Source: Bacteroidales bacterium (lineage in GTDB: Bacteria; Bacteroidota; Bacteroidia; Bacteroidales; PXBB01). Taken from it: a stretch of 63,291 nt of DNA. The translations under genes and the position numbers were made by a program. The notes below the pieces were generated by a model. That model did no database searches. It was not told where the DNA came from and saw only the letters and a program-made list of their open reading frames with translations. The first letter of the stretch is position 1, and each line of letters begins with the position of its first letter. Of the stretch, positions 1 to 63,291 are shown piece by piece. Location: positions 1 through 63,291 of the forward strand of contig JAQVVM010000026.1 of the NCBI GenBank assembly GCA_028698995.1, written 5' to 3'.

Positions 1-840
1 CCTACTCAAGGTGGCAGTGTTGGTTATTTTCCAACAAAAAAATTCAAATTATCTGTTGATTCTGCTACAGTTGTGAATAATGGCACTGTCCCAATAGAAC
101 TGGCAAATCAGATATTACCTGCTATTGAATGGACTATTGATGCCAACCTAATCACAAAGAACAATTATATCCTTTTGGACATGTTAGCTACCAATAACTG
201 GGAAAGACCTGTCTATTTTGCCATCACTACAGGAAAAGACAGCTATATCGGATTAGAGGAATATTTCCAACTTGAAGGTCTGGCTTACAGATTGATACCC
301 ATCCGAAGTCAGAATTCAGACGGTCAAATTGGAAGGGTTGATACAGATATTATGTACGACAATATGATGAACAAATTCAGATGGGGCAATATGAATAACC
401 CAGAGGTTTATCTCAGTGAAGACAATATAAGACTGGCAATGAATTTCAGAAACAACTTCTCCCGCCTTGCCAATGCTCTCTTAGATGAAAACAAAACAGA
501 TTCAGCCATTACTGTCCTTGATAAATGTTTTGAGGTGATGCCTGAGAATACTGTTCCTTTTAATTTCTATGTTTTCCCTATTGCTGAACATTATTACAGA
601 GCAGGTGCCACAGAAAAAGCCAATGAACTTGCCCTCAGATTGATAGAATTGAGCGAACAGGAATTGCAGTACTATTTTAAATTTAAAAAGTATGGTAATC
701 TGATTGACCGCGAAAAACAATTTGCACTGGGTATTCTTCAACGAATCAATCAGGTAGCTGCCAGATACAACCAGGAAGATATTTCCAAAAAAGCTGAAGA
801 AGTTTTCAACAATTATTATCAACTATATCTTACAAAATAG
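1..840 (+). CDS. DUF2723 family membrane protein, C-terminal part (5' end outside window)
   Basis: The reading frame is open from base 1, so the gene begins upstream of the window. What remains, about 279 residues, is the soluble C-terminal region and carries no membrane segment. It matches the C-terminal third of the complete DUF2723 protein at 33057-36125 almost position by position; shared blocks include VVNNGTV, ASNNWERPVYFA (here ATNNWERPVYFA), YDNMMNKFRWGN and AYYRAGATEKAN. DUF2723 (PF11028) is related to eukaryotic TMEM260, a protein O-mannosyltransferase, so a membrane glycosyltransferase role is plausible but inferred. The stop lies 5 bp before the polysaccharide deacetylase start, which suggests co-transcription. 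An internal GTG at 73 is not the start because homology continues upstream of it. Confidence 0.85.
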   Translation, partial: PTQGGSVGYFPTKKFKLSVDSATVVNNGTVPIELANQILPAIEWTIDANLITKNNYILLDMLATNNWERPVYFAITTGKDSYIGLEEYFQLEGLAYRLIPIRSQNSDGQIGRVDTDIMYDNMMNKFRWGNMNNPEVYLSEDNIRLAMNFRNNFSRLANALLDENKTDSAITVLDKCFEVMPENTVPFNFYVFPIAEHYYRAGATEKANELALRLIELSEQELQYYFKFKKYGNLIDREKQFALGILQRINQVAARYNQEDISKKAEEVFNNYYQLYLTK

Positions 841-845
841 TTCAT

Positions 846-1448
846 TTGTTAAACTTTATTGCAAAATCTTTCTATCCTTCTTATTTTGTTTGGGATTTTA
901 AAACAAACAATAAAGATATTTATTTGACTTTTGATGATGGCCCCATACCTGAATTTACACCATTCATACTGGATTGTCTGGCCTCTTTCAATGTAAAAGC
1001 AACATTTTTTTGCACAGGAGTGAATATTGAGAAACACCCCTCTTTTTTTAAAAATATCCTAAATCAGGGACATAGTGTCGGAAATCATACTTTCAGTCAT
1101 TTGAACGGATGGAAAACGCCATTAGACAATTACATCGAAGATGTAGAAAAATGCTATAATGCCTATCATTCCAAAATATTCCGTCCTCCCTACGGGCGTA
1201 TAACACGAGCTCAGGCCAATATTCTTAAACAGAAGTATAAAATTATCATGTGGTCGGTTTTAACATACGATTTTTCAGCGAAAACATCTCCTGAAATGTG
1301 CTTAAAAAATGCTGTGAATAATTCAAAGAATGGGTCTGTGGTTGTCTTTCACGATAATCTAAAATCTATGGAAAAAGTCAAATATGCCTTACCCCTTTTC
1401 ATTAAAGGCTATTTAAATAAAGGGTTTTGTTTTAAAGTCATTGAATAA
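846..1448 (+). CDS. Polysaccharide deacetylase (NodB homology) family protein
   Basis: This 200-residue protein is essentially one NodB domain. It shows the metal and catalytic motifs in order: TFDDGP near residue 30 (catalytic base and metal Asp), HSVGNHTFSH near 77 (two metal histidines), RPPYGR near 117, MWSV..YDF near 135, and VVFHD near 158. The family removes N- or O-acetyl groups from glycans such as peptidoglycan or chitin-like polymers in a metal-dependent manner. There is no clear signal peptide, so location is uncertain; the start MLNFIAKSFYPSYFVWDF is hydrophobic. The start codon is TTG at 846, the only good candidate before the TFDDGP motif. It follows the DUF2723 gene by 5 bp and is probably translated from the same message. 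Confidence 0.85.
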   Translation: MLNFIAKSFYPSYFVWDFKTNNKDIYLTFDDGPIPEFTPFILDCLASFNVKATFFCTGVNIEKHPSFFKNILNQGHSVGNHTFSHLNGWKTPLDNYIEDVEKCYNAYHSKIFRPPYGRITRAQANILKQKYKIIMWSVLTYDFSAKTSPEMCLKNAVNNSKNGSVVVFHDNLKSMEKVKYALPLFIKGYLNKGFCFKVIE

Positions 1449-1514
1449 ATTATTATTGATTATTCATAACTGCTGATTATTTTTATAATTTAGTATTTTA
1501 ATAAGCCTGAAAAT

Positions 1515-2285
1515 ATGCGCATAGCTTTTATCAGTGATATTCATGATGATTATGAAAGCCTTCTTCTTGCTGAACGCCGTATAGAACAGAATAAATGTGA
1601 TACAATTGTATGTTTGGGTGATATAGTGGGATATAGTGTTCCCTACTACGACTATTTTGACACCCGAAATGCTTCAGCCTGTGTGAAATGGGTGAAAAAG
1701 AACTGTGCTTATGTTGTGGCAGGAAACCACGATTTATATGCCATCCGAAAACTACCTCAATCAAATGTACGGGGTTTTGTTTTTCCTGAGAATTGGTACA
1801 GACTAAGTTTTCCTATACGAAAAAAAATGGCACATAGAAAAATATGGCTCTATGAAGATAATGAACTTTCTGCTCTGTTGGACGAAGAAGACATGGCCTA
1901 TCTGGATTCGCTTAATGAACATCTCGAAGTGAAATTTAGCAATTATCCCTGCCTTTTGTCCCATTTTATTCTCCCTGATTTAACCGGCTCCTCTACCACT
2001 TTTATTAATAACAACAGTTGCCTCAAACAGCACTTTGAATTTCTAAAAAGCTCAGGAGCTTCTTTAAGTTTTAGCGGTCATATGCATGCAGAGGCTTCCT
2101 TTTGTGCTAATAGACATGATTTCGACCTTATTGGCTATGGTAAAAAAATATCTATGGAAAATTACAAATGGGTTAGTGTTCCTTGTATTGCTAATTCCTT
2201 TAATAGAAATGGATTTCTGATATGGGATACAAACACCTTAACCATTGAAACAATCCCCCTTAAAAAAAAGTTTAACTTTTTATAA
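1515..2285 (+). CDS. Calcineurin-like metallophosphoesterase family protein
   Basis: The 256-residue product has the full metallophosphoesterase signature: SDIHDD at residues 7-12 (D-x-H), GDIVG near 35, GNHD near 70, a lone His in LLSHF near 149, and GHMHAEA near 186. These residues bind a di-metal centre that hydrolyses phosphomonoesters or diesters. The layout resembles YfcE/MJ0936-type predicted phosphodiesterases. The protein has no signal peptide and should be cytoplasmic. Its substrate cannot be read from sequence. The gene ends 10 bp before the Cache/DUF294 gene, which may place it in the same transcript. Confidence 0.8.
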   Translation: MRIAFISDIHDDYESLLLAERRIEQNKCDTIVCLGDIVGYSVPYYDYFDTRNASACVKWVKKNCAYVVAGNHDLYAIRKLPQSNVRGFVFPENWYRLSFPIRKKMAHRKIWLYEDNELSALLDEEDMAYLDSLNEHLEVKFSNYPCLLSHFILPDLTGSSTTFINNNSCLKQHFEFLKSSGASLSFSGHMHAEASFCANRHDFDLIGYGKKISMENYKWVSVPCIANSFNRNGFLIWDTNTLTIETIPLKKKFNFL

Positions 2286-2295
2286 TACAATTTAT

Positions 2296-5202
2296 ATGAT
2301 TTCAAAAAACTCAAAGAATAAAAGCAGTTTTTTTGTCAATATTGTTTTGCCATCTGCGTTTGCAGTAGTTTTGTTTACTGTAACCCTTTTTAATATTGTT
2401 ATTCCTGCTTTCGAAAACGCGATGATGGATCGTAAACGGGAAATGATTTTAGAGCTCACAAGTGCTGCTACGAGCATTCTTGAAAAATACCACAAAGACG
2501 AAATAGACAGCCTCATAAGCAGAGATGAAGCCCAGTCCACTGCCATTTCCCGAATTCAATACCTGCGGTACGGAGATGAAAACAAAGACTATTTCTGGAT
2601 TACAGACTCCCATCCCAATATGATCATGCATCCCTACAGACCGGACCTGAACGGACAAGATTTAACGGATTTTGAAGATTCGCATGGAAAAAAAATGTTT
2701 GTAGAATTTGTGAAAATTGCTAAAGAAAACGGTCAAGGTTATGTTGATTACATGTGGCAGTGGAAAGACGATTCAACGCATATTGTTCCCAAGCTTTCAT
2801 TTGTAAAAACTTTTGAACCTTGGGGTTGGATTATTGGAACCGGTATTTACATCGAAGATGTGAAGAAAGAAATTGCTGTACTTACCAACAAATTTGTCAG
2901 AATCAGCATACTCATTTCATTGATTACAGCTCTTATTCTTCTGTATATCGGAAGGCAATCCCTGCGCATTGAACGCAGCAGAAGAAAAGCAGATGCAGCG
3001 CTAAAAGAATCACGTGAAAAGTACAAGTCATTGGTTGAGGCTTCAACAGAGGGCCTCATTATGATCATGGACAATAAAATTACTTTTTCCAATGGCATTT
3101 TCCAGCAAATGTCCAACTATTCTTCCGATGAAATTGCTTCTAAAAATTTATCTGAGTTGATAAGCCTTCCGGAAGCCACACTGAAAAAAATTTCTGAAAA
3201 ACCTTCTGAAATTAATGAAAAAGCACTTGAAACAGTACTTATAAAAAATCATAATAACACAATGGATGTCCTTGTGAATGTTTCTCCAATTCTTTTCAAC
3301 GATAAACCTGCTGTTATTATATCAGTCAAAGATGTCAGTTCCGACAAACAGATGAGAGAAGAACTCTTTCAAAGCAAAGAAAAATTTAAAACTTTAATGG
3401 ACCGACTCAATCTTGGTATCTTCCGTACTACTCTTGATTTAAAAGGTCGTTTTTTAGAAGCCAATGAAACAACTCTTCGTATTCTGGGTTATAAAAACAT
3501 AAACGAGTTGTCAAAAAACTATATTCTGGATATGTTTATTGATATTGAAGACAAACGCACATTCAGAAATAATCTTATAGAAAACGGTTTTGTTAAAAAT
3601 CAGACACTCAAACTCCGTTCAAAAAATGGGCAAAACATCATAGTTACTGTTTCATTGGTAATTGTTCAAGGAGATACTGACATTCCGAAATTTTGTGATG
3701 GTATTATAGAGGATGTCTCTTCTAGTAATGTTAAAAGGGAATTTGCTGATGATATTATCAATAATTATGTGATTTTTTCACAACTGTATTTTCAACCTCT
3801 TAAAAATTTCTCCCAAGCTTTGCTTTTTTGCTCCTATGATGAAAAATTATCAAAACTGACTCAAAAAATGACCCAAGCACATACCGACATGGCATTGGTT
3901 ATGTCAGCAAACAAAGATGTTTTGGGAATTATTACTGATAACGATATACGAAAAAGAGCTTTTGATGAGGCTTTAGAAAATGATGTTAAAGCACACAACA
4001 TCATGACTGCACCCGTGATTAGTGTCAACGAGAATCACTTGCTGGTTGAGGCACTTTTTCTCTTTAAAAAACATAACATAAGCCACCTGGTTCTAAAAAA
4101 TGATAAGGGTGATTCCATTGGGCAGGTAAACCATAGCAAACTGCTTTTGTTACATAACTTTCAAGCCGGAAGTTTTGCTCATTTTGTTGAAAAAGCAAAA
4201 AGCATTGAAGAACTTAAAGAATTACGTCTCTCCTTTATTGATTCAATAATTCCCCTCATTGAAAACAACCTCCATCCCAACATTGTATTCCATGCTCTTT
4301 CAATGCTTTCTGATGCTCTTACAAAGAAAATTATTGAACAGGTAATTGATGAAATTGGTCAACCCCCTGTCGATTTTTGTTTTTTCTCATTGGGCAGTGA
4401 TGCACGTAATGAACAAACCTTAAGCACAGACCAGGACAATGCTCTCATACTTGAGGATGTTGATAAATCAAGAGAAACTGAAGTTTTTGCTTATTTTAAT
4501 CTGTTTAGTGAAAGAGTCTGTACAGAACTTGATAAAGTGGGTTATAATTTTTGCAAAGGAAATGTGATGGCCATGAATAAAGCATGGTGTCAACCACTTA
4601 CAATATGGAAACAGTATTTCAGCAAATGGATTAATAAAGGCAATGCTAAGGACTTACTTGACATCAACATATTTTTTGACATCAGACCCGTTTACGGCAA
4701 CAGTTTATTTACAGATCAGTTGCTGTCGCATGTATTTGAAGTAAGTGCTAAAAACCCGGCTTACTTGTTTCACCTTACTCAGAACACACAGTTACTAAAA
4801 CCACAACTGGGCTTCTGGGGTAATATTCTCCTCGAAACTGCCGGTGCTCCTCCCGAAACCGTGAATATTAAGGAAGCCATTATGCCTATAGTTAATTTTG
4901 CACGCATTTATGCTCTGAAAAACCAATTCAAAGGCGCAGGAACATGGCAAAGATTAAAGTTCTTGAACAACAGCTCTGTCCTCAACGACACCTCTTTTGT
5001 TAACACCTTACAGGCTTTCGACTATCTTAACCAGATGAGGCTTAAACATCAGGCAAGACTGTTCCGAAATAAACTTAAAACCGATAATCTTATCAACACC
5101 CGAAACTTAAGTGAACTCGATAGAACAATTATTAAAAAAGTACTTTCCAATATTAGCAATATGCTCTCTAAGCTTGGATTTGATTTCAAAGGCACTATGT
5201 AG
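2296..5202 (+). CDS. Membrane Cache-PAS-PAS-CBS-DUF294 nucleotidyltransferase-like signalling protein
   Basis: The 968-residue product has an N-terminal membrane helix (about residues 12-32) and a periplasmic Cache-type sensor ending in FEPWGWIIGTGIYI. A second helix follows at about 201-219. Next come two PAS domains (about 245-350 and 362-480), a CBS pair (about 520-625; ITDNDIRKR, IMTAPVISV), and a DUF294 nucleotidyltransferase domain with GSDARNEQTLSTDQDNA from residue 700. The C-terminal DUF294_C region contains FFDIRPVYG. CBS-DUF294 proteins are usually soluble or carry cyclic-nucleotide domains and are common next to VC_2705-type sodium:solute symporters. Here the symporter lies about 1 kb away. 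I infer an extracellular-ligand-sensing regulator of uptake. ATG 2296 was chosen over a TTG at 2245 that overlaps the previous gene. The 3' end meets the FNR-like gene tail to tail. Confidence 0.85.
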   Translation: MISKNSKNKSSFFVNIVLPSAFAVVLFTVTLFNIVIPAFENAMMDRKREMILELTSAATSILEKYHKDEIDSLISRDEAQSTAISRIQYLRYGDENKDYFWITDSHPNMIMHPYRPDLNGQDLTDFEDSHGKKMFVEFVKIAKENGQGYVDYMWQWKDDSTHIVPKLSFVKTFEPWGWIIGTGIYIEDVKKEIAVLTNKFVRISILISLITALILLYIGRQSLRIERSRRKADAALKESREKYKSLVEASTEGLIMIMDNKITFSNGIFQQMSNYSSDEIASKNLSELISLPEATLKKISEKPSEINEKALETVLIKNHNNTMDVLVNVSPILFNDKPAVIISVKDVSSDKQMREELFQSKEKFKTLMDRLNLGIFRTTLDLKGRFLEANETTLRILGYKNINELSKNYILDMFIDIEDKRTFRNNLIENGFVKNQTLKLRSKNGQNIIVTVSLVIVQGDTDIPKFCDGIIEDVSSSNVKREFADDIINNYVIFSQLYFQPLKNFSQALLFCSYDEKLSKLTQKMTQAHTDMALVMSANKDVLGIITDNDIRKRAFDEALENDVKAHNIMTAPVISVNENHLLVEALFLFKKHNISHLVLKNDKGDSIGQVNHSKLLLLHNFQAGSFAHFVEKAKSIEELKELRLSFIDSIIPLIENNLHPNIVFHALSMLSDALTKKIIEQVIDEIGQPPVDFCFFSLGSDARNEQTLSTDQDNALILEDVDKSRETEVFAYFNLFSERVCTELDKVGYNFCKGNVMAMNKAWCQPLTIWKQYFSKWINKGNAKDLLDINIFFDIRPVYGNSLFTDQLLSHVFEVSAKNPAYLFHLTQNTQLLKPQLGFWGNILLETAGAPPETVNIKEAIMPIVNFARIYALKNQFKGAGTWQRLKFLNNSSVLNDTSFVNTLQAFDYLNQMRLKHQARLFRNKLKTDNLINTRNLSELDRTIIKKVLSNISNMLSKLGFDFKGTM

Positions 5203-5204
5203 TT

Positions 5205-5894
5205 CTACCCCACTTCACTTATTTTTTGTAAAAGCTTCTTATCTAAAATATGCAATTCTTTCCCATTTAAATCAATTATACCCTCTCTTCTGAATTCAGT
5301 TAGAAGCCTCACTGTATTTTCTTCCGAAATGGCAGATAACTCTCCTAACTCCTTGCGTGTAAGAAAGATACTAAATTTTTCAGAGTTATTTAATGACGAC
5401 AGATAAAGTAAGCTCTCAGCCACCCTGCCCCTGATATTTTTCTGATTCAAAGTAATTATTTTATTCATGATTGAAGAAACAGATTTCCCGAATGCCTTGT
5501 TGAGCCTGATTAAAAAATCATGATTTTGAAGATATAGTTTTTTTATAAAATCAAGATCAATCATACATATTTGTGTTTCTTCAAGTGCAGACACAGAATA
5601 ACTGTAAAACGGGCTTTCAAAAAAGGAAAGTAAACCAATATAACTCTGTGGTTTCAAAATGTACAATATAATATTGCGGTTATTAAGGCCTTCAATATAT
5701 AATTTAGCTGAACCATCCACCACATAAATGGCATGCGAAACAGGCCGACCTTGCTTACTGATGTTTTCATGTTTTTTGTAAATAACATGCAAGGGTTTAA
5801 CTTCGTCCAGATCAGCACCACACTCGATGACTGCCTTATAAATGTCGCATTTGAGATTACAATCTAGACATTTGACACCTTTTGAAAATTTCAT
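5205..5894 (-). CDS. Crp/Fnr family transcriptional regulator, FNR-like with cysteine cluster
   Basis: This 229-residue protein has a cyclic-nucleotide-type beta-roll (about 30-130), a long dimer helix, and a C-terminal winged helix-turn-helix (LTRKELGELSAISEENTVRL). The N-terminus carries C9, C12 and C16 (CLDCNLKC) plus C25. C110 lies in ALEETQICMID, at the place equivalent to Cys122 of E. coli FNR (ALETSMVCEI). Four such cysteines hold an oxygen-labile [4Fe-4S] cluster in FNR, so redox or oxygen sensing is likely but inferred. The recognition helix reads E-N-T-V-R, close to the ExxSR of FNR that reads TTGAT. A perfect TTGAT-N4-ATCAA site lies just upstream at 5926-5939. The gene is divergent from the DUF4212/symporter operon. 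Confidence 0.9.
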   Translation of the reverse strand: MKFSKGVKCLDCNLKCDIYKAVIECGADLDEVKPLHVIYKKHENISKQGRPVSHAIYVVDGSAKLYIEGLNNRNIILYILKPQSYIGLLSFFESPFYSYSVSALEETQICMIDLDFIKKLYLQNHDFLIRLNKAFGKSVSSIMNKIITLNQKNIRGRVAESLLYLSSLNNSEKFSIFLTRKELGELSAISEENTVRLLTEFRREGIIDLNGKELHILDKKLLQKISEVG

Positions 5895-5908
5895 CTTTTA
5901 ATTTTTGA

Positions 5909-5940
5909 CAAAAGTAAAAAATTAGTTGATTTATATCAAT
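5909..5940 (-). promoter_or_regulatory. Putative Bacteroidota promoter of the FNR-like gene
   Basis: On the minus strand TACTTTTG (5916-5909) fits the TAnnTTTG -7 element. The upstream TTTG position is ATTG (5940-5937) after a 20-nt spacer. The FNR-type palindrome covers the -33 element, a position that would suit autorepression. Assigned by consensus match only. Confidence 0.45.
5926..5939. promoter_or_regulatory. FNR-type operator TTGAT-TTAT-ATCAA
   Basis: A perfect two-fold symmetric match to the FNR consensus TTGAT-N4-ATCAA sits in the 142-bp region between the divergent FNR-like gene and the DUF4212/symporter operon. No other perfect copy was noticed in the window. It lies about 100 bp upstream of the DUF4212 start and overlaps the predicted -33 element of the regulator gene, so it could serve both genes. 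Confidence 0.75.
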
Positions 5941-6025
5941 GTTACATTGCAACTTTTTACAATAATAAAAATTTAAAGAATTATAATACTTTTGAAAGTT
6001 ACTAATGTTTTTAACTAATTTTAAA

Positions 6026-6032
6026 AAGGAGG
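6026..6032 (+). promoter_or_regulatory. Strong Shine-Dalgarno AAGGAGG before the DUF4212 gene
   Basis: AAGGAGG lies 4 bp before ATG 6037. A similar GAGGAGG (6304-6310) precedes the symporter ATG. Most genes in this window lack such sites, as is usual for Bacteroidota, so both subunits may be translated strongly. Confidence 0.6.
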
Positions 6033-6036
6033 TAAA

Positions 6037-6321
6037 ATGTTACATGGTCCTGCAGCTAATTTAGGTGATGACAATGCCGCAGAACGTAAATCAAAACTGG
6101 GAATTAAATTATTTCTAATTTATGCTTTGATTTATGCAGGTTTTGTCTATATTGGAGTGAGTTATCCTGATTTGATGGGGATACGACTGTTTTTTGGTCT
6201 TAATCTGGCCATTGTCTATGGATTTGGACTTATAGTACTGGCAATTATAATGGGATTTTTATACCATCTAGCCTGTACACGTTTAGAAAATAAATTAAAT
6301 AAAGAGGAGGATAGCAAATGA
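6037..6321 (+). CDS. DUF4212 family small subunit of a sodium:solute symporter
   Basis: The 94-residue protein has two membrane helices (about 27-45 and 55-78) and a short charged tail. Its size, topology and position directly before a large SSS-family symporter match the small-subunit family (DUF4212). It overlaps the symporter start by 4 bp, so translation is coupled. In the family it is thought to be an accessory subunit of the transporter; its exact role is not known. A strong Shine-Dalgarno precedes it, and the FNR-type operator lies upstream. Confidence 0.85.
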   Translation: MLHGPAANLGDDNAAERKSKLGIKLFLIYALIYAGFVYIGVSYPDLMGIRLFFGLNLAIVYGFGLIVLAIIMGFLYHLACTRLENKLNKEEDSK

Positions 6322-8225
6322 TATACGATGTATCCATTTTTGCAATAATTATTTTTATAATTTTTGTAGCAGTTGTTTTAGCATTATCTTTTTATTTTGC
6401 AGGTAAAACAAAATCAGCAGCCAGTTATTATGCAGCCGGTGGAAACATTCACTGGGGCGTAAACGGAATTGCTTTTGCAGGAGATTATCTTTCTGCAGCT
6501 TCTTTTCTGGGTATATGTGGTATGATTGCCTATTCAGGATATGATGGATTCCTTTATTCCATAGGCTATCTGGCAGGATGGATTGTGGCATTGTTTGTTG
6601 TGGCCGAACCTATGAAACGCATGGGTAAATTCACGTTCACTGATGCCCTTGACTTCAAATTCAACTCCCGCTCTATAAAGCTTACGGCTGCCATTAGCAC
6701 ACTTATCGTCTCCATTTTCTACCTCATTCCACAGATGGTTGGTGCCGGTGACCTCGTTGTGCCACTTCTTGGGTTACCACATTGGGTAGGAGTCGTAATT
6801 GTTGGTTCAATTGTTATTTTTATTGTAGCAACTGCCGGTATGACATCCACAACTTATGTTCAGTTCATTAAAGGTGCCCTTTTAATCATCTTTTCAATAG
6901 CACTTACAGTCTATATTCTAAATAAAGGCCTTAACAAAGAACCTTATGACAATTACCACAAATATGTAACTTTAACTCCTGTCATCGATAGCACCAATCA
7001 GGTGCAGGCCATTGAAGGAGATGAATCCATAGAAGTTCTTAAGCAAATTGAAGTCGGAGAAAAGAAATTCGTTAAAGTAAAAAAAGACGGATTTGAGAAC
7101 TGGTACAATTTGGTTCAAAAAGCAGACAAAATGGTTCTTGAGGAAATGCTTTCAGTAACTGTTACAGCAAGTGGTGAAAAACTGTATAACGGTGCTCCGA
7201 AAACAGAACGTAAGTTTTATCAGGTTGGACATCTTACTAAAATTATTTCAAATGGCGAGGAAGTTGAAAGTACAGGCAGAACAAATCCATTCAACTACCT
7301 GACAAAAATTGAAGACAGTGAAATTGTACGCTACTCCAAAGTAACTTTTTCCGACGAAGGCAATAACATCACAGCATGGCATCCTAACATTACTTCCGGA
7401 AAAAATATTATGAAGCCCGGTTTATTATATAAATTATCCGGTGCAAACATCTGGGAAAAATTAAATTTTATTTCCCTCATGCTTGCTTTGTTTTTAGGTA
7501 CTTCTGCCCTTCCTCATATTCTTATTAGGTATTACACAGTGCCAAGTCAAAAAGATGCCCGAAAATCAACAATTGTAGCTATTGCCGCTATTGGATTTTT
7601 CTACATCCTGACTTTATACATGGGATTAGGTGCTATGATTAACGGTGTTCTCGACATGGAAAGCAGTAATATGTCAGGCCCTCTTTTAGCTAAATCATTT
7701 GGAGTTGGCTTATTCTCAATCATTTCTGCAATAGCTTTTGCAACTATTTTAGGAACTGTTTCCGGTCTTATAGTAGCTTCTTCAGGAGCCATTGCACACG
7801 ACCTTATGGATAATTATTTTAAAATGAAAATGCCCGATAAGCAGAAAGTAATGGCCGGAAAAATCTCAGCTTTCGGTGTTGGCATTTTAGCCATCGTCCT
7901 TGGTATTGCTTTCAAAGGCATGAATGTTTCATTTCTTGTCGGTTTGGCTTTTGCAGTAGCTGCTTCGGCCAATTTACCCGCCATTATGATGATACTTTTC
8001 TGGAAAAAAACAACCGGCAGAGGTGTCTCTGCTTCAATTGTTATTGGGATTATTTCCTCAATTTTAATTATTGTCTTTTCTCCTACCATGTTCGAAAGAT
8101 ATGGTCTTTTGAAAACTGATGCACCCATACCTTTAGATAACCCCGGTATTATTTCAATACCGCTTTCTTTCTTAACATTGGTAGTTGTGTCTCTTTTAAC
8201 TCAGAAAAAGAAAGAAGCAGTTTAA
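6318..8225 (+). CDS. Sodium:solute symporter, VC_2705-like large subunit
   Basis: The 635-residue protein is a multi-helix transporter of the SSS family, relative of acetate/proline permeases. Early helices contain AGDYLSAASFLGICGMIAYS, a conserved substrate/sodium-site segment. A hydrophilic insertion of about 170 residues (about 203-375) separates two helices; the paired DUF4212-type symporters are known for such a large loop. The substrate is unknown, with monocarboxylates such as acetate the usual guess. The ATG overlaps the small-subunit stop. A strong terminator follows at 8259. Nearby FNR-like and Cache/DUF294 genes suggest sensory control of uptake. Confidence 0.9.
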   Translation: MIYDVSIFAIIIFIIFVAVVLALSFYFAGKTKSAASYYAAGGNIHWGVNGIAFAGDYLSAASFLGICGMIAYSGYDGFLYSIGYLAGWIVALFVVAEPMKRMGKFTFTDALDFKFNSRSIKLTAAISTLIVSIFYLIPQMVGAGDLVVPLLGLPHWVGVVIVGSIVIFIVATAGMTSTTYVQFIKGALLIIFSIALTVYILNKGLNKEPYDNYHKYVTLTPVIDSTNQVQAIEGDESIEVLKQIEVGEKKFVKVKKDGFENWYNLVQKADKMVLEEMLSVTVTASGEKLYNGAPKTERKFYQVGHLTKIISNGEEVESTGRTNPFNYLTKIEDSEIVRYSKVTFSDEGNNITAWHPNITSGKNIMKPGLLYKLSGANIWEKLNFISLMLALFLGTSALPHILIRYYTVPSQKDARKSTIVAIAAIGFFYILTLYMGLGAMINGVLDMESSNMSGPLLAKSFGVGLFSIISAIAFATILGTVSGLIVASSGAIAHDLMDNYFKMKMPDKQKVMAGKISAFGVGILAIVLGIAFKGMNVSFLVGLAFAVAASANLPAIMMILFWKKTTGRGVSASIVIGIISSILIIVFSPTMFERYGLLKTDAPIPLDNPGIISIPLSFLTLVVVSLLTQKKKEAV

Positions 8226-8258
8226 AAAGTAGTTGTTTAGAATTAGTTGATTTTTGGG

Positions 8259-8294
8259 AATGCCCTGATTTTTTTAATTCAGGGCATTTTTTTT
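8259..8294 (+). terminator. Rho-independent terminator after the symporter
   Basis: A perfect 10-bp stem (AATGCCCTGA with TCAGGGCATT) and a 10-nt loop are followed by a T-run. It lies 34 bp after the symporter stop and 33 bp before rarA, so it isolates the two. Confidence 0.9.
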
Positions 8295-8326
8295 ATTAAT
8301 TTTACCTTCCCTAAAAATTATTTGAT

Positions 8327-9583
8327 ATGCCATTAGCCGATCTCCTACGTCCTCAGAACCTGAACGATTTTATCGGACAAAAGCACCTTGTGGGTGAGGG
8401 GTCTGTGCTAAGGAAATCAGTTGTTTCGGGCCATATCCCATCCATGATTTTCTGGGGTCCACCCGGTTGCGGAAAAACCTCCCTTGCATTGATTATTGCC
8501 AAAAGTCTCAATAAAGAATTCTACACCCTCAGTGCTGTTAGTTCGGGAGTTAAGGATGTAAGAGAAGTCATTGACAAAGCTGTTGGAGCTCCCGTTTTAT
8601 TTATTGACGAAATTCACCGATTCAGCAAATCACAACAGGATTCATTGCTGGGAGCTGTAGAAAAAGGGAATATTACCCTTATCGGGGCTACTACCGAAAA
8701 CCCCTCCTTTGAGGTCATTGCACCTCTCCTATCACGCTGTCAGGTATATATTCTGAAATCTTTTGAAGAGGAAAACCTGAACAAATTTATTGAGAAAGCC
8801 CGGGTATTTTTAGCCGCAGAGCAAAATATAACCATTACTGTGAATGAAAAAGAAGCCCTTTACAGGATTTCAGGCGGTGATGCACGGAAATTACTAAATG
8901 CTATTGAACTTACTGTAAGTGTTAATTCGACAGAAAGCAATAAAGAAATCATTATTACTGATAAACTTGTTCTTGAGTCTGTCCAGCAAAATCTGGCACT
9001 TTACGATAAAATGGGAGAAATGCACTACGACATCATATCTGCATTTATCAAATCAATGCGCGGCAGTGATCCCAATGCAGCCGTTTATTGGTTAGGCAGG
9101 ATGCTTGAAGCCGGAGAAGACCCCAAATTTATTGCACGCCGCATGCTTATTCTAGCTAGCGAAGATATTGGAAATGCCAACCCAAATGCCCTTCTGCTTG
9201 CAAACAGTTGTTTTCAGGCGGTCGCTGTTATTGGCTATCCCGAATGTGGACTGATACTTTCCCAAACAGCTATTTATCTGGCCGGTTCTCCAAAGAGCAA
9301 CGCATCGTATATGGCGCTTAATAATGTTTTCAGGACCATAAAACAGCACCCTGACTTAAGCGTTCCATTGCATCTTAGAAATGCACCGACAAAGCTGATG
9401 AAAAAATTAAATTACGGTAAGGATTATAAATATGCCCACGATTTTGAAAACAATTTTGCTTTACAGAACTTTTTACCCGAAGCACTTAAAGGTCAGATAT
9501 TTTACAAACCCGGTAATAATGCCCGCGAAACTGAAATCCTAAACAGGCTGAAACAGCTTTGGAAAGGCCACTATAACTATTAA
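8327..9583 (+). CDS. rarA: Replication-associated recombination protein A (AAA+ ATPase)
   Basis: The 418-residue protein matches the RarA/MgsA/WRNIP1 family in length and motifs: PLADLLRPQNLNDFIGQ at the N-terminus, Walker A GPPGCGKTS (about 44-52), Walker B LFIDEIHR near 91, sensor 1 GATTENPSFEV near 118, and a C-terminal tetramerisation domain containing AGEDPKFIARRM. The family acts at stalled replication forks and on DNA ends with RecA and SSB. It lacks a close co-directional neighbour, being bounded by a terminator upstream and a repeat-bearing gap downstream, so it is probably transcribed alone. Confidence 0.95.
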   Translation: MPLADLLRPQNLNDFIGQKHLVGEGSVLRKSVVSGHIPSMIFWGPPGCGKTSLALIIAKSLNKEFYTLSAVSSGVKDVREVIDKAVGAPVLFIDEIHRFSKSQQDSLLGAVEKGNITLIGATTENPSFEVIAPLLSRCQVYILKSFEEENLNKFIEKARVFLAAEQNITITVNEKEALYRISGGDARKLLNAIELTVSVNSTESNKEIIITDKLVLESVQQNLALYDKMGEMHYDIISAFIKSMRGSDPNAAVYWLGRMLEAGEDPKFIARRMLILASEDIGNANPNALLLANSCFQAVAVIGYPECGLILSQTAIYLAGSPKSNASYMALNNVFRTIKQHPDLSVPLHLRNAPTKLMKKLNYGKDYKYAHDFENNFALQNFLPEALKGQIFYKPGNNARETEILNRLKQLWKGHYNY

Positions 9584-10004
9584 CATTAATACATAAGCTT
9601 CCTCCCATTACAACTATAATGAATATAGAAGAGATGAAATTACTTTAAAAAATCCAAAAATAAAGCCAACCACTGAAAGGGGGGCATCCTGAATTTTACT
9701 TAGATTAACGTTACTTGTCATCAAATTTTTCTTTTTCAAATAAATCAAATAGACAAATAAATTATATTAAGTACATTAATTATTTACACAAATGCAAGAT
9801 TTTTAAAATAGTCCGTAGGACTTTAATATTAATAAAAAAACTAAAGCACTATAAAATATTGTCCGTATGGACATTAACAAAAGAATATCCTATATTGATT
9901 CCCTTACGGGAAACCTATCTGATTCATGAGGTTCTTTTTATTAATACATTACAATCGTGAGATGTGGTGTTACAAAAAAATTGATTGTTGTTTTCTGAAT
10001 AGTT
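9584..10004. repeat. Gene-free stretch with a cluster of short palindromes
   Basis: No credible gene was seen. Three small palindromes stand 38-50 bp apart: GTCC-GTA-GGAC (9811-9821), GTCC-GTAT-GGAC (9861-9872) and TTCCC-TTAC-GGGAA (9899-9912), set in AT-rich DNA with repeated TTAATATTAATA-like spacers. The same style recurs at 37761-37824 and 48042. The 81-codon frame here is judged spurious. Confidence 0.6.
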
Positions 10005-11243
10005 TTACTCAACTATCAATTTACAAGTATTAATTTCTTCGTTTGAACTTAAATTAACAATATACATTCCTTTTGCCCAACTAGATACGTCAATGGTTTC
10101 TGTAAAATCATTATTTGTCCTGTATAACGTGTTTGAATATACTTCCCTTCCATAAATATCGCAAATAATGATATTAGTTTTACCCGTAATTGAGAAGTTA
10201 ATATTTATTTGGGATTTAGCTGGGTTAGGGTATATATTAATTGGATTAATTTTTATATCATCCTTATTCCAGGTGATACCTCCATTATTTGTTTTTAGAA
10301 TTAGATTATTACCTACAATGTATCCGGTAATAGTATCGGTAAACTGTATGAATTTCAAATGTTCTGTTGTGTTTGAATTTTGTAAAAACCATGTATTCCC
10401 TCCATTTATTGTTTTTAGAATAGTTCCAAACGAACCAACAACATAACCAGTATTCTCATCAAAAAAATAAGCTGAATAAGGGACAAAAGAAATATTGGTA
10501 TTTAGTGATATTTTGCTTAATCCACCATCTATTGTTTTATAGATTACTGGATGACCTGTGTATGGTGTTGGTACACCATATCCTACAAAATATCCTATTT
10601 CGGAATTAACGAAGAATACTGAATATAATTCATCTGACCAATCAACCAGATTTAAATTAATCCAGTTTGATCCACCATCAGTTGTTTTTGAAATACATCC
10701 ATCACCAACAACATAACCAGTATCTTTATTCAAAAAGTAAACAGATCTTATACTGCTGCAATTTCCTGATTGAGTTGTCCAATTCGTGCCACCATTTGTT
10801 GTTTTGATAATTATTCCAGTTCCAACTATATAACCGGTGTCAGCATTAATAAAATAAATACTTTTAAAGCCTGAAGCAGAATTCGAATAGTATTGTCTTG
10901 TCCATGTAGTACCACCATCTATTGTTTTTAATACTGTATTTGTCATAGCACCAAAATAACCAGCAGCATATCCAATATTTTGATCTATAAAGAATACTGA
11001 AGTTAAAACCCCACTAGCAGTGTCGTGACAAGCTAAAGACCAATTTGCGCCGCCATTTGTTGTTTTAATAATTATGCCCTGACTATTTGAAGAAATAATA
11101 CCTGAAATATATCCAATATTTGAATCTGGAAAGCTAATTGACTTAAAAAAGCCTTGAAAAGGCGGAGTTAATTGTGTCCATTGAGCTTTTAATAAATTGA
11201 TAAATAGAAAACAAACTATTAGAAAGAAAATTTTCTTTTTCAT
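10005..11243 (-). CDS. T9SS-secreted beta-propeller protein (Ycf48/BNR-like repeats)
   Basis: The 412-residue protein has a signal peptide (MKKKIFFLIVCFLFINLLKAQ). About seven repeats of roughly 45 residues follow, each containing a form of IIKTTNGGTNW together with a phrase like DTGYIVG, typical of Ycf48/BNR beta-propeller blades. The last 80 residues form a type A T9SS sorting domain beginning INIYPNPAKSQ and containing AKGMYIVNL. It should be exported to the cell surface or medium. Its binding target is unknown. It sits alone, next to a GC-rich hairpin and an ABC-3C system, in a region that looks acquired. Confidence 0.85.
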   Translation of the reverse strand: MKKKIFFLIVCFLFINLLKAQWTQLTPPFQGFFKSISFPDSNIGYISGIISSNSQGIIIKTTNGGANWSLACHDTASGVLTSVFFIDQNIGYAAGYFGAMTNTVLKTIDGGTTWTRQYYSNSASGFKSIYFINADTGYIVGTGIIIKTTNGGTNWTTQSGNCSSIRSVYFLNKDTGYVVGDGCISKTTDGGSNWINLNLVDWSDELYSVFFVNSEIGYFVGYGVPTPYTGHPVIYKTIDGGLSKISLNTNISFVPYSAYFFDENTGYVVGSFGTILKTINGGNTWFLQNSNTTEHLKFIQFTDTITGYIVGNNLILKTNNGGITWNKDDIKINPINIYPNPAKSQININFSITGKTNIIICDIYGREVYSNTLYRTNNDFTETIDVSSWAKGMYIVNLSSNEEINTCKLIVE

Positions 11244-11598
11244 GATATTTTTTTATTATTTTTTGGTTTTACAAACCACTTAAAATTCTCAATCTGTTCA
11301 AGCGTGTCAAGGTGTTTTTCTTTTTTATCGCTTGTTTAACGGATTGCGTGCAGGCGTATGTAGCCCTGTGTTGCGCCTGCGGCAGGGCTATTACGCTTGC
11401 ACGCTGTTACCGTCTGGTGTTCTTTCCTCCAGTCTTGTAAATCATTGTCGTTATTCTGTTTCCGTGTCATTGTCATTATAACTTTTTTCTGTCGGCTTGT
11501 GTGCTAGCGTTTTTTTTAAGTGTCGGTAAATTTTCAAAATATTTTTTTCACGAAGTTCTCAAAAAAACATATGTCAAGTGCTTGCAGATAGGGATGTG
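11244..11598. other. Gene-free stretch holding the GC-rich hairpin
   Basis: No gene is supported. Apart from the hairpin at 11334-11412, it holds pyrimidine-rich DNA (11413-11520) whose phrases, such as TCTTGTAAATCATTGTCG and TTCTGTTTCCGTGTCATTG, resemble those at 14628-14670 beyond the other end of the ABC-3C operon. Confidence 0.5.
11334..11412. repeat. GC-rich imperfect hairpin resembling a cassette recombination site
   Basis: This long stem is far richer in GC than its surroundings. GCGTGCA (11346-11352) pairs with 11398-11404, GCGTA (11354-11358) with 11392-11396, and TAGCCCTG (11361-11368) with 11383-11390, leaving a 14-nt loop and unpaired bases on one arm. Outside the stem lie GTTTAAC (11334) and GTTACCG (11406). 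This is the general shape of an integron attC site, but the right-hand box departs from GTTRRRY. It is a candidate only. Confidence 0.5.
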
Positions 11599-13386
11599 CT
11601 ATTTAAAAGAACGCTTAAATATCATTCTCTCAGGAGAGTCTGTAAACTCAGCTCTAACCATTTTTTCAATATCAAAATCAAATTGTCCAATTAGTGATTG
11701 TTTTTCTTTGGGGATGTATATTTCATCCTCATTAAATGTTGCAATGTATTGAAAGTTAGGATTTGCTAAGTGCTGATGATAAATATAATTTAAAGCCTTA
11801 ACCTTTGTATTAATTGAAATTCCGTGATATACACCATCGTGTATTAAAAAGTCAGGAAATTTCCTTTTATTGTATATGTTATTAAAAAACACCATCAAAT
11901 CATAAGCAACTATTTTAAGACGTGATTGCCCAAGTGCATCTGCTTTGGGTATTTCAATATCAATTTTAAAAGGTAATTCATTTCGCTTTTGCGAATTGAT
12001 TTTAGGCGAAATATCAAAGTAGCCGTTAGGATTATCATCTTCTAAAAAGATTGCGTTTTCAAGAATATCTTGAAACAAAGATCTTAGGTTGTTTATTTGT
12101 TCTTCATAGGTCTTAATCTCAATAAGCATATCTCGTTTAATTTCACTAATTGTAATATCGAGATTACTTAACATTTCCTGAATCTCATCTACTTGTGTGA
12201 GAATTGCCAAATTACCAGCTAATTGGCTTTTTTCTATTGTTAACTGTTCAAAAGTGTTTCTAATGCTTTCTAAAGCTCCCCTTTCATCAAGCTTTTTATA
12301 GAGTTGACTTCTTGTTTTCTCTAATTTTGAGATTTCCTCCAAAGTATCCTTAATCGAAGATTCTATTTGCTTTTCTTTTGCTATTAAAAACTTGTTTCTG
12401 TTTTCAATAATTTCCTTTTTAAAGTTTGCTATTTCGCCTAGTGTTTTAGTAACTATGTCGCCAAAGGTTTGTATAACTTCGTTATAGAGTTTTTGAATTT
12501 GTTTGGTGTCAAAATCTTGAGATAAGTGAAATGAGTCTCTTATTTTTTTATGCTTGTTTGATAATGAATAGTATGTTTTTAACTTCTCATTAATACTTGT
12601 TGTTATTTCAATTAGCTGACCTTCAATATTCTTATAATTTTCAAGGAACTTATAATCTTGTAGGCTTTTTTCAAGCAATGAAATATTTTGTTCGATCTTT
12701 ATTCTTTCAGTTTTGAACTCCTCTATAGTTTTGCCACTATCAACTTTAATTTTGTCTTGAAGACCTTTTATAGTATTACTATAACTGTCATATTCCTTCG
12801 TTAACTCATCATATCTTAATATGTAACGGTTGGACAGATTTAGTAAAAAGAAATTATATATAGCTACGTCTTTTGTATTTCTAATTGCATCAGAAAACTT
12901 TAATGGTTCTATTCTGCTAATTGTAGCTAAGTCATCCTTAAGAAAAAAATCTAATAAACTTCCAAACTTATTACCTTCAATATAAACATCCTCTTTCTCA
13001 ATTGGAAAGAGCTTATTGATTAATATCTTTCTTAGATCGGTTTTACTGTATTCTTCTAAAGAATTATATTTTGTTCCAAAATAAACTTTTTCCTTTTTCG
13101 CAAAGAACCTCTTAATGTAATGGATTTCATCTTTAATTTTAAGTTCTAAAATTAAATTGTGGTTTTCTTTTCTGAGAAAGTCATATTTCTCTTTTGAAAA
13201 TCTTCTTTCGGATGAATCAGAGAGTAACGCATAGTTAATCAATCTAATTAGTGAAGATTTTCCAATACCATTAATTCCTCTTTGGTCTTTGTCCCCAGAG
13301 TATTTACCCAATATTATATTTAGGCCTGGTTCAAAAGAGAATGGCTTCACCAATAAGTCTGTTTCTGAATATAGTTTTACTAACAT
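11599..13386 (-). CDS. SMC/Rad50-like ABC ATPase with DUF2326 C-terminus (ABC-3C ATPase)
   Basis: The 595-residue protein has a split ABC ATPase head. The N-terminal lobe carries Walker A in GINGIGKSSLIRLI (about 38-51). A long coiled coil rich in Lys and Glu runs from about 180 to 450. The C-terminal lobe contains PDFLIHDGVYHG, the Asp-bearing segment typical of DUF2326. This is the layout of the ATPase of ABC three-component (ABC-3C) conflict systems, which are predicted to sense invading DNA or nucleoprotein and to license an effector. The next two genes upstream on this strand are a small middle component and a nuclease-like protein, completing the set. It starts 2 bp after the middle-component stop. 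Confidence 0.85.
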   Translation of the reverse strand: MLVKLYSETDLLVKPFSFEPGLNIILGKYSGDKDQRGINGIGKSSLIRLINYALLSDSSERRFSKEKYDFLRKENHNLILELKIKDEIHYIKRFFAKKEKVYFGTKYNSLEEYSKTDLRKILINKLFPIEKEDVYIEGNKFGSLLDFFLKDDLATISRIEPLKFSDAIRNTKDVAIYNFFLLNLSNRYILRYDELTKEYDSYSNTIKGLQDKIKVDSGKTIEEFKTERIKIEQNISLLEKSLQDYKFLENYKNIEGQLIEITTSINEKLKTYYSLSNKHKKIRDSFHLSQDFDTKQIQKLYNEVIQTFGDIVTKTLGEIANFKKEIIENRNKFLIAKEKQIESSIKDTLEEISKLEKTRSQLYKKLDERGALESIRNTFEQLTIEKSQLAGNLAILTQVDEIQEMLSNLDITISEIKRDMLIEIKTYEEQINNLRSLFQDILENAIFLEDDNPNGYFDISPKINSQKRNELPFKIDIEIPKADALGQSRLKIVAYDLMVFFNNIYNKRKFPDFLIHDGVYHGISINTKVKALNYIYHQHLANPNFQYIATFNEDEIYIPKEKQSLIGQFDFDIEKMVRAEFTDSPERMIFKRSFK

Positions 13387-13388
13387 TT

Positions 13389-13649
13389 CTAATCAAATAA
13401 GCTAGTTTGTTTGATACTTTTTACAACAAGTTTAACTTTATAATCTTTTCTTTCAATCACTCCAAAAGAATATAAAAAAGTCAATGAATTAAAGAACATA
13501 TCAGGTGTCCTTTTCACCCCTTTCTTCAAAAACCTTTCTAATAAACTTTCAACTAACACAAAATCCTGTCCTTTGAGCTGTTCTATTAAATCAGCCCCTA
13601 AGACCATAATGTTTAGTCTTAAATCACTTTCAGGATGCGGTAGAATCAT
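13389..13649 (-). CDS. ABC-3C system middle component (small)
   Basis: A small protein of 86 residues from ATG 13649, or 94 from TTG 13673. It begins MILPHPESDLRLN and ends in a winged-helix-like segment with FFNSLTFLYSFGVIERKDY. Size and pattern resemble the small middle components (MC6-like) that link ATPase and effector in ABC-3C systems. The reading is strengthened by position: it overlaps the effector gene by 20 bp (44 bp if TTG is used) and ends 2 bp before the ATPase, so the three are translationally coupled. Assignment to a specific middle-component class is uncertain. Confidence 0.7.
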   Translation of the reverse strand: MILPHPESDLRLNIMVLGADLIEQLKGQDFVLVESLLERFLKKGVKRTPDMFFNSLTFLYSFGVIERKDYKVKLVVKSIKQTSLFD

Positions 13650-14520
13650 TTTCAGTATCGGTTTTAATTCCAATTAAACATTGTTCAAATATATAAATCA
13701 ATAAAGCTCTCACATAAAATCTGTATTCATCATCACCATCATTAGAATATTTCCCTAAATATAGATTTGAAAGCGAATTTAATCTTTCCTTAAAAGATCC
13801 ATTTGTTTGAGAATAATCAAAAACGACTCTGTGTTTGATTTTATCAATATCATCATCCTCATAGCCATTAATTAAATCTTGTATGTCGCTAAAATACTCG
13901 GCTACAATATCGTATTCATCTAAAGCTACCTGCACTTCTTCTTCTGCAAAATTTAGTTTGACTTTATCTGTTATATAAATTGGTTTATTGTATTCTTTTC
14001 TTGGCTCAACACTACTTGAATTCTTTAGTAAATCGTCAAGTATTTCCTTAAGAAAGTCTTTTGCTAAAAATTCACTGTCTATGTGTAAGTATTTAGCCAT
14101 TTTTCTTTTTTGGAAACTGTCAAGCTCCTCAATGATTGATAAAATTCCTTTAATTCCAACTAAAGGTGTTCCCTTTTTTAAAGTTTCAATTTTAATTACT
14201 TGGGCAGGATTTACTTCGTGGTTAACAACAAACATCCAATTTGGGAATTTCGATTGCCAGTTGTTCTTAAAATCTTCAAAATCTTCTTCGGCTTTTTTAT
14301 CAAACTTTTTTTGGTCGTTATCTGCTGGTCCATAACAAGCTATGACTTGTTTTGCAGAAACTATAATTCCATCGCATCCTTTGTCTTTTTTCTTTCTAAG
14401 AACAGTAAAACCAGTTGAGCCATACTTCAATAAAAACAACTCAACAATAAAGTCCTGAAAATCAAAGCCAGATAGTGCTTCGACCTGTATTTTAAACTTA
14501 TTTTGTAGAGGATTATTCAT
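13630..14520 (-). CDS. ABC-3C effector: restriction-endonuclease-like protein with ABC-3C C-terminal domain
   Basis: The 296-residue protein begins with a predicted PD-(D/E)xK-like fold (about 10-150). It has GFDFQDFIVELF as the first helix and GCDGIIVSAKQVIACYGP in the usual place of the metal-binding strands; the Asp of CDG is clear, but the E/QxK half is weak. The region from about 185 to 290 (VQVALDEYDIVAEYFSDI, RALLIYIFEQCLIG) resembles the C-terminal domain shared by ABC-3C effectors. It is the first gene of a leftward operon with the middle component and ATPase. A role in DNA cleavage against phage or plasmids is inferred, not shown. Confidence 0.75.
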   Translation of the reverse strand: MNNPLQNKFKIQVEALSGFDFQDFIVELFLLKYGSTGFTVLRKKKDKGCDGIIVSAKQVIACYGPADNDQKKFDKKAEEDFEDFKNNWQSKFPNWMFVVNHEVNPAQVIKIETLKKGTPLVGIKGILSIIEELDSFQKRKMAKYLHIDSEFLAKDFLKEILDDLLKNSSSVEPRKEYNKPIYITDKVKLNFAEEEVQVALDEYDIVAEYFSDIQDLINGYEDDDIDKIKHRVVFDYSQTNGSFKERLNSLSNLYLGKYSNDGDDEYRFYVRALLIYIFEQCLIGIKTDTENDSTAS

Positions 14521-15245
14521 ATTTTGTAAAATTACTTAAATTCTATCATTAACTGCAATTGTTTTAAAAAATGTGCGGTTGGCAAAAAATAAAAAACATA
14601 GGGTCGGCTTGAGTGTCGGCTCGTTGGTCTTGTCAATATTTCGTTTTTCTGTCCTGTCACAATGGTTTACTTTTCAGATTTTCTATGTTGTTGTCTATCT
14701 CTTACACTTGGCGGTAACTAATCGCTAGTCTTACCCCTAAACGTTTATAAATATTTGTAAATACTTACAAATGCCTGAGTTAATTTTCACATACAAATAT
14801 ATTATATTTTTTGATATAAATTAATTTTGGAAAGATTTCTAAAAAGATTGAACATTTATTTTTTTCTGTAAATTCACACGCAAAAAACCTTTGCCTGATT
14901 TTTCCTTTCCCTTTAGCTTGCTCTGTGCAACACCACTGGAATACAGATTTGGTGAAGGAAAGAACTTAAGAAGCCTTGAATTTTTCGTTACTTTACTCAT
15001 AGAACATTTGTTTTATCGGTGTTCGTGAAATCCATGATTCGGCGAAGCCAAAACAAAACTTGAGCGTCAAGGCAAAGTAACAATCTCTAAAAAAAAATTC
15101 ACCTTCACCCACTGACTGTTGCAGACGTTGGACTGACTGCTGCCTTTTATTGCTCCCTATTTAATTTGTCTTTTCTTTAAAAAAACCACATTTCTTTTTA
15201 CATTTTGAAATTTTCACTATTTTAGCAAAGCAAAAAAAAACCATC
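14521..15245. repeat. Gene-free stretch with inverted repeats
   Basis: No credible gene. A perfect 8-bp inverted repeat ATTTGTAA/TTACAAAT lies at 14753-14772. A nested structure spans 14973-15081: GCCTTGA (14973) pairs with TCAAGGC (15067), and GTTACTTT (14988) with AAAGTAAC (15074). Its ends resemble the right ends of the repeats at 41936-42182 and 48718-48960 (GCCTTGAC... GTCAAGGCAAAGTA). It probably holds the promoters of both flanking genes. Confidence 0.5.
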
Positions 15246-16343
15246 ATGAATAAAATAATTTTTCTTATACTATTTACAACCGCCTTGTTATCAGATATAA
15301 AGGCTCAGGAACCTGATGCTTTTCTGACACCCGAAGAAATGAGGTATCGAGATTCTATTGCCGCCATCAACATTGATGCACGTACATTACGGGAAGCCCA
15401 GGAATCGTATAATAATGGCCTTGCTCAGTTTGAAAGAAGGCAATACAATGAGGCAGTCCAAAGTTTTAAGAATGCGGTGCGCTTACGCCCCGATTTCCTG
15501 CCTGCGCTTTACAATATGGGACTGAGTTATTTTGCTTCCAATCAGTTCAGTGAGGCATACCGAAGTTTTTCTTCCATACTTGCAATAGAAACAAGCATTT
15601 CTGCTCTGTTCAAAAGGGCAGAAACATCTTTAGCTATGAATGAACTCGATAAAGCAATGGAAGATTATACCGAAATCCTTTTTGAACAACCCGACAACTA
15701 CAAACCTTACTATGAAATCGGGGGTATCAGGTTCCGACAAGGAAATTATGATGATGCCCTGCAGATGTTCAATAAAGCCATTCTGCTCAATGATGAATTT
15801 GCCAGAGCGTATAACGACAGAGGCAGTGCACGATTGTTGAAAGATGATATAGCAGGCGCCATAAGAGATTATGAAAAGGCTATTGCTCTTGACCCAGAAT
15901 TGGTTTTCGTTTATAATAATCTGGGCAGTGCCAAGAAAAAGAATAACGACATTAATGGTGCTATAGAAGCTTACAGCAGAGGCATTACAAAAGATCCTTC
16001 CTATTTTATTGCTCTTAATAACAGGGGAACCATTTATATGGAAAGCAACCAGCTGGATAAAGCAATTGCAGATTTTACTGCTGCCATAAGAATAAAACCC
16101 GATTATGAAATTGCTTTAAACAACAGGGGTATAGCCTATCAAAAGATGAAAGATTACGAAAAAGCTTTATCAGATTTTGACAGTGCAATCAGAATTAATG
16201 CTTCTTATGCATTAGCCTATCTTAACAGGGGAAATACTAGAGAATTGATGTTTAATGGAATCGGTGCATGTGCCGACTGGAGAAAAGCAAAAGAACTGGG
16301 GTTAAATTTAGCGGAACGCTATTTTGAAAACGAGTGTGAATAA
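15246..16343 (+). CDS. Secreted tetratricopeptide repeat protein
   Basis: The 365-residue product starts with a signal peptide (MNKIIFLILFTTALLSDIKAQ). About eight TPR units follow from residue 55 to the C-terminus, with consensus phrases such as ALNNRGTIYMESNQLDKAI and ALNNRGIAYQKMKDYEKAL. TPR arrays bind peptides or partner proteins; this one would act in the periplasm or at the inner face of the outer membrane. It is followed after 27 bp by a TPR/PD40/OmpA protein, so the two may work together in envelope assembly. No enzyme motif is present. Confidence 0.85.
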   Translation: MNKIIFLILFTTALLSDIKAQEPDAFLTPEEMRYRDSIAAINIDARTLREAQESYNNGLAQFERRQYNEAVQSFKNAVRLRPDFLPALYNMGLSYFASNQFSEAYRSFSSILAIETSISALFKRAETSLAMNELDKAMEDYTEILFEQPDNYKPYYEIGGIRFRQGNYDDALQMFNKAILLNDEFARAYNDRGSARLLKDDIAGAIRDYEKAIALDPELVFVYNNLGSAKKKNNDINGAIEAYSRGITKDPSYFIALNNRGTIYMESNQLDKAIADFTAAIRIKPDYEIALNNRGIAYQKMKDYEKALSDFDSAIRINASYALAYLNRGNTRELMFNGIGACADWRKAKELGLNLAERYFENECE

Positions 16344-16370
16344 TTTTAAATAATTGAAAATCTGAATATT

Positions 16371-18455
16371 ATGCGTAATTTATACCTGATACTAATATTG
16401 AATCTAATTGTTAATTCTGTTTTCACTCAAAATGTAGAATTCAGAGCAAGAAACTTTCCTGATGACAACGGTGCCCTTAGAACTGCAACAGATAATATTA
16501 AAAATGGTGATGACTTCATCAGAGATGCCGAAAATGCCCTGACAGAAAGGAATGAAAACCTTAGTATTTCCCTTTATGAAAAAGCGCTTGAGCATTACCT
16601 TCAAGCACAAAATTTCAACCCAAACAACAGTGAATTAAATTTTAAAATTGGCAAGTGTTATCTTGGTTCTTACGAGAAAAGCAAATCTTTATCCTATCTT
16701 CTGAAAGCTGTTGAATTAGACTCTGAAAATGTTGACCCTGATGTTTTTTACCTATTGGCTTTGGCTTACAAATACCATAATGAATATGAAAAAGCGATTG
16801 AAAGCTTCAATGAATACCAGAATACATTAAGCAGAAAGCAACTGCAAAATTCAAGAAGGGTTTTAAGAACTGAGATTAACGATACAAGGAGCGCTGGACA
16901 ATTATTTGCTAATCCGGTAAGGGTTTTTATCTCAAATCTTGAATCTGTAAATTCTGTTTATTCTGACTATTGTGCTTCAATTACAGCTGATGAGGAGTTC
17001 TTGATTTTTAACTCCAGAAGAACCGATGTGACGGGTGGTCGTAAAGATGAAGACGGAAGATATTTTTCTGATATTTATATTTCTTATAAAGACCATGGTG
17101 CTTGGGGAACCCCACGTAATATGGGCGCACCACTCAACACGGAGGGTCATGACGAATCTGTGGCTGTAGCTCCGGATGGACAGAAAATGTATCTGCATAA
17201 AGTGGATAATAATATCAGTAATATTTATCTCAGTTCTCTTCAGGGCGACAGATGGCAGGAACCGGAAATTATGCCTTCAGCCATTAACACTCAAAACAAT
17301 CAAACACATGCCAGCTTTTCACACGATGGCATTAAAATTTATTATATTTCCGACCAGATGGGTGATCCGGATATTTTCTTCAGTGGGATTATGGACAGAA
17401 ACCGAAACCAATGGGGAAGAGGTCAGCGTATAGGTTATGGGTTATATACGACTTCTGACGAAGGTGCTATCTATTTTCACCCTGATGGAAAAACCATTTA
17501 TTTCAGTTCCAAAGGCCATAATTCTATGGGAGGATACGATATTTTTAAGTCCGTGCAAGGAAGAGACGGTATTTGGTCAAGACCGGAGAATCTGGGTTAT
17601 CCGATTAATACGCCTTATGACGAAAAATATTTTACTGTTTCTGCTGATGGAAAATTTGCCTATCTTACTTCCAACAGAGAAGGTGGTAAAGGAGAATGGG
17701 ATATCTACAAAATTCGCTTCCTCGGACCTCCTAAACACAACATTATTGACAACGAAGACCAGCTTCTAGCCAGTATTGCACAACCTATCAGAGAAATCAA
17801 ACCCGAACCTGCTGTAGAGGTTATTACTACCAACCTCACTGTTTTAAAAGGAAGGGTGCTTGATGATTTCACAAAAAAACCTGTTGAAGCCACCATTGAA
17901 ATTGTTGATAATGTTTCCGGACAAATAGTGTCTGTATTCTATTCAAACAGTCTCACCGGTAAATTTCTGGTTTCCTTGCCATCAGGTATAAACTATGGTA
18001 TTGCAGTGAGAGCCGAAGGTTATCTGTTTCATTCAGAAAATTTCGACCTTCCGGAACTAAGTGATTACCAACTTGTTGACAAAGATATTATGCTCAAGAA
18101 TATTGCCATTGGCAGTAAAATCGTACTACGAAATATCTTTTTCGATTCAGGCCAATCACGCCTCCGCCCCGAATCCACCACTGAACTAAATCGTTTATTC
18201 GACCTGATGCAAGATATTCCAAATCTGACTATTGAAATATCAGGGCACACAGACAATGTTGGTGGGGAATCCTTCAATATCAGACTTTCAGAAGAAAGGG
18301 CTACTGCTGTTGTTAATTTCCTTGTTCAGAAAGGCATCAATCGCAGCAGGTTAATTGCTAAGGGTTATGGACCAAACCGTCCTATGACATCTAACGACTC
18401 TGCAGAAGGAAGACAAATGAACAGAAGAACAGAATTTGAAATTATCAGAAATTAA
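16371..18455 (+). CDS. OmpA-family protein with TPR, PD40 propeller and CRD domains (PorE-like layout)
   Basis: The 694-residue protein has a signal peptide and a TPR region (about 35-165). A PD40/WD40-like propeller follows (about 190-450; repeated IYFSSKGHNSMGGYDIFKS-type blades), then a carboxypeptidase-regulatory-like domain (about 490-580) and an OmpA C-terminal domain (about 590-690). The last contains EISGHTDNVG, LSEERATAVVNFL and GRQMNRRTEF, the peptidoglycan-binding signature. This order is that of PorE of Porphyromonas, which ties the T9SS to peptidoglycan, but Bacteroidota encode several proteins of this layout, so orthology is not claimed. It shares an apparent operon with the upstream TPR gene. 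Its stop overlaps the convergent MFS gene by 4 bp. Confidence 0.85.
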   Translation: MRNLYLILILNLIVNSVFTQNVEFRARNFPDDNGALRTATDNIKNGDDFIRDAENALTERNENLSISLYEKALEHYLQAQNFNPNNSELNFKIGKCYLGSYEKSKSLSYLLKAVELDSENVDPDVFYLLALAYKYHNEYEKAIESFNEYQNTLSRKQLQNSRRVLRTEINDTRSAGQLFANPVRVFISNLESVNSVYSDYCASITADEEFLIFNSRRTDVTGGRKDEDGRYFSDIYISYKDHGAWGTPRNMGAPLNTEGHDESVAVAPDGQKMYLHKVDNNISNIYLSSLQGDRWQEPEIMPSAINTQNNQTHASFSHDGIKIYYISDQMGDPDIFFSGIMDRNRNQWGRGQRIGYGLYTTSDEGAIYFHPDGKTIYFSSKGHNSMGGYDIFKSVQGRDGIWSRPENLGYPINTPYDEKYFTVSADGKFAYLTSNREGGKGEWDIYKIRFLGPPKHNIIDNEDQLLASIAQPIREIKPEPAVEVITTNLTVLKGRVLDDFTKKPVEATIEIVDNVSGQIVSVFYSNSLTGKFLVSLPSGINYGIAVRAEGYLFHSENFDLPELSDYQLVDKDIMLKNIAIGSKIVLRNIFFDSGQSRLRPESTTELNRLFDLMQDIPNLTIEISGHTDNVGGESFNIRLSEERATAVVNFLVQKGINRSRLIAKGYGPNRPMTSNDSAEGRQMNRRTEFEIIRN

Positions 18456-19759
18456 TGTGAACCTGAACCAGGTAAAACATCTTTTTCTGATTGATTCACA
18501 GGACTATCTTTAACAAAAAGCCACAAAAGAGCAGATAATGTCAAAGAAACACCACTGATGATAAAGATAATATCCTTGTTAACAGCATTACTGATAAAAT
18601 AGCTCAAAACCAAGCTAACTATAAGCTGAGGAATAACAACAGAAAGATTAAAAATCCCCATAAAAAATCCCATTTTGTCCTTAGCTGCTTTTTCAGACAT
18701 GATGGCAAAAGGAAGACTTACCGTTGCAGCCCATCCTATACCGGCTATTCCCATCAAGACATAAAGATTTGTAACGGTATCGCCAACATACACAATACCC
18801 CAGTAAGAAAGGGACATGGTTGCAATACATAAAAAGTGAGTTTTTACCCTGCCAATTTTTCGAGCAAGAGGTTCCAGCACAAAAGCAGGCAAAATAAACC
18901 CAACTGTGTTTAAAATGGCAAAAGAAATAGCAATTATTTGACCGATACTGTCTTTGTCGGTCTGAGAGATGCTGTTTAAATCTGTAAATCCAAATATTTT
19001 CTGACCAATATAAGCAAAGATGAAAACAAACATTGTTTGCACGCCTAACCATGTAAAAGCATGTGCAACATAAATCTTTATGAGTGCTATCCAATCGGTT
19101 TTATAGGCTATCTTCTCCTTACCATCCTCTGCTTTAACAACTTCAAATTCTTTACTTTCCTTAATAAAAAAAGTAGGAATAATTGAAAATATAAAAACGA
19201 TGACAGCTCCTGTATATATAAGTAAATAATTACCGAAAACAGCACCTAATACATAAGCAAAAACACCAAAGAAACCTGAAATTGTTTGCATCCAAGTATA
19301 GCCTTTTGTGCGGGCGCTTCCTTCGGGAGTAACATCAGCGATGATTGAACGTGTAGGATTAAAGCTGATATTGATGGCTAAATCCAAAGAAATGGCAACC
19401 ATGATTGCCACAATAATAATATTTGAGATGCCTAAAGTAACAGCGATTTTATCAATATGAGGTAATGCAACAATCATTGTAGCAGCAATTGTGCCTCCTA
19501 TAAGGATGAATGGACGTCGGCGACCTCCCCAAAACCATACCTTATCACTAATTAATCCGATAATGACCTGTCCGAAAATACCTGCCAAGGGTCCGGCTGC
19601 CCATACAATGCCAACTTCATGAATATCGAGGTTGAATTTTGTGCTCAATATCCAACTTAAAACTGCTATCTGAATAGATAGGGCAAAGCCCATTCCTGTT
19701 GCAGGCAAAGCCAATAAAGCATAAAAACTATTGGTTAAGCGCTTTTGAATGTCTAACAT
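18452..19759 (-). CDS. MFS transporter, SLC45/sugar:cation symporter-like
   Basis: The 435-residue protein has twelve predicted membrane helices and the MFS loop motif GLISDKVWFWGGRRRPFI between helices 2 and 3. The GRRRPFI form and the N-terminal FYALLALPATGMGFALSIQ are typical of the SLC45-like sugar transporters found in Bacteroidota. The substrate is probably a sugar or oligosaccharide, but no neighbouring catabolic genes help. It is transcribed alone, convergent with the OmpA gene. Confidence 0.85.
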   Translation of the reverse strand: MLDIQKRLTNSFYALLALPATGMGFALSIQIAVLSWILSTKFNLDIHEVGIVWAAGPLAGIFGQVIIGLISDKVWFWGGRRRPFILIGGTIAATMIVALPHIDKIAVTLGISNIIIVAIMVAISLDLAINISFNPTRSIIADVTPEGSARTKGYTWMQTISGFFGVFAYVLGAVFGNYLLIYTGAVIVFIFSIIPTFFIKESKEFEVVKAEDGKEKIAYKTDWIALIKIYVAHAFTWLGVQTMFVFIFAYIGQKIFGFTDLNSISQTDKDSIGQIIAISFAILNTVGFILPAFVLEPLARKIGRVKTHFLCIATMSLSYWGIVYVGDTVTNLYVLMGIAGIGWAATVSLPFAIMSEKAAKDKMGFFMGIFNLSVVIPQLIVSLVLSYFISNAVNKDIIFIISGVSLTLSALLWLFVKDSPVNQSEKDVLPGSGSH

Positions 19760-19836
19760 ATTAATAAGTTTTATACGTAAATAATTTTGAATAAATTTTA
19801 TCGTAATTATTACTTAATTCATGTAAAATTAAGTTC

Positions 19837-21510
19837 TTAAAAACTACTGGTAATTGTAATAGCAAAACCATTCGAAGCAGGAACCCTTCTACAAACCCCT
19901 CCTACACAAACAACACCTGCTCTTTGTTTACCATAAGTGAGTGAAATCCTATTGGCATTTTTAGTATAACCTGCGGTCAGATTAAAATAGTGTATTTGCT
20001 TGTCCGGATCTTGATTACCAAAATTGTATTGGTCAATCACAGTTAAAAACCAAGTAGATTTTATATTGTATTCAAGCATTAACATGGCCCAGTCACCATC
20101 ATCTTTTTTGGTGTTGAGGTATTGTATTTCTGTTTTTACGGAATTATCATCACTGACTTTCAACGAAAATTCTGCAATTCCCACATGCCCATACATGATA
20201 CCATCACCCTGATGTCCTTCTATGACATCAATGTTATATAAATAATTCATATAGGTAATACTGCTTCTCAAAACTCTTGACAAACGACGGTTTATGGTAA
20301 TATTTATATCTTGAAAATATTTTTTCCCATCCCATTTAAGAAAATCAGAGGAATAACCTAAGGTTCCATTCTGTCCTATAGCGGTGCTATCATTCAGAGC
20401 TGCTTTATGAATGGCATTGGCTTTTGAGAAATTAAGGGTAAAGTTTGTGCCGTATTTCCCTCCCAAAGGGGTATTTTTCTTGATATTGAAAGTCAATTCA
20501 CCCTGCATACAAAATTCGCCATTGGCTTGAGTTACATATGGATACATGGTTGTAAAGCTATATGTATGCTGTTTGGTAAGGGCAGGCAAATAATTAATCA
20601 ATAAATCATTGCCGGTTGCTGTCCTACTGGAACGAAAATCCATATTATCAATTCGTTTGGCTGATAATAACACTCCAAAGCCCTTCTGACTATAAGTACC
20701 TGAAACATAAAGTGCATTTCCGGGTTTATAAATAAAATTGTTTGTGGCAGAGGGATCGTTAAATTTATAGGCATATTCACCCATCAGACTTATTTTCCCA
20801 CGCGACACTGTCAAGCGGCCGGCTGCTGCAGCAACATTTTCCGGGAGGTTGTAAATAGGGTCTTTATCCCGTTCAAACCTACTTACAAAACTTCCACCGA
20901 TACTAACCCATGTTTTATTCGTTGAGAGACTTTCAAAAATATCATTGAAGGTAAATTCTCCATCAATACCCCTAACAATACCTGTCCCCTTTTCAAAGTA
21001 GTTCCTTTGGTTTCCTATAAGGCCTTTTATAAGTATGCCTTTATAAGGAGTTGCCTTTATGCGTAAGCCCTCCATAGCATTGTCAATTCCTAGACTTCTT
21101 TCCTCGTAGCTTCTAAAAATCATTCCATTACCAAATTGTTCGTAAAAATTTCCTACTGTAACACCCAACCCATGGTTATTATACTGAAAATACTTGTAGG
21201 GAATCCCTGTACCATTGTATCTTGTATCGTAGCCCTGAAGAGCATTCAAATAACTTTCAAACCTGACCCCTGCAGTAAAATTTTTAAACGTATAATTGAC
21301 ATTGGCAAAGGCATTCAAAAGTAACTTCTCAGGAACAACAGGGGCTCCTATCAAAGAATCAGGGTTATAAAACTGGAAGTCGGTCTGGAAGTTACCGGTA
21401 AGTTGCCCTGTGTTAACAGTCTCCTGCGCTGCTGCCCTAAAGGCCAACAAAAATAAGAAAGCCATTATAATGGCTTTCTTATTTTTATAAATAGTAAGAT
21501 TTTCAACCAT
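19837..21510 (-). CDS. DUF6029 family outer-membrane beta-barrel-like protein
   Basis: The 557-residue product begins with a 29-residue signal peptide ending LLAFRAAAQ and continues as alternating amphipathic strands with aromatic ends (for example GLGVTVGNFYEQFGNG), as in outer-membrane beta-barrels. It ends in a Phe (AITITSSF), the usual barrel-assembly terminus. The family is known only as DUF6029. It is the last gene of a leftward operon after Omp28 and TlpA, 3 bp behind tlpA. The ATG at 21510 gives a proper positively charged n-region (KNKK), so it is preferred over the internal ATG at 21465. A 38-bp perfect palindrome lies within the signal-peptide codons. Confidence 0.8.
   Translation of the reverse strand: MVENLTIYKNKKAIIMAFLFLLAFRAAAQETVNTGQLTGNFQTDFQFYNPDSLIGAPVVPEKLLLNAFANVNYTFKNFTAGVRFESYLNALQGYDTRYNGTGIPYKYFQYNNHGLGVTVGNFYEQFGNGMIFRSYEERSLGIDNAMEGLRIKATPYKGILIKGLIGNQRNYFEKGTGIVRGIDGEFTFNDIFESLSTNKTWVSIGGSFVSRFERDKDPIYNLPENVAAAAGRLTVSRGKISLMGEYAYKFNDPSATNNFIYKPGNALYVSGTYSQKGFGVLLSAKRIDNMDFRSSRTATGNDLLINYLPALTKQHTYSFTTMYPYVTQANGEFCMQGELTFNIKKNTPLGGKYGTNFTLNFSKANAIHKAALNDSTAIGQNGTLGYSSDFLKWDGKKYFQDINITINRRLSRVLRSSITYMNYLYNIDVIEGHQGDGIMYGHVGIAEFSLKVSDDNSVKTEIQYLNTKKDDGDWAMLMLEYNIKSTWFLTVIDQYNFGNQDPDKQIHYFNLTAGYTKNANRISLTYGKQRAGVVCVGGVCRRVPASNGFAITITSSF
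21449..21486. repeat. 38-bp perfect palindrome inside the start of the DUF6029 gene
   Basis: Bases 21449-21467 and 21468-21486 are exact reverse complements with no loop (central GCCATTA|TAATGGC). On the minus-strand transcript this would be a strong hairpin ending in a U-rich arm, starting 25 nt after the DUF6029 start codon and shortly after the tlpA stop. Confidence 0.8.
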
Positions 21511-21513
21511 AGA

Positions 21514-22032
21514 TTAATCCTGATTTTCCGCTTCAATAATTTCTCTAACGCTTTCAATTAATTTTACTTCACCTCCATCCCCAAAAGCAGTAAATTGTTT
21601 TACAACCTCCAAATTACCGTTAAGAATAAAAGTATGTGGTAATAAATTAACTCCCATTGCCCGCTTAAAATCTCCATTTTCGTCAAGATAAAACTCATAT
21701 TCCCAACCTTTACCGTTAACCAATGGCAGTACATTTCTAGCTGTTCGAGAATCGTCTGTAGAAATAGCGACCAATTTCACGCCTGTTTCTTCAACCCAGT
21801 CTTCATAAACCTCAGCTATAGCACCCATCTCTTTCAAACAAGGACGACACCATGACGCCCAGAAAGCTAAAATAATAGGTTTCCCATCATTTGTAATTTC
21901 AGAAGTTGAAGAGTTGGCACCTTGCAATGTTTTTATAGCCACTATCGGTAAAGTTCTCTGATCGCTAACTTCCTGAGACTTGAGGCATGTAAAGATAAAA
22001 AATGATGCAATGATAAATGTGAATGTTTTCAT
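21514..22032 (-). CDS. TlpA-family thiol:disulfide oxidoreductase
   Basis: The 172-residue protein (from ATG 22032) has a signal peptide MKTFTFIIASFFIFTCLKSQ and a thioredoxin fold with the redox motif WASWCRPCLKEM. A cis-Pro segment follows in NLLPHTFIL. TlpA/ResA proteins reduce or exchange disulfides of exported proteins, often during cytochrome c maturation, on the outside of the inner membrane. A TTG 27 bp upstream would lengthen the N-terminus without improving it. The gene lies between Omp28 and DUF6029 genes on the same strand, an arrangement suggesting a redox role for envelope proteins. Confidence 0.9.
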   Translation of the reverse strand: MKTFTFIIASFFIFTCLKSQEVSDQRTLPIVAIKTLQGANSSTSEITNDGKPIILAFWASWCRPCLKEMGAIAEVYEDWVEETGVKLVAISTDDSRTARNVLPLVNGKGWEYEFYLDENGDFKRAMGVNLLPHTFILNGNLEVVKQFTAFGDGGEVKLIESVREIIEAENQD

Positions 22033-22078
22033 GTTGAATATTTTCAGTTTAATAAGCAAATATAGTTCCCAGTTTGAT

Positions 22079-23839
22079 TTATTGAATTACAATTTTTCTA
22101 CTGACAATATCTTGGTCAAATGTTATAACACAATTATAAATTCCTTTTGGCAAACCAGAAGCTGAAATAGTCTGATAATGGTAACCGGGGCTTAATAATC
22201 CCTTGCTTTCACCAAAAACTTTTTGCCCTAACACATTATAGAGTGCGATTTCTGTATTTTTTTGTTCTTTAATGCTAAAAACAATAGTTGAAAAGTCATT
22301 AAAAGGATTAGGATAAATACTCAATTCATTGATATAATCCAAATCACTTACATTAACAAAACCATCAAGGCCAACTTGCTTTGAATTGAAAATTGTTCTT
22401 TTATTTTTATCTGTATCATATTGTTGAACCAAACCGATTATTCTTACATCTTCCTCCTTCATAGTCAGAGGGAGCGTGTAAGTATATATCTTTGTATAAG
22501 TTTGTCCTTCAACAATAGGAGATGGCAAAGAGCCTTGTTCTCCAAATGGTCCGGCTAACATGGCCCTGACCACATGACGATGGACATAATCTGTAATCGG
22601 GTTTCCTAATCCAAACATAGGATGATTGCTGGCTGTATCATAATTATTAACCTGATCCCAATTTGCACCTGTTCCTGTAAGACTGTCTTCAACAATAAAA
22701 CAATTAAACCTAATGTCTTTATCAAGATTGGTATAAAAAACGGCAGTCAATGTAATTGAAACCTGTCTTGTAGAAGTATTATAGGTATTGGCAACATTTA
22801 CTTCAACAGGTGAAACATGTTGCATACGTTCAGCAGTTTTTATATTCCAGAAGCCTCTTCCCATACCTACCCCATCAATATCAGAAAATTTGAATCTGTC
22901 AATCATACCTGCCGGATAACCGGAAACAAATGTACTGTTAACAGTATTGCCGTAAGTAAAAGCCATTCCATCACCATTGTGCACAGCAGCTGCAATAACA
23001 TTAGGATTGGATTGAAGTATTTGTTCAATTTTAACAGAACCATCTGGGCAATAGCCACACCATGCGCCTGTAGCTTGTTCAAGCAATACAAATTTGGGAG
23101 GAATTTGACTCACAACAACAAATGAGCCCTCTATTGTATCATTACTATGGTTAAGGTCGGTATTGCCATTCACCTGTGAAATCCAAAATTTAAGAGCGTA
23201 TGGACCGGAAGTTGTGGCATTATAACTTACAGGATGAGTAAATGCTAAAGAAGAAAAAGGGGCAATATGAGTACCGGTAAATTCATAAGTTTCAGGTGCA
23301 GCATTATTTACCGAATAGTTGATTTTGTACGAAGTAACAGTATCAGTTCCCCAATTTTTAACATTTCCTTTTAATTCAACATTGCCAATTCCATAATAAT
23401 CTAAAACATCAAGAGCATTAACGCTCATATCTCTTGTGGGAGGCTGTGTTGCTACAAAATATGATTCTTCATAAGAAACAAATTGCCCTCCTGAGGCATA
23501 GATATAACCAAAAAGTTCGACTTCATAATACCCTTGCCCATAAGAACAGCAAATACCATCACCATATGAATCATTTATTCTGAAAACCAATGGCTCATCA
23601 TTTGGAACACAGACATTTTGAAGAAACAACTGACCTCCTGTAATATTCTGGTATGGACCACCAGAAGCATATACAGTAGTATCTGTTGCATGTTTGAGCA
23701 CCCAAGTTGTCTCTGAACCATAATTATCAGTATGTAGCCGGATTTTCACTTCTACTTCTCCAGGACATTGCCCATAAGATGAAGTTATTGTTAATATTAG
23801 GGCTATTGCAGTTATAAATAAAAAATAAAACCTCTTCAT
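22079..23839 (-). CDS. Omp28-related protein with T9SS sorting domain
   Basis: The 586-residue protein has a signal peptide and an N-terminal region of beta-sandwich type. An Omp28 domain follows (about 245-420) containing LLEQATGAWCGYCPDG, a thioredoxin-like CxxC. The C-terminal type A sorting domain (ELSIYPNPFNDFS ... LPKGIYNCVI) sends it through the T9SS to the surface. Omp28 of Porphyromonas is a surface protein proposed to act in adhesion; the CxxC suggests redox activity instead or as well. It is the first gene of a leftward operon with tlpA (46 bp downstream) and DUF6029. Confidence 0.9.
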   Translation of the reverse strand: MKRFYFLFITAIALILTITSSYGQCPGEVEVKIRLHTDNYGSETTWVLKHATDTTVYASGGPYQNITGGQLFLQNVCVPNDEPLVFRINDSYGDGICCSYGQGYYEVELFGYIYASGGQFVSYEESYFVATQPPTRDMSVNALDVLDYYGIGNVELKGNVKNWGTDTVTSYKINYSVNNAAPETYEFTGTHIAPFSSLAFTHPVSYNATTSGPYALKFWISQVNGNTDLNHSNDTIEGSFVVVSQIPPKFVLLEQATGAWCGYCPDGSVKIEQILQSNPNVIAAAVHNGDGMAFTYGNTVNSTFVSGYPAGMIDRFKFSDIDGVGMGRGFWNIKTAERMQHVSPVEVNVANTYNTSTRQVSITLTAVFYTNLDKDIRFNCFIVEDSLTGTGANWDQVNNYDTASNHPMFGLGNPITDYVHRHVVRAMLAGPFGEQGSLPSPIVEGQTYTKIYTYTLPLTMKEEDVRIIGLVQQYDTDKNKRTIFNSKQVGLDGFVNVSDLDYINELSIYPNPFNDFSTIVFSIKEQKNTEIALYNVLGQKVFGESKGLLSPGYHYQTISASGLPKGIYNCVITFDQDIVSRKIVIQ

Positions 23840-23913
23840 ATACTTGATTTTAGAATGTTTGCTAATGTTAAAGTAAAACTATCTTTGCAAATTTAGAAAA
23901 AAAACATTTTGAC

Positions 23914-23944
23914 TTTGTTATTTTTATTTAAATAATTAATTTTG
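23914..23944 (+). promoter_or_regulatory. Bacteroidota-type promoter upstream of trxA
   Basis: TTTG (23914-23917), a 19-nt spacer, and TAATTTTG (23937-23944) match the Bacteroidota primary sigma consensus exactly. The predicted transcript would have a leader of about 70 nt before the trxA ATG. Confidence 0.7.
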
Positions 23945-24023
23945 CAAAGAAACATTGAAGACAAAAATAAATATTAAATAGTACTTTCGATTATAAATTT
24001 TTTAATTAAAAACTTATCTTATT

Positions 24024-24341
24024 ATGGCAATTGAATTCACAGATGACAACTTTAAAACATTAGTTTTAGAATCAAACAAACCTGTTTTAGTAGATTTTTG
24101 GGCAGAATGGTGTGGCCCATGCCGCATGATTACTCCCATTGTAGAAGAAATGAACAAAGAATATGATGGAAAAGCAGTTATCGGCAAGCTCAATGTTGAT
24201 GAAAACCCTGATGTTTCAATGAATTATGCAATCCGCAGTATTCCCACAATTCTCTTTTTTAAAAACGGTGAGATTGTCGATAAACATATTGGTGCAGCTC
24301 CAAAATCTGTTCTTGTAAGCAAATTAGAAGCGTTACTGTAA
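24024..24341 (+). CDS. trxA: Thioredoxin
   Basis: The 105-residue protein is a canonical cytoplasmic thioredoxin: FWAEWCGPCR with C30 and C33, the buried Asp at 24 (LVDFW), and the cis-proline in SIPT (P74). It reduces disulfides of ribonucleotide reductase and other targets using thioredoxin reductase, which is not in the window. It is the first gene after a consensus promoter and may be co-transcribed with the DUF58 gene 45 bp downstream. Confidence 0.95.
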   Translation: MAIEFTDDNFKTLVLESNKPVLVDFWAEWCGPCRMITPIVEEMNKEYDGKAVIGKLNVDENPDVSMNYAIRSIPTILFFKNGEIVDKHIGAAPKSVLVSKLEALL

Positions 24342-24386
24342 AATTATTTCTGAAAGCTTCAGATTCTATTTGCTTTCAAAAAAATT

Positions 24387-25322
24387 ATGGGGCTCAAAAT
24401 TGAAAAAAATGCTGTTGATACTTTCAGCAGCTTGGATTTGTTTGCAAAACAAGTCGTTGAAGGTTTTATTACAGGCCTTCACAAAAGTCCATTTCATGGA
24501 TTTTCTGTTGAATTTGCAGAACACAGACTTTACAATAAAGGGGAGTCTGTAAAAAATATTGACTGGAAAGTCTTTGGAAGAACCGATAAACTCTTTGTCA
24601 AGAAATTTGAAGAGGAAACAAATTTGCGCTGTCAGATTGTTATTGACAATTCTTCTTCAATGTTTTTTCCTGAACAAAAGACATTAAACCTACAAACACC
24701 CAACAAAATGTATTTCGCAGTACACGCTGCTGCAGTCCTGCTTCATGTTCTAAAAAAACAAAGAGATGCCTTTGGTCTGACTTTATTTTCAGATAACATT
24801 GAACTGCATACTCAAGCTAAATCAACAGGGATTCACCACAACTACATTTTAAACGAGCTGGAAAAACTTCTTAAATACCCCGATTATAACAATAATAAAA
24901 AGACAGCACTGACTCATGTGTTGCATAATGTTGCTGACGCTGTTCATAAAAGATCTCTTATTATCATATTCAGCGACATGCTCGATTCCTTCGACAATTT
25001 TAATGATGTTCTTCAAGCACTTCAGCATCTGAAACACAACAAGCATGAGGTCATTTTATTTCACGTTTTTGATAAAAAAAAGGAAATTGACTTTAATTTT
25101 GAAAATAAACCCTATAAGTTTATAGATATTGAAAACTTGGAAGAAATCAAACTGAATCCTAAAGAGGTAAAAGCACGCTTTATTAAAGCCAGAACAGAAT
25201 TTAAAAAAGAATTATACTTAAAATGTGCCGCTTACAAAATTGAACTTATTGAAACTGATATTAACCAAGGATTTGAACAAGTCATATTTCCTTTTTTTGT
25301 AAAACGACAAAAACTACATTAA
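24387..25322 (+). CDS. DUF58 domain protein (VWA-like)
   Basis: The 311-residue protein has the DUF58 core motif VKNIDWKVFGRTDKLFVK near 50-70, followed by a VWA-like domain whose metal site is seen as IVIDNSSSMFF (DxSxS form). DUF58 proteins usually accompany a MoxR AAA+ ATPase and Bat VWA proteins and are thought to help mature protein complexes or respond to stress. Neither partner is next to it here; the neighbours are trxA and a sensor kinase. It has no membrane helix or signal peptide, so it should be cytoplasmic. Confidence 0.85.
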   Translation: MGLKIEKNAVDTFSSLDLFAKQVVEGFITGLHKSPFHGFSVEFAEHRLYNKGESVKNIDWKVFGRTDKLFVKKFEEETNLRCQIVIDNSSSMFFPEQKTLNLQTPNKMYFAVHAAAVLLHVLKKQRDAFGLTLFSDNIELHTQAKSTGIHHNYILNELEKLLKYPDYNNNKKTALTHVLHNVADAVHKRSLIIIFSDMLDSFDNFNDVLQALQHLKHNKHEVILFHVFDKKKEIDFNFENKPYKFIDIENLEEIKLNPKEVKARFIKARTEFKKELYLKCAAYKIELIETDINQGFEQVIFPFFVKRQKLH

Positions 25323-25382
25323 TTTACAGATAATTTATACATTTTTATAACTTTGAAACCTACATTATACTAGTAATTTGAA

Positions 25383-27914
25383 ATGCCTATATTAATTCTT
25401 TATATTGCCATAATATTTATATATGCATTATATATCTTTTATATTATCAAGTATTTAGATAATAGCAAGGTAACAATACTTTTTATTGTTCAATGCTTTT
25501 TAATGGCCTTTTGGACATATTCTCTTACAATAGTAAGATTTTCAGAAAATACAAATTTTATCCATCTTTTTTCTCGATTAGGCACATTAGTCTGGGTTTT
25601 ACTTTTGCCTGTTTCATTGCATTTTATCATTTCATTTATTAAAATATCAATTTTTAGAAAACCATACAGAGTAATATTTATTTATTTGCCCTCTCTATTT
25701 TTATCAATACCAGTTATATTAGGGAAACTTATAGGTATTGAGTTTTCAGGATTGATAAAAACACAACATGATTTAACATATTATACAATTTATAATATCA
25801 GTGCAGCTGTTTATGTGCTACTCAACCTTTACTATCTTATTAAATGGGGATACAGGTCTCAGGAACACAACATCAAAAGATTCTCAAAGGCTTATTTATT
25901 AACAGTTTTTATTTGTTATTCGTTTTATTGTATTTCATTTTATTTAGAAGTTAAATTTGGTTATACTTTCTACTTAATCACTGTCCCCATTATTTTTTTA
26001 TTGCTTTCAACAGGGATTTTAATTGGATTAATAAGAAACAGAATTGTTCCATTGGAATTTTACTTTAACGCAAAAACAATTGTTGATGCTGTTTCGGATG
26101 GTGTTATCTTAATTGACAACAAACTTATAATCAGAAGAGTAAATCAAGCTTTTCTCAAAATTGCCGGTGGCAATAGCTCTGATTTTTATAAAGGTAAAAA
26201 TGTGAAAGATATTCTGTTTAAGATAAACAAACCTAACTTTATTGATGACATTCTAAAAAGTGGTTCTGTTTTAGAAAAAGTTATTGTAATTGAATTTGAA
26301 AAGGATATCAAAAAAACAGTTTTGTTTTCCGGAAAAGTTTTTTTTGATAAAAATAAAAGATTTAATGGCTGTGTGTTTTTTCTCAAAGACATTACTTTGC
26401 TGGAAGAAACACAAATGGAACTTAAAAAATATAATGACAATCTTGAGTTAAAAGTACTGGAGAGAACTGAAGAATTAGATCGTATTAACAGCCAACTGTT
26501 ACAGGAAGTTCTTGAAAAGATAAAAGCACAAAAGGAAAGCGAATCAAATGCCAATATGTTGAAATTGCTTATTGAGACAGCTCAAGATGCAATTTATACG
26601 GTATCACCCGAAGGCTTTATTACAAGCATTAATAAGTACATGTGTGATGCAATGGGTTATGCTAAAGATGAAATAATGGGTAAATACTTTGCAGAATTTA
26701 TTCATCCGGATGATGTTCCCAGAGGCATACAGATTCATGAGATGATTCAGTTAGGTCTTAAACCTCCCATTTTTGAACTGCGAATTCATCATAAAGACAA
26801 TCATTATGTTTTCGCTGAATTCTCAACTTCACCAATCATTATTGATGGAAAACCAAATGGCACTTTGGGTATTGGAAGAGATATATCTGAACGCGTTTTT
26901 GCCCAACAAAAAATTCGTGAAAGTGAAGAAAAATACAGGTTTCTGGTTGAAAATGCCAATGATGTCATTTATTTAACTGATAATGTAGGCAAAATAAATT
27001 TTATCACTCAAAATGTCGAAAAATTAATTGGTTTCAAAGCTGATCAAATTATTGGAAAAAGCTTCTTTGATTTTGTATTTAGTGATGATTTAGATAGGGT
27101 TAGAAATGGATTCAGCAAAACCCAGTTTAAACTTATTGACATCAATGAATTTCGAATTCAGACAAAAGAGGGTCTTATAAAACATATAAGATGCACTTCA
27201 AACACAAATATTGAAAACAATCAAATAATTGGTATCAATGGTATAATATCAGATATTACTGCTGCCGTTGATGCAAAAAATGAATTAAAAGAATCCTTAG
27301 AAGAAAAAATTGTTTTATTAAAAGAAGTACACCATAGGGTAAAAAACAATTTGCAAGTCATCATTGCTTTGCTGCAACTCGAATCATATAACACCAATAA
27401 TTCAGAAACACACAGAATAATAAAGTGTTTTGTTGAACGGCTTACTTCTATGAAACTTGTTCATGAAAAACTCTACCAAAGCGAAAATCTTAAAAATATT
27501 GATTTACCAAACTACATTGGAGACTTGGTGAATCATATTAATAATACTTACAATGCTGATAATTCTGATATAAAACTTATGGTTGAAGTGGATAGATTTC
27601 ACCTGACCCTTGATACCCTGATACCAATAGGACTTGTTCTAAATGAATTAATAACCAATTCATACAAATATGCTTTCCCCAATGGAAAAGGAAATATCAG
27701 AATTGCATTTACTAAAGATGCTGATGACATTTACCTCCTTACAGTTGAAGACGATGGCATAGGATATAATACCCATAACATTTTAGAAGAATGCAATACT
27801 TTGGGCTTAAAGCTCGTCAAATCATTGGTATGCCAGTTAAACGGTTCAATAGATATCAGAAATGGGAACGGTATTAAGTACATCATTCAATTTACAGACA
27901 TTTACAAGAAGTAA
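25383..27914 (+). CDS. 7TM/PAS sensor histidine kinase (HisKA_2 type)
   Basis: The 843-residue protein begins with seven predicted membrane helices (about 1-220, histidine-kinase 7TM type). A PAS domain (about 239-340) is followed by a coiled coil and two more PAS domains (about 385-500 and 512-630). The phosphoacceptor region KEVHHRVKNNLQV lies at about 648, of the HisKA_2 kind. The ATPase domain shows NELITNSYKYAF (N box), DDGIGYN (G1) and GLKLVKSL (G2). It would sense a membrane or cytoplasmic cue and phosphorylate a response regulator, but none is adjacent, so it is an orphan here. It sits upstream of the O-acetylation cluster. Confidence 0.92.
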   Translation: MPILILYIAIIFIYALYIFYIIKYLDNSKVTILFIVQCFLMAFWTYSLTIVRFSENTNFIHLFSRLGTLVWVLLLPVSLHFIISFIKISIFRKPYRVIFIYLPSLFLSIPVILGKLIGIEFSGLIKTQHDLTYYTIYNISAAVYVLLNLYYLIKWGYRSQEHNIKRFSKAYLLTVFICYSFYCISFYLEVKFGYTFYLITVPIIFLLLSTGILIGLIRNRIVPLEFYFNAKTIVDAVSDGVILIDNKLIIRRVNQAFLKIAGGNSSDFYKGKNVKDILFKINKPNFIDDILKSGSVLEKVIVIEFEKDIKKTVLFSGKVFFDKNKRFNGCVFFLKDITLLEETQMELKKYNDNLELKVLERTEELDRINSQLLQEVLEKIKAQKESESNANMLKLLIETAQDAIYTVSPEGFITSINKYMCDAMGYAKDEIMGKYFAEFIHPDDVPRGIQIHEMIQLGLKPPIFELRIHHKDNHYVFAEFSTSPIIIDGKPNGTLGIGRDISERVFAQQKIRESEEKYRFLVENANDVIYLTDNVGKINFITQNVEKLIGFKADQIIGKSFFDFVFSDDLDRVRNGFSKTQFKLIDINEFRIQTKEGLIKHIRCTSNTNIENNQIIGINGIISDITAAVDAKNELKESLEEKIVLLKEVHHRVKNNLQVIIALLQLESYNTNNSETHRIIKCFVERLTSMKLVHEKLYQSENLKNIDLPNYIGDLVNHINNTYNADNSDIKLMVEVDRFHLTLDTLIPIGLVLNELITNSYKYAFPNGKGNIRIAFTKDADDIYLLTVEDDGIGYNTHNILEECNTLGLKLVKSLVCQLNGSIDIRNGNGIKYIIQFTDIYKK

Positions 27915-28010
27915 TTAATACTTCTCTTGTTTTTTACCACTGATAAAATAATTTTCTATCTTTTACAAATAACAAATTATTGTACTTTTGTCCGTTTATT
28001 TTCAAAGGAT

Positions 28011-29405
28011 ATGGTTTTTTCTTCACTGAGCTTTTTATATATTTTCCTACCTATTGTTTTAATTTTGTATTTTTCATGTCCGGGGAAGTTGATAAAAAAC
28101 CTTATACTTACCGTTTTTTCCTATATCTTCTATGCATGGGGTGAACCTATGTGGATTATACTTCTGATTTTCAGTTCTTTGTTTGATTATTTCAATGGTA
28201 TTTTAATTTATAAATGGCGAGGGCATATTTTCTCAAAAGTAATGGTAATTGTTTCCATTGTCGGAAATCTGTCATTATTATTGGCATTTAAATATGGTGG
28301 TTTTATATGGGAAAATATTAACTTTTTCGTTGAATTGCCTTTCCCTAAACCCGAAAATACACTACCCATAGGGATTTCATTCTATACGTTTCAGACCATA
28401 TCCTATACCATCGATGTGTACCGTAAAATTGTAAAACCACAGTACAACATTATCAATTTCTTAATGTTTGTAAGCCTTTTTACACAGCTTGTTGCAGGTC
28501 CTATTGTACGATACAAAACAATTACCCGTGAAATTGAAAACAGAAAAATTAATTGGGATGATATCTGGTCGGGAGTTTCACGATTCAGTATTGGTATGTT
28601 TAAAAAAGTTTTGATTGCAAATACAGCAGGGATGTTAGTTGAAAAATACCTCGATGCACAGTATTTTAATCTGTCAATTCCTGAAGCTTGGTTTGGTATT
28701 ACAATGTTTTCGGTACAATTGTATTTCGATTTCTCAGGCTATTCTGATATGGCTATTGGTTTAGGAAGAGTATTTGGCTTTCATTTTGATGAGAATTTCA
28801 AGCATCCTTATGCTGCAACATCAGTGGCCGATTTTTACCGCCGTTGGCATATTTCTTTAGGTAGATTCTTCCGCGATTATGTATACATTCCTCTTGGTGG
28901 AAATCGTAGAAAACAAGACAGAAATATCATGATTGTATGGCTATTAACAGGCTTATGGCATGGTGCAAGCTGGAATTTTGTACTTTGGGGTGGGTATTTT
29001 GGTTGTTTCATGATAATTGAAAAATATTCTAAAAGTATTTTAGACAAAACACCCTTAGCTATAAAACATCTCTATACTATTATTCTGATTATCTTCAGCA
29101 GAGCTATTTTCTATTTTGTCGATTTTGATAAATTAAGGGCTTTTATCGGCATTTTATTCACTTCAAAGAAGCCTATCAACCCTGCTTTTTACTCCGATTT
29201 AAGCGCTCATTCATTCTTGTTTATTTTAGTCATCATCTTGTGTATTCCATGGAATGAAATTTTGGCAAAAGACAGCAAAATTTGGATTGTTTCAACTAAA
29301 TTTTACAACTCATATAGTTTTGCCATAAATATTCTTCTCTTGGCTCTCTCAACAATTATGCTCGTTGACGCCACATACAACCCATTCATTTATTTCAGAT
29401 TCTAG
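28011..29405 (+). CDS. MBOAT-family O-acyltransferase (AlgI/PatA-like)
   Basis: The 464-residue integral membrane protein has the MBOAT signatures: NTLPIGISFYTFQTISYTID, FDFSGYSDMAIGLGR, DFYRRWHISLGRFFRDYVY, and LTGLWHGASWNF with the presumed catalytic His at about 317. Such proteins move an acetyl group from a cytoplasmic donor across the membrane for O-acetylation of exopolysaccharide or peptidoglycan. ATG 28011 is chosen because the family starts with a helix like MVFSSLSFLYIFLP; the frame opens earlier at 27927 without a family-like sequence. It is followed 2 bp later by the DHHW gene and then by an SGNH/LysM gene, forming one operon. Confidence 0.92.
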   Translation: MVFSSLSFLYIFLPIVLILYFSCPGKLIKNLILTVFSYIFYAWGEPMWIILLIFSSLFDYFNGILIYKWRGHIFSKVMVIVSIVGNLSLLLAFKYGGFIWENINFFVELPFPKPENTLPIGISFYTFQTISYTIDVYRKIVKPQYNIINFLMFVSLFTQLVAGPIVRYKTITREIENRKINWDDIWSGVSRFSIGMFKKVLIANTAGMLVEKYLDAQYFNLSIPEAWFGITMFSVQLYFDFSGYSDMAIGLGRVFGFHFDENFKHPYAATSVADFYRRWHISLGRFFRDYVYIPLGGNRRKQDRNIMIVWLLTGLWHGASWNFVLWGGYFGCFMIIEKYSKSILDKTPLAIKHLYTIILIIFSRAIFYFVDFDKLRAFIGILFTSKKPINPAFYSDLSAHSFLFILVIILCIPWNEILAKDSKIWIVSTKFYNSYSFAINILLLALSTIMLVDATYNPFIYFRF

Positions 29406-29407
29406 AA

Positions 29408-30784
29408 ATGAAAATCAAAATATATATTATTCTACTTCTCTTTATCATTTCAAGTCCCTTATTTTTACTTTTTACTACTGAGAATATTTATGTTTCTCAA
29501 ACAGAAAGAAGAGAATTGGCAAAATTACCGAAATTAACATTTTCCTCTTACCTCTCTGGTTCATGGAGTAATGGTATAGATAAGTACATTGATGACCATT
29601 TCCCCTTTCGTCAAAATATTATTTATATTGCTTCAATTATCAGGCACAATATGGGCTTTCAAATTAAAGACAGAGAAAGGATTTTGTACATACCCCGTTT
29701 AAAAGGAAATGCTAACTATCCAGATGACCTCGATTCTGCAAGCAAAATTAATTACCTTACAGATTTTAACGAAGCCATGGCAGGCAACCTGCTTGTATTA
29801 AACGGTTGTATTTATACCCTGAACAGTGGCAGCCCAACTGTCGCCCCTGCATTCAGCAAAATGCTCAGCGACTATGCACTCCAATTTGAAGGCAAAGTAA
29901 GAGTCTTCTCATGCGTTGCCCCTTTATCATCAGCTTTCATCCCTGTTGAAAGATATGCCCGATACAATGGTGAAAACAAGAAAACATTAGATGCCATACG
30001 CGACAATTTAACTAATGGCGCAATCTTTTGTGATGTACTCGGTGAATTAAATAAACATCCCAACGAAAAACTGTTTTTCGGCAGTGACCATCACTGGACT
30101 GCTTTAGGAGCCTATTATGCCTATATTTCTTTTTGCGAAGCTGCCGGATTTGAAGCTATTCCCCTTGAAAGTATGACCTATAAATACAAATATCCATTCC
30201 TTGGAACACTTTATGAACAAACCAGAGATAAAACGGTAAGAGATAACCCCGATACTATGAAATATTATATGCCCGATGTATTCACTGTTGCCGAAAGATA
30301 CAATGCCTACAATTATAATGCACCCTGTCATTCTGAAGTGTTCTGTGAACATTTCTCAGGTGGTGGCAGCTACTCTACCTTTCTTTGCGGTGATGCACCC
30401 CTTATTAAAATTACAACAGATACTAGGAATGGGAAAAAAGCTGTCGTTATTAAAAATTCTATGGGCAATGCTTTCTCTGTTTATCTCATCAGTCACTATG
30501 AGGAAATATTTGTTCTGGATTTCCGTTATTCAAAACACAATCTGATTGATTTGATTGAAAAAAACAATATTAATGACATCATCTTTGCACTGGGTATGTA
30601 CGGTGCTGTAAATCATGGTACTATAAATATGATGAAACAAATGGCTTTCAATAGAGGGAAAATGCCTGAAATAATTACTTTACCCGATACAGTCGCTCCG
30701 GATATTATTGTTGACAGTATTCCTCCAGAGGAGTTTATAAATGAAGAAATAAACACCGACAGCCTATCTGAAACGATTAATTAA
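29408..30784 (+). CDS. DHHW/AlgJ-AlgX-like O-acetyltransferase partner
   Basis: The 458-residue protein has an N-terminal membrane anchor (about 3-22) and a periplasmic SGNH-like domain. The eponymous motif DHHWTALGAYY starts at D227. In AlgJ/AlgX-type systems this component receives the acetyl group delivered by the MBOAT protein and passes it to the polymer outside the membrane. The anchored form and the 2-bp spacing after the MBOAT gene support this pairing. A nucleophile Ser could lie in VVIKNSMGNAF near 350, the usual block for this family. The polymer is not identified. Confidence 0.88.
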   Translation: MKIKIYIILLLFIISSPLFLLFTTENIYVSQTERRELAKLPKLTFSSYLSGSWSNGIDKYIDDHFPFRQNIIYIASIIRHNMGFQIKDRERILYIPRLKGNANYPDDLDSASKINYLTDFNEAMAGNLLVLNGCIYTLNSGSPTVAPAFSKMLSDYALQFEGKVRVFSCVAPLSSAFIPVERYARYNGENKKTLDAIRDNLTNGAIFCDVLGELNKHPNEKLFFGSDHHWTALGAYYAYISFCEAAGFEAIPLESMTYKYKYPFLGTLYEQTRDKTVRDNPDTMKYYMPDVFTVAERYNAYNYNAPCHSEVFCEHFSGGGSYSTFLCGDAPLIKITTDTRNGKKAVVIKNSMGNAFSVYLISHYEEIFVLDFRYSKHNLIDLIEKNNINDIIFALGMYGAVNHGTINMMKQMAFNRGKMPEIITLPDTVAPDIIVDSIPPEEFINEEINTDSLSETIN

Positions 30785-30787
30785 TGT

Positions 30788-32233
30788 ATGAATATTAAAA
30801 CAAAATTCTTTATAGTCTGCTTTTTCCTTAAAACTATCTTTATTCCAAATGTCAAAGGTCAAACAGACTTTTTAATTCCTGATAATTTGAATATTGATAC
30901 CAATTATTGGTATATCCAGTTTTATTCAAATTCAAATGCACAAAAGTTGCTGTCTTTGTTTGAAAATACTCATAATGAGCGACTTACCATATTTCATTTT
31001 GGTGCAAGCCATATTCAAGCTGAAGTTCTAACAAGCAGAACAAGAGAACTACTTCAGCAAGAATACGGCAACGCTGGAAGAGGACTTATTTTTAATTACG
31101 GTGCAGCAAAAACATATTCTTCAGTAAATTATACTTCTACTTGTTCAGGACAATGGAAGTTTGCTAAAAGTTTCCAGATTCCTCCCAAAATACCACTGGG
31201 AGTTATGGGAATGACAGTAGAAACTACTGACAGTATCGCTTCTCTTGACTTTGTTTTTAAGAATGAAATTACTGCTGATAATTACAAACTTCAATTTCTA
31301 TTTAACATCAATGAACTAACACCGGATCTAAATATTATAATTGATACGACAACATATTTCTTTGGGGAGACTGAAAGGACAATGTTTATGGGCAGAAATT
31401 ATTATGAACTAAACATAGATAAAGGATTTAAGGAAATTCACATCAATATTATACCCAGCAACAGGAGCAACACTTTATTCAGATTTTACGGAGCCAATAT
31501 CGAAAAAAACACAACAGGCGGGGTAATGTATCATTCTTTAGGTGTAGGTGCTGCACCTTTTGAATCTGTTTTACACATCGAAAATCTTCAGGAACACTGC
31601 TTACTCCTTGAACCTGACATTGTTATTCTTGACTTTGGCACAAACAACATTCTTTATCATAATAAAGTTGAAGCACGTGTTAAAAGTTATATCGTAGAAG
31701 CAATAGATAAATTCAGAGCTATAAACCCCGAAATTCTTATTGTACTTACATCAACTCAGGATCTTTTCTACAAACGAAGATTTATTGATGCTGCTATTTC
31801 TTTTACCTCTCTGGTAGATTCAATTGCACAAGCTGAAGATTGCCTGTTTTGGAACTGGTATGACTTATCAGGTGGATATGGCACCATTAAAAAATGGGCA
31901 CATGAAGGATACGCAAGAAGGGATCATATTCACTTAACAACAAAAGGTTATGAATTAAAAGGTTACTTGCTCTTCAAATCTTTTATGAACACGCTTTCCA
32001 TTTTAAAAGATAACCCTTCGGTCTCATCTCACGAAATATGTCCAATTTTTTATGATTTTAACGACAAAGCTGCAGAAAATCAACATCGTAATTCAACAAG
32101 ATACCGCATAAAAAGAGGTGATACGCTTTCATCGATTGCGCTAAAACATCATACAACAGTTGCCCATCTCAAAAGAATTAACAACCTCAGAAGTGACATG
32201 ATAAGGGAAGGAGCTATATTGATTATTGAATAA
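30788..32233 (+). CDS. SGNH-type esterase/acetyltransferase with C-terminal LysM domain
   Basis: The 481-residue protein has a signal peptide ending NVKGQ and an SGNH-hydrolase-like domain: IFHFGASHIQAE (nucleophile block with Ser), ILDFGTNN (Asn block) and DHIHLTTKGYEL (catalytic Asp-His). The last 45 residues are a LysM module (RGDTLSSIALKHHTTVAHLK), which binds N-acetylglucosamine polymers such as peptidoglycan. The domain resembles the Ape1/PatB family acting on peptidoglycan O-acetyl groups. As the third gene after MBOAT and DHHW (3 bp gap), it suggests the glycan being acetylated is peptidoglycan or lies close to it. Whether it adds or removes acetyl groups cannot be told. Confidence 0.88.
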   Translation: MNIKTKFFIVCFFLKTIFIPNVKGQTDFLIPDNLNIDTNYWYIQFYSNSNAQKLLSLFENTHNERLTIFHFGASHIQAEVLTSRTRELLQQEYGNAGRGLIFNYGAAKTYSSVNYTSTCSGQWKFAKSFQIPPKIPLGVMGMTVETTDSIASLDFVFKNEITADNYKLQFLFNINELTPDLNIIIDTTTYFFGETERTMFMGRNYYELNIDKGFKEIHINIIPSNRSNTLFRFYGANIEKNTTGGVMYHSLGVGAAPFESVLHIENLQEHCLLLEPDIVILDFGTNNILYHNKVEARVKSYIVEAIDKFRAINPEILIVLTSTQDLFYKRRFIDAAISFTSLVDSIAQAEDCLFWNWYDLSGGYGTIKKWAHEGYARRDHIHLTTKGYELKGYLLFKSFMNTLSILKDNPSVSSHEICPIFYDFNDKAAENQHRNSTRYRIKRGDTLSSIALKHHTTVAHLKRINNLRSDMIREGAILIIE

Positions 32234-32302
32234 ATTTGTACATGTCTTTCCCTCATTTTAAAATTCACAAAGCTTGTTTGTAAATCATTGACTAAAAACA
32301 AA

Positions 32303-32326
32303 AAAGCCCTGAAAAATCAAGGCTTT
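32303..32326. terminator. Bidirectional terminator between SGNH-LysM and ferritin genes
   Basis: AAAGCC (32303-32308) pairs with GGCTTT (32321-32326), with TGA/TCA extending the stem past one mismatch. It lies between two convergent genes and has an A-run on its left, which is a T-run on the minus strand. Confidence 0.65.
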
Positions 32327-32356
32327 AAATACATTTATTTAAATATTTTTTATAAT

Positions 32357-32863
32357 TTAGATGGCTGTTCCACCGGCCGGAACTCTTAAGGACATAATAT
32401 CTCTGTCAAATAAGTACATGTTATGTTCGCCTAAAATATTTAATTTGTCAATAATACGCCTTACAGATGCTTCCTCTTCTGTTTGTTCTGAGACGAACCA
32501 TTGCAGCCAATTTTGTGAAGAAAAATCCTTATCTTCAACAGCAACGTGCAGAATCTCATTAATAGATGATGTTATAAATTGTTCGTGTTTCAGAGTTTCA
32601 GCAAAAGCTTTATTGACAGTTGAAAAATCAACCGGAGGTTTCTTAAATGAAGGAATAATTGCTTTGCCTCCCTTTTCATTAATGAAACGTATAAACTTAA
32701 GCATGTGCATATGTTCTTCCTCAGCTTGTGCATAGAACCAATCAGCTATACCTTCATAGCCCATTGTTTCAGCCCAAGAAGCCATTGCCAGATACAGATT
32801 TGAGGAATAACCCTCTTTTTCAATCTGCTCATTCATTATTTTCTCTAATTTTTTTGATAACAT
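32357..32863 (-). CDS. ftnA: Bacterial non-haem ferritin
   Basis: The 168-residue protein matches FtnA in length and in its ferroxidase residues: E17, Y24, E50, H53 (AEEEHMHML), E94, and E126, Q127, E130 (SEQTEEEAS). It forms a 24-subunit shell that oxidises Fe(II) and stores iron in the cytoplasm. There is no haem-binding Met as in bacterioferritin. It is transcribed alone; a -7-like CAAAATTA (minus-strand TAATTTTG) lies at 32903-32910 upstream, though the -33 element is unclear. Confidence 0.95.
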   Translation of the reverse strand: MLSKKLEKIMNEQIEKEGYSSNLYLAMASWAETMGYEGIADWFYAQAEEEHMHMLKFIRFINEKGGKAIIPSFKKPPVDFSTVNKAFAETLKHEQFITSSINEILHVAVEDKDFSSQNWLQWFVSEQTEEEASVRRIIDKLNILGEHNMYLFDRDIMSLRVPAGGTAI

Positions 32864-33056
32864 AGTATTTAATTTTTAAATTGTTACTAAATTAATTTTA
32901 TGCAAAATTAAAAAAAACTGCATTAATAATTAAAAATATGTACTTAAACGCTCTGTTAAATATTGTTAAGGTTAAATTCAAAAAATGAAAAACTGTTTTT
33001 TTTATTAAACACATCTGTCAATCAAAGAAAAGTATTTAATTTAGCAGAAAAAAAAT

Positions 33057-36000
33057 ATGGCAAATTATCAGAGGTACAACAACATTATTGGCTGGCTTGT
33101 TTTTATAATTGCATCAGTAGTTTACATACTTACAATTGAACCTACTTCTAGTTTCTGGGATTGCGGAGAATATATAGCTACCTCCTACAAACTAATGGTT
33201 GGACACCCTCCCGGTGCTCCAATGTTTCAATTAATTGGTCGTTTTTTTTCACTTTTTGCATTTGGTGATGTAACAAAAGTTGCTTGGACTGTCAACCTTA
33301 TGTCAGGTTTAAGCAGCAGTTTTACAATATTATTTTTGTTTTGGTCAATTACCATGCTCGCCAAAAAACTTGTTACTTCTAACGAAGAAATGTCTTCAAC
33401 AAAGATGTTTGCAATTTTTGGCAGCGGTATCGTTGGGGCTTTAGCTTATACTTTCTCTGACACGTTTTGGTTCTCTGCTGTAGAAGGGGAAGTTTATGCC
33501 ATGTCTTCATTTCTGACTGCCGTAGTTTTCTGGGCTATGTTAAAGTGGGAAACAGAAGCCGACAAACCCACTTCTTTACGATGGATTGTTTTAATAGCCT
33601 ACATTATGGGTCTTTCTATTGGAGTCCACTTGCTTAACTTACTTACAATACCGGCAATGGTATTCATCTATTATTTTAAAAAATATAAAGTAAGCCCTTG
33701 GGGGTTTGTTAAAACATCATTTCTTGCTGTAATCCTATTAACTTTTGTTCAGAATGGCATCATCCCTTGGATCATAAAACTGGACTGGCTGTTTGAAAAG
33801 TTTTTTGTAAACGCTCTGGGTTTACCCTTCCATCTGGGTAGTATCTTTTATTTTGCGATTATTATTGCAGGTATTGTTTTTGGTTTGCTTTATACTAAAA
33901 AACATCAAAAAGTTATCGCCAATACGCTTATTCTTTGTTTTGCATTTATTTTAATTGGTTATTCTTCCTTCTTTATGTTGGTTATACGTTCAAATGCCAA
34001 CACACCGATTAATGAAAACTCCCCTACTGATGCACTGGGATTAATGGCTTACTTAGGCAGAGAACAATATGGAGACTGGCCAATAGCATACGGACCTTAT
34101 TACAATGCACCTACTGTTGGTATAAAAAATGGCAATCCCGTCTATAAAAAAGACACTGCTTCCAAGTCCTATATTATTATTGATGATGGCAAAAGTATTG
34201 ACAGAGAATATGATGAACGTTTTATGACAATCTTTCCTCGTATGCATGGTACCCGTGGTGATCAGGTTTCTGCATACCAGTTATGGGGAGATATTAAAGG
34301 CACTCCCATTCAGGTTACTCAGCAAGATGGCACAAGAGAAGTAGTTTACAGACCAACATTTGGAGAAAACCTTCGTTTCTTTTTCAGATATCAGATTGGG
34401 CATATGTACTGGAGGTATTTTATGTGGAATTTTGCAGGCAGACAGAATGATATTCAGGGTCACGGAAGTCCGATTGAAGGAAATTGGCTGAGTGGTATTA
34501 CATTTATTGATGAGATGAGATTAGGCCCCCAGTTGAACCAACCATTCCACATGCTTATCAACAAAGCAAATAACAAATACTATTTTCTACCTCTCATATT
34601 AGGTTTTATTGGCCTTTTCTTTCATTTACGCAGAGGTTATAAAGATGCACTCATTGTTGGTTTGTTGTTTTTAATGACTGGATTCGCTATTATTCTCTAT
34701 TTGAATCAAACCCCCTACCAGCCAAGAGAAAGAGATTACGCCTATGCGGCCTCTTTCTATGCTTTTGCAATATGGATTGGCTTAGGCGTATTTGCTATTA
34801 TTAATTTTCTCAATAAATATTTTCAAGGAAAATTTGTAGCAATTATCACAATCATTGCTTCCTTGTTTCTTGTACCGGGAATAATGGCTAAAGAAAACTG
34901 GGATGACCACGACCGCTCTCACAGTTATAAAGTCAAAGATATAGCTCTGAATTATCTTGAATCCTGTGCACCCAATGCCATACTATTTACCAATGGGGAT
35001 AATGACACTTTCCCTTTATGGTATTTACAGGAAGTTGAAGGCATTAGAACTGATGTTAAAGTCTGCAACCTGAGTTTGCTGAATGCTGATTGGTATATTG
35101 ACAATATGATGAGACACAGAACGTATGATGCCCCTCCAATCCCTCTTACATTGACTCCCGAAAAATATATCGCCCGCACTCGAAATATTGTGTATATTAT
35201 TCCTGATGCTAGATTGACAGGTTATTATGATTTAAGGGAACTTATTGATTTTGCTGCTGATGACAGTAAAAAAATGCGCACCCAATCGGGTATGATTGAA
35301 TACATACCAACAAATAAATTCAGCATTAAAGTAGATTCTTCTATTGTTGTTAATAATGGTACTGTCCGACCCGAACAGGCAAATGAGATAGTACCGGTAT
35401 TAGAATGGACTTTTAATCAAGAATACATATTGAAAAACCATTTAATTGTTCTTGATATATTAGCTTCCAACAACTGGGAAAGACCGGTGTATTTTGCAAC
35501 TTCTGTCGGTCAGGATAATTTCCTCGGCTTGGAAAATTATTTTCAGTTGGAAGGAATGGCTTACAGATTAGTACCTTTTAAAACTCTTAGCAGTGATGGC
35601 CAGCCCGGAAAGGTTAATACAGAAATCTTATATGATAATATGATGAATAAATTTAGATGGGGAAATATTTCAGATCCAAGATCTCATCTAATGCAGGACA
35701 ATACAAAAGTTTCATTTTATATGCTCAGAAATGCTTTCTCACGTTTAGCTCATGAATTGGTTAATGAAAATAAAATGGATTCTGCTATTGCTGTCCTTGA
35801 CAAATGCTTTGAAGAAATTCCGGAAACTTCTGTCCCTTACAATTTATATATGTTTTCTCTGGTTGAAGCCTATTACAGAGCAGGTGCTACTGAAAAAGCA
35901 AATGCATTATCTGAAAGGGTCATAGAATTAGCTGAAAGTGAATTATCTTATTACTTTAAATTCGGCCCGAAATTCAATAATGCACTTGATAATGACATTC

Positions 36001-36125
36001 AACTGTCACTGGGTTTACTTCAAAGAGTTTTTCAAGTGACAGCCAGATTCGAGCAAACTGAAATTTCTGAAAAAGCCAAACTATTGTTTCAGAGCTATTA
36101 TCAAATGTATTCACCAAGCAATTAG
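33057..36125 (+). CDS. DUF2723 family multi-pass membrane protein (TMEM260-like)
   Basis: The 1022-residue protein starts with a membrane helix and the DUF2723 signature SSFWDCGEYIATSYKLMVGH and PPGAPMFQLIGR (about 31-62). Roughly ten further helices follow to about residue 600, then a soluble extracytoplasmic domain to the end. The WDCGE acidic pair resembles the active-site region of GT-C glycosyltransferases. PF11028 includes eukaryotic TMEM260, a protein O-mannosyltransferase, so a role in protein O-glycosylation, which is common in Bacteroidota, is inferred. The C-terminal third is a clear paralogue of the truncated gene at 1-840. The gene stands alone between ferritin and a convergent DUF4173-like gene. 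Confidence 0.9.
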   Translation: MANYQRYNNIIGWLVFIIASVVYILTIEPTSSFWDCGEYIATSYKLMVGHPPGAPMFQLIGRFFSLFAFGDVTKVAWTVNLMSGLSSSFTILFLFWSITMLAKKLVTSNEEMSSTKMFAIFGSGIVGALAYTFSDTFWFSAVEGEVYAMSSFLTAVVFWAMLKWETEADKPTSLRWIVLIAYIMGLSIGVHLLNLLTIPAMVFIYYFKKYKVSPWGFVKTSFLAVILLTFVQNGIIPWIIKLDWLFEKFFVNALGLPFHLGSIFYFAIIIAGIVFGLLYTKKHQKVIANTLILCFAFILIGYSSFFMLVIRSNANTPINENSPTDALGLMAYLGREQYGDWPIAYGPYYNAPTVGIKNGNPVYKKDTASKSYIIIDDGKSIDREYDERFMTIFPRMHGTRGDQVSAYQLWGDIKGTPIQVTQQDGTREVVYRPTFGENLRFFFRYQIGHMYWRYFMWNFAGRQNDIQGHGSPIEGNWLSGITFIDEMRLGPQLNQPFHMLINKANNKYYFLPLILGFIGLFFHLRRGYKDALIVGLLFLMTGFAIILYLNQTPYQPRERDYAYAASFYAFAIWIGLGVFAIINFLNKYFQGKFVAIITIIASLFLVPGIMAKENWDDHDRSHSYKVKDIALNYLESCAPNAILFTNGDNDTFPLWYLQEVEGIRTDVKVCNLSLLNADWYIDNMMRHRTYDAPPIPLTLTPEKYIARTRNIVYIIPDARLTGYYDLRELIDFAADDSKKMRTQSGMIEYIPTNKFSIKVDSSIVVNNGTVRPEQANEIVPVLEWTFNQEYILKNHLIVLDILASNNWERPVYFATSVGQDNFLGLENYFQLEGMAYRLVPFKTLSSDGQPGKVNTEILYDNMMNKFRWGNISDPRSHLMQDNTKVSFYMLRNAFSRLAHELVNENKMDSAIAVLDKCFEEIPETSVPYNLYMFSLVEAYYRAGATEKANALSERVIELAESELSYYFKFGPKFNNALDNDIQLSLGLLQRVFQVTARFEQTEISEKAKLLFQSYYQMYSPSN

Positions 36126-36137
36126 CAAATAAAGCAA

Positions 36138-37646
36138 TTACTTTTCATACAACAACTTATAAGCCTTGTATTGTGGATAATTCCATGAAAGAACACCTTT
36201 GCTTTCCCAACTGGTTTTGAATTTCTCCTTTTTACGTTCTATACGCTCTATATATTCATCTGGTGTCATGTATCTGTAATCAAAAGGAAACTTACTTTTT
36301 TGTATAGTGTCGATCTGATAAAGGACTTCGGGAGATTTATCCAGATATGGTAACGCTTTTGAAGATAACCTTGACAAAAAATTGAGATGAACAAATGAAC
36401 GTTCATAATTATTAAAATTATAACGTGCAATAATACAATCCCAGTTAAAAACGGAACTCAAAACCAATATAATAACTAAAGAAGCTGCATTTTGACGCAG
36501 TAAATAAAAGTTTGATTTGTTTGATTTCACCTTGATATAAACGGTATAAAGGCAATAAATTGTAAGAAGTAAAAACATATAAACTCCTATTCTTTTATAT
36601 GCCAATGAAAAATAATAAATGTACCAGTAATTGCGTATCCCGACCGAAATAGCTAAAACAGCATTTTGTAACAGCCATGTATAACTAAGATATTTAAGGA
36701 ATCTGTTTTTATTATAAAAGCTGATATTTCCTCTGAAGAAAAATAAAACCAATACAACTGACAATATAATTGAAAAGATGAGGAGATAAGTTCCCTCATG
36801 TACAAACTGCCGCAGGTATTGACCACTCCATTCAAAGTTAAACCACACCCATTTGATGTCAATAATATTGACAACGAGCAGTACTAAATTTAGAATAAGA
36901 AATAAAAAAACACCTGCTTTTAACTCATTATTAAGTGCGTTTATTGAAAATTTTCGTCTTATTCTTTTACGAATTCTAACAAAAAAATCGCTTTTCTTTG
37001 AATAATTCTCAATCCCAATGAAATATGGTGTTTGCATAAAGATAATCATGCTAAAAAGTAAACCCAGAAAAAAAGTTAAAAAAACAAGAGGGTCAAAACT
37101 TCCGAAAATTGCAACCATTATTTTGTTTATAAAATGCCCCATATTTATCAGCATTTGATCAAAAACAGGATTGGAATTCCTGTAAATAATTACAAACACA
37201 ATAATTACCAATAATGGCAATAGAAAAATCCTCGATCTGCGAAGATAAAGCCCCATTTTCTTATTCTTAAAACGCACATCTGAGATCTTTCTGACAAACT
37301 TTGAAGGCGCATAAATTGAACTGTTAAAGAACAGTACAAAAGCATGAAGAAATGACCTCACTTCAGGATAAATCTGTGTTCCAAGAAACAAAAAGAAAAT
37401 TATAAAATGCACAAAGTAAGTCCAAAAGGAATATACAGCTACAGTTGCAAAAGCTGTTATCAGAAAACTTGAAAATGCAATAACTGATGTAATCCCTTTG
37501 AGATTTATTTGTTTTAACAACAACAACATGGCAACTACAAAAAGTTCAAAAATCAACAAATTCAAACCAAGTGGTTGGTTGTGAAACAAAAATGCAAACA
37601 CAAGTGCTGTCAGAAAAACAACAATTAAAATTCCTTTTTTATTCAT
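36138..37646 (-). CDS. DUF4173/DUF4153-like multi-pass membrane protein
   Basis: The 502-residue protein has about eleven to twelve predicted membrane helices and a C-terminal soluble stretch of about 110 residues starting NWDCIIARYNFNNYERS. The pattern of helices with a terminal IARYN segment fits the DUF4173/DUF4153 families, whose function is unknown. The C-terminus contains FKTSWESKGVLSWNYPQ. No neighbour on this strand hints at a role; it converges with the DUF2723 gene with a 12-bp gap. A TPDEYIERIERKKEKF helix near the end may face the cytoplasm. The family call is moderate. Confidence 0.6.
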   Translation of the reverse strand: MNKKGILIVVFLTALVFAFLFHNQPLGLNLLIFELFVVAMLLLLKQINLKGITSVIAFSSFLITAFATVAVYSFWTYFVHFIIFFLFLGTQIYPEVRSFLHAFVLFFNSSIYAPSKFVRKISDVRFKNKKMGLYLRRSRIFLLPLLVIIVFVIIYRNSNPVFDQMLINMGHFINKIMVAIFGSFDPLVFLTFFLGLLFSMIIFMQTPYFIGIENYSKKSDFFVRIRKRIRRKFSINALNNELKAGVFLFLILNLVLLVVNIIDIKWVWFNFEWSGQYLRQFVHEGTYLLIFSIILSVVLVLFFFRGNISFYNKNRFLKYLSYTWLLQNAVLAISVGIRNYWYIYYFSLAYKRIGVYMFLLLTIYCLYTVYIKVKSNKSNFYLLRQNAASLVIILVLSSVFNWDCIIARYNFNNYERSFVHLNFLSRLSSKALPYLDKSPEVLYQIDTIQKSKFPFDYRYMTPDEYIERIERKKEKFKTSWESKGVLSWNYPQYKAYKLLYEK

Positions 37647-38145
37647 AATACTTAATCTAAAAATTTATCTAAAAACGCAACTTAATTCAAGATATTTTAT
37701 ATTCATCCCTATTCTTGGATTAATCTTTAATTATAAAAAATTACACAATATTGATATCTTGCCCGTTAGGCATAAATATCAATAAAAATTACCACTAAAG
37801 GGAAATGGTTTCCCCGTAAGGGAATTTATCAGGGAAACCTTTCTGCTAATACCAATGTCATTAGTGTCAAAGATGACAATATTCCCCAGCGGGGAATAAT
37901 ATTAATAGCCACGGGTAAGCGCAGCGACACCCGTGGCCAACAGGAAAGAATAAATGGGTTTTGGCACACAAATTTGTTGTATTTTCCAAATTTTGTGACA
38001 AAACATCATTATATGATTAACAGTTGTTTTCAAAATTATGTTATTAGTATCAACAATGACAAAATTCCACAGCGGGGAATAATATGAAACAATTCATTTT
38101 TTAACAACCTTAAATTTAGTAATTTTGCACCTTAATATTAAAAAA
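37647..38145. repeat. Gene-free stretch with short palindromes and a stem-loop repeat unit
   Basis: No gene is supported. Small palindromes GCCCGTTAGGC (37761-37771) and TTCCCCGTAAGGGAA (37810-37824) resemble those at 9811-9912. A larger repeat unit spans 37857-38040, with the start of a second unit at 38041-38086. A -7-like TAATTTTG at 38120-38127 may serve the CcmF-like gene. Confidence 0.6.
37857..38086. repeat. Dispersed stem-loop repeat, copy 1
   Basis: The unit contains ATTCCCC-AGC-GGGGAAT (37881-37897), a 9-bp stem GCCACGGGT/ACCCGTGGC (37908-37937) with a 12-nt loop, an AAATTTG-rich stem near 37966-38002, and the block ATTATATGATTAACAGTT (38011 onward). A second ATTCCACAGCGGGGAAT starts a further partial unit. 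Related units occur at 48188-48352 and 48394-48550. Confidence 0.7.
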
Positions 38146-40497
38146 ATGTCATACCTTAACGAACATTTGCTTCCTGGCACCGCAGGCAAGTTATCCCTAT
38201 TGATTGCATTAATTTTTGTGCTTGTTTCTACAGTTTTCTTTCTTCTGTATGACAGAAATAAAACCAACAAAAAACTTTATCTGTTTGCAAGAAATTTTTA
38301 TATCTCACATTTTATTCTCATAACATTTGCTGTTTCTGCCTTGTTTTATATCATTTTCAAAAATTATTTTGAATACCATTATGTATGGAAATACTCTTCA
38401 TTAAACACACCTGTTGAATATATCATATCTTGCTTTTGGGCAGGTCAGGAAGGCAGTTTCCTTTTCTGGATTTTTGTCCAGGGGCTGATTGGTTTATTTT
38501 TGATTTTCCAAATAAAAAGCAGGCATCCTATAGCATTAGTCGTGTTTTCACTATTCCAATTTTTGTTATTAATTAATATTATTGGTATTAATGTGGGTAG
38601 TACTACTATTGGAACAAGTCCTTTTGCATTATTGAGAGAGGCTTCAGATGATGCTGTATTCCTCAGAGCTGATTATCTAAGTTTCATAACAGATGGTAAT
38701 GGTTTAAACCCTTTATTATTAAATCCCTGGATGGTTTCACATCCCCCACTGATTTTTATAGGCTATGCGCTCACGCTGATACCATTTGCGCTTATTGTTT
38801 CAGCTTTGCAGGAAAAAAATTACATAGACATTATTAAACCTGCTATTTTTTGGACGGTTACAAACATATTATTTTTGGGATCAGGAATCATTGTTGGTGG
38901 TGCATGGGCTTACGAAGCGCTGACATTTGGAGGTTTTTGGGCATGGGATCCCATCGAAAATGCATCTCTTGTACCCTGGCTTTTGAGCCTTGGGGCATTG
39001 CATCTATTGATCATTGTAAAAAAAAGAAGACAGTATGTTATGGCCGCTTTTTCTTTTGTAGCTCTTTCTTTCTGGTTTGTTCTTTATGCCACTTTTCTTA
39101 CACGCAGTGGTATCCTAAGCCAGACATCTGTTCATTCGTTCAGCAACGACAGCACTTCTTGGTCGTTGATAGCTCTTTTAGTTGCTGCACCTATTATTTT
39201 TATCCCTCTGTTGATAAAAAGATATAACTTCTTTATTCAAAAAGAAAACAATAACTTTCTAACAAGGGATTTCTTCTTATATTTAGGAGCTGTTATTCTT
39301 TTACTTTCTTCATTTCAGATAATTTTTTCAACATCCCTGCCTGTATTTAATAATATTTTCGGCTCTTCACTTGCATTGCCCCTGAACAGCGAGAGCTATT
39401 ACAACATTTGGCAACTTCCTTTTGCTGCTATTATTTGCATACTGATTGCTCTTTCTCAATACCTATCTTTTGAAGAAAACAAGCTCATCCCTTTTTTGAA
39501 GAAAATTTTATTACCCTCATTGTTGTCATTATTAATAACTCTTGGAGTAGTATATGCTTTTAAGTACACCAAATTCTCATACATTTTACTCCTATTTTCA
39601 AGTTTGGTATGTGTATTTTTTACACTGGATCTATACCTCCGTTTTGGCAAAACAATCACCAATTTAACTGCGGCTATTGTTCATCTTGGTTTTGGCATTT
39701 TCATCTTCGGAATAATCTTGACCTTCAGTAACAAAACAAATCTGCGTTCAAATTCTGGAGACAGAAGTGAAAGTATTATTTTGCCTAAAGAAAAAATGGT
39801 AACGGCAGGACCTTATGGTTTTGTGTATTCAAAAAATGAATTAATAGGCAACAGACTTTATTTCAATGTGGATGTCTTTGAAAAACAAACCAATAAATTA
39901 AAACCTAAATTCAGCTTAAACCCGCATATAATCATTAATGAAAACATGGGAAATGTTTATGAACCTTCTATTCTGAAATTTGCCCGTAAAGATATTTTCA
40001 TCTACATAAGTCATGTTGACATTGAGCAAATACTTTCAAACGATCCTTATGCTTTTAAGGAGACATTAGAAATTACTATTAATGACACCGTCCACTTTAC
40101 AAATACCTTTTTAATCCTCGAAGACTTTGATGTTTCAGGAAATGCCGACAGTGAACTCATAAGTTTTTTTGGAATTAAAGCACAAATTAAAGTTCATAAC
40201 CCGATTGGTAATGACTTCCTGTTTACACCGACCTATAAAATCATTAACAATATTGTTCAATATGAAGATGCAATTAATGAAGAACTTGGAATTAAAATCC
40301 GTTTTAAGGAAGTAAGTAACACCCCAAATACCATTTTGATTGATATTTTTGAGCTTAACCCTGAATATATAGTTATTAAAGCAACTATTTTCCCATTTAT
40401 CAACATCTTGTGGCTGGGTGTTATAGTGATGTTATCAGGACTTATGATTTCTTTTTTTAAACATCTTAAAAAAGTAAGAAAAACTACGAACTTATAG
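38146..40497 (+). CDS. ccmF: CcmF/CcsA-type cytochrome c haem lyase
   Basis: The 783-residue protein has about fifteen membrane helices and the family signatures WAGQEGSFLFW (about 97) and the haem-handling WWD region GGFWAWDPIENASLVPWL (about 264-281), with flanking histidines such as VSHPPL. CcmF-type proteins attach haem to apocytochromes c on the periplasmic side. It is longer than E. coli CcmF (about 650), with a soluble region (about 540-760) before a last helix. ATG 38146 fits the family start MSYLNEHLLPGTAGKL; a TTG 21 bp earlier is less likely. No other ccm genes are adjacent. Confidence 0.92.
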   Translation: MSYLNEHLLPGTAGKLSLLIALIFVLVSTVFFLLYDRNKTNKKLYLFARNFYISHFILITFAVSALFYIIFKNYFEYHYVWKYSSLNTPVEYIISCFWAGQEGSFLFWIFVQGLIGLFLIFQIKSRHPIALVVFSLFQFLLLINIIGINVGSTTIGTSPFALLREASDDAVFLRADYLSFITDGNGLNPLLLNPWMVSHPPLIFIGYALTLIPFALIVSALQEKNYIDIIKPAIFWTVTNILFLGSGIIVGGAWAYEALTFGGFWAWDPIENASLVPWLLSLGALHLLIIVKKRRQYVMAAFSFVALSFWFVLYATFLTRSGILSQTSVHSFSNDSTSWSLIALLVAAPIIFIPLLIKRYNFFIQKENNNFLTRDFFLYLGAVILLLSSFQIIFSTSLPVFNNIFGSSLALPLNSESYYNIWQLPFAAIICILIALSQYLSFEENKLIPFLKKILLPSLLSLLITLGVVYAFKYTKFSYILLLFSSLVCVFFTLDLYLRFGKTITNLTAAIVHLGFGIFIFGIILTFSNKTNLRSNSGDRSESIILPKEKMVTAGPYGFVYSKNELIGNRLYFNVDVFEKQTNKLKPKFSLNPHIIINENMGNVYEPSILKFARKDIFIYISHVDIEQILSNDPYAFKETLEITINDTVHFTNTFLILEDFDVSGNADSELISFFGIKAQIKVHNPIGNDFLFTPTYKIINNIVQYEDAINEELGIKIRFKEVSNTPNTILIDIFELNPEYIVIKATIFPFINILWLGVIVMLSGLMISFFKHLKKVRKTTNL

Positions 40498-40514
40498 ACT
40501 AGTCAGAATTACAC

Positions 40515-40537
40515 AAAACATTGCATGACAATGTTTT
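40515..40537 (+). terminator. Hairpin after the CcmF-like gene
   Basis: AAAACATTG (40515-40523) and CAATGTTTT (40529-40537) form a perfect 9-bp stem with a 5-nt loop, 17 bp after the ccmF stop. The rest of 40538-40776 holds nothing recognisable. The stem is weak and the T-run is only in the arm, so termination is plausible rather than certain. Confidence 0.4.
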
Positions 40538-40776
40538 ACGCTATGCAAATTTAGAATTTCCGATAGACCTGAGTCCTATATGAGGGTGTTCCTGTTACAT
40601 TGTATAAAATATTTAAGTGCTTTAGTCAAGACAATTATAAAAACTCAGTTCTTTTTTGTGTCAGGTATTACAGGAAATGAATTGTCCCGTCCTAATAAAC
40701 CAATTATAAAAACCCTCAAATAAGTATAAGATTCAGGAAAAAATGTATTTTTGCCCTTGATTAAAAAATTGAGATT

Positions 40777-41775
40777 ATGAGGTCGTTACTTTTGTTTATA
40801 ACTTTTTCAAGTATTTCCTTAAATATTCTTGCTCAATTTCCCCCTTCTGCCGGTCAGACTGGCACAACTGCCATTCATAAAGACAGCAGTGTTTTTACTG
40901 CTTGGGCTTCCGGTTGCACTGTTGAAAGAGGACCTCAGGATTTATCCAACCTATCTCTGGGTCTTGCAATCGCAGGAGAAAACTGGATGGCCACAGGAAA
41001 ATCAGGTGTCAATGGCATTGTCAGCCTTGGCGATGGTGGCTTTGCCGTTCTTAACTTCGAATTCCCAATTACCAATGGATTGGGTTGGGATTTTGCAATT
41101 TTCGAAAACAGCTTCACGGATGATTTCCTTGAATTGGCTTTTGTCGAAGTAAGTTCAGATGGTTTGAACTATTTTCGTTTCCCTGCCACTTCTCTAACTC
41201 AGGACAGTATTCAGGTTGGGGGCTTTGGAACTATTGATGCCACCAAAATTGACAACTTGGCCGGCAAATACAGGGCGCAATTCGGAACACCTTTCGATCT
41301 TGATGAACTCAAAGAACAATCCGGACTGGATGTAAACGCAATAACGCACGTTAAAATCATAGATGTTGTAGGTAGTATTTCTAATGAATTTGCCACCTTC
41401 GACCAATACGGCAATAAAATAAACGACCCCTTCCCTACCCCCTTCCCATCAAGTGGTTTCGATCTCGATGCCGTTGGCGTTATTCATAATTCGAATACCA
41501 ATATCAACAACTTATCAGATGGTAATTTTGTGTTTAAGTTTTTCCCAAACCCTGCATCCAACTTTATCTCTATAGAGTTTTTGGCAAATAAAAATGAAAA
41601 TATCATTTTATCAATTATTGACATCACTGATAAAATTCTATTGCAGCAATCAATCACTGCTACTACAGCTATGAACTACTGCACATTTGACATCTCCCAA
41701 CTCCCTGTTGGTATTTATATTATGCAAATAAAATCAGATACTTTCACCTCAAATGAGAAGCTAATTATTTACTAA
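40777..41775 (+). CDS. T9SS-secreted surface protein of unknown function
   Basis: The 332-residue protein has a signal peptide ending SLNILAQ and a domain (about 20-240) with phrases typical of a Bacteroidota cell-surface family: GIVSLGDGGFAVLNFEFPI, WDFAIFENSF, LAFVEVSSDGLNYFRFP and GFDLDAVGVIH. The final 80 residues are a type A T9SS sorting domain (FKFFPNPASNFISIEFL ... LPVGIYIMQI). In other genomes such proteins often lie near TonB-dependent cobalamin receptors, but none is present here. Acidic loops such as FDLDEL could bind calcium. The function is unknown. Confidence 0.8.
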   Translation: MRSLLLFITFSSISLNILAQFPPSAGQTGTTAIHKDSSVFTAWASGCTVERGPQDLSNLSLGLAIAGENWMATGKSGVNGIVSLGDGGFAVLNFEFPITNGLGWDFAIFENSFTDDFLELAFVEVSSDGLNYFRFPATSLTQDSIQVGGFGTIDATKIDNLAGKYRAQFGTPFDLDELKEQSGLDVNAITHVKIIDVVGSISNEFATFDQYGNKINDPFPTPFPSSGFDLDAVGVIHNSNTNINNLSDGNFVFKFFPNPASNFISIEFLANKNENIILSIIDITDKILLQQSITATTAMNYCTFDISQLPVGIYIMQIKSDTFTSNEKLIIY

Positions 41776-42325
41776 TTTACCATTTTCAATTTTATTTATA
41801 CGAATTGAATCAAAGGAATCATTATCTAAAACATTTTCATCCTGACTTGTCCAATTTTGCGCGGTCTTACTTTTGATTTAGTTTCAAATATTTTACACTT
41901 TAACATTTTTAAGCTTTTGTCAATTTTATTGCAATGAAGATCCCGAAGAGCGTAAGCGGCCTTTTAAAAATTTGCCTTAAAAACAAGGGCTTCATTATTT
42001 ATGATTAAAAGCCAATATCAAGGTAAAAGTAACCAACGAGTGAGGTAGCTGAAATTAATTTTTATTCAGTATTTATCCCGAACGGCTTTGGTTACGTTAA
42101 TAATGAAGACCGATAGTTTTTAGCAAATTTTTAAGCAGCCTTGACTTTTGCTCTACTTTGCGTCAAGGCAAAGTAGAAATATTAAAAAATAAAGTCTTGC
42201 ACCTTTAATGAAAAGCTGATAATTTCAAAATTTTTATGGACATTTTTATAAAACTGAATTGTAAAAACTTTTAAAATTACAGACATTATTACCGGAATTC
42301 AAAAATACTTTAATCAATTCCTTTA
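41776..42325. other. Gene-free stretch containing repeat X copy 1
   Basis: No gene is supported in these 550 bp. The central 41936-42182 is a copy of a repeat also present at 48718-48960; the flanks are plain AT-rich DNA. Confidence 0.6.
41936..42182. repeat. Dispersed repeat X, copy 1
   Basis: This segment matches 48718-48960 along its length. Shared blocks are CGGCCTTTTAAAAATTTGC, AACCAACGAGTGAGG, ATCCCGAACGGCTTTGGTT and AGCAAATTTTTAAGCAGCC. The first and last blocks are imperfect inverted repeats of each other, so the unit can fold back. The right end adds a small CCTTGAC/GTCAAGG stem. No coding potential is seen. Confidence 0.75.
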
Positions 42326-43204
42326 TCAATCCTCTAAATACCCAAAATTGCCATTATTAAAATCTTCATATGCTTGAAGAATTTCTTCTTTTGTATTCAT
42401 TAAAAATGGACCATAAGGATAAATCGGCTCTTCAATCGGCTCGCCACTCATCAGCAAGATAACAGACTTTTCTAAAGATTCAATCTTGATATCAGTGCCA
42501 TTATTTTCGAATAATGCCAATTGGTCTGTATGTGCTTTATGTTTTTCATTCAGGCATATAGAACCTTCTACTACAAGAATAGCTGTATTATGGTCTTGCT
42601 TTAAACTCATTGTAAAAACCGAACCTTTTTCAAGCCTGATATCAAAAAGGTTAACATCGGTAAATGTTTTTGCTGCCCCTTTGATATCTTTAAAACTTCC
42701 TGCAATCACATTCACAACACCTTCATTATTATTCAGAACATACTTCCCCATTTTAGAATGAGGTATCTCCTGATACCTTGGCTCTGTCATTTTGTGAGCT
42801 GCCGGCAGGTTAATCCATAATTGAACCATCTGAAAATCACCTCCCTTTTCCACATAACTTTGGTGATGATATTCCTTGTGTAGAATGGCTTTACCAGCTG
42901 TCATCCATTGCACATCTCCTTCTGATATTATGCCGCCATGTCCTGCACTATCGTGATGGGCAACTTTTCCATGATAAGCAATAGTCACAGTCTCCAAACC
43001 TCGGTGTGGATGGACACCTACACCACGTTTCTCTGAGGATGGCGGATAATGCATTTTGGCATTGTAATCCAATAAAAAAAATGGACTCATCCTTGTATCT
43101 GAGTGTATGCCTCGTGGAAAATAATTATGCACTTTAAAACCATTGCCCACCCAATGAAAAGGAGGCGGATTTAAGATGCTTTCGACTTGTTTTATCGTAC
43201 CCAT
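42326..43204 (-). CDS. Pirin family protein
   Basis: The 292-residue protein is a two-domain cupin with the pirin metal motif GVHPHRGLETVT and further ligands expected in DSAGHGG and the HKEYHHQ segment. Other pirin phrases are ISEGDVQWMTAGKAILHKE and FQMVQLWINLPA. Bacterial pirins bind iron and may act as quercetinase-like dioxygenases or redox-dependent regulators; the role here is not known. It is the last gene of a leftward group DoxX, ppa, pirin with gaps of 38 and 41 bp. Confidence 0.92.
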   Translation of the reverse strand: MGTIKQVESILNPPPFHWVGNGFKVHNYFPRGIHSDTRMSPFFLLDYNAKMHYPPSSEKRGVGVHPHRGLETVTIAYHGKVAHHDSAGHGGIISEGDVQWMTAGKAILHKEYHHQSYVEKGGDFQMVQLWINLPAAHKMTEPRYQEIPHSKMGKYVLNNNEGVVNVIAGSFKDIKGAAKTFTDVNLFDIRLEKGSVFTMSLKQDHNTAILVVEGSICLNEKHKAHTDQLALFENNGTDIKIESLEKSVILLMSGEPIEEPIYPYGPFLMNTKEEILQAYEDFNNGNFGYLED

Positions 43205-43245
43205 GTGATTATTTAATGTTTCTTAAATTAAACCTTTATTTACTA

Positions 43246-43911
43246 TTATCGCTCAAACATCATGCGCTCGATGTATTCTCTATAATCATCCATCGCTAAG
43301 GATATTAAATCATAAGCTTCTTGATTGTTATAAATATGTGTAATGACACAACGCTTTAGGTTGTCACCTGGCATTTGTTTGTAGGAAAGAAAATAATGCT
43401 TCAGACGGTTTACAACTGCCTCTGGTATTTCGCTAATATCCTTGTAATGAGAATATAGAGCATCATCTTTAAGTACTGCAATTATCTTATCATCGGCTTC
43501 ATTTCCGTCAATCATTTTAAAACCCCCTATGGGCCTTGCCCGAGCAAGTATATCTCCATGTGCAACATCCTTTTCTGTCAGGATGCAAACATCCAATGGA
43601 TCTCCATCGCCTTTTATGTCGGGATTATTCAGTGCTTGAGCACTTAATTCCCCTACCCTCTTCCCGCAATAGGTCTGAGGTATAAAACCATATAAAGCGG
43701 GCAATATGCTTGAAAACTTCTGAGGTCGGTCAATGGTCAGATATCCTGTTTTTTTATCTATCTCATACTTTACAGTATCTGTTGGAACCATCTCTATAAA
43801 ACAAATTAACTCTTCCGGCGCATCATGTCCTATGTCAATACCATGCCAGGGGTGTGCTTTATACCTTAATCCTAACAACTTCCCAATGGGGTCAATCGGA
43901 ATTTTAGCCAT
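43246..43911 (-). CDS. ppa: Inorganic pyrophosphatase
   Basis: The 221-residue protein is a soluble family I pyrophosphatase with the metal signature GDGDPLDVCIL and the substrate-contact phrases FIEMVPTDTVKYEID and YGFIPQTYC. It hydrolyses PPi to two phosphates and pulls biosynthetic reactions forward. It is somewhat longer than E. coli Ppa (about 176) with N- and C-terminal extensions, as seen in other Bacteroidota. It lies between DoxX and pirin genes on the same strand. Confidence 0.93.
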   Translation of the reverse strand: MAKIPIDPIGKLLGLRYKAHPWHGIDIGHDAPEELICFIEMVPTDTVKYEIDKKTGYLTIDRPQKFSSILPALYGFIPQTYCGKRVGELSAQALNNPDIKGDGDPLDVCILTEKDVAHGDILARARPIGGFKMIDGNEADDKIIAVLKDDALYSHYKDISEIPEAVVNRLKHYFLSYKQMPGDNLKRCVITHIYNNQEAYDLISLAMDDYREYIERMMFER

Positions 43912-43949
43912 ACTTTATTATTTAATAAATGAATATTTTATTTTGAAAA

Positions 43950-44360
43950 TTACTTCTTAATATAATGGTCAATTGAAAATTTACCCCCTCCGGTAATAAG
44001 TAAAGTAATATAAAAAATAAGGTATATAAGGCTAAGTTCCTTGGCTGCAAATGGATCTGCACCATGAAAAACAAAGGCAGCCACAGCCATGGTTACAATT
44101 AAAGGGATGACAACAAAACGTGTGGCAAGACCCAAAATTAAAAATATGGAACATACGAACTCAGCAAAGACAACCATATATAAAGACATTACAGGCCCAA
44201 CGCCTATAGGGTCTAAAAAGTTCTCACCACCACCTGAAAGTAATAATTTTAACTTGCCATAACCATGCGTTATCATAAAAATACTGATTGCCACTCTAAA
44301 AATTAAAAGCCATACATGAAAAATACCCTGAGGATATGTTGTTTTAAATAATGATTTCAT
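43950..44360 (-). CDS. DoxX family membrane protein
   Basis: The 136-residue protein has four predicted membrane helices and DoxX phrases: LRVAISIFMITHGYGKL-like first helix, VFAEFVCSIFLILGLATRF, and VTMAVAAFVFHGADPF. DoxX proteins are small membrane proteins linked to redox homeostasis or quinol oxidation; the exact activity is not known. It is the first gene of the leftward group with ppa and pirin, and diverges from pabB across a 96-bp gap. Confidence 0.88.
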   Translation of the reverse strand: MKSLFKTTYPQGIFHVWLLIFRVAISIFMITHGYGKLKLLLSGGGENFLDPIGVGPVMSLYMVVFAEFVCSIFLILGLATRFVVIPLIVTMAVAAFVFHGADPFAAKELSLIYLIFYITLLITGGGKFSIDHYIKK

Positions 44361-44456
44361 AATAAAAAAATATTTGTTAATAAATTATTGAACTTTAAAA
44401 CTGCAAAATTAGCGAGATAATCACCATTACTTACTATTTTTGTATTTTTTAACATT

Positions 44457-45758
44457 ATGAGAATAAAAAGAAGCTATCATATAGATTCCCTTGAAATCTT
44501 CTTGGAAGGTCTCATTGAATGGTTAAAAGACAAAAGTCCTGTTGCATGTTACAACAGCAATGGTTTTATTGACAAATATGGTGCTTACAACCTCATTGTA
44601 GGTGTTGGTGCAATAAGCGAAATTTCAGTTTCATGCAAGGATCAATGGAAGGATCTAAAAAAATTTCTGGATTCTAAAGACAACTGGTTCTTCGGTTTTC
44701 TGAGTTATGAAACTAAAGATTTTATTGAAAATCTCTCTTCTTGCAATGAAGATGGTATAAAAATGCCCGTTATTCATTTTTTTATCCCTCAAATTGTTTT
44801 TCTTTTTAAAGATAATTTGCTTGAAGTCGAGTTCAACCCACTTTATTATGCCGAAAATAAAGTTGAGACTATTCTAAGTGAAATTAAAAACAAAAAAAAG
44901 AACAGTAACTGCTCCATTAACGCACATGTTAAACCCCGATTGAGTCGTGATGAATATTTGGAAAAAATCAAAGAAATTCAAAAACATATTAACTATGGTG
45001 ACATTTATGAAATGAATTTCTGTATGGAGTTTTTTGCTGAGGCATTTGAAAATATTTATCCGGAAAATCTTTATAAAGCCCTGAATGAAAAATCCCCAAA
45101 TCCGTTTTCTTGTTTCTACAAAATCAACGAAAAAGCCCTGATTTGCTCGAGTCCTGAACGTTTTCTACGTAAAATCAATTCAAAAATAATCTCCCAACCC
45201 ATTAAAGGTACTGCACCCCGTAGTCCTGAAAAAAAAATTGACAGAGAATTCGCTAAAGAACTTTTAAAAAGTGAAAAAGAAAAAAGTGAAAACGTAATGA
45301 TTGTGGACTTGGTGCGAAATGACCTTTCAAAAATAGCTCAAAAAGGGAGTGTATGTGTTGATGAATTATTCGGTATTTATTCATTCCCATTTGTTCATCA
45401 AATGATTTCTACTGTTTCTGCAGAATTAAAACATGGCATTGACTTTACTGATGTTATTAAAGCCTCTTTCCCTCCAGGCTCAATGACAGGAGCACCAAAA
45501 ATAAGAGCCATGGAAATTATTGAAAAATATGAAACCAGAAGACGCGGTCTTTATTCTGGCACTGTTGGCTATATCTCCCCTAACAAGGATTTTGACTTTA
45601 ATGTTGTTATCAGAAGCATTCTGATGGACACACAAGCAAAATACCTTTCCTTTCATGTGGGTGGAGCAATCACAGCTCTTTCAGATCCTGAAAAGGAATA
45701 TGAAGAATGTTTACTGAAAGCGGAAGCCATGTTAAAGGTTTTAAAACAGCAAGAATAG
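44457..45758 (+). CDS. pabB: Aminodeoxychorismate synthase component I (chorismate-binding)
   Basis: The 433-residue protein has the chorismate-binding fold: CSSPERFLRK, PIKGTAPRSPEKKIDREFAK, ENVMIVDLVRNDLSKIA, and FPPGSMTGAPKIRAMEIIEKYE. Lys250 in PIKGT is the residue that distinguishes aminodeoxychorismate synthase from anthranilate synthase (PIAGT), so a folate-pathway role is favoured. The N-terminal third is short and diverged, as in many Bacteroidota PabB proteins. No glutamine amidotransferase or lyase gene is adjacent. tilS follows after 76 bp. Confidence 0.88.
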   Translation: MRIKRSYHIDSLEIFLEGLIEWLKDKSPVACYNSNGFIDKYGAYNLIVGVGAISEISVSCKDQWKDLKKFLDSKDNWFFGFLSYETKDFIENLSSCNEDGIKMPVIHFFIPQIVFLFKDNLLEVEFNPLYYAENKVETILSEIKNKKKNSNCSINAHVKPRLSRDEYLEKIKEIQKHINYGDIYEMNFCMEFFAEAFENIYPENLYKALNEKSPNPFSCFYKINEKALICSSPERFLRKINSKIISQPIKGTAPRSPEKKIDREFAKELLKSEKEKSENVMIVDLVRNDLSKIAQKGSVCVDELFGIYSFPFVHQMISTVSAELKHGIDFTDVIKASFPPGSMTGAPKIRAMEIIEKYETRRRGLYSGTVGYISPNKDFDFNVVIRSILMDTQAKYLSFHVGGAITALSDPEKEYEECLLKAEAMLKVLKQQE

Positions 45759-45834
45759 AAAACACCTTTGGGGAATACCCTAATTTATTTCAAAATATAT
45801 TGCAAAGCAATTTATCTTTGTATTAAAATTTAAA

Positions 45835-47175
45835 ATGATGCTAAAAGCATTTAAACAATTTATTAATGACAATGAATTATGTAGCATTAATGAAAAAATC
45901 ATTCTTGCTGTCAGCGGGGGCATAGATTCAGTCGTCATGACACACCTTTTTCACAAAGCCGGATATGATTTTGCTTTGGCGCATTGCAATTTTCAATTAA
46001 GAGCTGAAGAATCAGAAGAAGACATGCATTTTGTTGAAAGCTTGTCAAAAAAAATTAAAGTCCCTTTTTATAAAATAAAATTTGACACAAAAAAATTTGC
46101 TTTAAAAAATGGAATCTCAATTCAAATGGCTGCCAGGGAACTTCGTTTCAATTGGTTTAAAGAACTTTTAGTCACAACGGATTTCGACTATATCGCATTG
46201 GCTCATCACAAAAACGATGTAGCTGAAACACTTCTTATTAATCTTATCCGTGGAACAGGAATCAGCGGACTTCACGGCATTTTACCTAAAACAGACGGAT
46301 TTATCCGCCCATTGCTTTTTGCAAAAAGAGAAGAAATTGAAGAATATGCTGTACTTAACAATATCTCTTTCCGTATCGACAGTTCAAATAATGAAGATAA
46401 ATACATAAGAAACAAATTACGCATTAACATCCTGCCCCAATTATCCCAAATCAATCCGGCTATTGTTGATACTTTTTATAAAACTGCTGAAAACATCTAT
46501 AATACCGAACAGATTTTTAATCAAAAATGTGAAGAAGTTAAAAATAGGGTCCTTACTGAAAATAACGGCAGGTTCTCCATCAACAAAAAACTTCTGCAAG
46601 AACAAAAATATCATGCAACGTATCTATACCATATTTTAAAAGATTTTAATTTCAACTCAAGTCAAGTAGCTGGCATGTCAAATGCTTTAGTTAAACATTC
46701 AGGGGCAATTTTTCACTCTGACACTCATATTTTGATTAATGACCGTGATTGTTTTATAATTCAACCGGTCGAAAAAACAGATATCTTAGAATATCAAATA
46801 GACAAGAACACACCTTGTATTATTACACCTATTTTCAGCTTGAAATTTGAATTATTGAATCTTGCAGATATTAATGATTATAAAACCACTGACAATTTCT
46901 CGGCATTCCTTGATGCATCTAAATTGCAATACCCCCTGACACTCAAAAAGTGGAGAAAAGGAGATTCATTTGTACCGCTCGGGATGAATCATAAAATGAA
47001 AGTGAGCGACTTCCTTATCAATAACAAAGTTAATCTTCTTGACAAAGAAAAGATACTTACATTATGCAATGGAAATCATATCATCTGGCTGGTTGGAATG
47101 CGAATAGATAACAGATACAAAATTAATGACAAAACAAAATCTGTTCTTAAAATTACTTTCAAAAATAACATCTAA
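45835..47175 (+). CDS. tilS: tRNA(Ile)-lysidine synthase
   Basis: The 446-residue protein has the PP-loop SGGIDS at residues 27-32, the HCNFQLRAEESEEDMHFV block, and HHKNDVAETLLINLIRGTGI. The C-terminal substrate-recognition region ends with KWRKGDSFVPLGM and the KVSDFLINNKV block. TilS attaches lysine to C34 of tRNA-Ile(CAU), allowing AUA reading; it is essential. Two ATG codons stand in tandem at 45835 and 45838. A TATCTTTG at 45813-45820 fits the -7 consensus, so it may have its own promoter. Confidence 0.95.
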   Translation: MMLKAFKQFINDNELCSINEKIILAVSGGIDSVVMTHLFHKAGYDFALAHCNFQLRAEESEEDMHFVESLSKKIKVPFYKIKFDTKKFALKNGISIQMAARELRFNWFKELLVTTDFDYIALAHHKNDVAETLLINLIRGTGISGLHGILPKTDGFIRPLLFAKREEIEEYAVLNNISFRIDSSNNEDKYIRNKLRINILPQLSQINPAIVDTFYKTAENIYNTEQIFNQKCEEVKNRVLTENNGRFSINKKLLQEQKYHATYLYHILKDFNFNSSQVAGMSNALVKHSGAIFHSDTHILINDRDCFIIQPVEKTDILEYQIDKNTPCIITPIFSLKFELLNLADINDYKTTDNFSAFLDASKLQYPLTLKKWRKGDSFVPLGMNHKMKVSDFLINNKVNLLDKEKILTLCNGNHIIWLVGMRIDNRYKINDKTKSVLKITFKNNI

Positions 47176-47217
47176 AACCTCTAATCTTCAAAAAAAACTT
47201 GAATTAAAAAAATAAAC

Positions 47218-47976
47218 ATGAACAAAAGCATAAAAATTGGTATTATAGGCGGTTCAGGCCTTGGAAATTTGTCTCTTTTCGAAAAATCTGAAGAAAAAAT
47301 GCCACAAACACCTTTTGGAGAAATTTCCTCCCCCCTCCTTTGCGGAAAAATATTTGACAAAGACATTGTAATTCTCGGCCGACATGGCAAGGAACATACA
47401 ATTCCCCCTTCTCAAGTGAATTACAGAGCAAACGTATGGGCTTTGAAAAATGAAGGCTGTACTCACATTTTAGCTACAACTGCTTGTGGAAGTCTTACTG
47501 AAGAATTTTCTATGGGAAATTTTATCATCCTCGATCAATTTATTGATTTTACAAAATTTCGAAAAAATACTTTTTTTGAAAAGTTCGATCCCCACAGTCC
47601 TATTCATACCTCAATGGCTGAGCCTTTTGATAAAAACTTACGAAAAGCTCTGATTGAGGCAGCTGCAGAAACAAATGTCAAGTATCATGAAAAAGGCACG
47701 ATGATTTCTATTGAAGGTCCTCGCTTCTCTACCAGAGCAGAATCCAGAATGTTTAAACTTTTTGGTGCCCACCTGATAAATATGACTGTTGCTACTGAAT
47801 GTATTTTATCAAACGAACTTGCAATTCCTTATGCGGCTATTGCTTTAGTTACTGATTATGATAGCTGGAAAGATGACGGACATGAGGTTACATGGGAAAC
47901 TGTTCTTGAAAACTTTAATAAAAACATGCCTGTACTTAAGGAAATTCTTTTAAAAGCTATTTCAAAAAATATCTGA
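47218..47976 (+). CDS. mtnP: S-methyl-5'-thioadenosine phosphorylase
   Basis: The 252-residue protein matches the MTAP/PNP family: GIIGGSGLG at the N-terminus, ILGRHGKEHTIPPSQVNYRA, ATTACGSL, SIEGPRFSTRAESRM and the nucleoside-binding NMTVATECILSNEL. It cleaves methylthioadenosine to adenine and methylthioribose-1-phosphate in methionine salvage. Other purine nucleosides remain possible substrates. The last 33 bases of the gene occur again, unchanged, at 48961-48993 beyond a repeat island. Confidence 0.92.
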   Translation: MNKSIKIGIIGGSGLGNLSLFEKSEEKMPQTPFGEISSPLLCGKIFDKDIVILGRHGKEHTIPPSQVNYRANVWALKNEGCTHILATTACGSLTEEFSMGNFIILDQFIDFTKFRKNTFFEKFDPHSPIHTSMAEPFDKNLRKALIEAAAETNVKYHEKGTMISIEGPRFSTRAESRMFKLFGAHLINMTVATECILSNELAIPYAAIALVTDYDSWKDDGHEVTWETVLENFNKNMPVLKEILLKAISKNI

Positions 47977-48028
47977 AACGGCTCTTAGTTTTTAAATATC
48001 ATGCTGTTTATTGCTTCTAAAACTTCAT
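47944..48028. repeat. 85-bp direct repeat, left copy
   Basis: This copy holds the genuine 3' end of mtnP (through TGA at 47974-47976), a short gap, and a 44-bp remnant of the 3' end of the GT9 gene (reverse strand, EVLEAINSMIFKN-stop). It aligns with 48961-49045 without gaps, with four differences, all transitions, all in the GT9 remnant. Confidence 0.9.
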
Positions 48029-48187
48029 TTTGATAAATTGTCCGTACGTCTTTAAAATTCATAACCTTTTTAATGTTATTAAAAAGTAAAGAATTACCAA
48101 GAACAGTAGCACATATGGAGGATGTCTCAAAAATGAAAAACTTGTCATTCTGAGAACTCAGACCTTTTGTAAAAGCTCGATAAAGCA

Positions 48188-48352
48188 GCGATGACAGTAA
48201 TTTTCCCGAAGGGAAAAAATGTTAATAGCCACGGGTTTTCAACCCATGGCGAAATGAAACGGAAGTTAATTGTTTTGGTACGCAAATTTGCTGTGTTAGC
48301 AAATTTCGCAACAAAACATAATTATATGATTAACAGTTATTTGCAAATTTCT
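48188..48352. repeat. Dispersed stem-loop repeat, copy 2
   Basis: It contains TTTTCCC-GAA-GGGAAAA (48201-48217), a stem GCCACGGGTT/AACCCATGGC (48228-48250), an AAATTTGCT/AGCAAATTT stem (about 48283-48307), and CAAAACATAATTATATGATT and AACAGTTATTT, closely matching the end of copy 1. Confidence 0.7.
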
Positions 48353-48393
48353 GTCATTGGTAGAACTCAGACCTTTTGTAAAAGCTCGATAAA

Positions 48394-48550
48394 GCAGTGA
48401 TGACATATATTTTCCCGTAGTGAAAAAATGTTAATAACAACGGGTAAGCGCAGCGACACCCTTGGTAAAAAGGAAAGAAAAAATGGGTTTTGGCGCATGA
48501 TTTTGTTTGAATTTTTTACAAAATCTGTGACAAAATATAAACAACAGAAA
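48394..48550. repeat. Dispersed stem-loop repeat, copy 3
   Basis: It shares GGGTAAGCGCAGCGACACCC and AAATGGGTTTTGGC with copy 1 and the leading TTTTCCCG and TGTTAATA blocks with copy 2. Its stems carry mismatches (ACAACGGGT against ACCCTTGGT), so it is more decayed. Confidence 0.65.
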
Positions 48551-48717
48551 ATCAAGCATTTATAAAAAATGTCATTGGTAATGAAACGAAAAATCTGAAT
48601 ATCAATATGTTGAGATTTTTAACTGAGTTCAAAATGGCAAAAAACAATACTTTTGAGACATCCTCTTTTTAGCACAAAAATCTTTAAAAGGATAAAAGGG
48701 AGCATTTAGCACTCATG

Positions 48718-48960
48718 TTTACGAAGACCGAAAACGGCCTTTTAAAAATTTGCGTTAAAATGGAGGGGTTCATTACTCAACTAAAAAATCATTTTTCAGT
48801 TAATTAAAGCAACCAACGAGTGAGGGTGTTGTATCTGAATTCAACAAAGAATCCATCCCGAACGGCTTTGGTTGCGCCGGTAATGAAAGCCGAAGATTTT
48901 AGCAAATTTTTAAGCAGCCTTGACTTTTTGTTACTTTTTTGTTAAGAAAAAAGTAAAAAC
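48718..48960. repeat. Dispersed repeat X, copy 2
   Basis: Matches 41936-42182 with the same block order and the same fold-back ends. Its right edge abuts the right copy of the 85-bp direct repeat exactly at 48960/48961. Confidence 0.75.
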
Positions 48961-49045
48961 ATTCTTTTAAAAGCTATTTCAAAAAATATCTGAAACGGCT
49001 CTTAGCTTTTGAGCATCATGCTGTTTATTGCTTCTAAAACTTCAT
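48961..49045. repeat. 85-bp direct repeat, right copy
   Basis: This copy holds a 33-bp remnant of the mtnP 3' end (EILLKAISKNI-like codons through TGA at 48991-48993) followed by the genuine 3' end of the GT9 gene (stop at 49002-49004). See the left copy at 47944-48028. Confidence 0.9.
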
Positions 49046-49988
49046 GCTCCCTGATATCTACCATGCACTTAAAATGCTTTTTTGGACATTCTTTAAACCC
49101 TATTTTACTACATGGTCTGCATTTGACATCAAGATTCTCAAAAATTATTGAATTCTCCTTAGTACTTGTGGGCAAATAAGGAAACATGCCAAAAGAAGGC
49201 ACTGTGTTACCCCAAAAGGAAATAATCTTTTTATTTAATGCTGCTGCAATATGCATCAAACCGGTATCATTTGTAAGAACAACTGTCGAATGTTCAATTA
49301 CTCTTACAGACTCATCAAGTGAAAGTTTACCGCAAGCATTAATAATATTTGGATTTCCTTCCGAAATGGAGCTTCCTCGAACTGCATCGTTTGAGTCACC
49401 CAACAATACAACTGGGAAAGTAATATTCTTGCAAATGTTAATGATTTTGTTTACAGGAAAAAGCTTTGTGTTGTGTTTGCCCCCAATTATCCATGCAATA
49501 AATGGTTTGTCAGGAATATACCCTACAGGAGCCAATATATTTTCTGATATAAAATAATCCAGGCCTAGATAATCATTACAAACTCCTAAATAGGCTACTG
49601 ATGCCATATACCTGTCCACTATATGAACCGGGGGCATCTTGTTAACTTTAATATTAACCAAAAGCCATTTCTTAATATTTAATTTATTAAAACTTGTGCT
49701 TTTGATACCGAGTTTAAAAGTCAGTAAATGAGAACGAAGGTTATTATGTAAATCAATAATATCTGTATAATGTTCATTTTTTAAAATATGTACCAGGTCA
49801 TTCAAATTATTTTCAAGGCAAATGACTTTATCAATATATTTATTATGTTCAAGCAAACCCTTGTAAACAGATTTAGTAACATAATGAATTGTACAATCCT
49901 GTAGTTGTGTTTTAAGACACCTTAATACTGGGGTTGTCAGTACAATGTCGCCAATCGAACTGAATCTGATAACAAGAATCTTTTTCAA
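49002..49988 (-). CDS. Glycosyltransferase family 9 (heptosyltransferase-like)
   Basis: The 328-residue protein has the GT9 layout: RFSSIGDIVLTTPVLRCLK at the N-terminus, IDLHNNLRSHLL near 95, and the C-terminal donor site VLTNDTGLMHIAAALNKK with SFWGNTVPSFGMFPY. A cysteine-rich stretch follows (KCRPCSKIGFKECPKKHFKC), common in Bacteroidota members. Such enzymes add heptose or related sugars to the lipopolysaccharide core or other surface glycans in the cytoplasm. It diverges from tatD across 43 bp. Its last codons are duplicated, with changes, at 47985-48028. Confidence 0.9.
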   Translation of the reverse strand: MKKILVIRFSSIGDIVLTTPVLRCLKTQLQDCTIHYVTKSVYKGLLEHNKYIDKVICLENNLNDLVHILKNEHYTDIIDLHNNLRSHLLTFKLGIKSTSFNKLNIKKWLLVNIKVNKMPPVHIVDRYMASVAYLGVCNDYLGLDYFISENILAPVGYIPDKPFIAWIIGGKHNTKLFPVNKIINICKNITFPVVLLGDSNDAVRGSSISEGNPNIINACGKLSLDESVRVIEHSTVVLTNDTGLMHIAAALNKKIISFWGNTVPSFGMFPYLPTSTKENSIIFENLDVKCRPCSKIGFKECPKKHFKCMVDIREHEVLEAINSMMLKS

Positions 49989-50031
49989 GAGCTATTTTTT
50001 TACAAATGTAAATAAATTATAATTTTGCAAT

Positions 50032-50805
50032 ATGATTTTTGTTGACACACACACACACCTTTACCTCGAACAATTTGACAATGACAGAAATGAAACTGTA
50101 AAAAGAGCTGTTGAAAGCGGCACAAAAATTATGTTGCTACCTAATATAGACACAGCATCTGTAAAGCCTATGATGGAAATGGCGCATTTATATCAAGGTA
50201 TTTGCTTTCCTATGATAGGATTACATCCAACATCAGTAAAAAAGAGCTTTCATAACGATTTGATCGCTTTGGAATTGCTTTTGAAAAAACACACTTATTG
50301 TGCAATTGGTGAAATAGGCATAGACCTCTATTGGGATATAACTTTCAAAAATGAACAAAAGGAAGCTTTAAGACATCAAATTAAATGGGCTCATAATTAT
50401 AATCTACCTATAGTTATTCATTCCCGAAATGCCCTTGATGACATATTGAACGTTCTTAATGAAAATAGCTTACCAAAAGTCAGGGGTGTTTTTCATTGCT
50501 ATCCGGGCGATTCCAAAACAGCTGAAAAACTTGTAGAAATGGGCTTTATGATTGGTATTGGTGGTGTTGTGACTTACAAAAATTCAAAAATGCCTGATGT
50601 CATTAGAACTGTTGGGTTAAATAATATATTACTTGAAACTGATGCCCCATACCTTACTCCAATACCTTTCAGAGGACAAAGAAACGAAAGCGCTTATATC
50701 CCCATTATTGCACAAAAAATTTCAGATATTTTACAAATACCCTTAGAATTAGTGGCAAATCAAACAACAATGAATGCCCGAAAATTATTTAACCTTAACC
50801 TTTAA
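50032..50805 (+). CDS. tatD: TatD family metal-dependent hydrolase
   Basis: The 257-residue protein shows all TatD blocks: VDTHTHLYL (H7, H9), GEIGIDLYWD, VIHSRNALDD, GVFHCYPGD and LLETDAPYLTP. TatD proteins are Mg-dependent deoxyribonucleases with 3'-5' exonuclease activity, also linked to D-aminoacyl peptide processing. The TAA stop shares its last base with the ATG of the asparaginase gene, so the two are translationally coupled. Confidence 0.93.
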   Translation: MIFVDTHTHLYLEQFDNDRNETVKRAVESGTKIMLLPNIDTASVKPMMEMAHLYQGICFPMIGLHPTSVKKSFHNDLIALELLLKKHTYCAIGEIGIDLYWDITFKNEQKEALRHQIKWAHNYNLPIVIHSRNALDDILNVLNENSLPKVRGVFHCYPGDSKTAEKLVEMGFMIGIGGVVTYKNSKMPDVIRTVGLNNILLETDAPYLTPIPFRGQRNESAYIPIIAQKISDILQIPLELVANQTTMNARKLFNLNL

Positions 50806-51842
50806 TGAAAGCAAAACCATCAATTTTTATTATTTATACAGGCGGCACGATTGGAATGGTCAAAGACGAAGCTTCAGGCACTCTAAAACCTTTTGACTTT
50901 GAGCATCTTTATGCACAGATTCCTGAGCTCAAAAAGTTTAATTACAACTTTCAGTCTTTTTCTTTCGAGCATCCTATAGATTCATCCGAAATGAAACCTG
51001 AAATTTGGATTCAGTTAGTGAAAGTAATTGAAAAAAATTACTCCGACTTCGACGGATTTGTCATCCTGCATGGTTCTGACACAATGGCATTTACAGCATC
51101 AGCAATAAGTTTTTTAATTGAAGATCTCAATAAACCAATAATTTTCACAGGTTCACAATTGCCTATAGGTGTTATCAGAACTGATGGAAAAGAAAATTTT
51201 ATTACTGCTGTTGAAATAGCCGCTGCAAAATATAAAGGGCTGCCTGTTGTACCCGAAGTAGGAATTTATTTTGAATATAAATTACTAAGGGGGAACCGTA
51301 CACACAAATTCAACGCAGAACATTTTAAAGCTTTTAGCTCTGTTAACTACCCTTTACTTGCTGAAGCAGGTGTTGATATCTTATATAATAAAACGGCGAT
51401 ACATAAACCCATCAAAGACAAATGGCCAAAATTTCATAAAAAACTTGAACCAAATGTTGGCGTTCTTAAACTTTTTCCTGGAATCAGTCGTTGTTTTGTG
51501 GAAAATATTCTTAATACTGAAAATTTAAAAGCTATTATTTTAGAAACCTATGGGTCAGGTAATGCACTTTCTGACGAGTGGTTCATTAAAGCTCTTGATA
51601 AGGCTCTTAACAACAACTTGATTGTTTTAAATGTGTCGCAATGTAGAGGTGGATGGGTAAACCAAGGAAAGTACACGTCAAGTATTAAACTCGCTGAAAT
51701 TGGTGTTATTAGTGGACACGATATAACTACAGAGGCTGCCCTCGCTAAATTGATGTACTTACTTGGCAATTACAAATCGCTTAAAACTGTTAAAGAATTG
51801 CTTCATAGATCTATCAGAGGAGAAATGACAGTCCGTTTATAA
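50805..51842 (+). CDS. ansA: Type I (cytoplasmic) L-asparaginase
   Basis: The 345-residue protein matches AnsA: IFIIYTGGTIGMVKD with the nucleophile Thr at 15, VILHGSDTMAFTASA, IIFTGSQLPIG and RGNRTHKFN. The second catalytic block has Ser where E. coli AnsA has Thr (HGSDT rather than HGTDT), a conservative change. There is no signal peptide, consistent with the cytoplasmic type. It hydrolyses asparagine to aspartate and ammonia and is coupled to tatD by a 1-bp overlap. Confidence 0.93.
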   Translation: MKAKPSIFIIYTGGTIGMVKDEASGTLKPFDFEHLYAQIPELKKFNYNFQSFSFEHPIDSSEMKPEIWIQLVKVIEKNYSDFDGFVILHGSDTMAFTASAISFLIEDLNKPIIFTGSQLPIGVIRTDGKENFITAVEIAAAKYKGLPVVPEVGIYFEYKLLRGNRTHKFNAEHFKAFSSVNYPLLAEAGVDILYNKTAIHKPIKDKWPKFHKKLEPNVGVLKLFPGISRCFVENILNTENLKAIILETYGSGNALSDEWFIKALDKALNNNLIVLNVSQCRGGWVNQGKYTSSIKLAEIGVISGHDITTEAALAKLMYLLGNYKSLKTVKELLHRSIRGEMTVRL

Positions 51843-51947
51843 CTGATTATCAATAAAATTCACATTATTTTCAACATATTTTTTAACACAATGTATTTTT
51901 TAAAATTGTTTTGTTATTTTTGCTGTAATTTTTAAAAATCAAAAATC

Positions 51948-52379
51948 ATGAGTAAAAAAGTATTATCAGGTTTTTTTATAGTTTCGCTTGTTGCAGTTAT
52001 TTTTTCTTCTTGCGGAAAATACGAAGATGGACCCTCTTTCAGTTTGTCTACTAAAAAGAATAGAGTAGTTAACACTTGGAAAATTGAAAAAATATTTGTT
52101 AATGATGTTGACAGAACCAGTCTCTTCCAAGCTTTTATTGATTCTTACAAAGTTGAATTAACTTCTGATGATAAAGTCGTTGAAACACTTACATCTATTT
52201 TAGGGACGCAAACAAATAATGGAACATGGGAATTTAGCAGTGGTAAAGAAAGTATAATTACTACGATCTCAGGGAATAAAATATCCTATCGTATTCTTAG
52301 ACTTATGTCTGATGAAATGTGGCTCGAAGAAATGGATGGAAATAACAAATACGTACGTCATTTTATAACTTTCAGTTAA
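51948..52379 (+). CDS. Lipocalin-like lipoprotein
   Basis: The 143-residue protein has a lipoprotein signal with lipobox FSSC and the modified Cys at 22. A short lipocalin-like beta-barrel follows: TWKIEKIFVNDVD, YKVELTSDDKV, NGTWEFSSGKESI and DEMWLEEMDGNNKYV. Such small outer-membrane lipoproteins are frequent in Bacteroidota and have no known enzymatic role. It lies 105 bp after ansA and just before tRNA-Ser; a TATTTTTG at 51915-51922 may be its -7 element. Confidence 0.75.
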   Translation: MSKKVLSGFFIVSLVAVIFSSCGKYEDGPSFSLSTKKNRVVNTWKIEKIFVNDVDRTSLFQAFIDSYKVELTSDDKVVETLTSILGTQTNNGTWEFSSGKESIITTISGNKISYRILRLMSDEMWLEEMDGNNKYVRHFITFS

Positions 52380-52384
52380 AATAA

Positions 52385-52472
52385 GGAGAGATGGCCGAGT
52401 GGTCGAAGGCGCGCGCCTGGAAAGTGTGTAAACGTCACAAGCGTTTCAAGGGTTCGAATCCCTTTCTCTCCG
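52385..52472 (+). tRNA. tRNA-Ser (GGA)
   Basis: An 88-nt cloverleaf: acceptor GGAGAGA (52385-52391) pairs with TCTCTCC (52465-52471), discriminator G. The anticodon loop CTGGAAA (52417-52423) gives GGA, reading UCC and UCU. A long variable arm (AAACG...GCGTTT) marks a class II serine tRNA, and the T arm AAGGG-TTCGAAT-CCCTT is intact. CCA is not encoded. Confidence 0.95.
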
Positions 52473-52498
52473 CTCTCTTTTTTTTTAAAAAAAAAATG

Positions 52499-52527
52499 TT
52501 TGATAAATAAAATAAATAATAATTTTG
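52499..52527 (+). promoter_or_regulatory. Putative Bacteroidota promoter of the ExbB/ExbD operon
   Basis: TTTG (52499-52502) and TAATTTTG (52520-52527) are separated by 17 nt, slightly shorter than the usual 19. The ExbB start lies 38 bp further on. Confidence 0.5.
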
Positions 52528-52565
52528 TACTAATTAATTAAAACTAAACTAAATCAGTTCTAAAC

Positions 52566-53387
52566 ATGAAAAAATTAATTGCTTTTTTGTTTTTAGTGGG
52601 TATGATTACTTTAACTGTAAACAAATTCACTTACGCACAAGACACTGTTCAAAATGGACAAAATCAAGAAGTTGCAGCAACAGACTCTACAACTGATCAG
52701 GCTGAAGAACCTGACCCTGCTGCTTTACAGGATTTAACTCCTCCTTCAACCGAAGGGCAGTCATTCCATTATATGATCAAGGAAAAATTTATTGAAGGTG
52801 GCGCAGGATTTATGTTTGTTATTCTTCTTTGCCTTGTTATTGGTTTAGCGTTATGCATTGAACGTATTTTGTACCTAAATCTTTCTTCAACAAACACTGA
52901 TAAACTCATCAAACAAGTTGAAGATGCCTTGGCAAATGGAGGCATTAATGCAGCAAAAGAAGTTTGTAAAAATACAAGAGGTCCTGTTGCAAGTATTTAT
53001 TATCAAGGTCTTGATAGATTTGATGAAGGACTTGATGTCGTTGAGAAATCAATTGTTTCTTACGGTAGTGTTTTAATGGGCAGATTAGAAACAAATCTTA
53101 CTTGGATTTCTCTTTTTATTGCTGTTGCTCCTATGCTTGGGTTTATGGGTACTGTTATTGGTATGATTGGCGCTTTTGATGCTATTGCTGCTGCTGGTGA
53201 TATTTCTCCGGCTATCGTTGCAAGTGGTATTAAAGTGGCTCTTCTTACTACTGTATTCGGTCTTATTGTTGCTGTTATTTTGCAAGTATTCTACAACTAT
53301 ATAGTTTCTAAAATTGACAGCATGGTTAATAAAATGGAAAATGCATCAATTAATTTGATGGATGTTTTAATCAAAAACAAAAAATAG
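52566..53387 (+). CDS. exbB: MotA/TolQ/ExbB proton channel family protein
   Basis: The 273-residue protein starts with a signal-peptide-like helix (MKKLIAFLFLVGMITLTVNK ... AQ). An acidic, proline-containing periplasmic stretch to about 65 and three membrane helices follow (about 77-97, 178-200, 215-240). Conserved channel segments are PMLGFMGTVIGMIGAFDAI and VALLTTVFGLIVAVILQV. It forms the proton channel that, with ExbD, energises TonB or a related periplasmic partner. It is first in a four-gene operon; the next gene follows by 2 bp. Confidence 0.92.
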   Translation: MKKLIAFLFLVGMITLTVNKFTYAQDTVQNGQNQEVAATDSTTDQAEEPDPAALQDLTPPSTEGQSFHYMIKEKFIEGGAGFMFVILLCLVIGLALCIERILYLNLSSTNTDKLIKQVEDALANGGINAAKEVCKNTRGPVASIYYQGLDRFDEGLDVVEKSIVSYGSVLMGRLETNLTWISLFIAVAPMLGFMGTVIGMIGAFDAIAAAGDISPAIVASGIKVALLTTVFGLIVAVILQVFYNYIVSKIDSMVNKMENASINLMDVLIKNKK

Positions 53388-53389
53388 TT

Positions 53390-53722
53390 ATGGAAAATTT
53401 AGTCAGTATCTCTTTAGTTATTACCTATATACTTTTTGGTATCACTTTGGTAATCTCTCTCTTAATGCCACTACTATTTACAATTAAGAACTTCGACTTC
53501 AAAAAAGCGAAAGGTGGCATTATTAAAATCGGAATTCTTTTGGTTATCCTTATTTTTGCCTTTGTTGTTTCTTCTGGTGAAATTGGACCTATACATGAAC
53601 AGTTTGGAATAAACTCATTCCAATCTAAATTAATTGGTGGTGGTATCATTACTACTTATTTACTTGTTATTTGTGCTTTTATTGCTGCCATTTATTCAGA
53701 AATTGCTAACAAATTAAGATAA
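53390..53722 (+). CDS. Small three-helix membrane protein of the ExbB/ExbD operon
   Basis: The 110-residue protein has three predicted membrane helices (about 7-29, 42-62 and 82-102) with a short basic loop KNFDFKKAKGG and a GEIGPIHEQFG loop. I recognise no characterised domain. Its place between exbB and exbD genes, with gaps of 2 and 12 bp, argues that it is an accessory subunit of the proton-channel complex; its role is not known to me. Confidence 0.7.
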   Translation: MENLVSISLVITYILFGITLVISLLMPLLFTIKNFDFKKAKGGIIKIGILLVILIFAFVVSSGEIGPIHEQFGINSFQSKLIGGGIITTYLLVICAFIAAIYSEIANKLR

Positions 53723-53734
53723 ATCTTTTAAATT

Positions 53735-54352
53735 ATGATTAGTAAACAAGCTCCGGAGGTTAACGCAGGTTCAATGGCTGATATCGCATTTCTTCTGCTT
53801 ATTTTTTTCCTGGTTACTACAACCATGGATGTTGATAAGGGATTAACCAGAATGCTTCCTCCTCCATTAGACCCCTCAACTCCACCTCCACCGGAAATAA
53901 AAAACAGAAATGTTTTTAGCGTACTTATAAATTCCCGCGACCAACTCCTCGTTAAAAACGCTCCAGGTAATATTGAAACACTGAGAGAACAAACTAAGGA
54001 ATTTTTACTTAACCCTAATAATGATCCCAGCTTATCTGAACAACCTCTTTTCTCTGAAAGATCTTCTCTGTCTGAAAAAGAAAGATTGGCTTATGAAATA
54101 CTTGGAGATATTAGGGTATCAAGAGGTGTTATCTCACTTCAAAACGACAGAGGAACTTCCTATGATGTATATATTAAAGTGCAAAATGAACTTGCTGCTG
54201 CTATCAATGAAATAAGAAATGAATTGGCTGTTGAAATTTTCGGCGTTGAATTTGACAAATTAAGAAGCGAAGAACAAATGGAAGCAATTCGAACCGCTGT
54301 ACCTATGAGAATTTCAGAAGCAGAGCCTAAAGACGTAGGAGGAAACAAATAA
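53735..54352 (+). CDS. exbD: ExbD/TolR family protein (long form)
   Basis: The 205-residue protein has one N-terminal membrane helix in NAGSMADIAFLLLIFFLV with the conserved Asp that lines the proton path. A proline-rich hinge (PPPLDPSTPPPPE) and a periplasmic domain about 60 residues longer than usual follow. The basic cytoplasmic head is very short. The stop overlaps the start of a second exbD-like gene by one base, so the pair is coupled. Confidence 0.9.
   Translation: MISKQAPEVNAGSMADIAFLLLIFFLVTTTMDVDKGLTRMLPPPLDPSTPPPPEIKNRNVFSVLINSRDQLLVKNAPGNIETLREQTKEFLLNPNNDPSLSEQPLFSERSSLSEKERLAYEILGDIRVSRGVISLQNDRGTSYDVYIKVQNELAAAINEIRNELAVEIFGVEFDKLRSEEQMEAIRTAVPMRISEAEPKDVGGNK
54337..54342 (+). 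promoter_or_regulatory. Shine-Dalgarno AGGAGG before the second exbD gene
   Basis: AGGAGG lies 9 bp before ATG 54352 and within the end of the first exbD gene. It supports this start and suggests the second ExbD can be loaded independently. Confidence 0.55.
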
Positions 54353-54822
54353 TGGCAAAATTTCAAAAGAAAAAATCAACCAGTTCACCGGCAATCTCTA
54401 CAGCATCGCTCCCCGATATTATCTTCATGCTTCTTTTTTTCTTTATGGTTACAACGACTATGAGAGAAACAACTTTATTTGTCAAAATAGTTTCCCCCGA
54501 AGCAACTGAAGTTCAAAAACTTGAAAAAAAGGCCCTTGTAAGCTACATATATATTGGAACTCCTCTTCAAGCCAATGTTTACGGAAGCGAACCTCGTATT
54601 CAACTCAACGACGCTTTTTCAAATATTTCAGACATTTCTGAATTTGTTGCAGCTGAAAGAGAATCAAAGGACGAAGCAGACAGACCTTTCATTACAACTT
54701 CCCTCAGGATAGATAAAGATACAAAAATGGGCATCGTTACTGATGTTAAACAAGAACTCCGTAAATCAAACGCCCTTAGAATTAACTATTCAACCAGACA
54801 AGTTGGAAATCTAAAATTATAA
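54352..54822 (+). CDS. exbD: ExbD/TolR family protein (short form)
   Basis: The 156-residue protein has a basic N-terminus (MAKFQKKKS) and one membrane helix SLPDIIFMLLFFFMVTTTM with the proton-path Asp, then a periplasmic TolR-like domain. It is of usual ExbD length, unlike its longer upstream neighbour. Two different ExbD subunits in one operon suggest a mixed ExbD pair. A convergent terminator follows at 54841. Confidence 0.92.
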   Translation: MAKFQKKKSTSSPAISTASLPDIIFMLLFFFMVTTTMRETTLFVKIVSPEATEVQKLEKKALVSYIYIGTPLQANVYGSEPRIQLNDAFSNISDISEFVAAERESKDEADRPFITTSLRIDKDTKMGIVTDVKQELRKSNALRINYSTRQVGNLKL

Positions 54823-54840
54823 ACGATTATTTTATTATAA

Positions 54841-54875
54841 AAAGGCTACAGAATTAATCTGTAGCCTTTTTTTTT
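54841..54875. terminator. Bidirectional terminator between exbD and the CPBP gene
   Basis: AAAGGCTACAG (54841-54851) pairs exactly with CTGTAGCCTTT (54860-54870), followed by a T-run on the plus strand and preceded by an A-run, between convergent genes. Confidence 0.9.
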
Positions 54876-55765
54876 GTTCTTGAGTTAATTAAAATCAACA
54901 AAGTCACTACAACCAATACTGAAATTGAAACAATATATAGCGAATTAAAATAGGTATCTTCAAGAATTCCCATGTCTATCACCCCTCTCGAATCTGCATA
55001 TTGAAGTAATACTGTTATGGAATTATTAACAAAATGTATAATTATCGGATACCATAAATTATTTGTTTTCCAGTAAATAAATGCCAATATCAATCCCAAA
55101 AAGAAACGTGGTAAGAAAGTATAAAATTGTAAGTGAATAAAACTGAAAACAAAAGCTGAAATAATTATGGGCATATATAAGTTCTTCATACCCTCTTGCA
55201 AAACCCTTTGAAATACACCCCTGAACAATAATTCTTCACCAATTGAGGGCACCAATGCCAGTACAAATAAATTCAATAACAGCCCCATTATGCTTTCTAC
55301 TTTAAGAAATTTTATGGTTAACTCCAACGTTTTTTCTTCCATAGAACTCATCCAATACTCAACTCCGCTCATGAATTCCGGAAACTGCATTTTATCATTG
55401 ATTTTCATCAAAAAATCAACAATGGGAAGAGAAAAGATTATTAATAAAACACTCATTATAAATAATAGGAAAACAGGCTTACTATCTAATTTTAAGTATT
55501 TGATATGTTTTTGCTTAATCAAATAGCAAAAGAATATGGAAGGAATTATAAAAATAAACAAATGACTAATAACCTGTGAAACTTTTGCAAATAAAATACT
55601 TTCATTAGTCTCTGATATAGATAATGTATGTATGTCTATACCTAATACAGTAGCCAGAATTATATTAACAAAACTCGCTATAAACATCCCCAATATTAAT
55701 AATAAACCTAAAAGCATAAGTTTTAAAGGTATGGGAAATTCTGATAAAAGCTTTCTGTTGAACAT
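54854..55765 (-). CDS. CPBP family intramembrane glutamic endopeptidase
   Basis: The 303-residue protein has about eight membrane helices and the three CPBP motifs: EELLFRGVFQRVL (EExxxR), FSFIHLQF (FxxxH) and HFVNNSI (HxxxN). These proteases (Rce1-like) cut prenylated or other membrane proteins; bacterial substrates are mostly unknown. ATG 55765 (MFNRKLLSEF) is preferred to 55816, because the longer form would overlap the divergent dusB start. Confidence 0.9.
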   Translation of the reverse strand: MFNRKLLSEFPIPLKLMLLGLLLILGMFIASFVNIILATVLGIDIHTLSISETNESILFAKVSQVISHLFIFIIPSIFFCYLIKQKHIKYLKLDSKPVFLLFIMSVLLIIFSLPIVDFLMKINDKMQFPEFMSGVEYWMSSMEEKTLELTIKFLKVESIMGLLLNLFVLALVPSIGEELLFRGVFQRVLQEGMKNLYMPIIISAFVFSFIHLQFYTFLPRFFLGLILAFIYWKTNNLWYPIIIHFVNNSITVLLQYADSRGVIDMGILEDTYFNSLYIVSISVLVVVTLLILINSRTKKKATD

Positions 55766-55791
55766 AAATAATTTATTTTTGCATAAAAAAC

Positions 55792-56787
55792 TTGGTAAAA
55801 ATAAGAAAAATATCATTAGGTGAATTTCCTCTCATTTTAGCACCTATGGAGGACATTACAAATCATGCTTTCCGTATCCTCTGCAAAAAATATGGTGCTG
55901 ATGTCCTTTACAGTGAATTTATAGCCTCTGATGCATTGGTTAGAAATATACCAAAATCATTGGAGAAAACAATTTTCGATAACCATGAAAGACCATTCGG
56001 CATTCAGATATTTGGAAATGATCCTGCTGTTATGGCCGAAGCAGCAATGATTGTTGAAAGTTTCTGCCCCGACTTCATTGATCTAAATTTTGGGTGCCCT
56101 GTTAAAAAAGTTGTTGCTAAAGGTGGAGGTGCTGCACTATTAAATGACATCCCAAAAATGCTGAAGATTACTGAGGCAGTGGTTAAGGCTGTTCAAATTC
56201 CTGTTACTATTAAAACCCGTTTGGGATGGGACGAAAAAAATAAACCTATTGTTGAATTAGCCGAAAAACTTCAGGACTCAGGCGCAGCCGCAATTGCAAT
56301 CCATGCAAGAACTAAAGCTCAAATGTATGGTGGAAAATCCGATTGGACACTCATTGGAGAGGTCAAAAAAAACCAAAATATGAAAATTCCTGTTTTTGGA
56401 AATGGCGACATTGACAGCCCTGAAATGGCGATTGAAATGAAAAATAAATTCGGAATTGATGGGCTGATGATTGGCAGAGCTACAATTGGTAACCCCTTTA
56501 TTTTTAATCAGATAAAAAATTTTATGAATAAAGGTATTCTTATAAAGGAACAACCCTTAAAAATTCGTGTCGAAGCTTGTAAAGAATTACTTCTTAATAC
56601 AATTATAACGCATGGTGAAAGGAAAGGGATATTGCTACTCCGTAAGCATTATACGAATTTCTTCAAGGGAATAAATAACTTTAAACCAACACGCATGAAG
56701 CTGGTAACAAGTACTTCAGTTAATGAAATTATAGATTTACTTGATGAAATTGAAAAAAAATTCAATTCTTCTTATCTGACCGAATGA
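55792..56787 (+). CDS. dusB: tRNA-dihydrouridine synthase B
   Basis: The 331-residue protein is a flavoprotein TIM barrel with LILAPMEDITNHAFR, the catalytic-Cys block DLNFGCPVKKVVAKGGGAAL, KTRLGWDEK, IHARTKAQMYGGKSDW, and FMN-binding GNGDI and IGRATIGNPF. DusB reduces uridine to dihydrouridine in the tRNA D-loop with NADPH. The start is TTG at 55792: no in-frame ATG precedes LAPMED, and MVKIRKISLGEFPLILAP matches the family N-terminus. Confidence 0.93.
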   Translation: MVKIRKISLGEFPLILAPMEDITNHAFRILCKKYGADVLYSEFIASDALVRNIPKSLEKTIFDNHERPFGIQIFGNDPAVMAEAAMIVESFCPDFIDLNFGCPVKKVVAKGGGAALLNDIPKMLKITEAVVKAVQIPVTIKTRLGWDEKNKPIVELAEKLQDSGAAAIAIHARTKAQMYGGKSDWTLIGEVKKNQNMKIPVFGNGDIDSPEMAIEMKNKFGIDGLMIGRATIGNPFIFNQIKNFMNKGILIKEQPLKIRVEACKELLLNTIITHGERKGILLLRKHYTNFFKGINNFKPTRMKLVTSTSVNEIIDLLDEIEKKFNSSYLTE

Positions 56788-56875
56788 TAATGAAGAACAA
56801 AACCTTGTTTAAAATTGTATTTATTATTTTTAACTTATGGGGGTTAGCAAAAAGAGAAATATTAATAACAAAATT

Positions 56876-57628
56876 CTATCTTAAATAAGTTGAAACTGCT
56901 CGAAAACCGGATTTATATATAGATGAATTTTCTGTTGCTATGCTTCCTGTTTCCTTTCCGCAAAGTACAGCTCTAAAACCCTGAGTATGACTAATTGTCC
57001 ATTCTGTAATACCATGATCAAATGCTAAGAAACCTATTGATTTCCTTCTCCGCCCCCTGGCATTTGACCTTTTATCATATGCACCATTTTTCAATAAAGA
57101 TTGCACATAAACCCACTCCTCCTCTGAAGGCAATCTAAATAATACCTGTCCTTCTATATGTCTGTTTGCTAATTCTTTATTTTCTATCTTTGTCAGCCAA
57201 GCACAATAAAACTGAGCTTGCCTGAAACTGACACCTAGTATGGGCTGATCATTTCTTTGACTGCTACGCCATAAGCTGCTATCTGACAATTCCGGTAAAA
57301 TATTTTCATAAGAATAATATCTCATGGCTTCAGGTCCACCTGATATTGAATCTAATATTTGATAATCAATTATAAATAAACTATCCTGTAGATTCTCTTT
57401 TATATTATTTATAAAATTATTGTACTCATTTTTTGTAACCAATTCTCCCATCCAAAAAGCATTCACACTTATTATTTTACCCATAGAATCTTTATCTGAG
57501 ACATAATTGCCACCAGGGACAAAATGCATTCTCTCGGGATCACTAAAATAGGAGGCCTTTTTATTTCTCTTTTGAGAAAACAATTGAAATGATAAAAACA
57601 CTATAATGATTAACAGTATATTTCTCAT
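56876..57628 (-). CDS. SUMF1/formylglycine-generating-enzyme-like secreted protein
   Basis: The 250-residue protein has a signal peptide ending FQLFSQ and an FGE-sulfatase-like domain: MHFVPGGNYVSD, VNAFWMGELVTKNEYNNFI, VSFRQAQFYCAWL, LFRLPSEEEW and GITEWTISHTQGFRAV. In Bacteroidota this fold also occurs in the GldK/GldJ proteins of gliding and T9SS, but this one is shorter and has no lipobox. The catalytic Cys pair of true formylglycine enzymes is not evident, so a structural role is likelier. It is the last gene of the purB-GT2-SUMF1 group. Confidence 0.8.
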   Translation of the reverse strand: MRNILLIIIVFLSFQLFSQKRNKKASYFSDPERMHFVPGGNYVSDKDSMGKIISVNAFWMGELVTKNEYNNFINNIKENLQDSLFIIDYQILDSISGGPEAMRYYSYENILPELSDSSLWRSSQRNDQPILGVSFRQAQFYCAWLTKIENKELANRHIEGQVLFRLPSEEEWVYVQSLLKNGAYDKRSNARGRRRKSIGFLAFDHGITEWTISHTQGFRAVLCGKETGSIATENSSIYKSGFRAVSTYLR

Positions 57629-57635
57629 ATAAAAA

Positions 57636-58505
57636 TTATATAGTTTTGTAATTTCTATACTCCCCTATTCTATATCCGCTCAATTTTTCAAAATAGTACA
57701 AAAGCCCTGCTTTTAAACCAAAGTTTTTTTTACTTGGATCAAAATTAAATTGCCAGTTCTTTTGCATGACTCTGTTTGTGATAACTTTTGGATGTGTTCC
57801 TTCAAACTTAACTAATGAATCTATACATCCATAATCAAAAGTCTCACCCTTTTTAATATTTTTCTCTAACCAGTGATCATCATGCCATAATTTATGAAAG
57901 TATTTTTGCTTTGCTTGTTGTAAATCTGGTGGTTTAACCCAACCATAATGATAAATATAAGCATCAATAGGTTTTACTTTAATTATCCTATTGTTAATCC
58001 TGAATCCTTGTGCATCCCTGAAAGATTCAATTCCTTTTTTATTCTTTACTATTCTAATTTCCTTTCTGTACCACTTTCTCGAATCTCCTACAAAATCATA
58101 TGATCCGTAAAAATGCAAGTAATTAAAGAGTAATCCCTCAACTAAATCAGTGTCTTTCCATTTTATCATAGCTTCATTTATAACAGGCAAATACTTTTCA
58201 TGAACAACCTCATCTGCTTGTATATAGAAAGCCCAGTCTGCTTTTGATGAAATAAATGAAAATGCCTTATTTGTTTCTGAAGCAAGTACCCGTCCTCCTT
58301 CTCTAAGACTATCATCCCACACTGTATGTACAATTTTTATTTTATCCGAATTGATACGTCTGATTAATTCTTCAGTTTCATCCTCCGAATTCCCAACAGC
58401 AACAATAAACTCATCACACAAATCCAAAATTGATGTGATTGCTTCTACTATTGGATAATCATATTTAACTGCATTCCTTACAATGGTAAAGCCACTTACA
58501 TACAT
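57636..58505 (-). CDS. Glycosyltransferase family 2 protein
   Basis: The 289-residue protein begins GFTIVRNAVKYDYPIVEAI and has a GT-A core. IQADEVVHE near residue 97 stands in the place of the metal-binding DxD motif, and YHYGWVKPPDLQQAKQKYF follows later. Enzymes of this kind use nucleotide sugars to extend surface glycans. There are no membrane helices. It lies 8 bp after purB and 7 bp before the SUMF1-like gene, so it is probably in their operon. Confidence 0.85.
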   Translation of the reverse strand: MYVSGFTIVRNAVKYDYPIVEAITSILDLCDEFIVAVGNSEDETEELIRRINSDKIKIVHTVWDDSLREGGRVLASETNKAFSFISSKADWAFYIQADEVVHEKYLPVINEAMIKWKDTDLVEGLLFNYLHFYGSYDFVGDSRKWYRKEIRIVKNKKGIESFRDAQGFRINNRIIKVKPIDAYIYHYGWVKPPDLQQAKQKYFHKLWHDDHWLEKNIKKGETFDYGCIDSLVKFEGTHPKVITNRVMQKNWQFNFDPSKKNFGLKAGLLYYFEKLSGYRIGEYRNYKTI

Positions 58506-58513
58506 ATATAGGG

Positions 58514-59875
58514 TTATTCAAAAAAACTATTGGTTATTCCTGTATAATTAAAAGGAGTAATTTTTTTTAAATATTTCTTTAACTCATCACTAATTTCAAG
58601 ATTGTTAATAAACTTCTCAATGTCTGCATTTGTGATTTTTTGTCCTGTACGTGTAAGCTCCTTAAGCTTTTCATAGGGTTCAGGATAAAACTCTTTCCGA
58701 AGTATTGTCTGAATAGCTTCAGCTACTACTGCCCAGTTATCATCCAAATCCTTATTGATGGCAGCCTGGTTGATACTAAGTTTCTCAAGTCCACGTAGTA
58801 TTGACTTAATAGCAATCAGTGTATGAGCTAAAGGAACACCTATGTTCCTAAGGACTGTTGAATCTGTAAGATCCCTCTGCAATCTTGAAACAGGAAGTTT
58901 TGAAGCAAGATGCTCAAATAAGGCATTTGCCAAACCCAGATTTCCTTCAGCATTCTCAAAATCAATCGGATTCACTTTATGAGGCATGGCTGATGAACCA
59001 ACTTCACCTTTCTTTATGCATATCTTAAAATAATCCATCGAAATATACATCCAGATGTCCTTACATAAATCCAGCAAAATTGTATTGATTCGTTTATATG
59101 CATCGCAAAAAGCGGCCATATTATCATAATTCTCTATCTGGGTTGTAACTTTTGAGCGTTGTAATCCTAAAATATTATTGACAAAATTATCGGCAAATCC
59201 AATCCAGTCAACTTCTGGATAGGCAATGTTATGGGCGTTAAAATTCCCTGTCGCACCACCAAACTTTGCTGAAAATGGAACAAGTCTGAGTTGATTTATT
59301 TGATGCTCAAGTCTGGATACAAAAACCAATATCTCCTTCCCCATACAAGTTGGGGAGGCTGGTTGTCCATGTGTATATGCAAGCATTGGAATATCCTTCC
59401 AGCCTAATGCAGACTTTTTTAACAAAGCTGTGAGTTCTTCAAGTAATCCAATCATGACATTTTCCTGAGCATCTTTAATCATCATTGGAAATGCAGTATT
59501 ATTAATATCCTGTGAAGTTAAAGCAAAATGAACAAATTCTTTATACTTGGTTAATCCAATTTCGTCATATTTCTCTTTAATAAAATACTCAATAGCTTTA
59601 ATGTCGTGATTTGTGGTTTTTTCAATGGCCTTAACCTTTTCAGCATCTTCAACCTTAAAATCCAAATAAATATTTTTTAATTTATCAATTGAAGATATTT
59701 TAACTGATTTCAGCTCTTCTAATGGAAGATTCAGTAATGCAATAAAATATTCAATCTCTACTTGAATTCGATATTTTATAAGAGCCTTTTCAGAAAAGTA
59801 AGGTGAAAGCTCTTTTGTACTAAAAGAATAACGACCATCTACTGGTGAAATACAAAGTAAATCAGAGTTTTTCAT
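58514..59875 (-). CDS. purB: Adenylosuccinate lyase
   Basis: The 453-residue protein has the fumarase-superfamily signature GSSAMPHKVNPIDFENAEGN, together with TTNHDIKAIEYFIKEK and TSQDINNTA. It performs two steps of purine synthesis, forming AICAR and AMP with release of fumarate. ATG 59875 (MKNSDLLCISPVDGRY) matches the family start; the frame extends upstream to 59911 without resemblance. It leads a group with GT2 and SUMF1-like genes. Confidence 0.95.
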   Translation of the reverse strand: MKNSDLLCISPVDGRYSFSTKELSPYFSEKALIKYRIQVEIEYFIALLNLPLEELKSVKISSIDKLKNIYLDFKVEDAEKVKAIEKTTNHDIKAIEYFIKEKYDEIGLTKYKEFVHFALTSQDINNTAFPMMIKDAQENVMIGLLEELTALLKKSALGWKDIPMLAYTHGQPASPTCMGKEILVFVSRLEHQINQLRLVPFSAKFGGATGNFNAHNIAYPEVDWIGFADNFVNNILGLQRSKVTTQIENYDNMAAFCDAYKRINTILLDLCKDIWMYISMDYFKICIKKGEVGSSAMPHKVNPIDFENAEGNLGLANALFEHLASKLPVSRLQRDLTDSTVLRNIGVPLAHTLIAIKSILRGLEKLSINQAAINKDLDDNWAVVAEAIQTILRKEFYPEPYEKLKELTRTGQKITNADIEKFINNLEISDELKKYLKKITPFNYTGITNSFFE

Positions 59876-59933
59876 TTTTTTATTACAAATATAATTTATT
59901 TTTTTTAACAATATTTGAACTTCTTAAAATAAA

Positions 59934-59963
59934 AAAGGCTGCCATTTATTAATAGCAGCCTTT
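59934..59963 (-). terminator. Terminator after the T9SS gene
   Basis: AAAGGCTGC (59934-59942) pairs exactly with GCAGCCTTT (59955-59963). Read on the minus strand it follows the T9SS gene stop by about 20 nt and ends in a T-run, before purB. Confidence 0.85.
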
Positions 59964-59982
59964 TTTTTAGATTTAAAGAAAA

Positions 59983-60717
59983 TTATAAATCTGAAATAAT
60001 CATTCTTTTGGTAGTTGAACGCTTATCATTACCAATTTTGAAGAAGTAAACACCTTCAGTTAAGCCATTACTTCTGTAGTTGAATTTATTCATCCCTTTG
60101 TGAGCACTTATGGCTTCTGAATAAACAACTTTGCCTATCATATCAAAAACCTCAAAAGAATACACATCATTTACATCTGAAACAAATGAAATCTCAGTGT
60201 TTCCGGAAAATGGATTGGGTTGGTTTTGAAATACTTCAAAAGCATTATCATCAATCATTTCAATACTTAAATGAGTAGAATCAATAACAATTTTGTAATA
60301 ATCAATTGTATAGGGGAGAACGATTCCACCACCTGCAGCAACTGCTTGAGCATCAATAACCAATGGCCATGTTCCAACAGCTGAATGCATACCGGTGATT
60401 AACACACAACCTTTTTGTCCACCATGCCAAAATCCTGATACAGTGTTTGTTGCATAGGAAAATCCTGGAGGTAAACCTTGAAAACCAGTGATACCGATTG
60501 AATCAATTTGTATAAGAACACCACCAACACTTGTGTCTGAAGGGACAAAAACGGTCATAACTGTTTCATAAACTGTATTGGCATAAGCATGTGGTAAATT
60601 TGTTGCACTGTCAGGATAAACTCCTGGTGTAGTTTGAGGACCTGGAACACATGGCTGAGCCATCATTGCAAATGTAATTCCTAAAAAGGGAATTAATAAT
60701 AGTAATTTTTTAATCAT
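59983..60717 (-). CDS. Secreted protein with T9SS sorting domain
   Basis: The 244-residue protein starts at ATG 60717 with a signal peptide MIKKLLLLIPFLGITFAMMAQ. A beta-rich domain follows containing PGPQTTPGVYPDSATNLP and GLPPGFSYATNTVSG, a pattern I have no name for. The last 75 residues are a type A T9SS sorting domain (EVFQNQPNPFSGNTEISF ... LTEGVYFFKIG). It should be exported to the surface or medium. The frame opens earlier at 60756 but the signal peptide fixes the start. It is flanked by terminators and is monocistronic. Confidence 0.82.
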   Translation of the reverse strand: MIKKLLLLIPFLGITFAMMAQPCVPGPQTTPGVYPDSATNLPHAYANTVYETVMTVFVPSDTSVGGVLIQIDSIGITGFQGLPPGFSYATNTVSGFWHGGQKGCVLITGMHSAVGTWPLVIDAQAVAAGGGIVLPYTIDYYKIVIDSTHLSIEMIDDNAFEVFQNQPNPFSGNTEISFVSDVNDVYSFEVFDMIGKVVYSEAISAHKGMNKFNYRSNGLTEGVYFFKIGNDKRSTTKRMIISDL

Positions 60718-60804
60718 TTTTTTTTTATTTAAGTGAATATTAATTGACCTGTGCAAATTTAATCTTTTTTTTAATTTGTGATAAATTTTTAATTAATTTA
60801 ATAA

Positions 60805-60835
60805 AAAAGGTTGTCAAAAAAAATGACAACCTTTT
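60805..60835 (-). terminator. Terminator after rpsA
   Basis: AAAAGGTTGTCA (60805-60816) pairs exactly with TGACAACCTTTT (60824-60835), giving a 12-bp stem and 7-nt loop. On the minus strand it lies about 25 nt beyond the rpsA stop and ends in a T-run. Confidence 0.9.
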
Positions 60836-60859
60836 AATCAAAAATTATTTCTCAAAGCT

Positions 60860-63004
60860 TTATTCAATGCTTTTTTCCTTGTCTTCTTTCTCTTTGTTTT
60901 TCTTTGCTCTTTCTTTGAGTTTTTCTTCTGCTATGGTTTTTTCACTCTCTTCCATTTCTGTTTTAAGATCAGACAAGATACTTAAGTCTCCAAGGGTGGT
61001 TTTCTCTAAACTATCCTTAACCTTTTTAACAGCTTTTTTCTCTTGATTCTCACTTACTTTTTTCTCTTGATTTTCTTTTTCCTTAGCTTCAGATACTATA
61101 TCCTGATGATATTTAGAGTGAGATACAATAATTTTTTTATTCTCTTTTGAAAATTCAATGACTTTAAAATCTAATGTATCATCAACACGTGCAGGTTTGC
61201 CGTCTTCTTTTATTATGTGACGTGATGGTGCAAATCCTTCTACTCCATAAGGTAATGTAACGATAACACCTTTGTCTCCTACACTTAAGATTGTACCTTG
61301 GTGTACTGAATCAACTGAAAAAACAGTTTCAAAAACATCCCATGGATTCTCTTCTAGTTGTTTATGTCCTAAACTCAATCTTCTGTTTTCTGCATCTATT
61401 TCGAGAACAATTACTTCAATATCTTCATCAATCTTGGTAAATTCAGCTGGATGCTTAATTTTTTTCGACCAAGATAAATCAGAAATATGAATTAAACCAT
61501 CTACGCCTTCTTCAAGCTCAACAAAAATTCCGAAATTGGTAAAATTACGCACCTTGGCATTATGACGAGAATTCAAAGGATACTTTTCAACAATTTTCTC
61601 CCATGGATCAGGGATAAGTTGCTTGATACCTAATGACATTTTACGTTCTTCCTTATCTAATGTTAAGATAATAGCTTCAATTTCATCACCAACTTTTAGA
61701 AAGTCCTGTGCTGTTCTAAGATGCTGCGACCATGACATTTCTGAAACGTGAATCAAACCTTCAACTCCAGGTGCAATTTCTATAAATGCGCCATAATCAG
61801 CTATAACCACAACTTTTCCTTTTACCTTGTCTCCGATTTTTAAATCAGCATTTAAAGAGTCCCATGGATGTGGTGTTAATTGTTTAAGACCTAATGCAAT
61901 ACGTTTTTTATTTTCATCAAAATCAAGAATTACAACATTAATCTTTTCATCTAATGTAACAATCTCATTCGGATCATTTATTCTACCCCAAGATAAATCT
62001 GTGATGTGAATAAGACCATCAACTCCGCCCAAATCTATAAACACACCGTAAGAAGTAATATTCTTAACTGTGCCTTCTAGAATCTGACCTTTTTCTAATT
62101 TTGCAATGATTTCTGTTTTTTGTTGTTCAAGTTCTGCCTCTATTAATGCCTTATGAGAAACTACAACATTCTTAAACTCATGATTAATTTTAACAACTTT
62201 AAAATCCATTGTTTGTCCAACATAAACATCATAATCACGAATAGGTTTTACATCAATTTGAGACCCAGGTAAGAAAGCTTCTATTCCAAAAACATCGACA
62301 ATCAAACCACCCTTAGTTCTGCATTTTACAAAACCCTGAATAATTTCGTTTTCCTCAAGAGACCTGTTTACTCGTTCCCAAGAACGCAATACTCTCGCTT
62401 TTTTATGAGATAACAAAAGTTGTCCTGTTGCATCTTCCTGAGTTTCAACATAAACCTCTATAATATCGCCTGGTTTTAAATCATGATTGTATCTTAATTC
62501 TGATGAAGGAATTACACCATCAGATTTTGATCCTATATTAACAACTATTTCTCTTGGATTTTTAGAAACAACAATACCATCTACAACTTGCTGTTCTCCA
62601 ATAGAGTTTAAAGTTTTTTCATAAACATCCTCCATAGCAAGTCTTTCACTCTCAGCATATTTATCTTCTTTTTTCCCAATTGAACCCCAATCAAATTCAT
62701 CTAATGGTTCAATGTCAGAATATTTAATTTTTCTATGTCCTGTTGGCTTCGTCTCTTTTTCTTCCGAAATTGGAATTATGGGGCTGGCTTCTTCTTTTTT
62801 TGAGACCTCTTCTTCCAATTTTTCTTCATTTGTTATTTTATCTGTTTCTTGTTCAGATGTAATTGCAGAAGATGTTTCTGTTGAAATTGGAATTTCTTCA
62901 TTTTTATCTTTTGTAATTTCAGCAACTGTTTCTTCGGCCTGAGTGTTTTCATTATCTATGTTTTCCTCTAGTCCGTCTTTTGTTTTATCAACTTCTTCGT
63001 TCAT
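60860..63004 (-). CDS. rpsA: 30S ribosomal protein S1
   Basis: The 714-residue protein has six S1 RNA-binding domains from about 135 to 640. The central copies show near-identical ends such as GVDGLIHITDLSW, GVEGLIHVSEMSW and GVDGLIHISDLSW. It binds mRNA and brings it to the ribosome, which matters in a lineage with few Shine-Dalgarno sites. An acidic N-terminal extension of about 110 residues rich in Glu, Thr and Ile and a charged Lys/Glu tail make it longer than E. coli S1 (557), as in other Bacteroidota. A consensus promoter lies at 63095-63126 and a terminator at 60805. Confidence 0.95.
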   Translation of the reverse strand: MNEEVDKTKDGLEENIDNENTQAEETVAEITKDKNEEIPISTETSSAITSEQETDKITNEEKLEEEVSKKEEASPIIPISEEKETKPTGHRKIKYSDIEPLDEFDWGSIGKKEDKYAESERLAMEDVYEKTLNSIGEQQVVDGIVVSKNPREIVVNIGSKSDGVIPSSELRYNHDLKPGDIIEVYVETQEDATGQLLLSHKKARVLRSWERVNRSLEENEIIQGFVKCRTKGGLIVDVFGIEAFLPGSQIDVKPIRDYDVYVGQTMDFKVVKINHEFKNVVVSHKALIEAELEQQKTEIIAKLEKGQILEGTVKNITSYGVFIDLGGVDGLIHITDLSWGRINDPNEIVTLDEKINVVILDFDENKKRIALGLKQLTPHPWDSLNADLKIGDKVKGKVVVIADYGAFIEIAPGVEGLIHVSEMSWSQHLRTAQDFLKVGDEIEAIILTLDKEERKMSLGIKQLIPDPWEKIVEKYPLNSRHNAKVRNFTNFGIFVELEEGVDGLIHISDLSWSKKIKHPAEFTKIDEDIEVIVLEIDAENRRLSLGHKQLEENPWDVFETVFSVDSVHQGTILSVGDKGVIVTLPYGVEGFAPSRHIIKEDGKPARVDDTLDFKVIEFSKENKKIIVSHSKYHQDIVSEAKEKENQEKKVSENQEKKAVKKVKDSLEKTTLGDLSILSDLKTEMEESEKTIAEEKLKERAKKNKEKEDKEKSIE

Positions 63005-63094
63005 TTAATAATTTTTCTGTGAAAGTGTTGTAATAATTTTACTAACATTTTCTGGTTAATACTAGGTTAATTAATAATTATATTTTTGGGTTTG

Positions 63095-63126
63095 CAAAAT
63101 TACTAATAATTCTTCAAACTAACAAA
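63095..63126 (-). promoter_or_regulatory. Bacteroidota-type promoter of rpsA
   Basis: On the minus strand TTTG (63126-63123), a 20-nt spacer and TAATTTTG (63102-63095) fit the consensus. The leader to the rpsA ATG would be about 85 nt. The remaining 63127-63291 shows no gene. Confidence 0.6.
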
Positions 63127-63291
63127 GGTTTTTTATATCTAAATTTAACAGAAAGTTTAATATGGGGGCTTTTTCTTTATTTGATGTGCTAAGATAAGAA
63201 TTGAGATAATCTGAAGTAGAAAAAATCTAAATTTCTTGAACCTCTGTTATTTCTTAAGAAAGTTTGAATGATGTTATTGTTTCCTTCAGCA

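Follow-up and report, generated by a model that had tools for sequence, protein, structure and literature searches.

A nested, hairpin-replacing MITE within a larger RNA-like mobile element probably accounts for a repeat-ended block in a Bacteroidales genome

Between two convergent genes of a Bacteroidales bacterium lies a 548-bp block (48118-48665) with perfect inverted termini. Which piece of DNA moved to this place, and how did it come to be bounded by such ends? An earlier note, made from the sequence alone, regarded the block as a possible MITE that had picked up, or was built from, another repeat family. We analysed this locus within the whole stretch of 63,291 nt (contig JAQVVM010000026.1, hereafter the window) and within its source genome, a draft of 119 contigs. 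The best explanation, to which we assign a probability of about two in three on the basis of sequence comparison, is a MITE that replaces hairpins and is nested in a larger, RNA-like mobile element. All features are compiled in Table 1.

Table 1. Features of the repeat-ended block and its surroundings (positions of the window)
Feature	Position	Strand	Basis or remark
Left 15-nt terminus GAGGATGTCTCAAAA	48118-48132	+	exact complement of right arm
Right 15-nt terminus TTTTGAGACATCCTC	48651-48665	-	exact complement of left arm
Phosphorylase-superfamily gene, 3' end duplicated	47218-47976	+	PF01048, E 8.5e-46
Glycosyltransferase family 9 gene, convergent, its end duplicated	49002-49988	-	PF01075, E 1.8e-25
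Left copy of 92-bp direct duplication	47937-48028	.	sequence comparison
Right copy of 92-bp direct duplication	48954-49045	.	sequence comparison
Larger insertion, ~925 bp (inferred)	~48029-48953	+	sequence between duplication copies
First hairpin-chain unit	48143-48351	+	hairpins 48143-48196, 48203-48215, 48230-48249, 48272-48316
Second hairpin-chain unit	48352-48569	+	hairpins 48352-48405, 48412-48424, 48440-48461, 48487-48535
MITE internal hairpin (TGTCATT..AATGGCA)	48570-48639	+	uninterrupted in C15:35332-35451
Hairpin chain without 15-nt termini	37856-38003	+	window
Conserved unit with structured core	48666-48956	+	model R1 match 48720-48956
3' hairpin, loop can pair with upstream CTTGA (pseudoknot or alternative pairing)	48912-48956	+	
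Second window copy of structured core	41842-42177	+	left end CTGACTTGTCC at 41842-41852

The arms of the block are 518 nt apart. Two independent perfect 15-nt inverted pairs no more than 1 kb apart occur in the window, whereas 40 dinucleotide shuffles of it yielded a mean of 0.2 such pairs (0.05 with at least six G/C) and a maximum of 1. The exactness of the termini, as the earlier note had it, is thus real and above the shuffled expectation. Its view that no transposase is encoded holds as well, since the longest ORFs overlapping the block comprise 69 and 62 aa. Genome-wide, the exact 15-mer is confined to this block, which is a single copy in its 548-bp form. With one mismatch, 12 further sites were found, so that the termini do occur elsewhere in the genome; with up to three mismatches there are at least 125 sites per strand among the matches listed, compared to 76 and 77 for the reversed control.

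The interior is likewise as had been described: two stem-loop copies (48143-48236 and 48352-48445) are 88% identical at a spacing of 209, and the same stem-loop without termini near 37857 belongs to the hairpin chain at about 37856-38003. Each of the two units is about 210 bp long and forms a chain of four hairpins, with TGTCATT as the boundary at 48143, 48352 and 48570. A 120-bp form without the units is present at C15:35332-35451, and one-unit intermediate forms are present in C24. These forms fit a history in which the MITE would have gained its two internal units at TGTCATT through recombination or copying.

What escaped the earlier note is the conserved unit directly 3' of the block and a direct duplication around everything. 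The two 92-bp copies are 92% identical and contain the last codons of the phosphorylase, whose product we take to be MTA-phosphorylase-like, an 8-bp gap and the last codons of the convergent glycosyltransferase. The simplest reading is that a single piece of about 925 bp was inserted here with a 92-bp target duplication; since the duplicated segment is the gene junction, both convergent genes stay whole. Nothing in the fetched loci strongly matches its first 89 bp (48029-48117), and recognisable CTGACTT ends were not found on it. An orthologous empty site was not found in relatives, the best three relatives of the phosphorylase gene having no adjacent glycosyltransferase. Both flanks of the block (on the left, about 9 nt) belong to a larger repeated element, which is in turn bracketed by the host duplication; consequently, the block was presumably not the mobile unit here. 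Of the idea of a MITE built with other repeats, the family of MITE-like termini and the foreign repeat in the interior have stood, but the 548-bp block was probably not what moved to its present place.

Long direct duplications are not restricted to the window. Complete relatives of the larger element end in CTGACTTCGACA..TGTCGAAGTCAG or in C[CT]GACTTGT[AC]C..GGACAAGTCAG, and long direct duplications (29 to 183 bp) lie beside the ends of eight of ten complete elements ending in CTGACTTGTCC or CTGACTTCGACA. Four of these are contained in one contig each (C17, C27, C28 and G001:C46, the last with 32 bp). At G001:C73 the duplication spans about 100 bp and one copy is interrupted by a MITE, and at G001:C99 it is partial (119 aligned bp at 76%), again with a MITE between. 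Two more, of about 70 bp (C113 and C58) and about 90 bp (C43 and C96), were each pieced together from two contigs, the shared flank being also the ground for the pairing. No duplication was seen at the complete elements C117:36627 and C96:11314. At G001:C99, the element has MITEs at matching places on its two sides, but these are oppositely oriented, as though one of them had been turned round.

The fetched loci of the source genome contain 27 islands of the conserved core, 24 of them testable. At five of the 24, unique sequence is duplicated on the two sides: the window (85 bp as aligned there), C15 (84), C17 (183), C27 (115) and C28 (29). No long duplication was found around the second core copy of the window. 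A 69-bp duplication surrounds the chain in C66 and may itself be a repeat. In other genomes, a direct repeat of some kind is present at 12 of 40 loci. Several of these are short or stem from repeat sequence, and no direct repeat in these 40 loci is tied to element ends. Long duplications are therefore shown only for elements of this family.

The 290 bases 3' of the right end of the block are a repeat with 44 sequence matches in the genome. A model of the core, built from 25 copies of the source genome, has 34 matches there. With the source genome included in the counts, 12 of 60 genomes have a match at E 1e-3; at E 1e-6, 51 of 295 genomes of the order do. In an alignment of 46 sequences from this and other genomes that was fitted to the model, 95.6% of the cells are paired, both sides change in 53 of 59 pairs, and the covariation score is 0.609, compared to 0.155 after shuffling and at most 0.129 with the partners slid. 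The base that follows TTGA in the 3' hairpin pairs with the one preceding the loop TCAA (TTAA in some) in 44 of 47 copies (T-A 20, C-G 15, A-T 8, G-C 1), the remaining three being G-G and all from one genome. This supports the formation of a pseudoknot or of two alternative hairpins. Rfam 15 was searched with E up to 1 against positions 37000 to 50500 of the window and with E up to 0.1 against 10 loci; the first search had no match, and the second had none on the core. Among the neighbours of the core in 40 loci, no conserved gene was found, each cluster of ORFs being limited to at most two genomes.

Hits from a pattern scan of genome contigs were mostly due to chance: the model, applied to 80 of 105 loci, matched strongly in three, of which two come from a single Bacteroidales assembly. 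A strong match at L202 (764-1020) lies on a 3-kb contig labelled Candidatus Izimaplasma; its likeness to the copies in a Bacteroidales assembly makes mis-binning likely. In L326 and L327 (G207), two core copies each lie close together in opposite orientation. The copies in L272 and L282 (G019) adjoin sequence that presumably corresponds to a conserved region of RHS-type proteins. Four contigs (C51, C113, C95 and C58; ends of L131 and L133, starts of L071 and L149) break inside the 3' hairpin of the core, apparently at one and the same insertion sequence, as if it targeted this hairpin.

The MITE family itself comprises nine 121-bp copies with ends of the type GAGGCT[GT]TATCAAAA and 98-100% identity, besides diverged members. 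Each single strand of the 121-bp copies is foldable as one hairpin (z -6.3). The slots in which these copies stand were sought by comparing the joined MITE flanks with all fetched loci; the gap edges are ambiguous by 1-3 nt. An unoccupied sibling site was found for four of the nine young copies, and each of these four has the MITE at the position of a 12-23-bp palindrome in the sibling: C66 lacks GCCACGGGTTTTCAACCCATGGC of its sibling, C96:18962 lacks GTTCCCCGCTGGGGAAC (16-17 bp), C17 lacks TTCCCGTCAGGGAA (14 bp) and C75 lacks GTCCATACGGAC, the other 84 positions being identical. The fetched loci yielded no sibling for the remaining copies (C85, C1, C105, C100 and C96:137). Two diverged members show the same arrangement. 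The diverged member C15:35332 stands in place of GCAGTCCTCCGGAATGC, and at G001:C73 a 183-bp member occupies one copy of the duplication where the other copy has ATTCAGTCTGAAAGACTGAAT.

The block of the window shares CACATATGG on its left with the leader of other copies of the larger element, and on its right TTTTTAGCAC plus the core, as in C15. Most other copies of the larger element have a 17-bp hairpin at this place. Because of the right flank shared with C15 and the shared CACATATGG, the block appears to lie in the same slot as the C15 member, with less support on the left, where the identity covers about 9 nt.

An ordinary MITE history, in which a missing DDE transposase moved the block alone to this place through its 15-nt ends and the block took up the repeats later, would account for the perfect termini, the missing ORF and the many relatives, and BrickBuilt of Porphyromonas gingivalis is described as just such a MITE with a trapped repeat (PMC4596501). 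However, the block is flanked by element sequence rather than host sequence, no consistent short target duplication of fixed length was seen by eye in the flanks of ten copies, and siblings differ by a whole palindrome instead of a clean insertion; we consider this history unlikely. Also improbable is a reading without replacement, in which palindrome and MITE are independent insertions into one and the same empty site or the palindrome was deleted after the MITE had entered it. The flanks alone leave the direction of change unfixed, and the gap edges carry the ambiguity mentioned above. Against this reading, C75 and C17 have lost two different palindromes of one kind of repeat, both present in the sibling C56, and in either case the boundaries coincide with the stem base; secondary deletions would need to end at the stem base in every case, and the siblings listed include none with an empty slot. 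The repeat in C56 (L084 1740-1930) is an array of G+C-rich hairpins of 12-14 bp, every ~45-50 bp in AT-rich DNA, and it is two hairpins of this array that are replaced by MITEs in the sibling copies. It is very improbable that the 15-nt arms are merely halves of bidirectional transcription terminators and unrelated to mobility. Similar G+C-rich stems with T runs do occur downstream of genes at C11, C85 and C94, and the right arm of the block is followed by TTTTT, but nine near-identical dispersed 121-bp copies imply copying, and the arms of the block are far apart.

The long flanking duplications could, in turn, have arisen by replication slippage or recombination at hairpin-rich DNA and would then not be target duplications. 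The region is filled with hairpins, the lengths vary, and the duplications are absent at two of ten complete elements and at most islands. On the other hand, they abut element ends at several places in two genomes, and the CTGAC..GTCAG ends are, as judged by eye, usually bordered by C and G, respectively. Slippage or recombination is therefore the less probable origin, although we give it some weight.

We thus return to the nested arrangement. The aligned sequences themselves show that the elements are nested, that direct duplications flank them, that slots are occupied at some sites and unoccupied at others, and that the core is conserved and covaries; the events behind these features can only be proposed. 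The block would be an expanded copy of some age from the MITE family, a non-autonomous hairpin family whose members insert by substituting for short DNA hairpins that are already there, exchanged at the base of the stem. This block, or an ancestral copy, would have entered the leader of a second mobile element carrying the conserved, structured RNA-like core, and this second element would later have inserted between the convergent genes with the 92-bp target duplication, leaving both genes whole. We infer this order, MITE into leader and then insertion of the whole, because the slot is common to C15, C24 and the window. For the exchange of hairpins we favour a structure-specific nuclease or transposase that may cut an extruded hairpin at its base. 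For the larger element we favour nicks far apart on the two strands, which would yield long duplications once filled in; target-primed retroposition also fits their variable lengths. The core may act as RNA. A more far-reaching version, in which a shape-reading enzyme of this lineage swaps in a larger hairpin with neither target duplication nor loss of flank, and a second element with a new, order-wide RNA produces duplications of ~30-180 bp, is put forward tentatively, its chances being somewhat below even.

No transposase for the MITE family or the larger element was found in these searches. Inspection of near-matching ends at 11 loci (ORFs listed for L003 only) revealed no full insertion sequence that shares these ends, and no autonomous element was found between CTGACTTGTCC or CTGACTTCGACA ends, including around two Y1 proteins.

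If the replacement rule is true, mobile DNA may target the shape of a hairpin, whatever its sequence, trading hairpin for hairpin. This would explain the origin of mosaic palindrome arrays in Bacteroidota-type genomes and point to a novel structure-specific transposase. Long, variable target duplications would allow an element to sit between tightly packed genes with neither broken, and the core, given its occurrence in the sampled genomes of the order and the lack of an Rfam match in the scanned stretches, would represent a new RNA family. Hairpin-for-hairpin replacement and the long, variable duplications look new: in the open-licence literature we found neither MITEs described as replacing hairpins nor bacterial duplications of this length, and no account of the structured core RNA.

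Several known systems resemble parts of this arrangement. BrickBuilt is an intergenic, MITE-like element with a trapped unrelated repeat and no transposase inside, its arms resemble those of a resident IS family, and some copies reportedly have short duplications (PMC4596501). The block shares the MITE-like character, the trapped repeat and the missing internal transposase; by contrast with the present MITE family, the part of that source used here mentions no hairpin replacement (PMC4596501). REP, REPIN and BIME repeats with their RAYT transposases form dispersed palindromes in mosaic arrays (PMC3116915, PMC2817692). Dispersed palindromes and mosaic arrays are found here as well, and the source genome encodes Y1 transposase-like proteins (five matches to PF01797, at five places), but the elements described here measure 120-548 bp, have 15-nt arms and replace other hairpins. 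REP-targeting IS elements insert into the palindrome and keep it. Such elements, IS1397 among them, have REP palindromes as their targets (PMC1525189). The palindrome is the target in both cases, but here it is gone. SINE-like retroposons arise by target-primed reverse transcription. In contrast to these, the larger elements here have inverted ends, and we regard the likeness as a candidate one, based on a structured RNA-like unit combined with long, variable target duplications.
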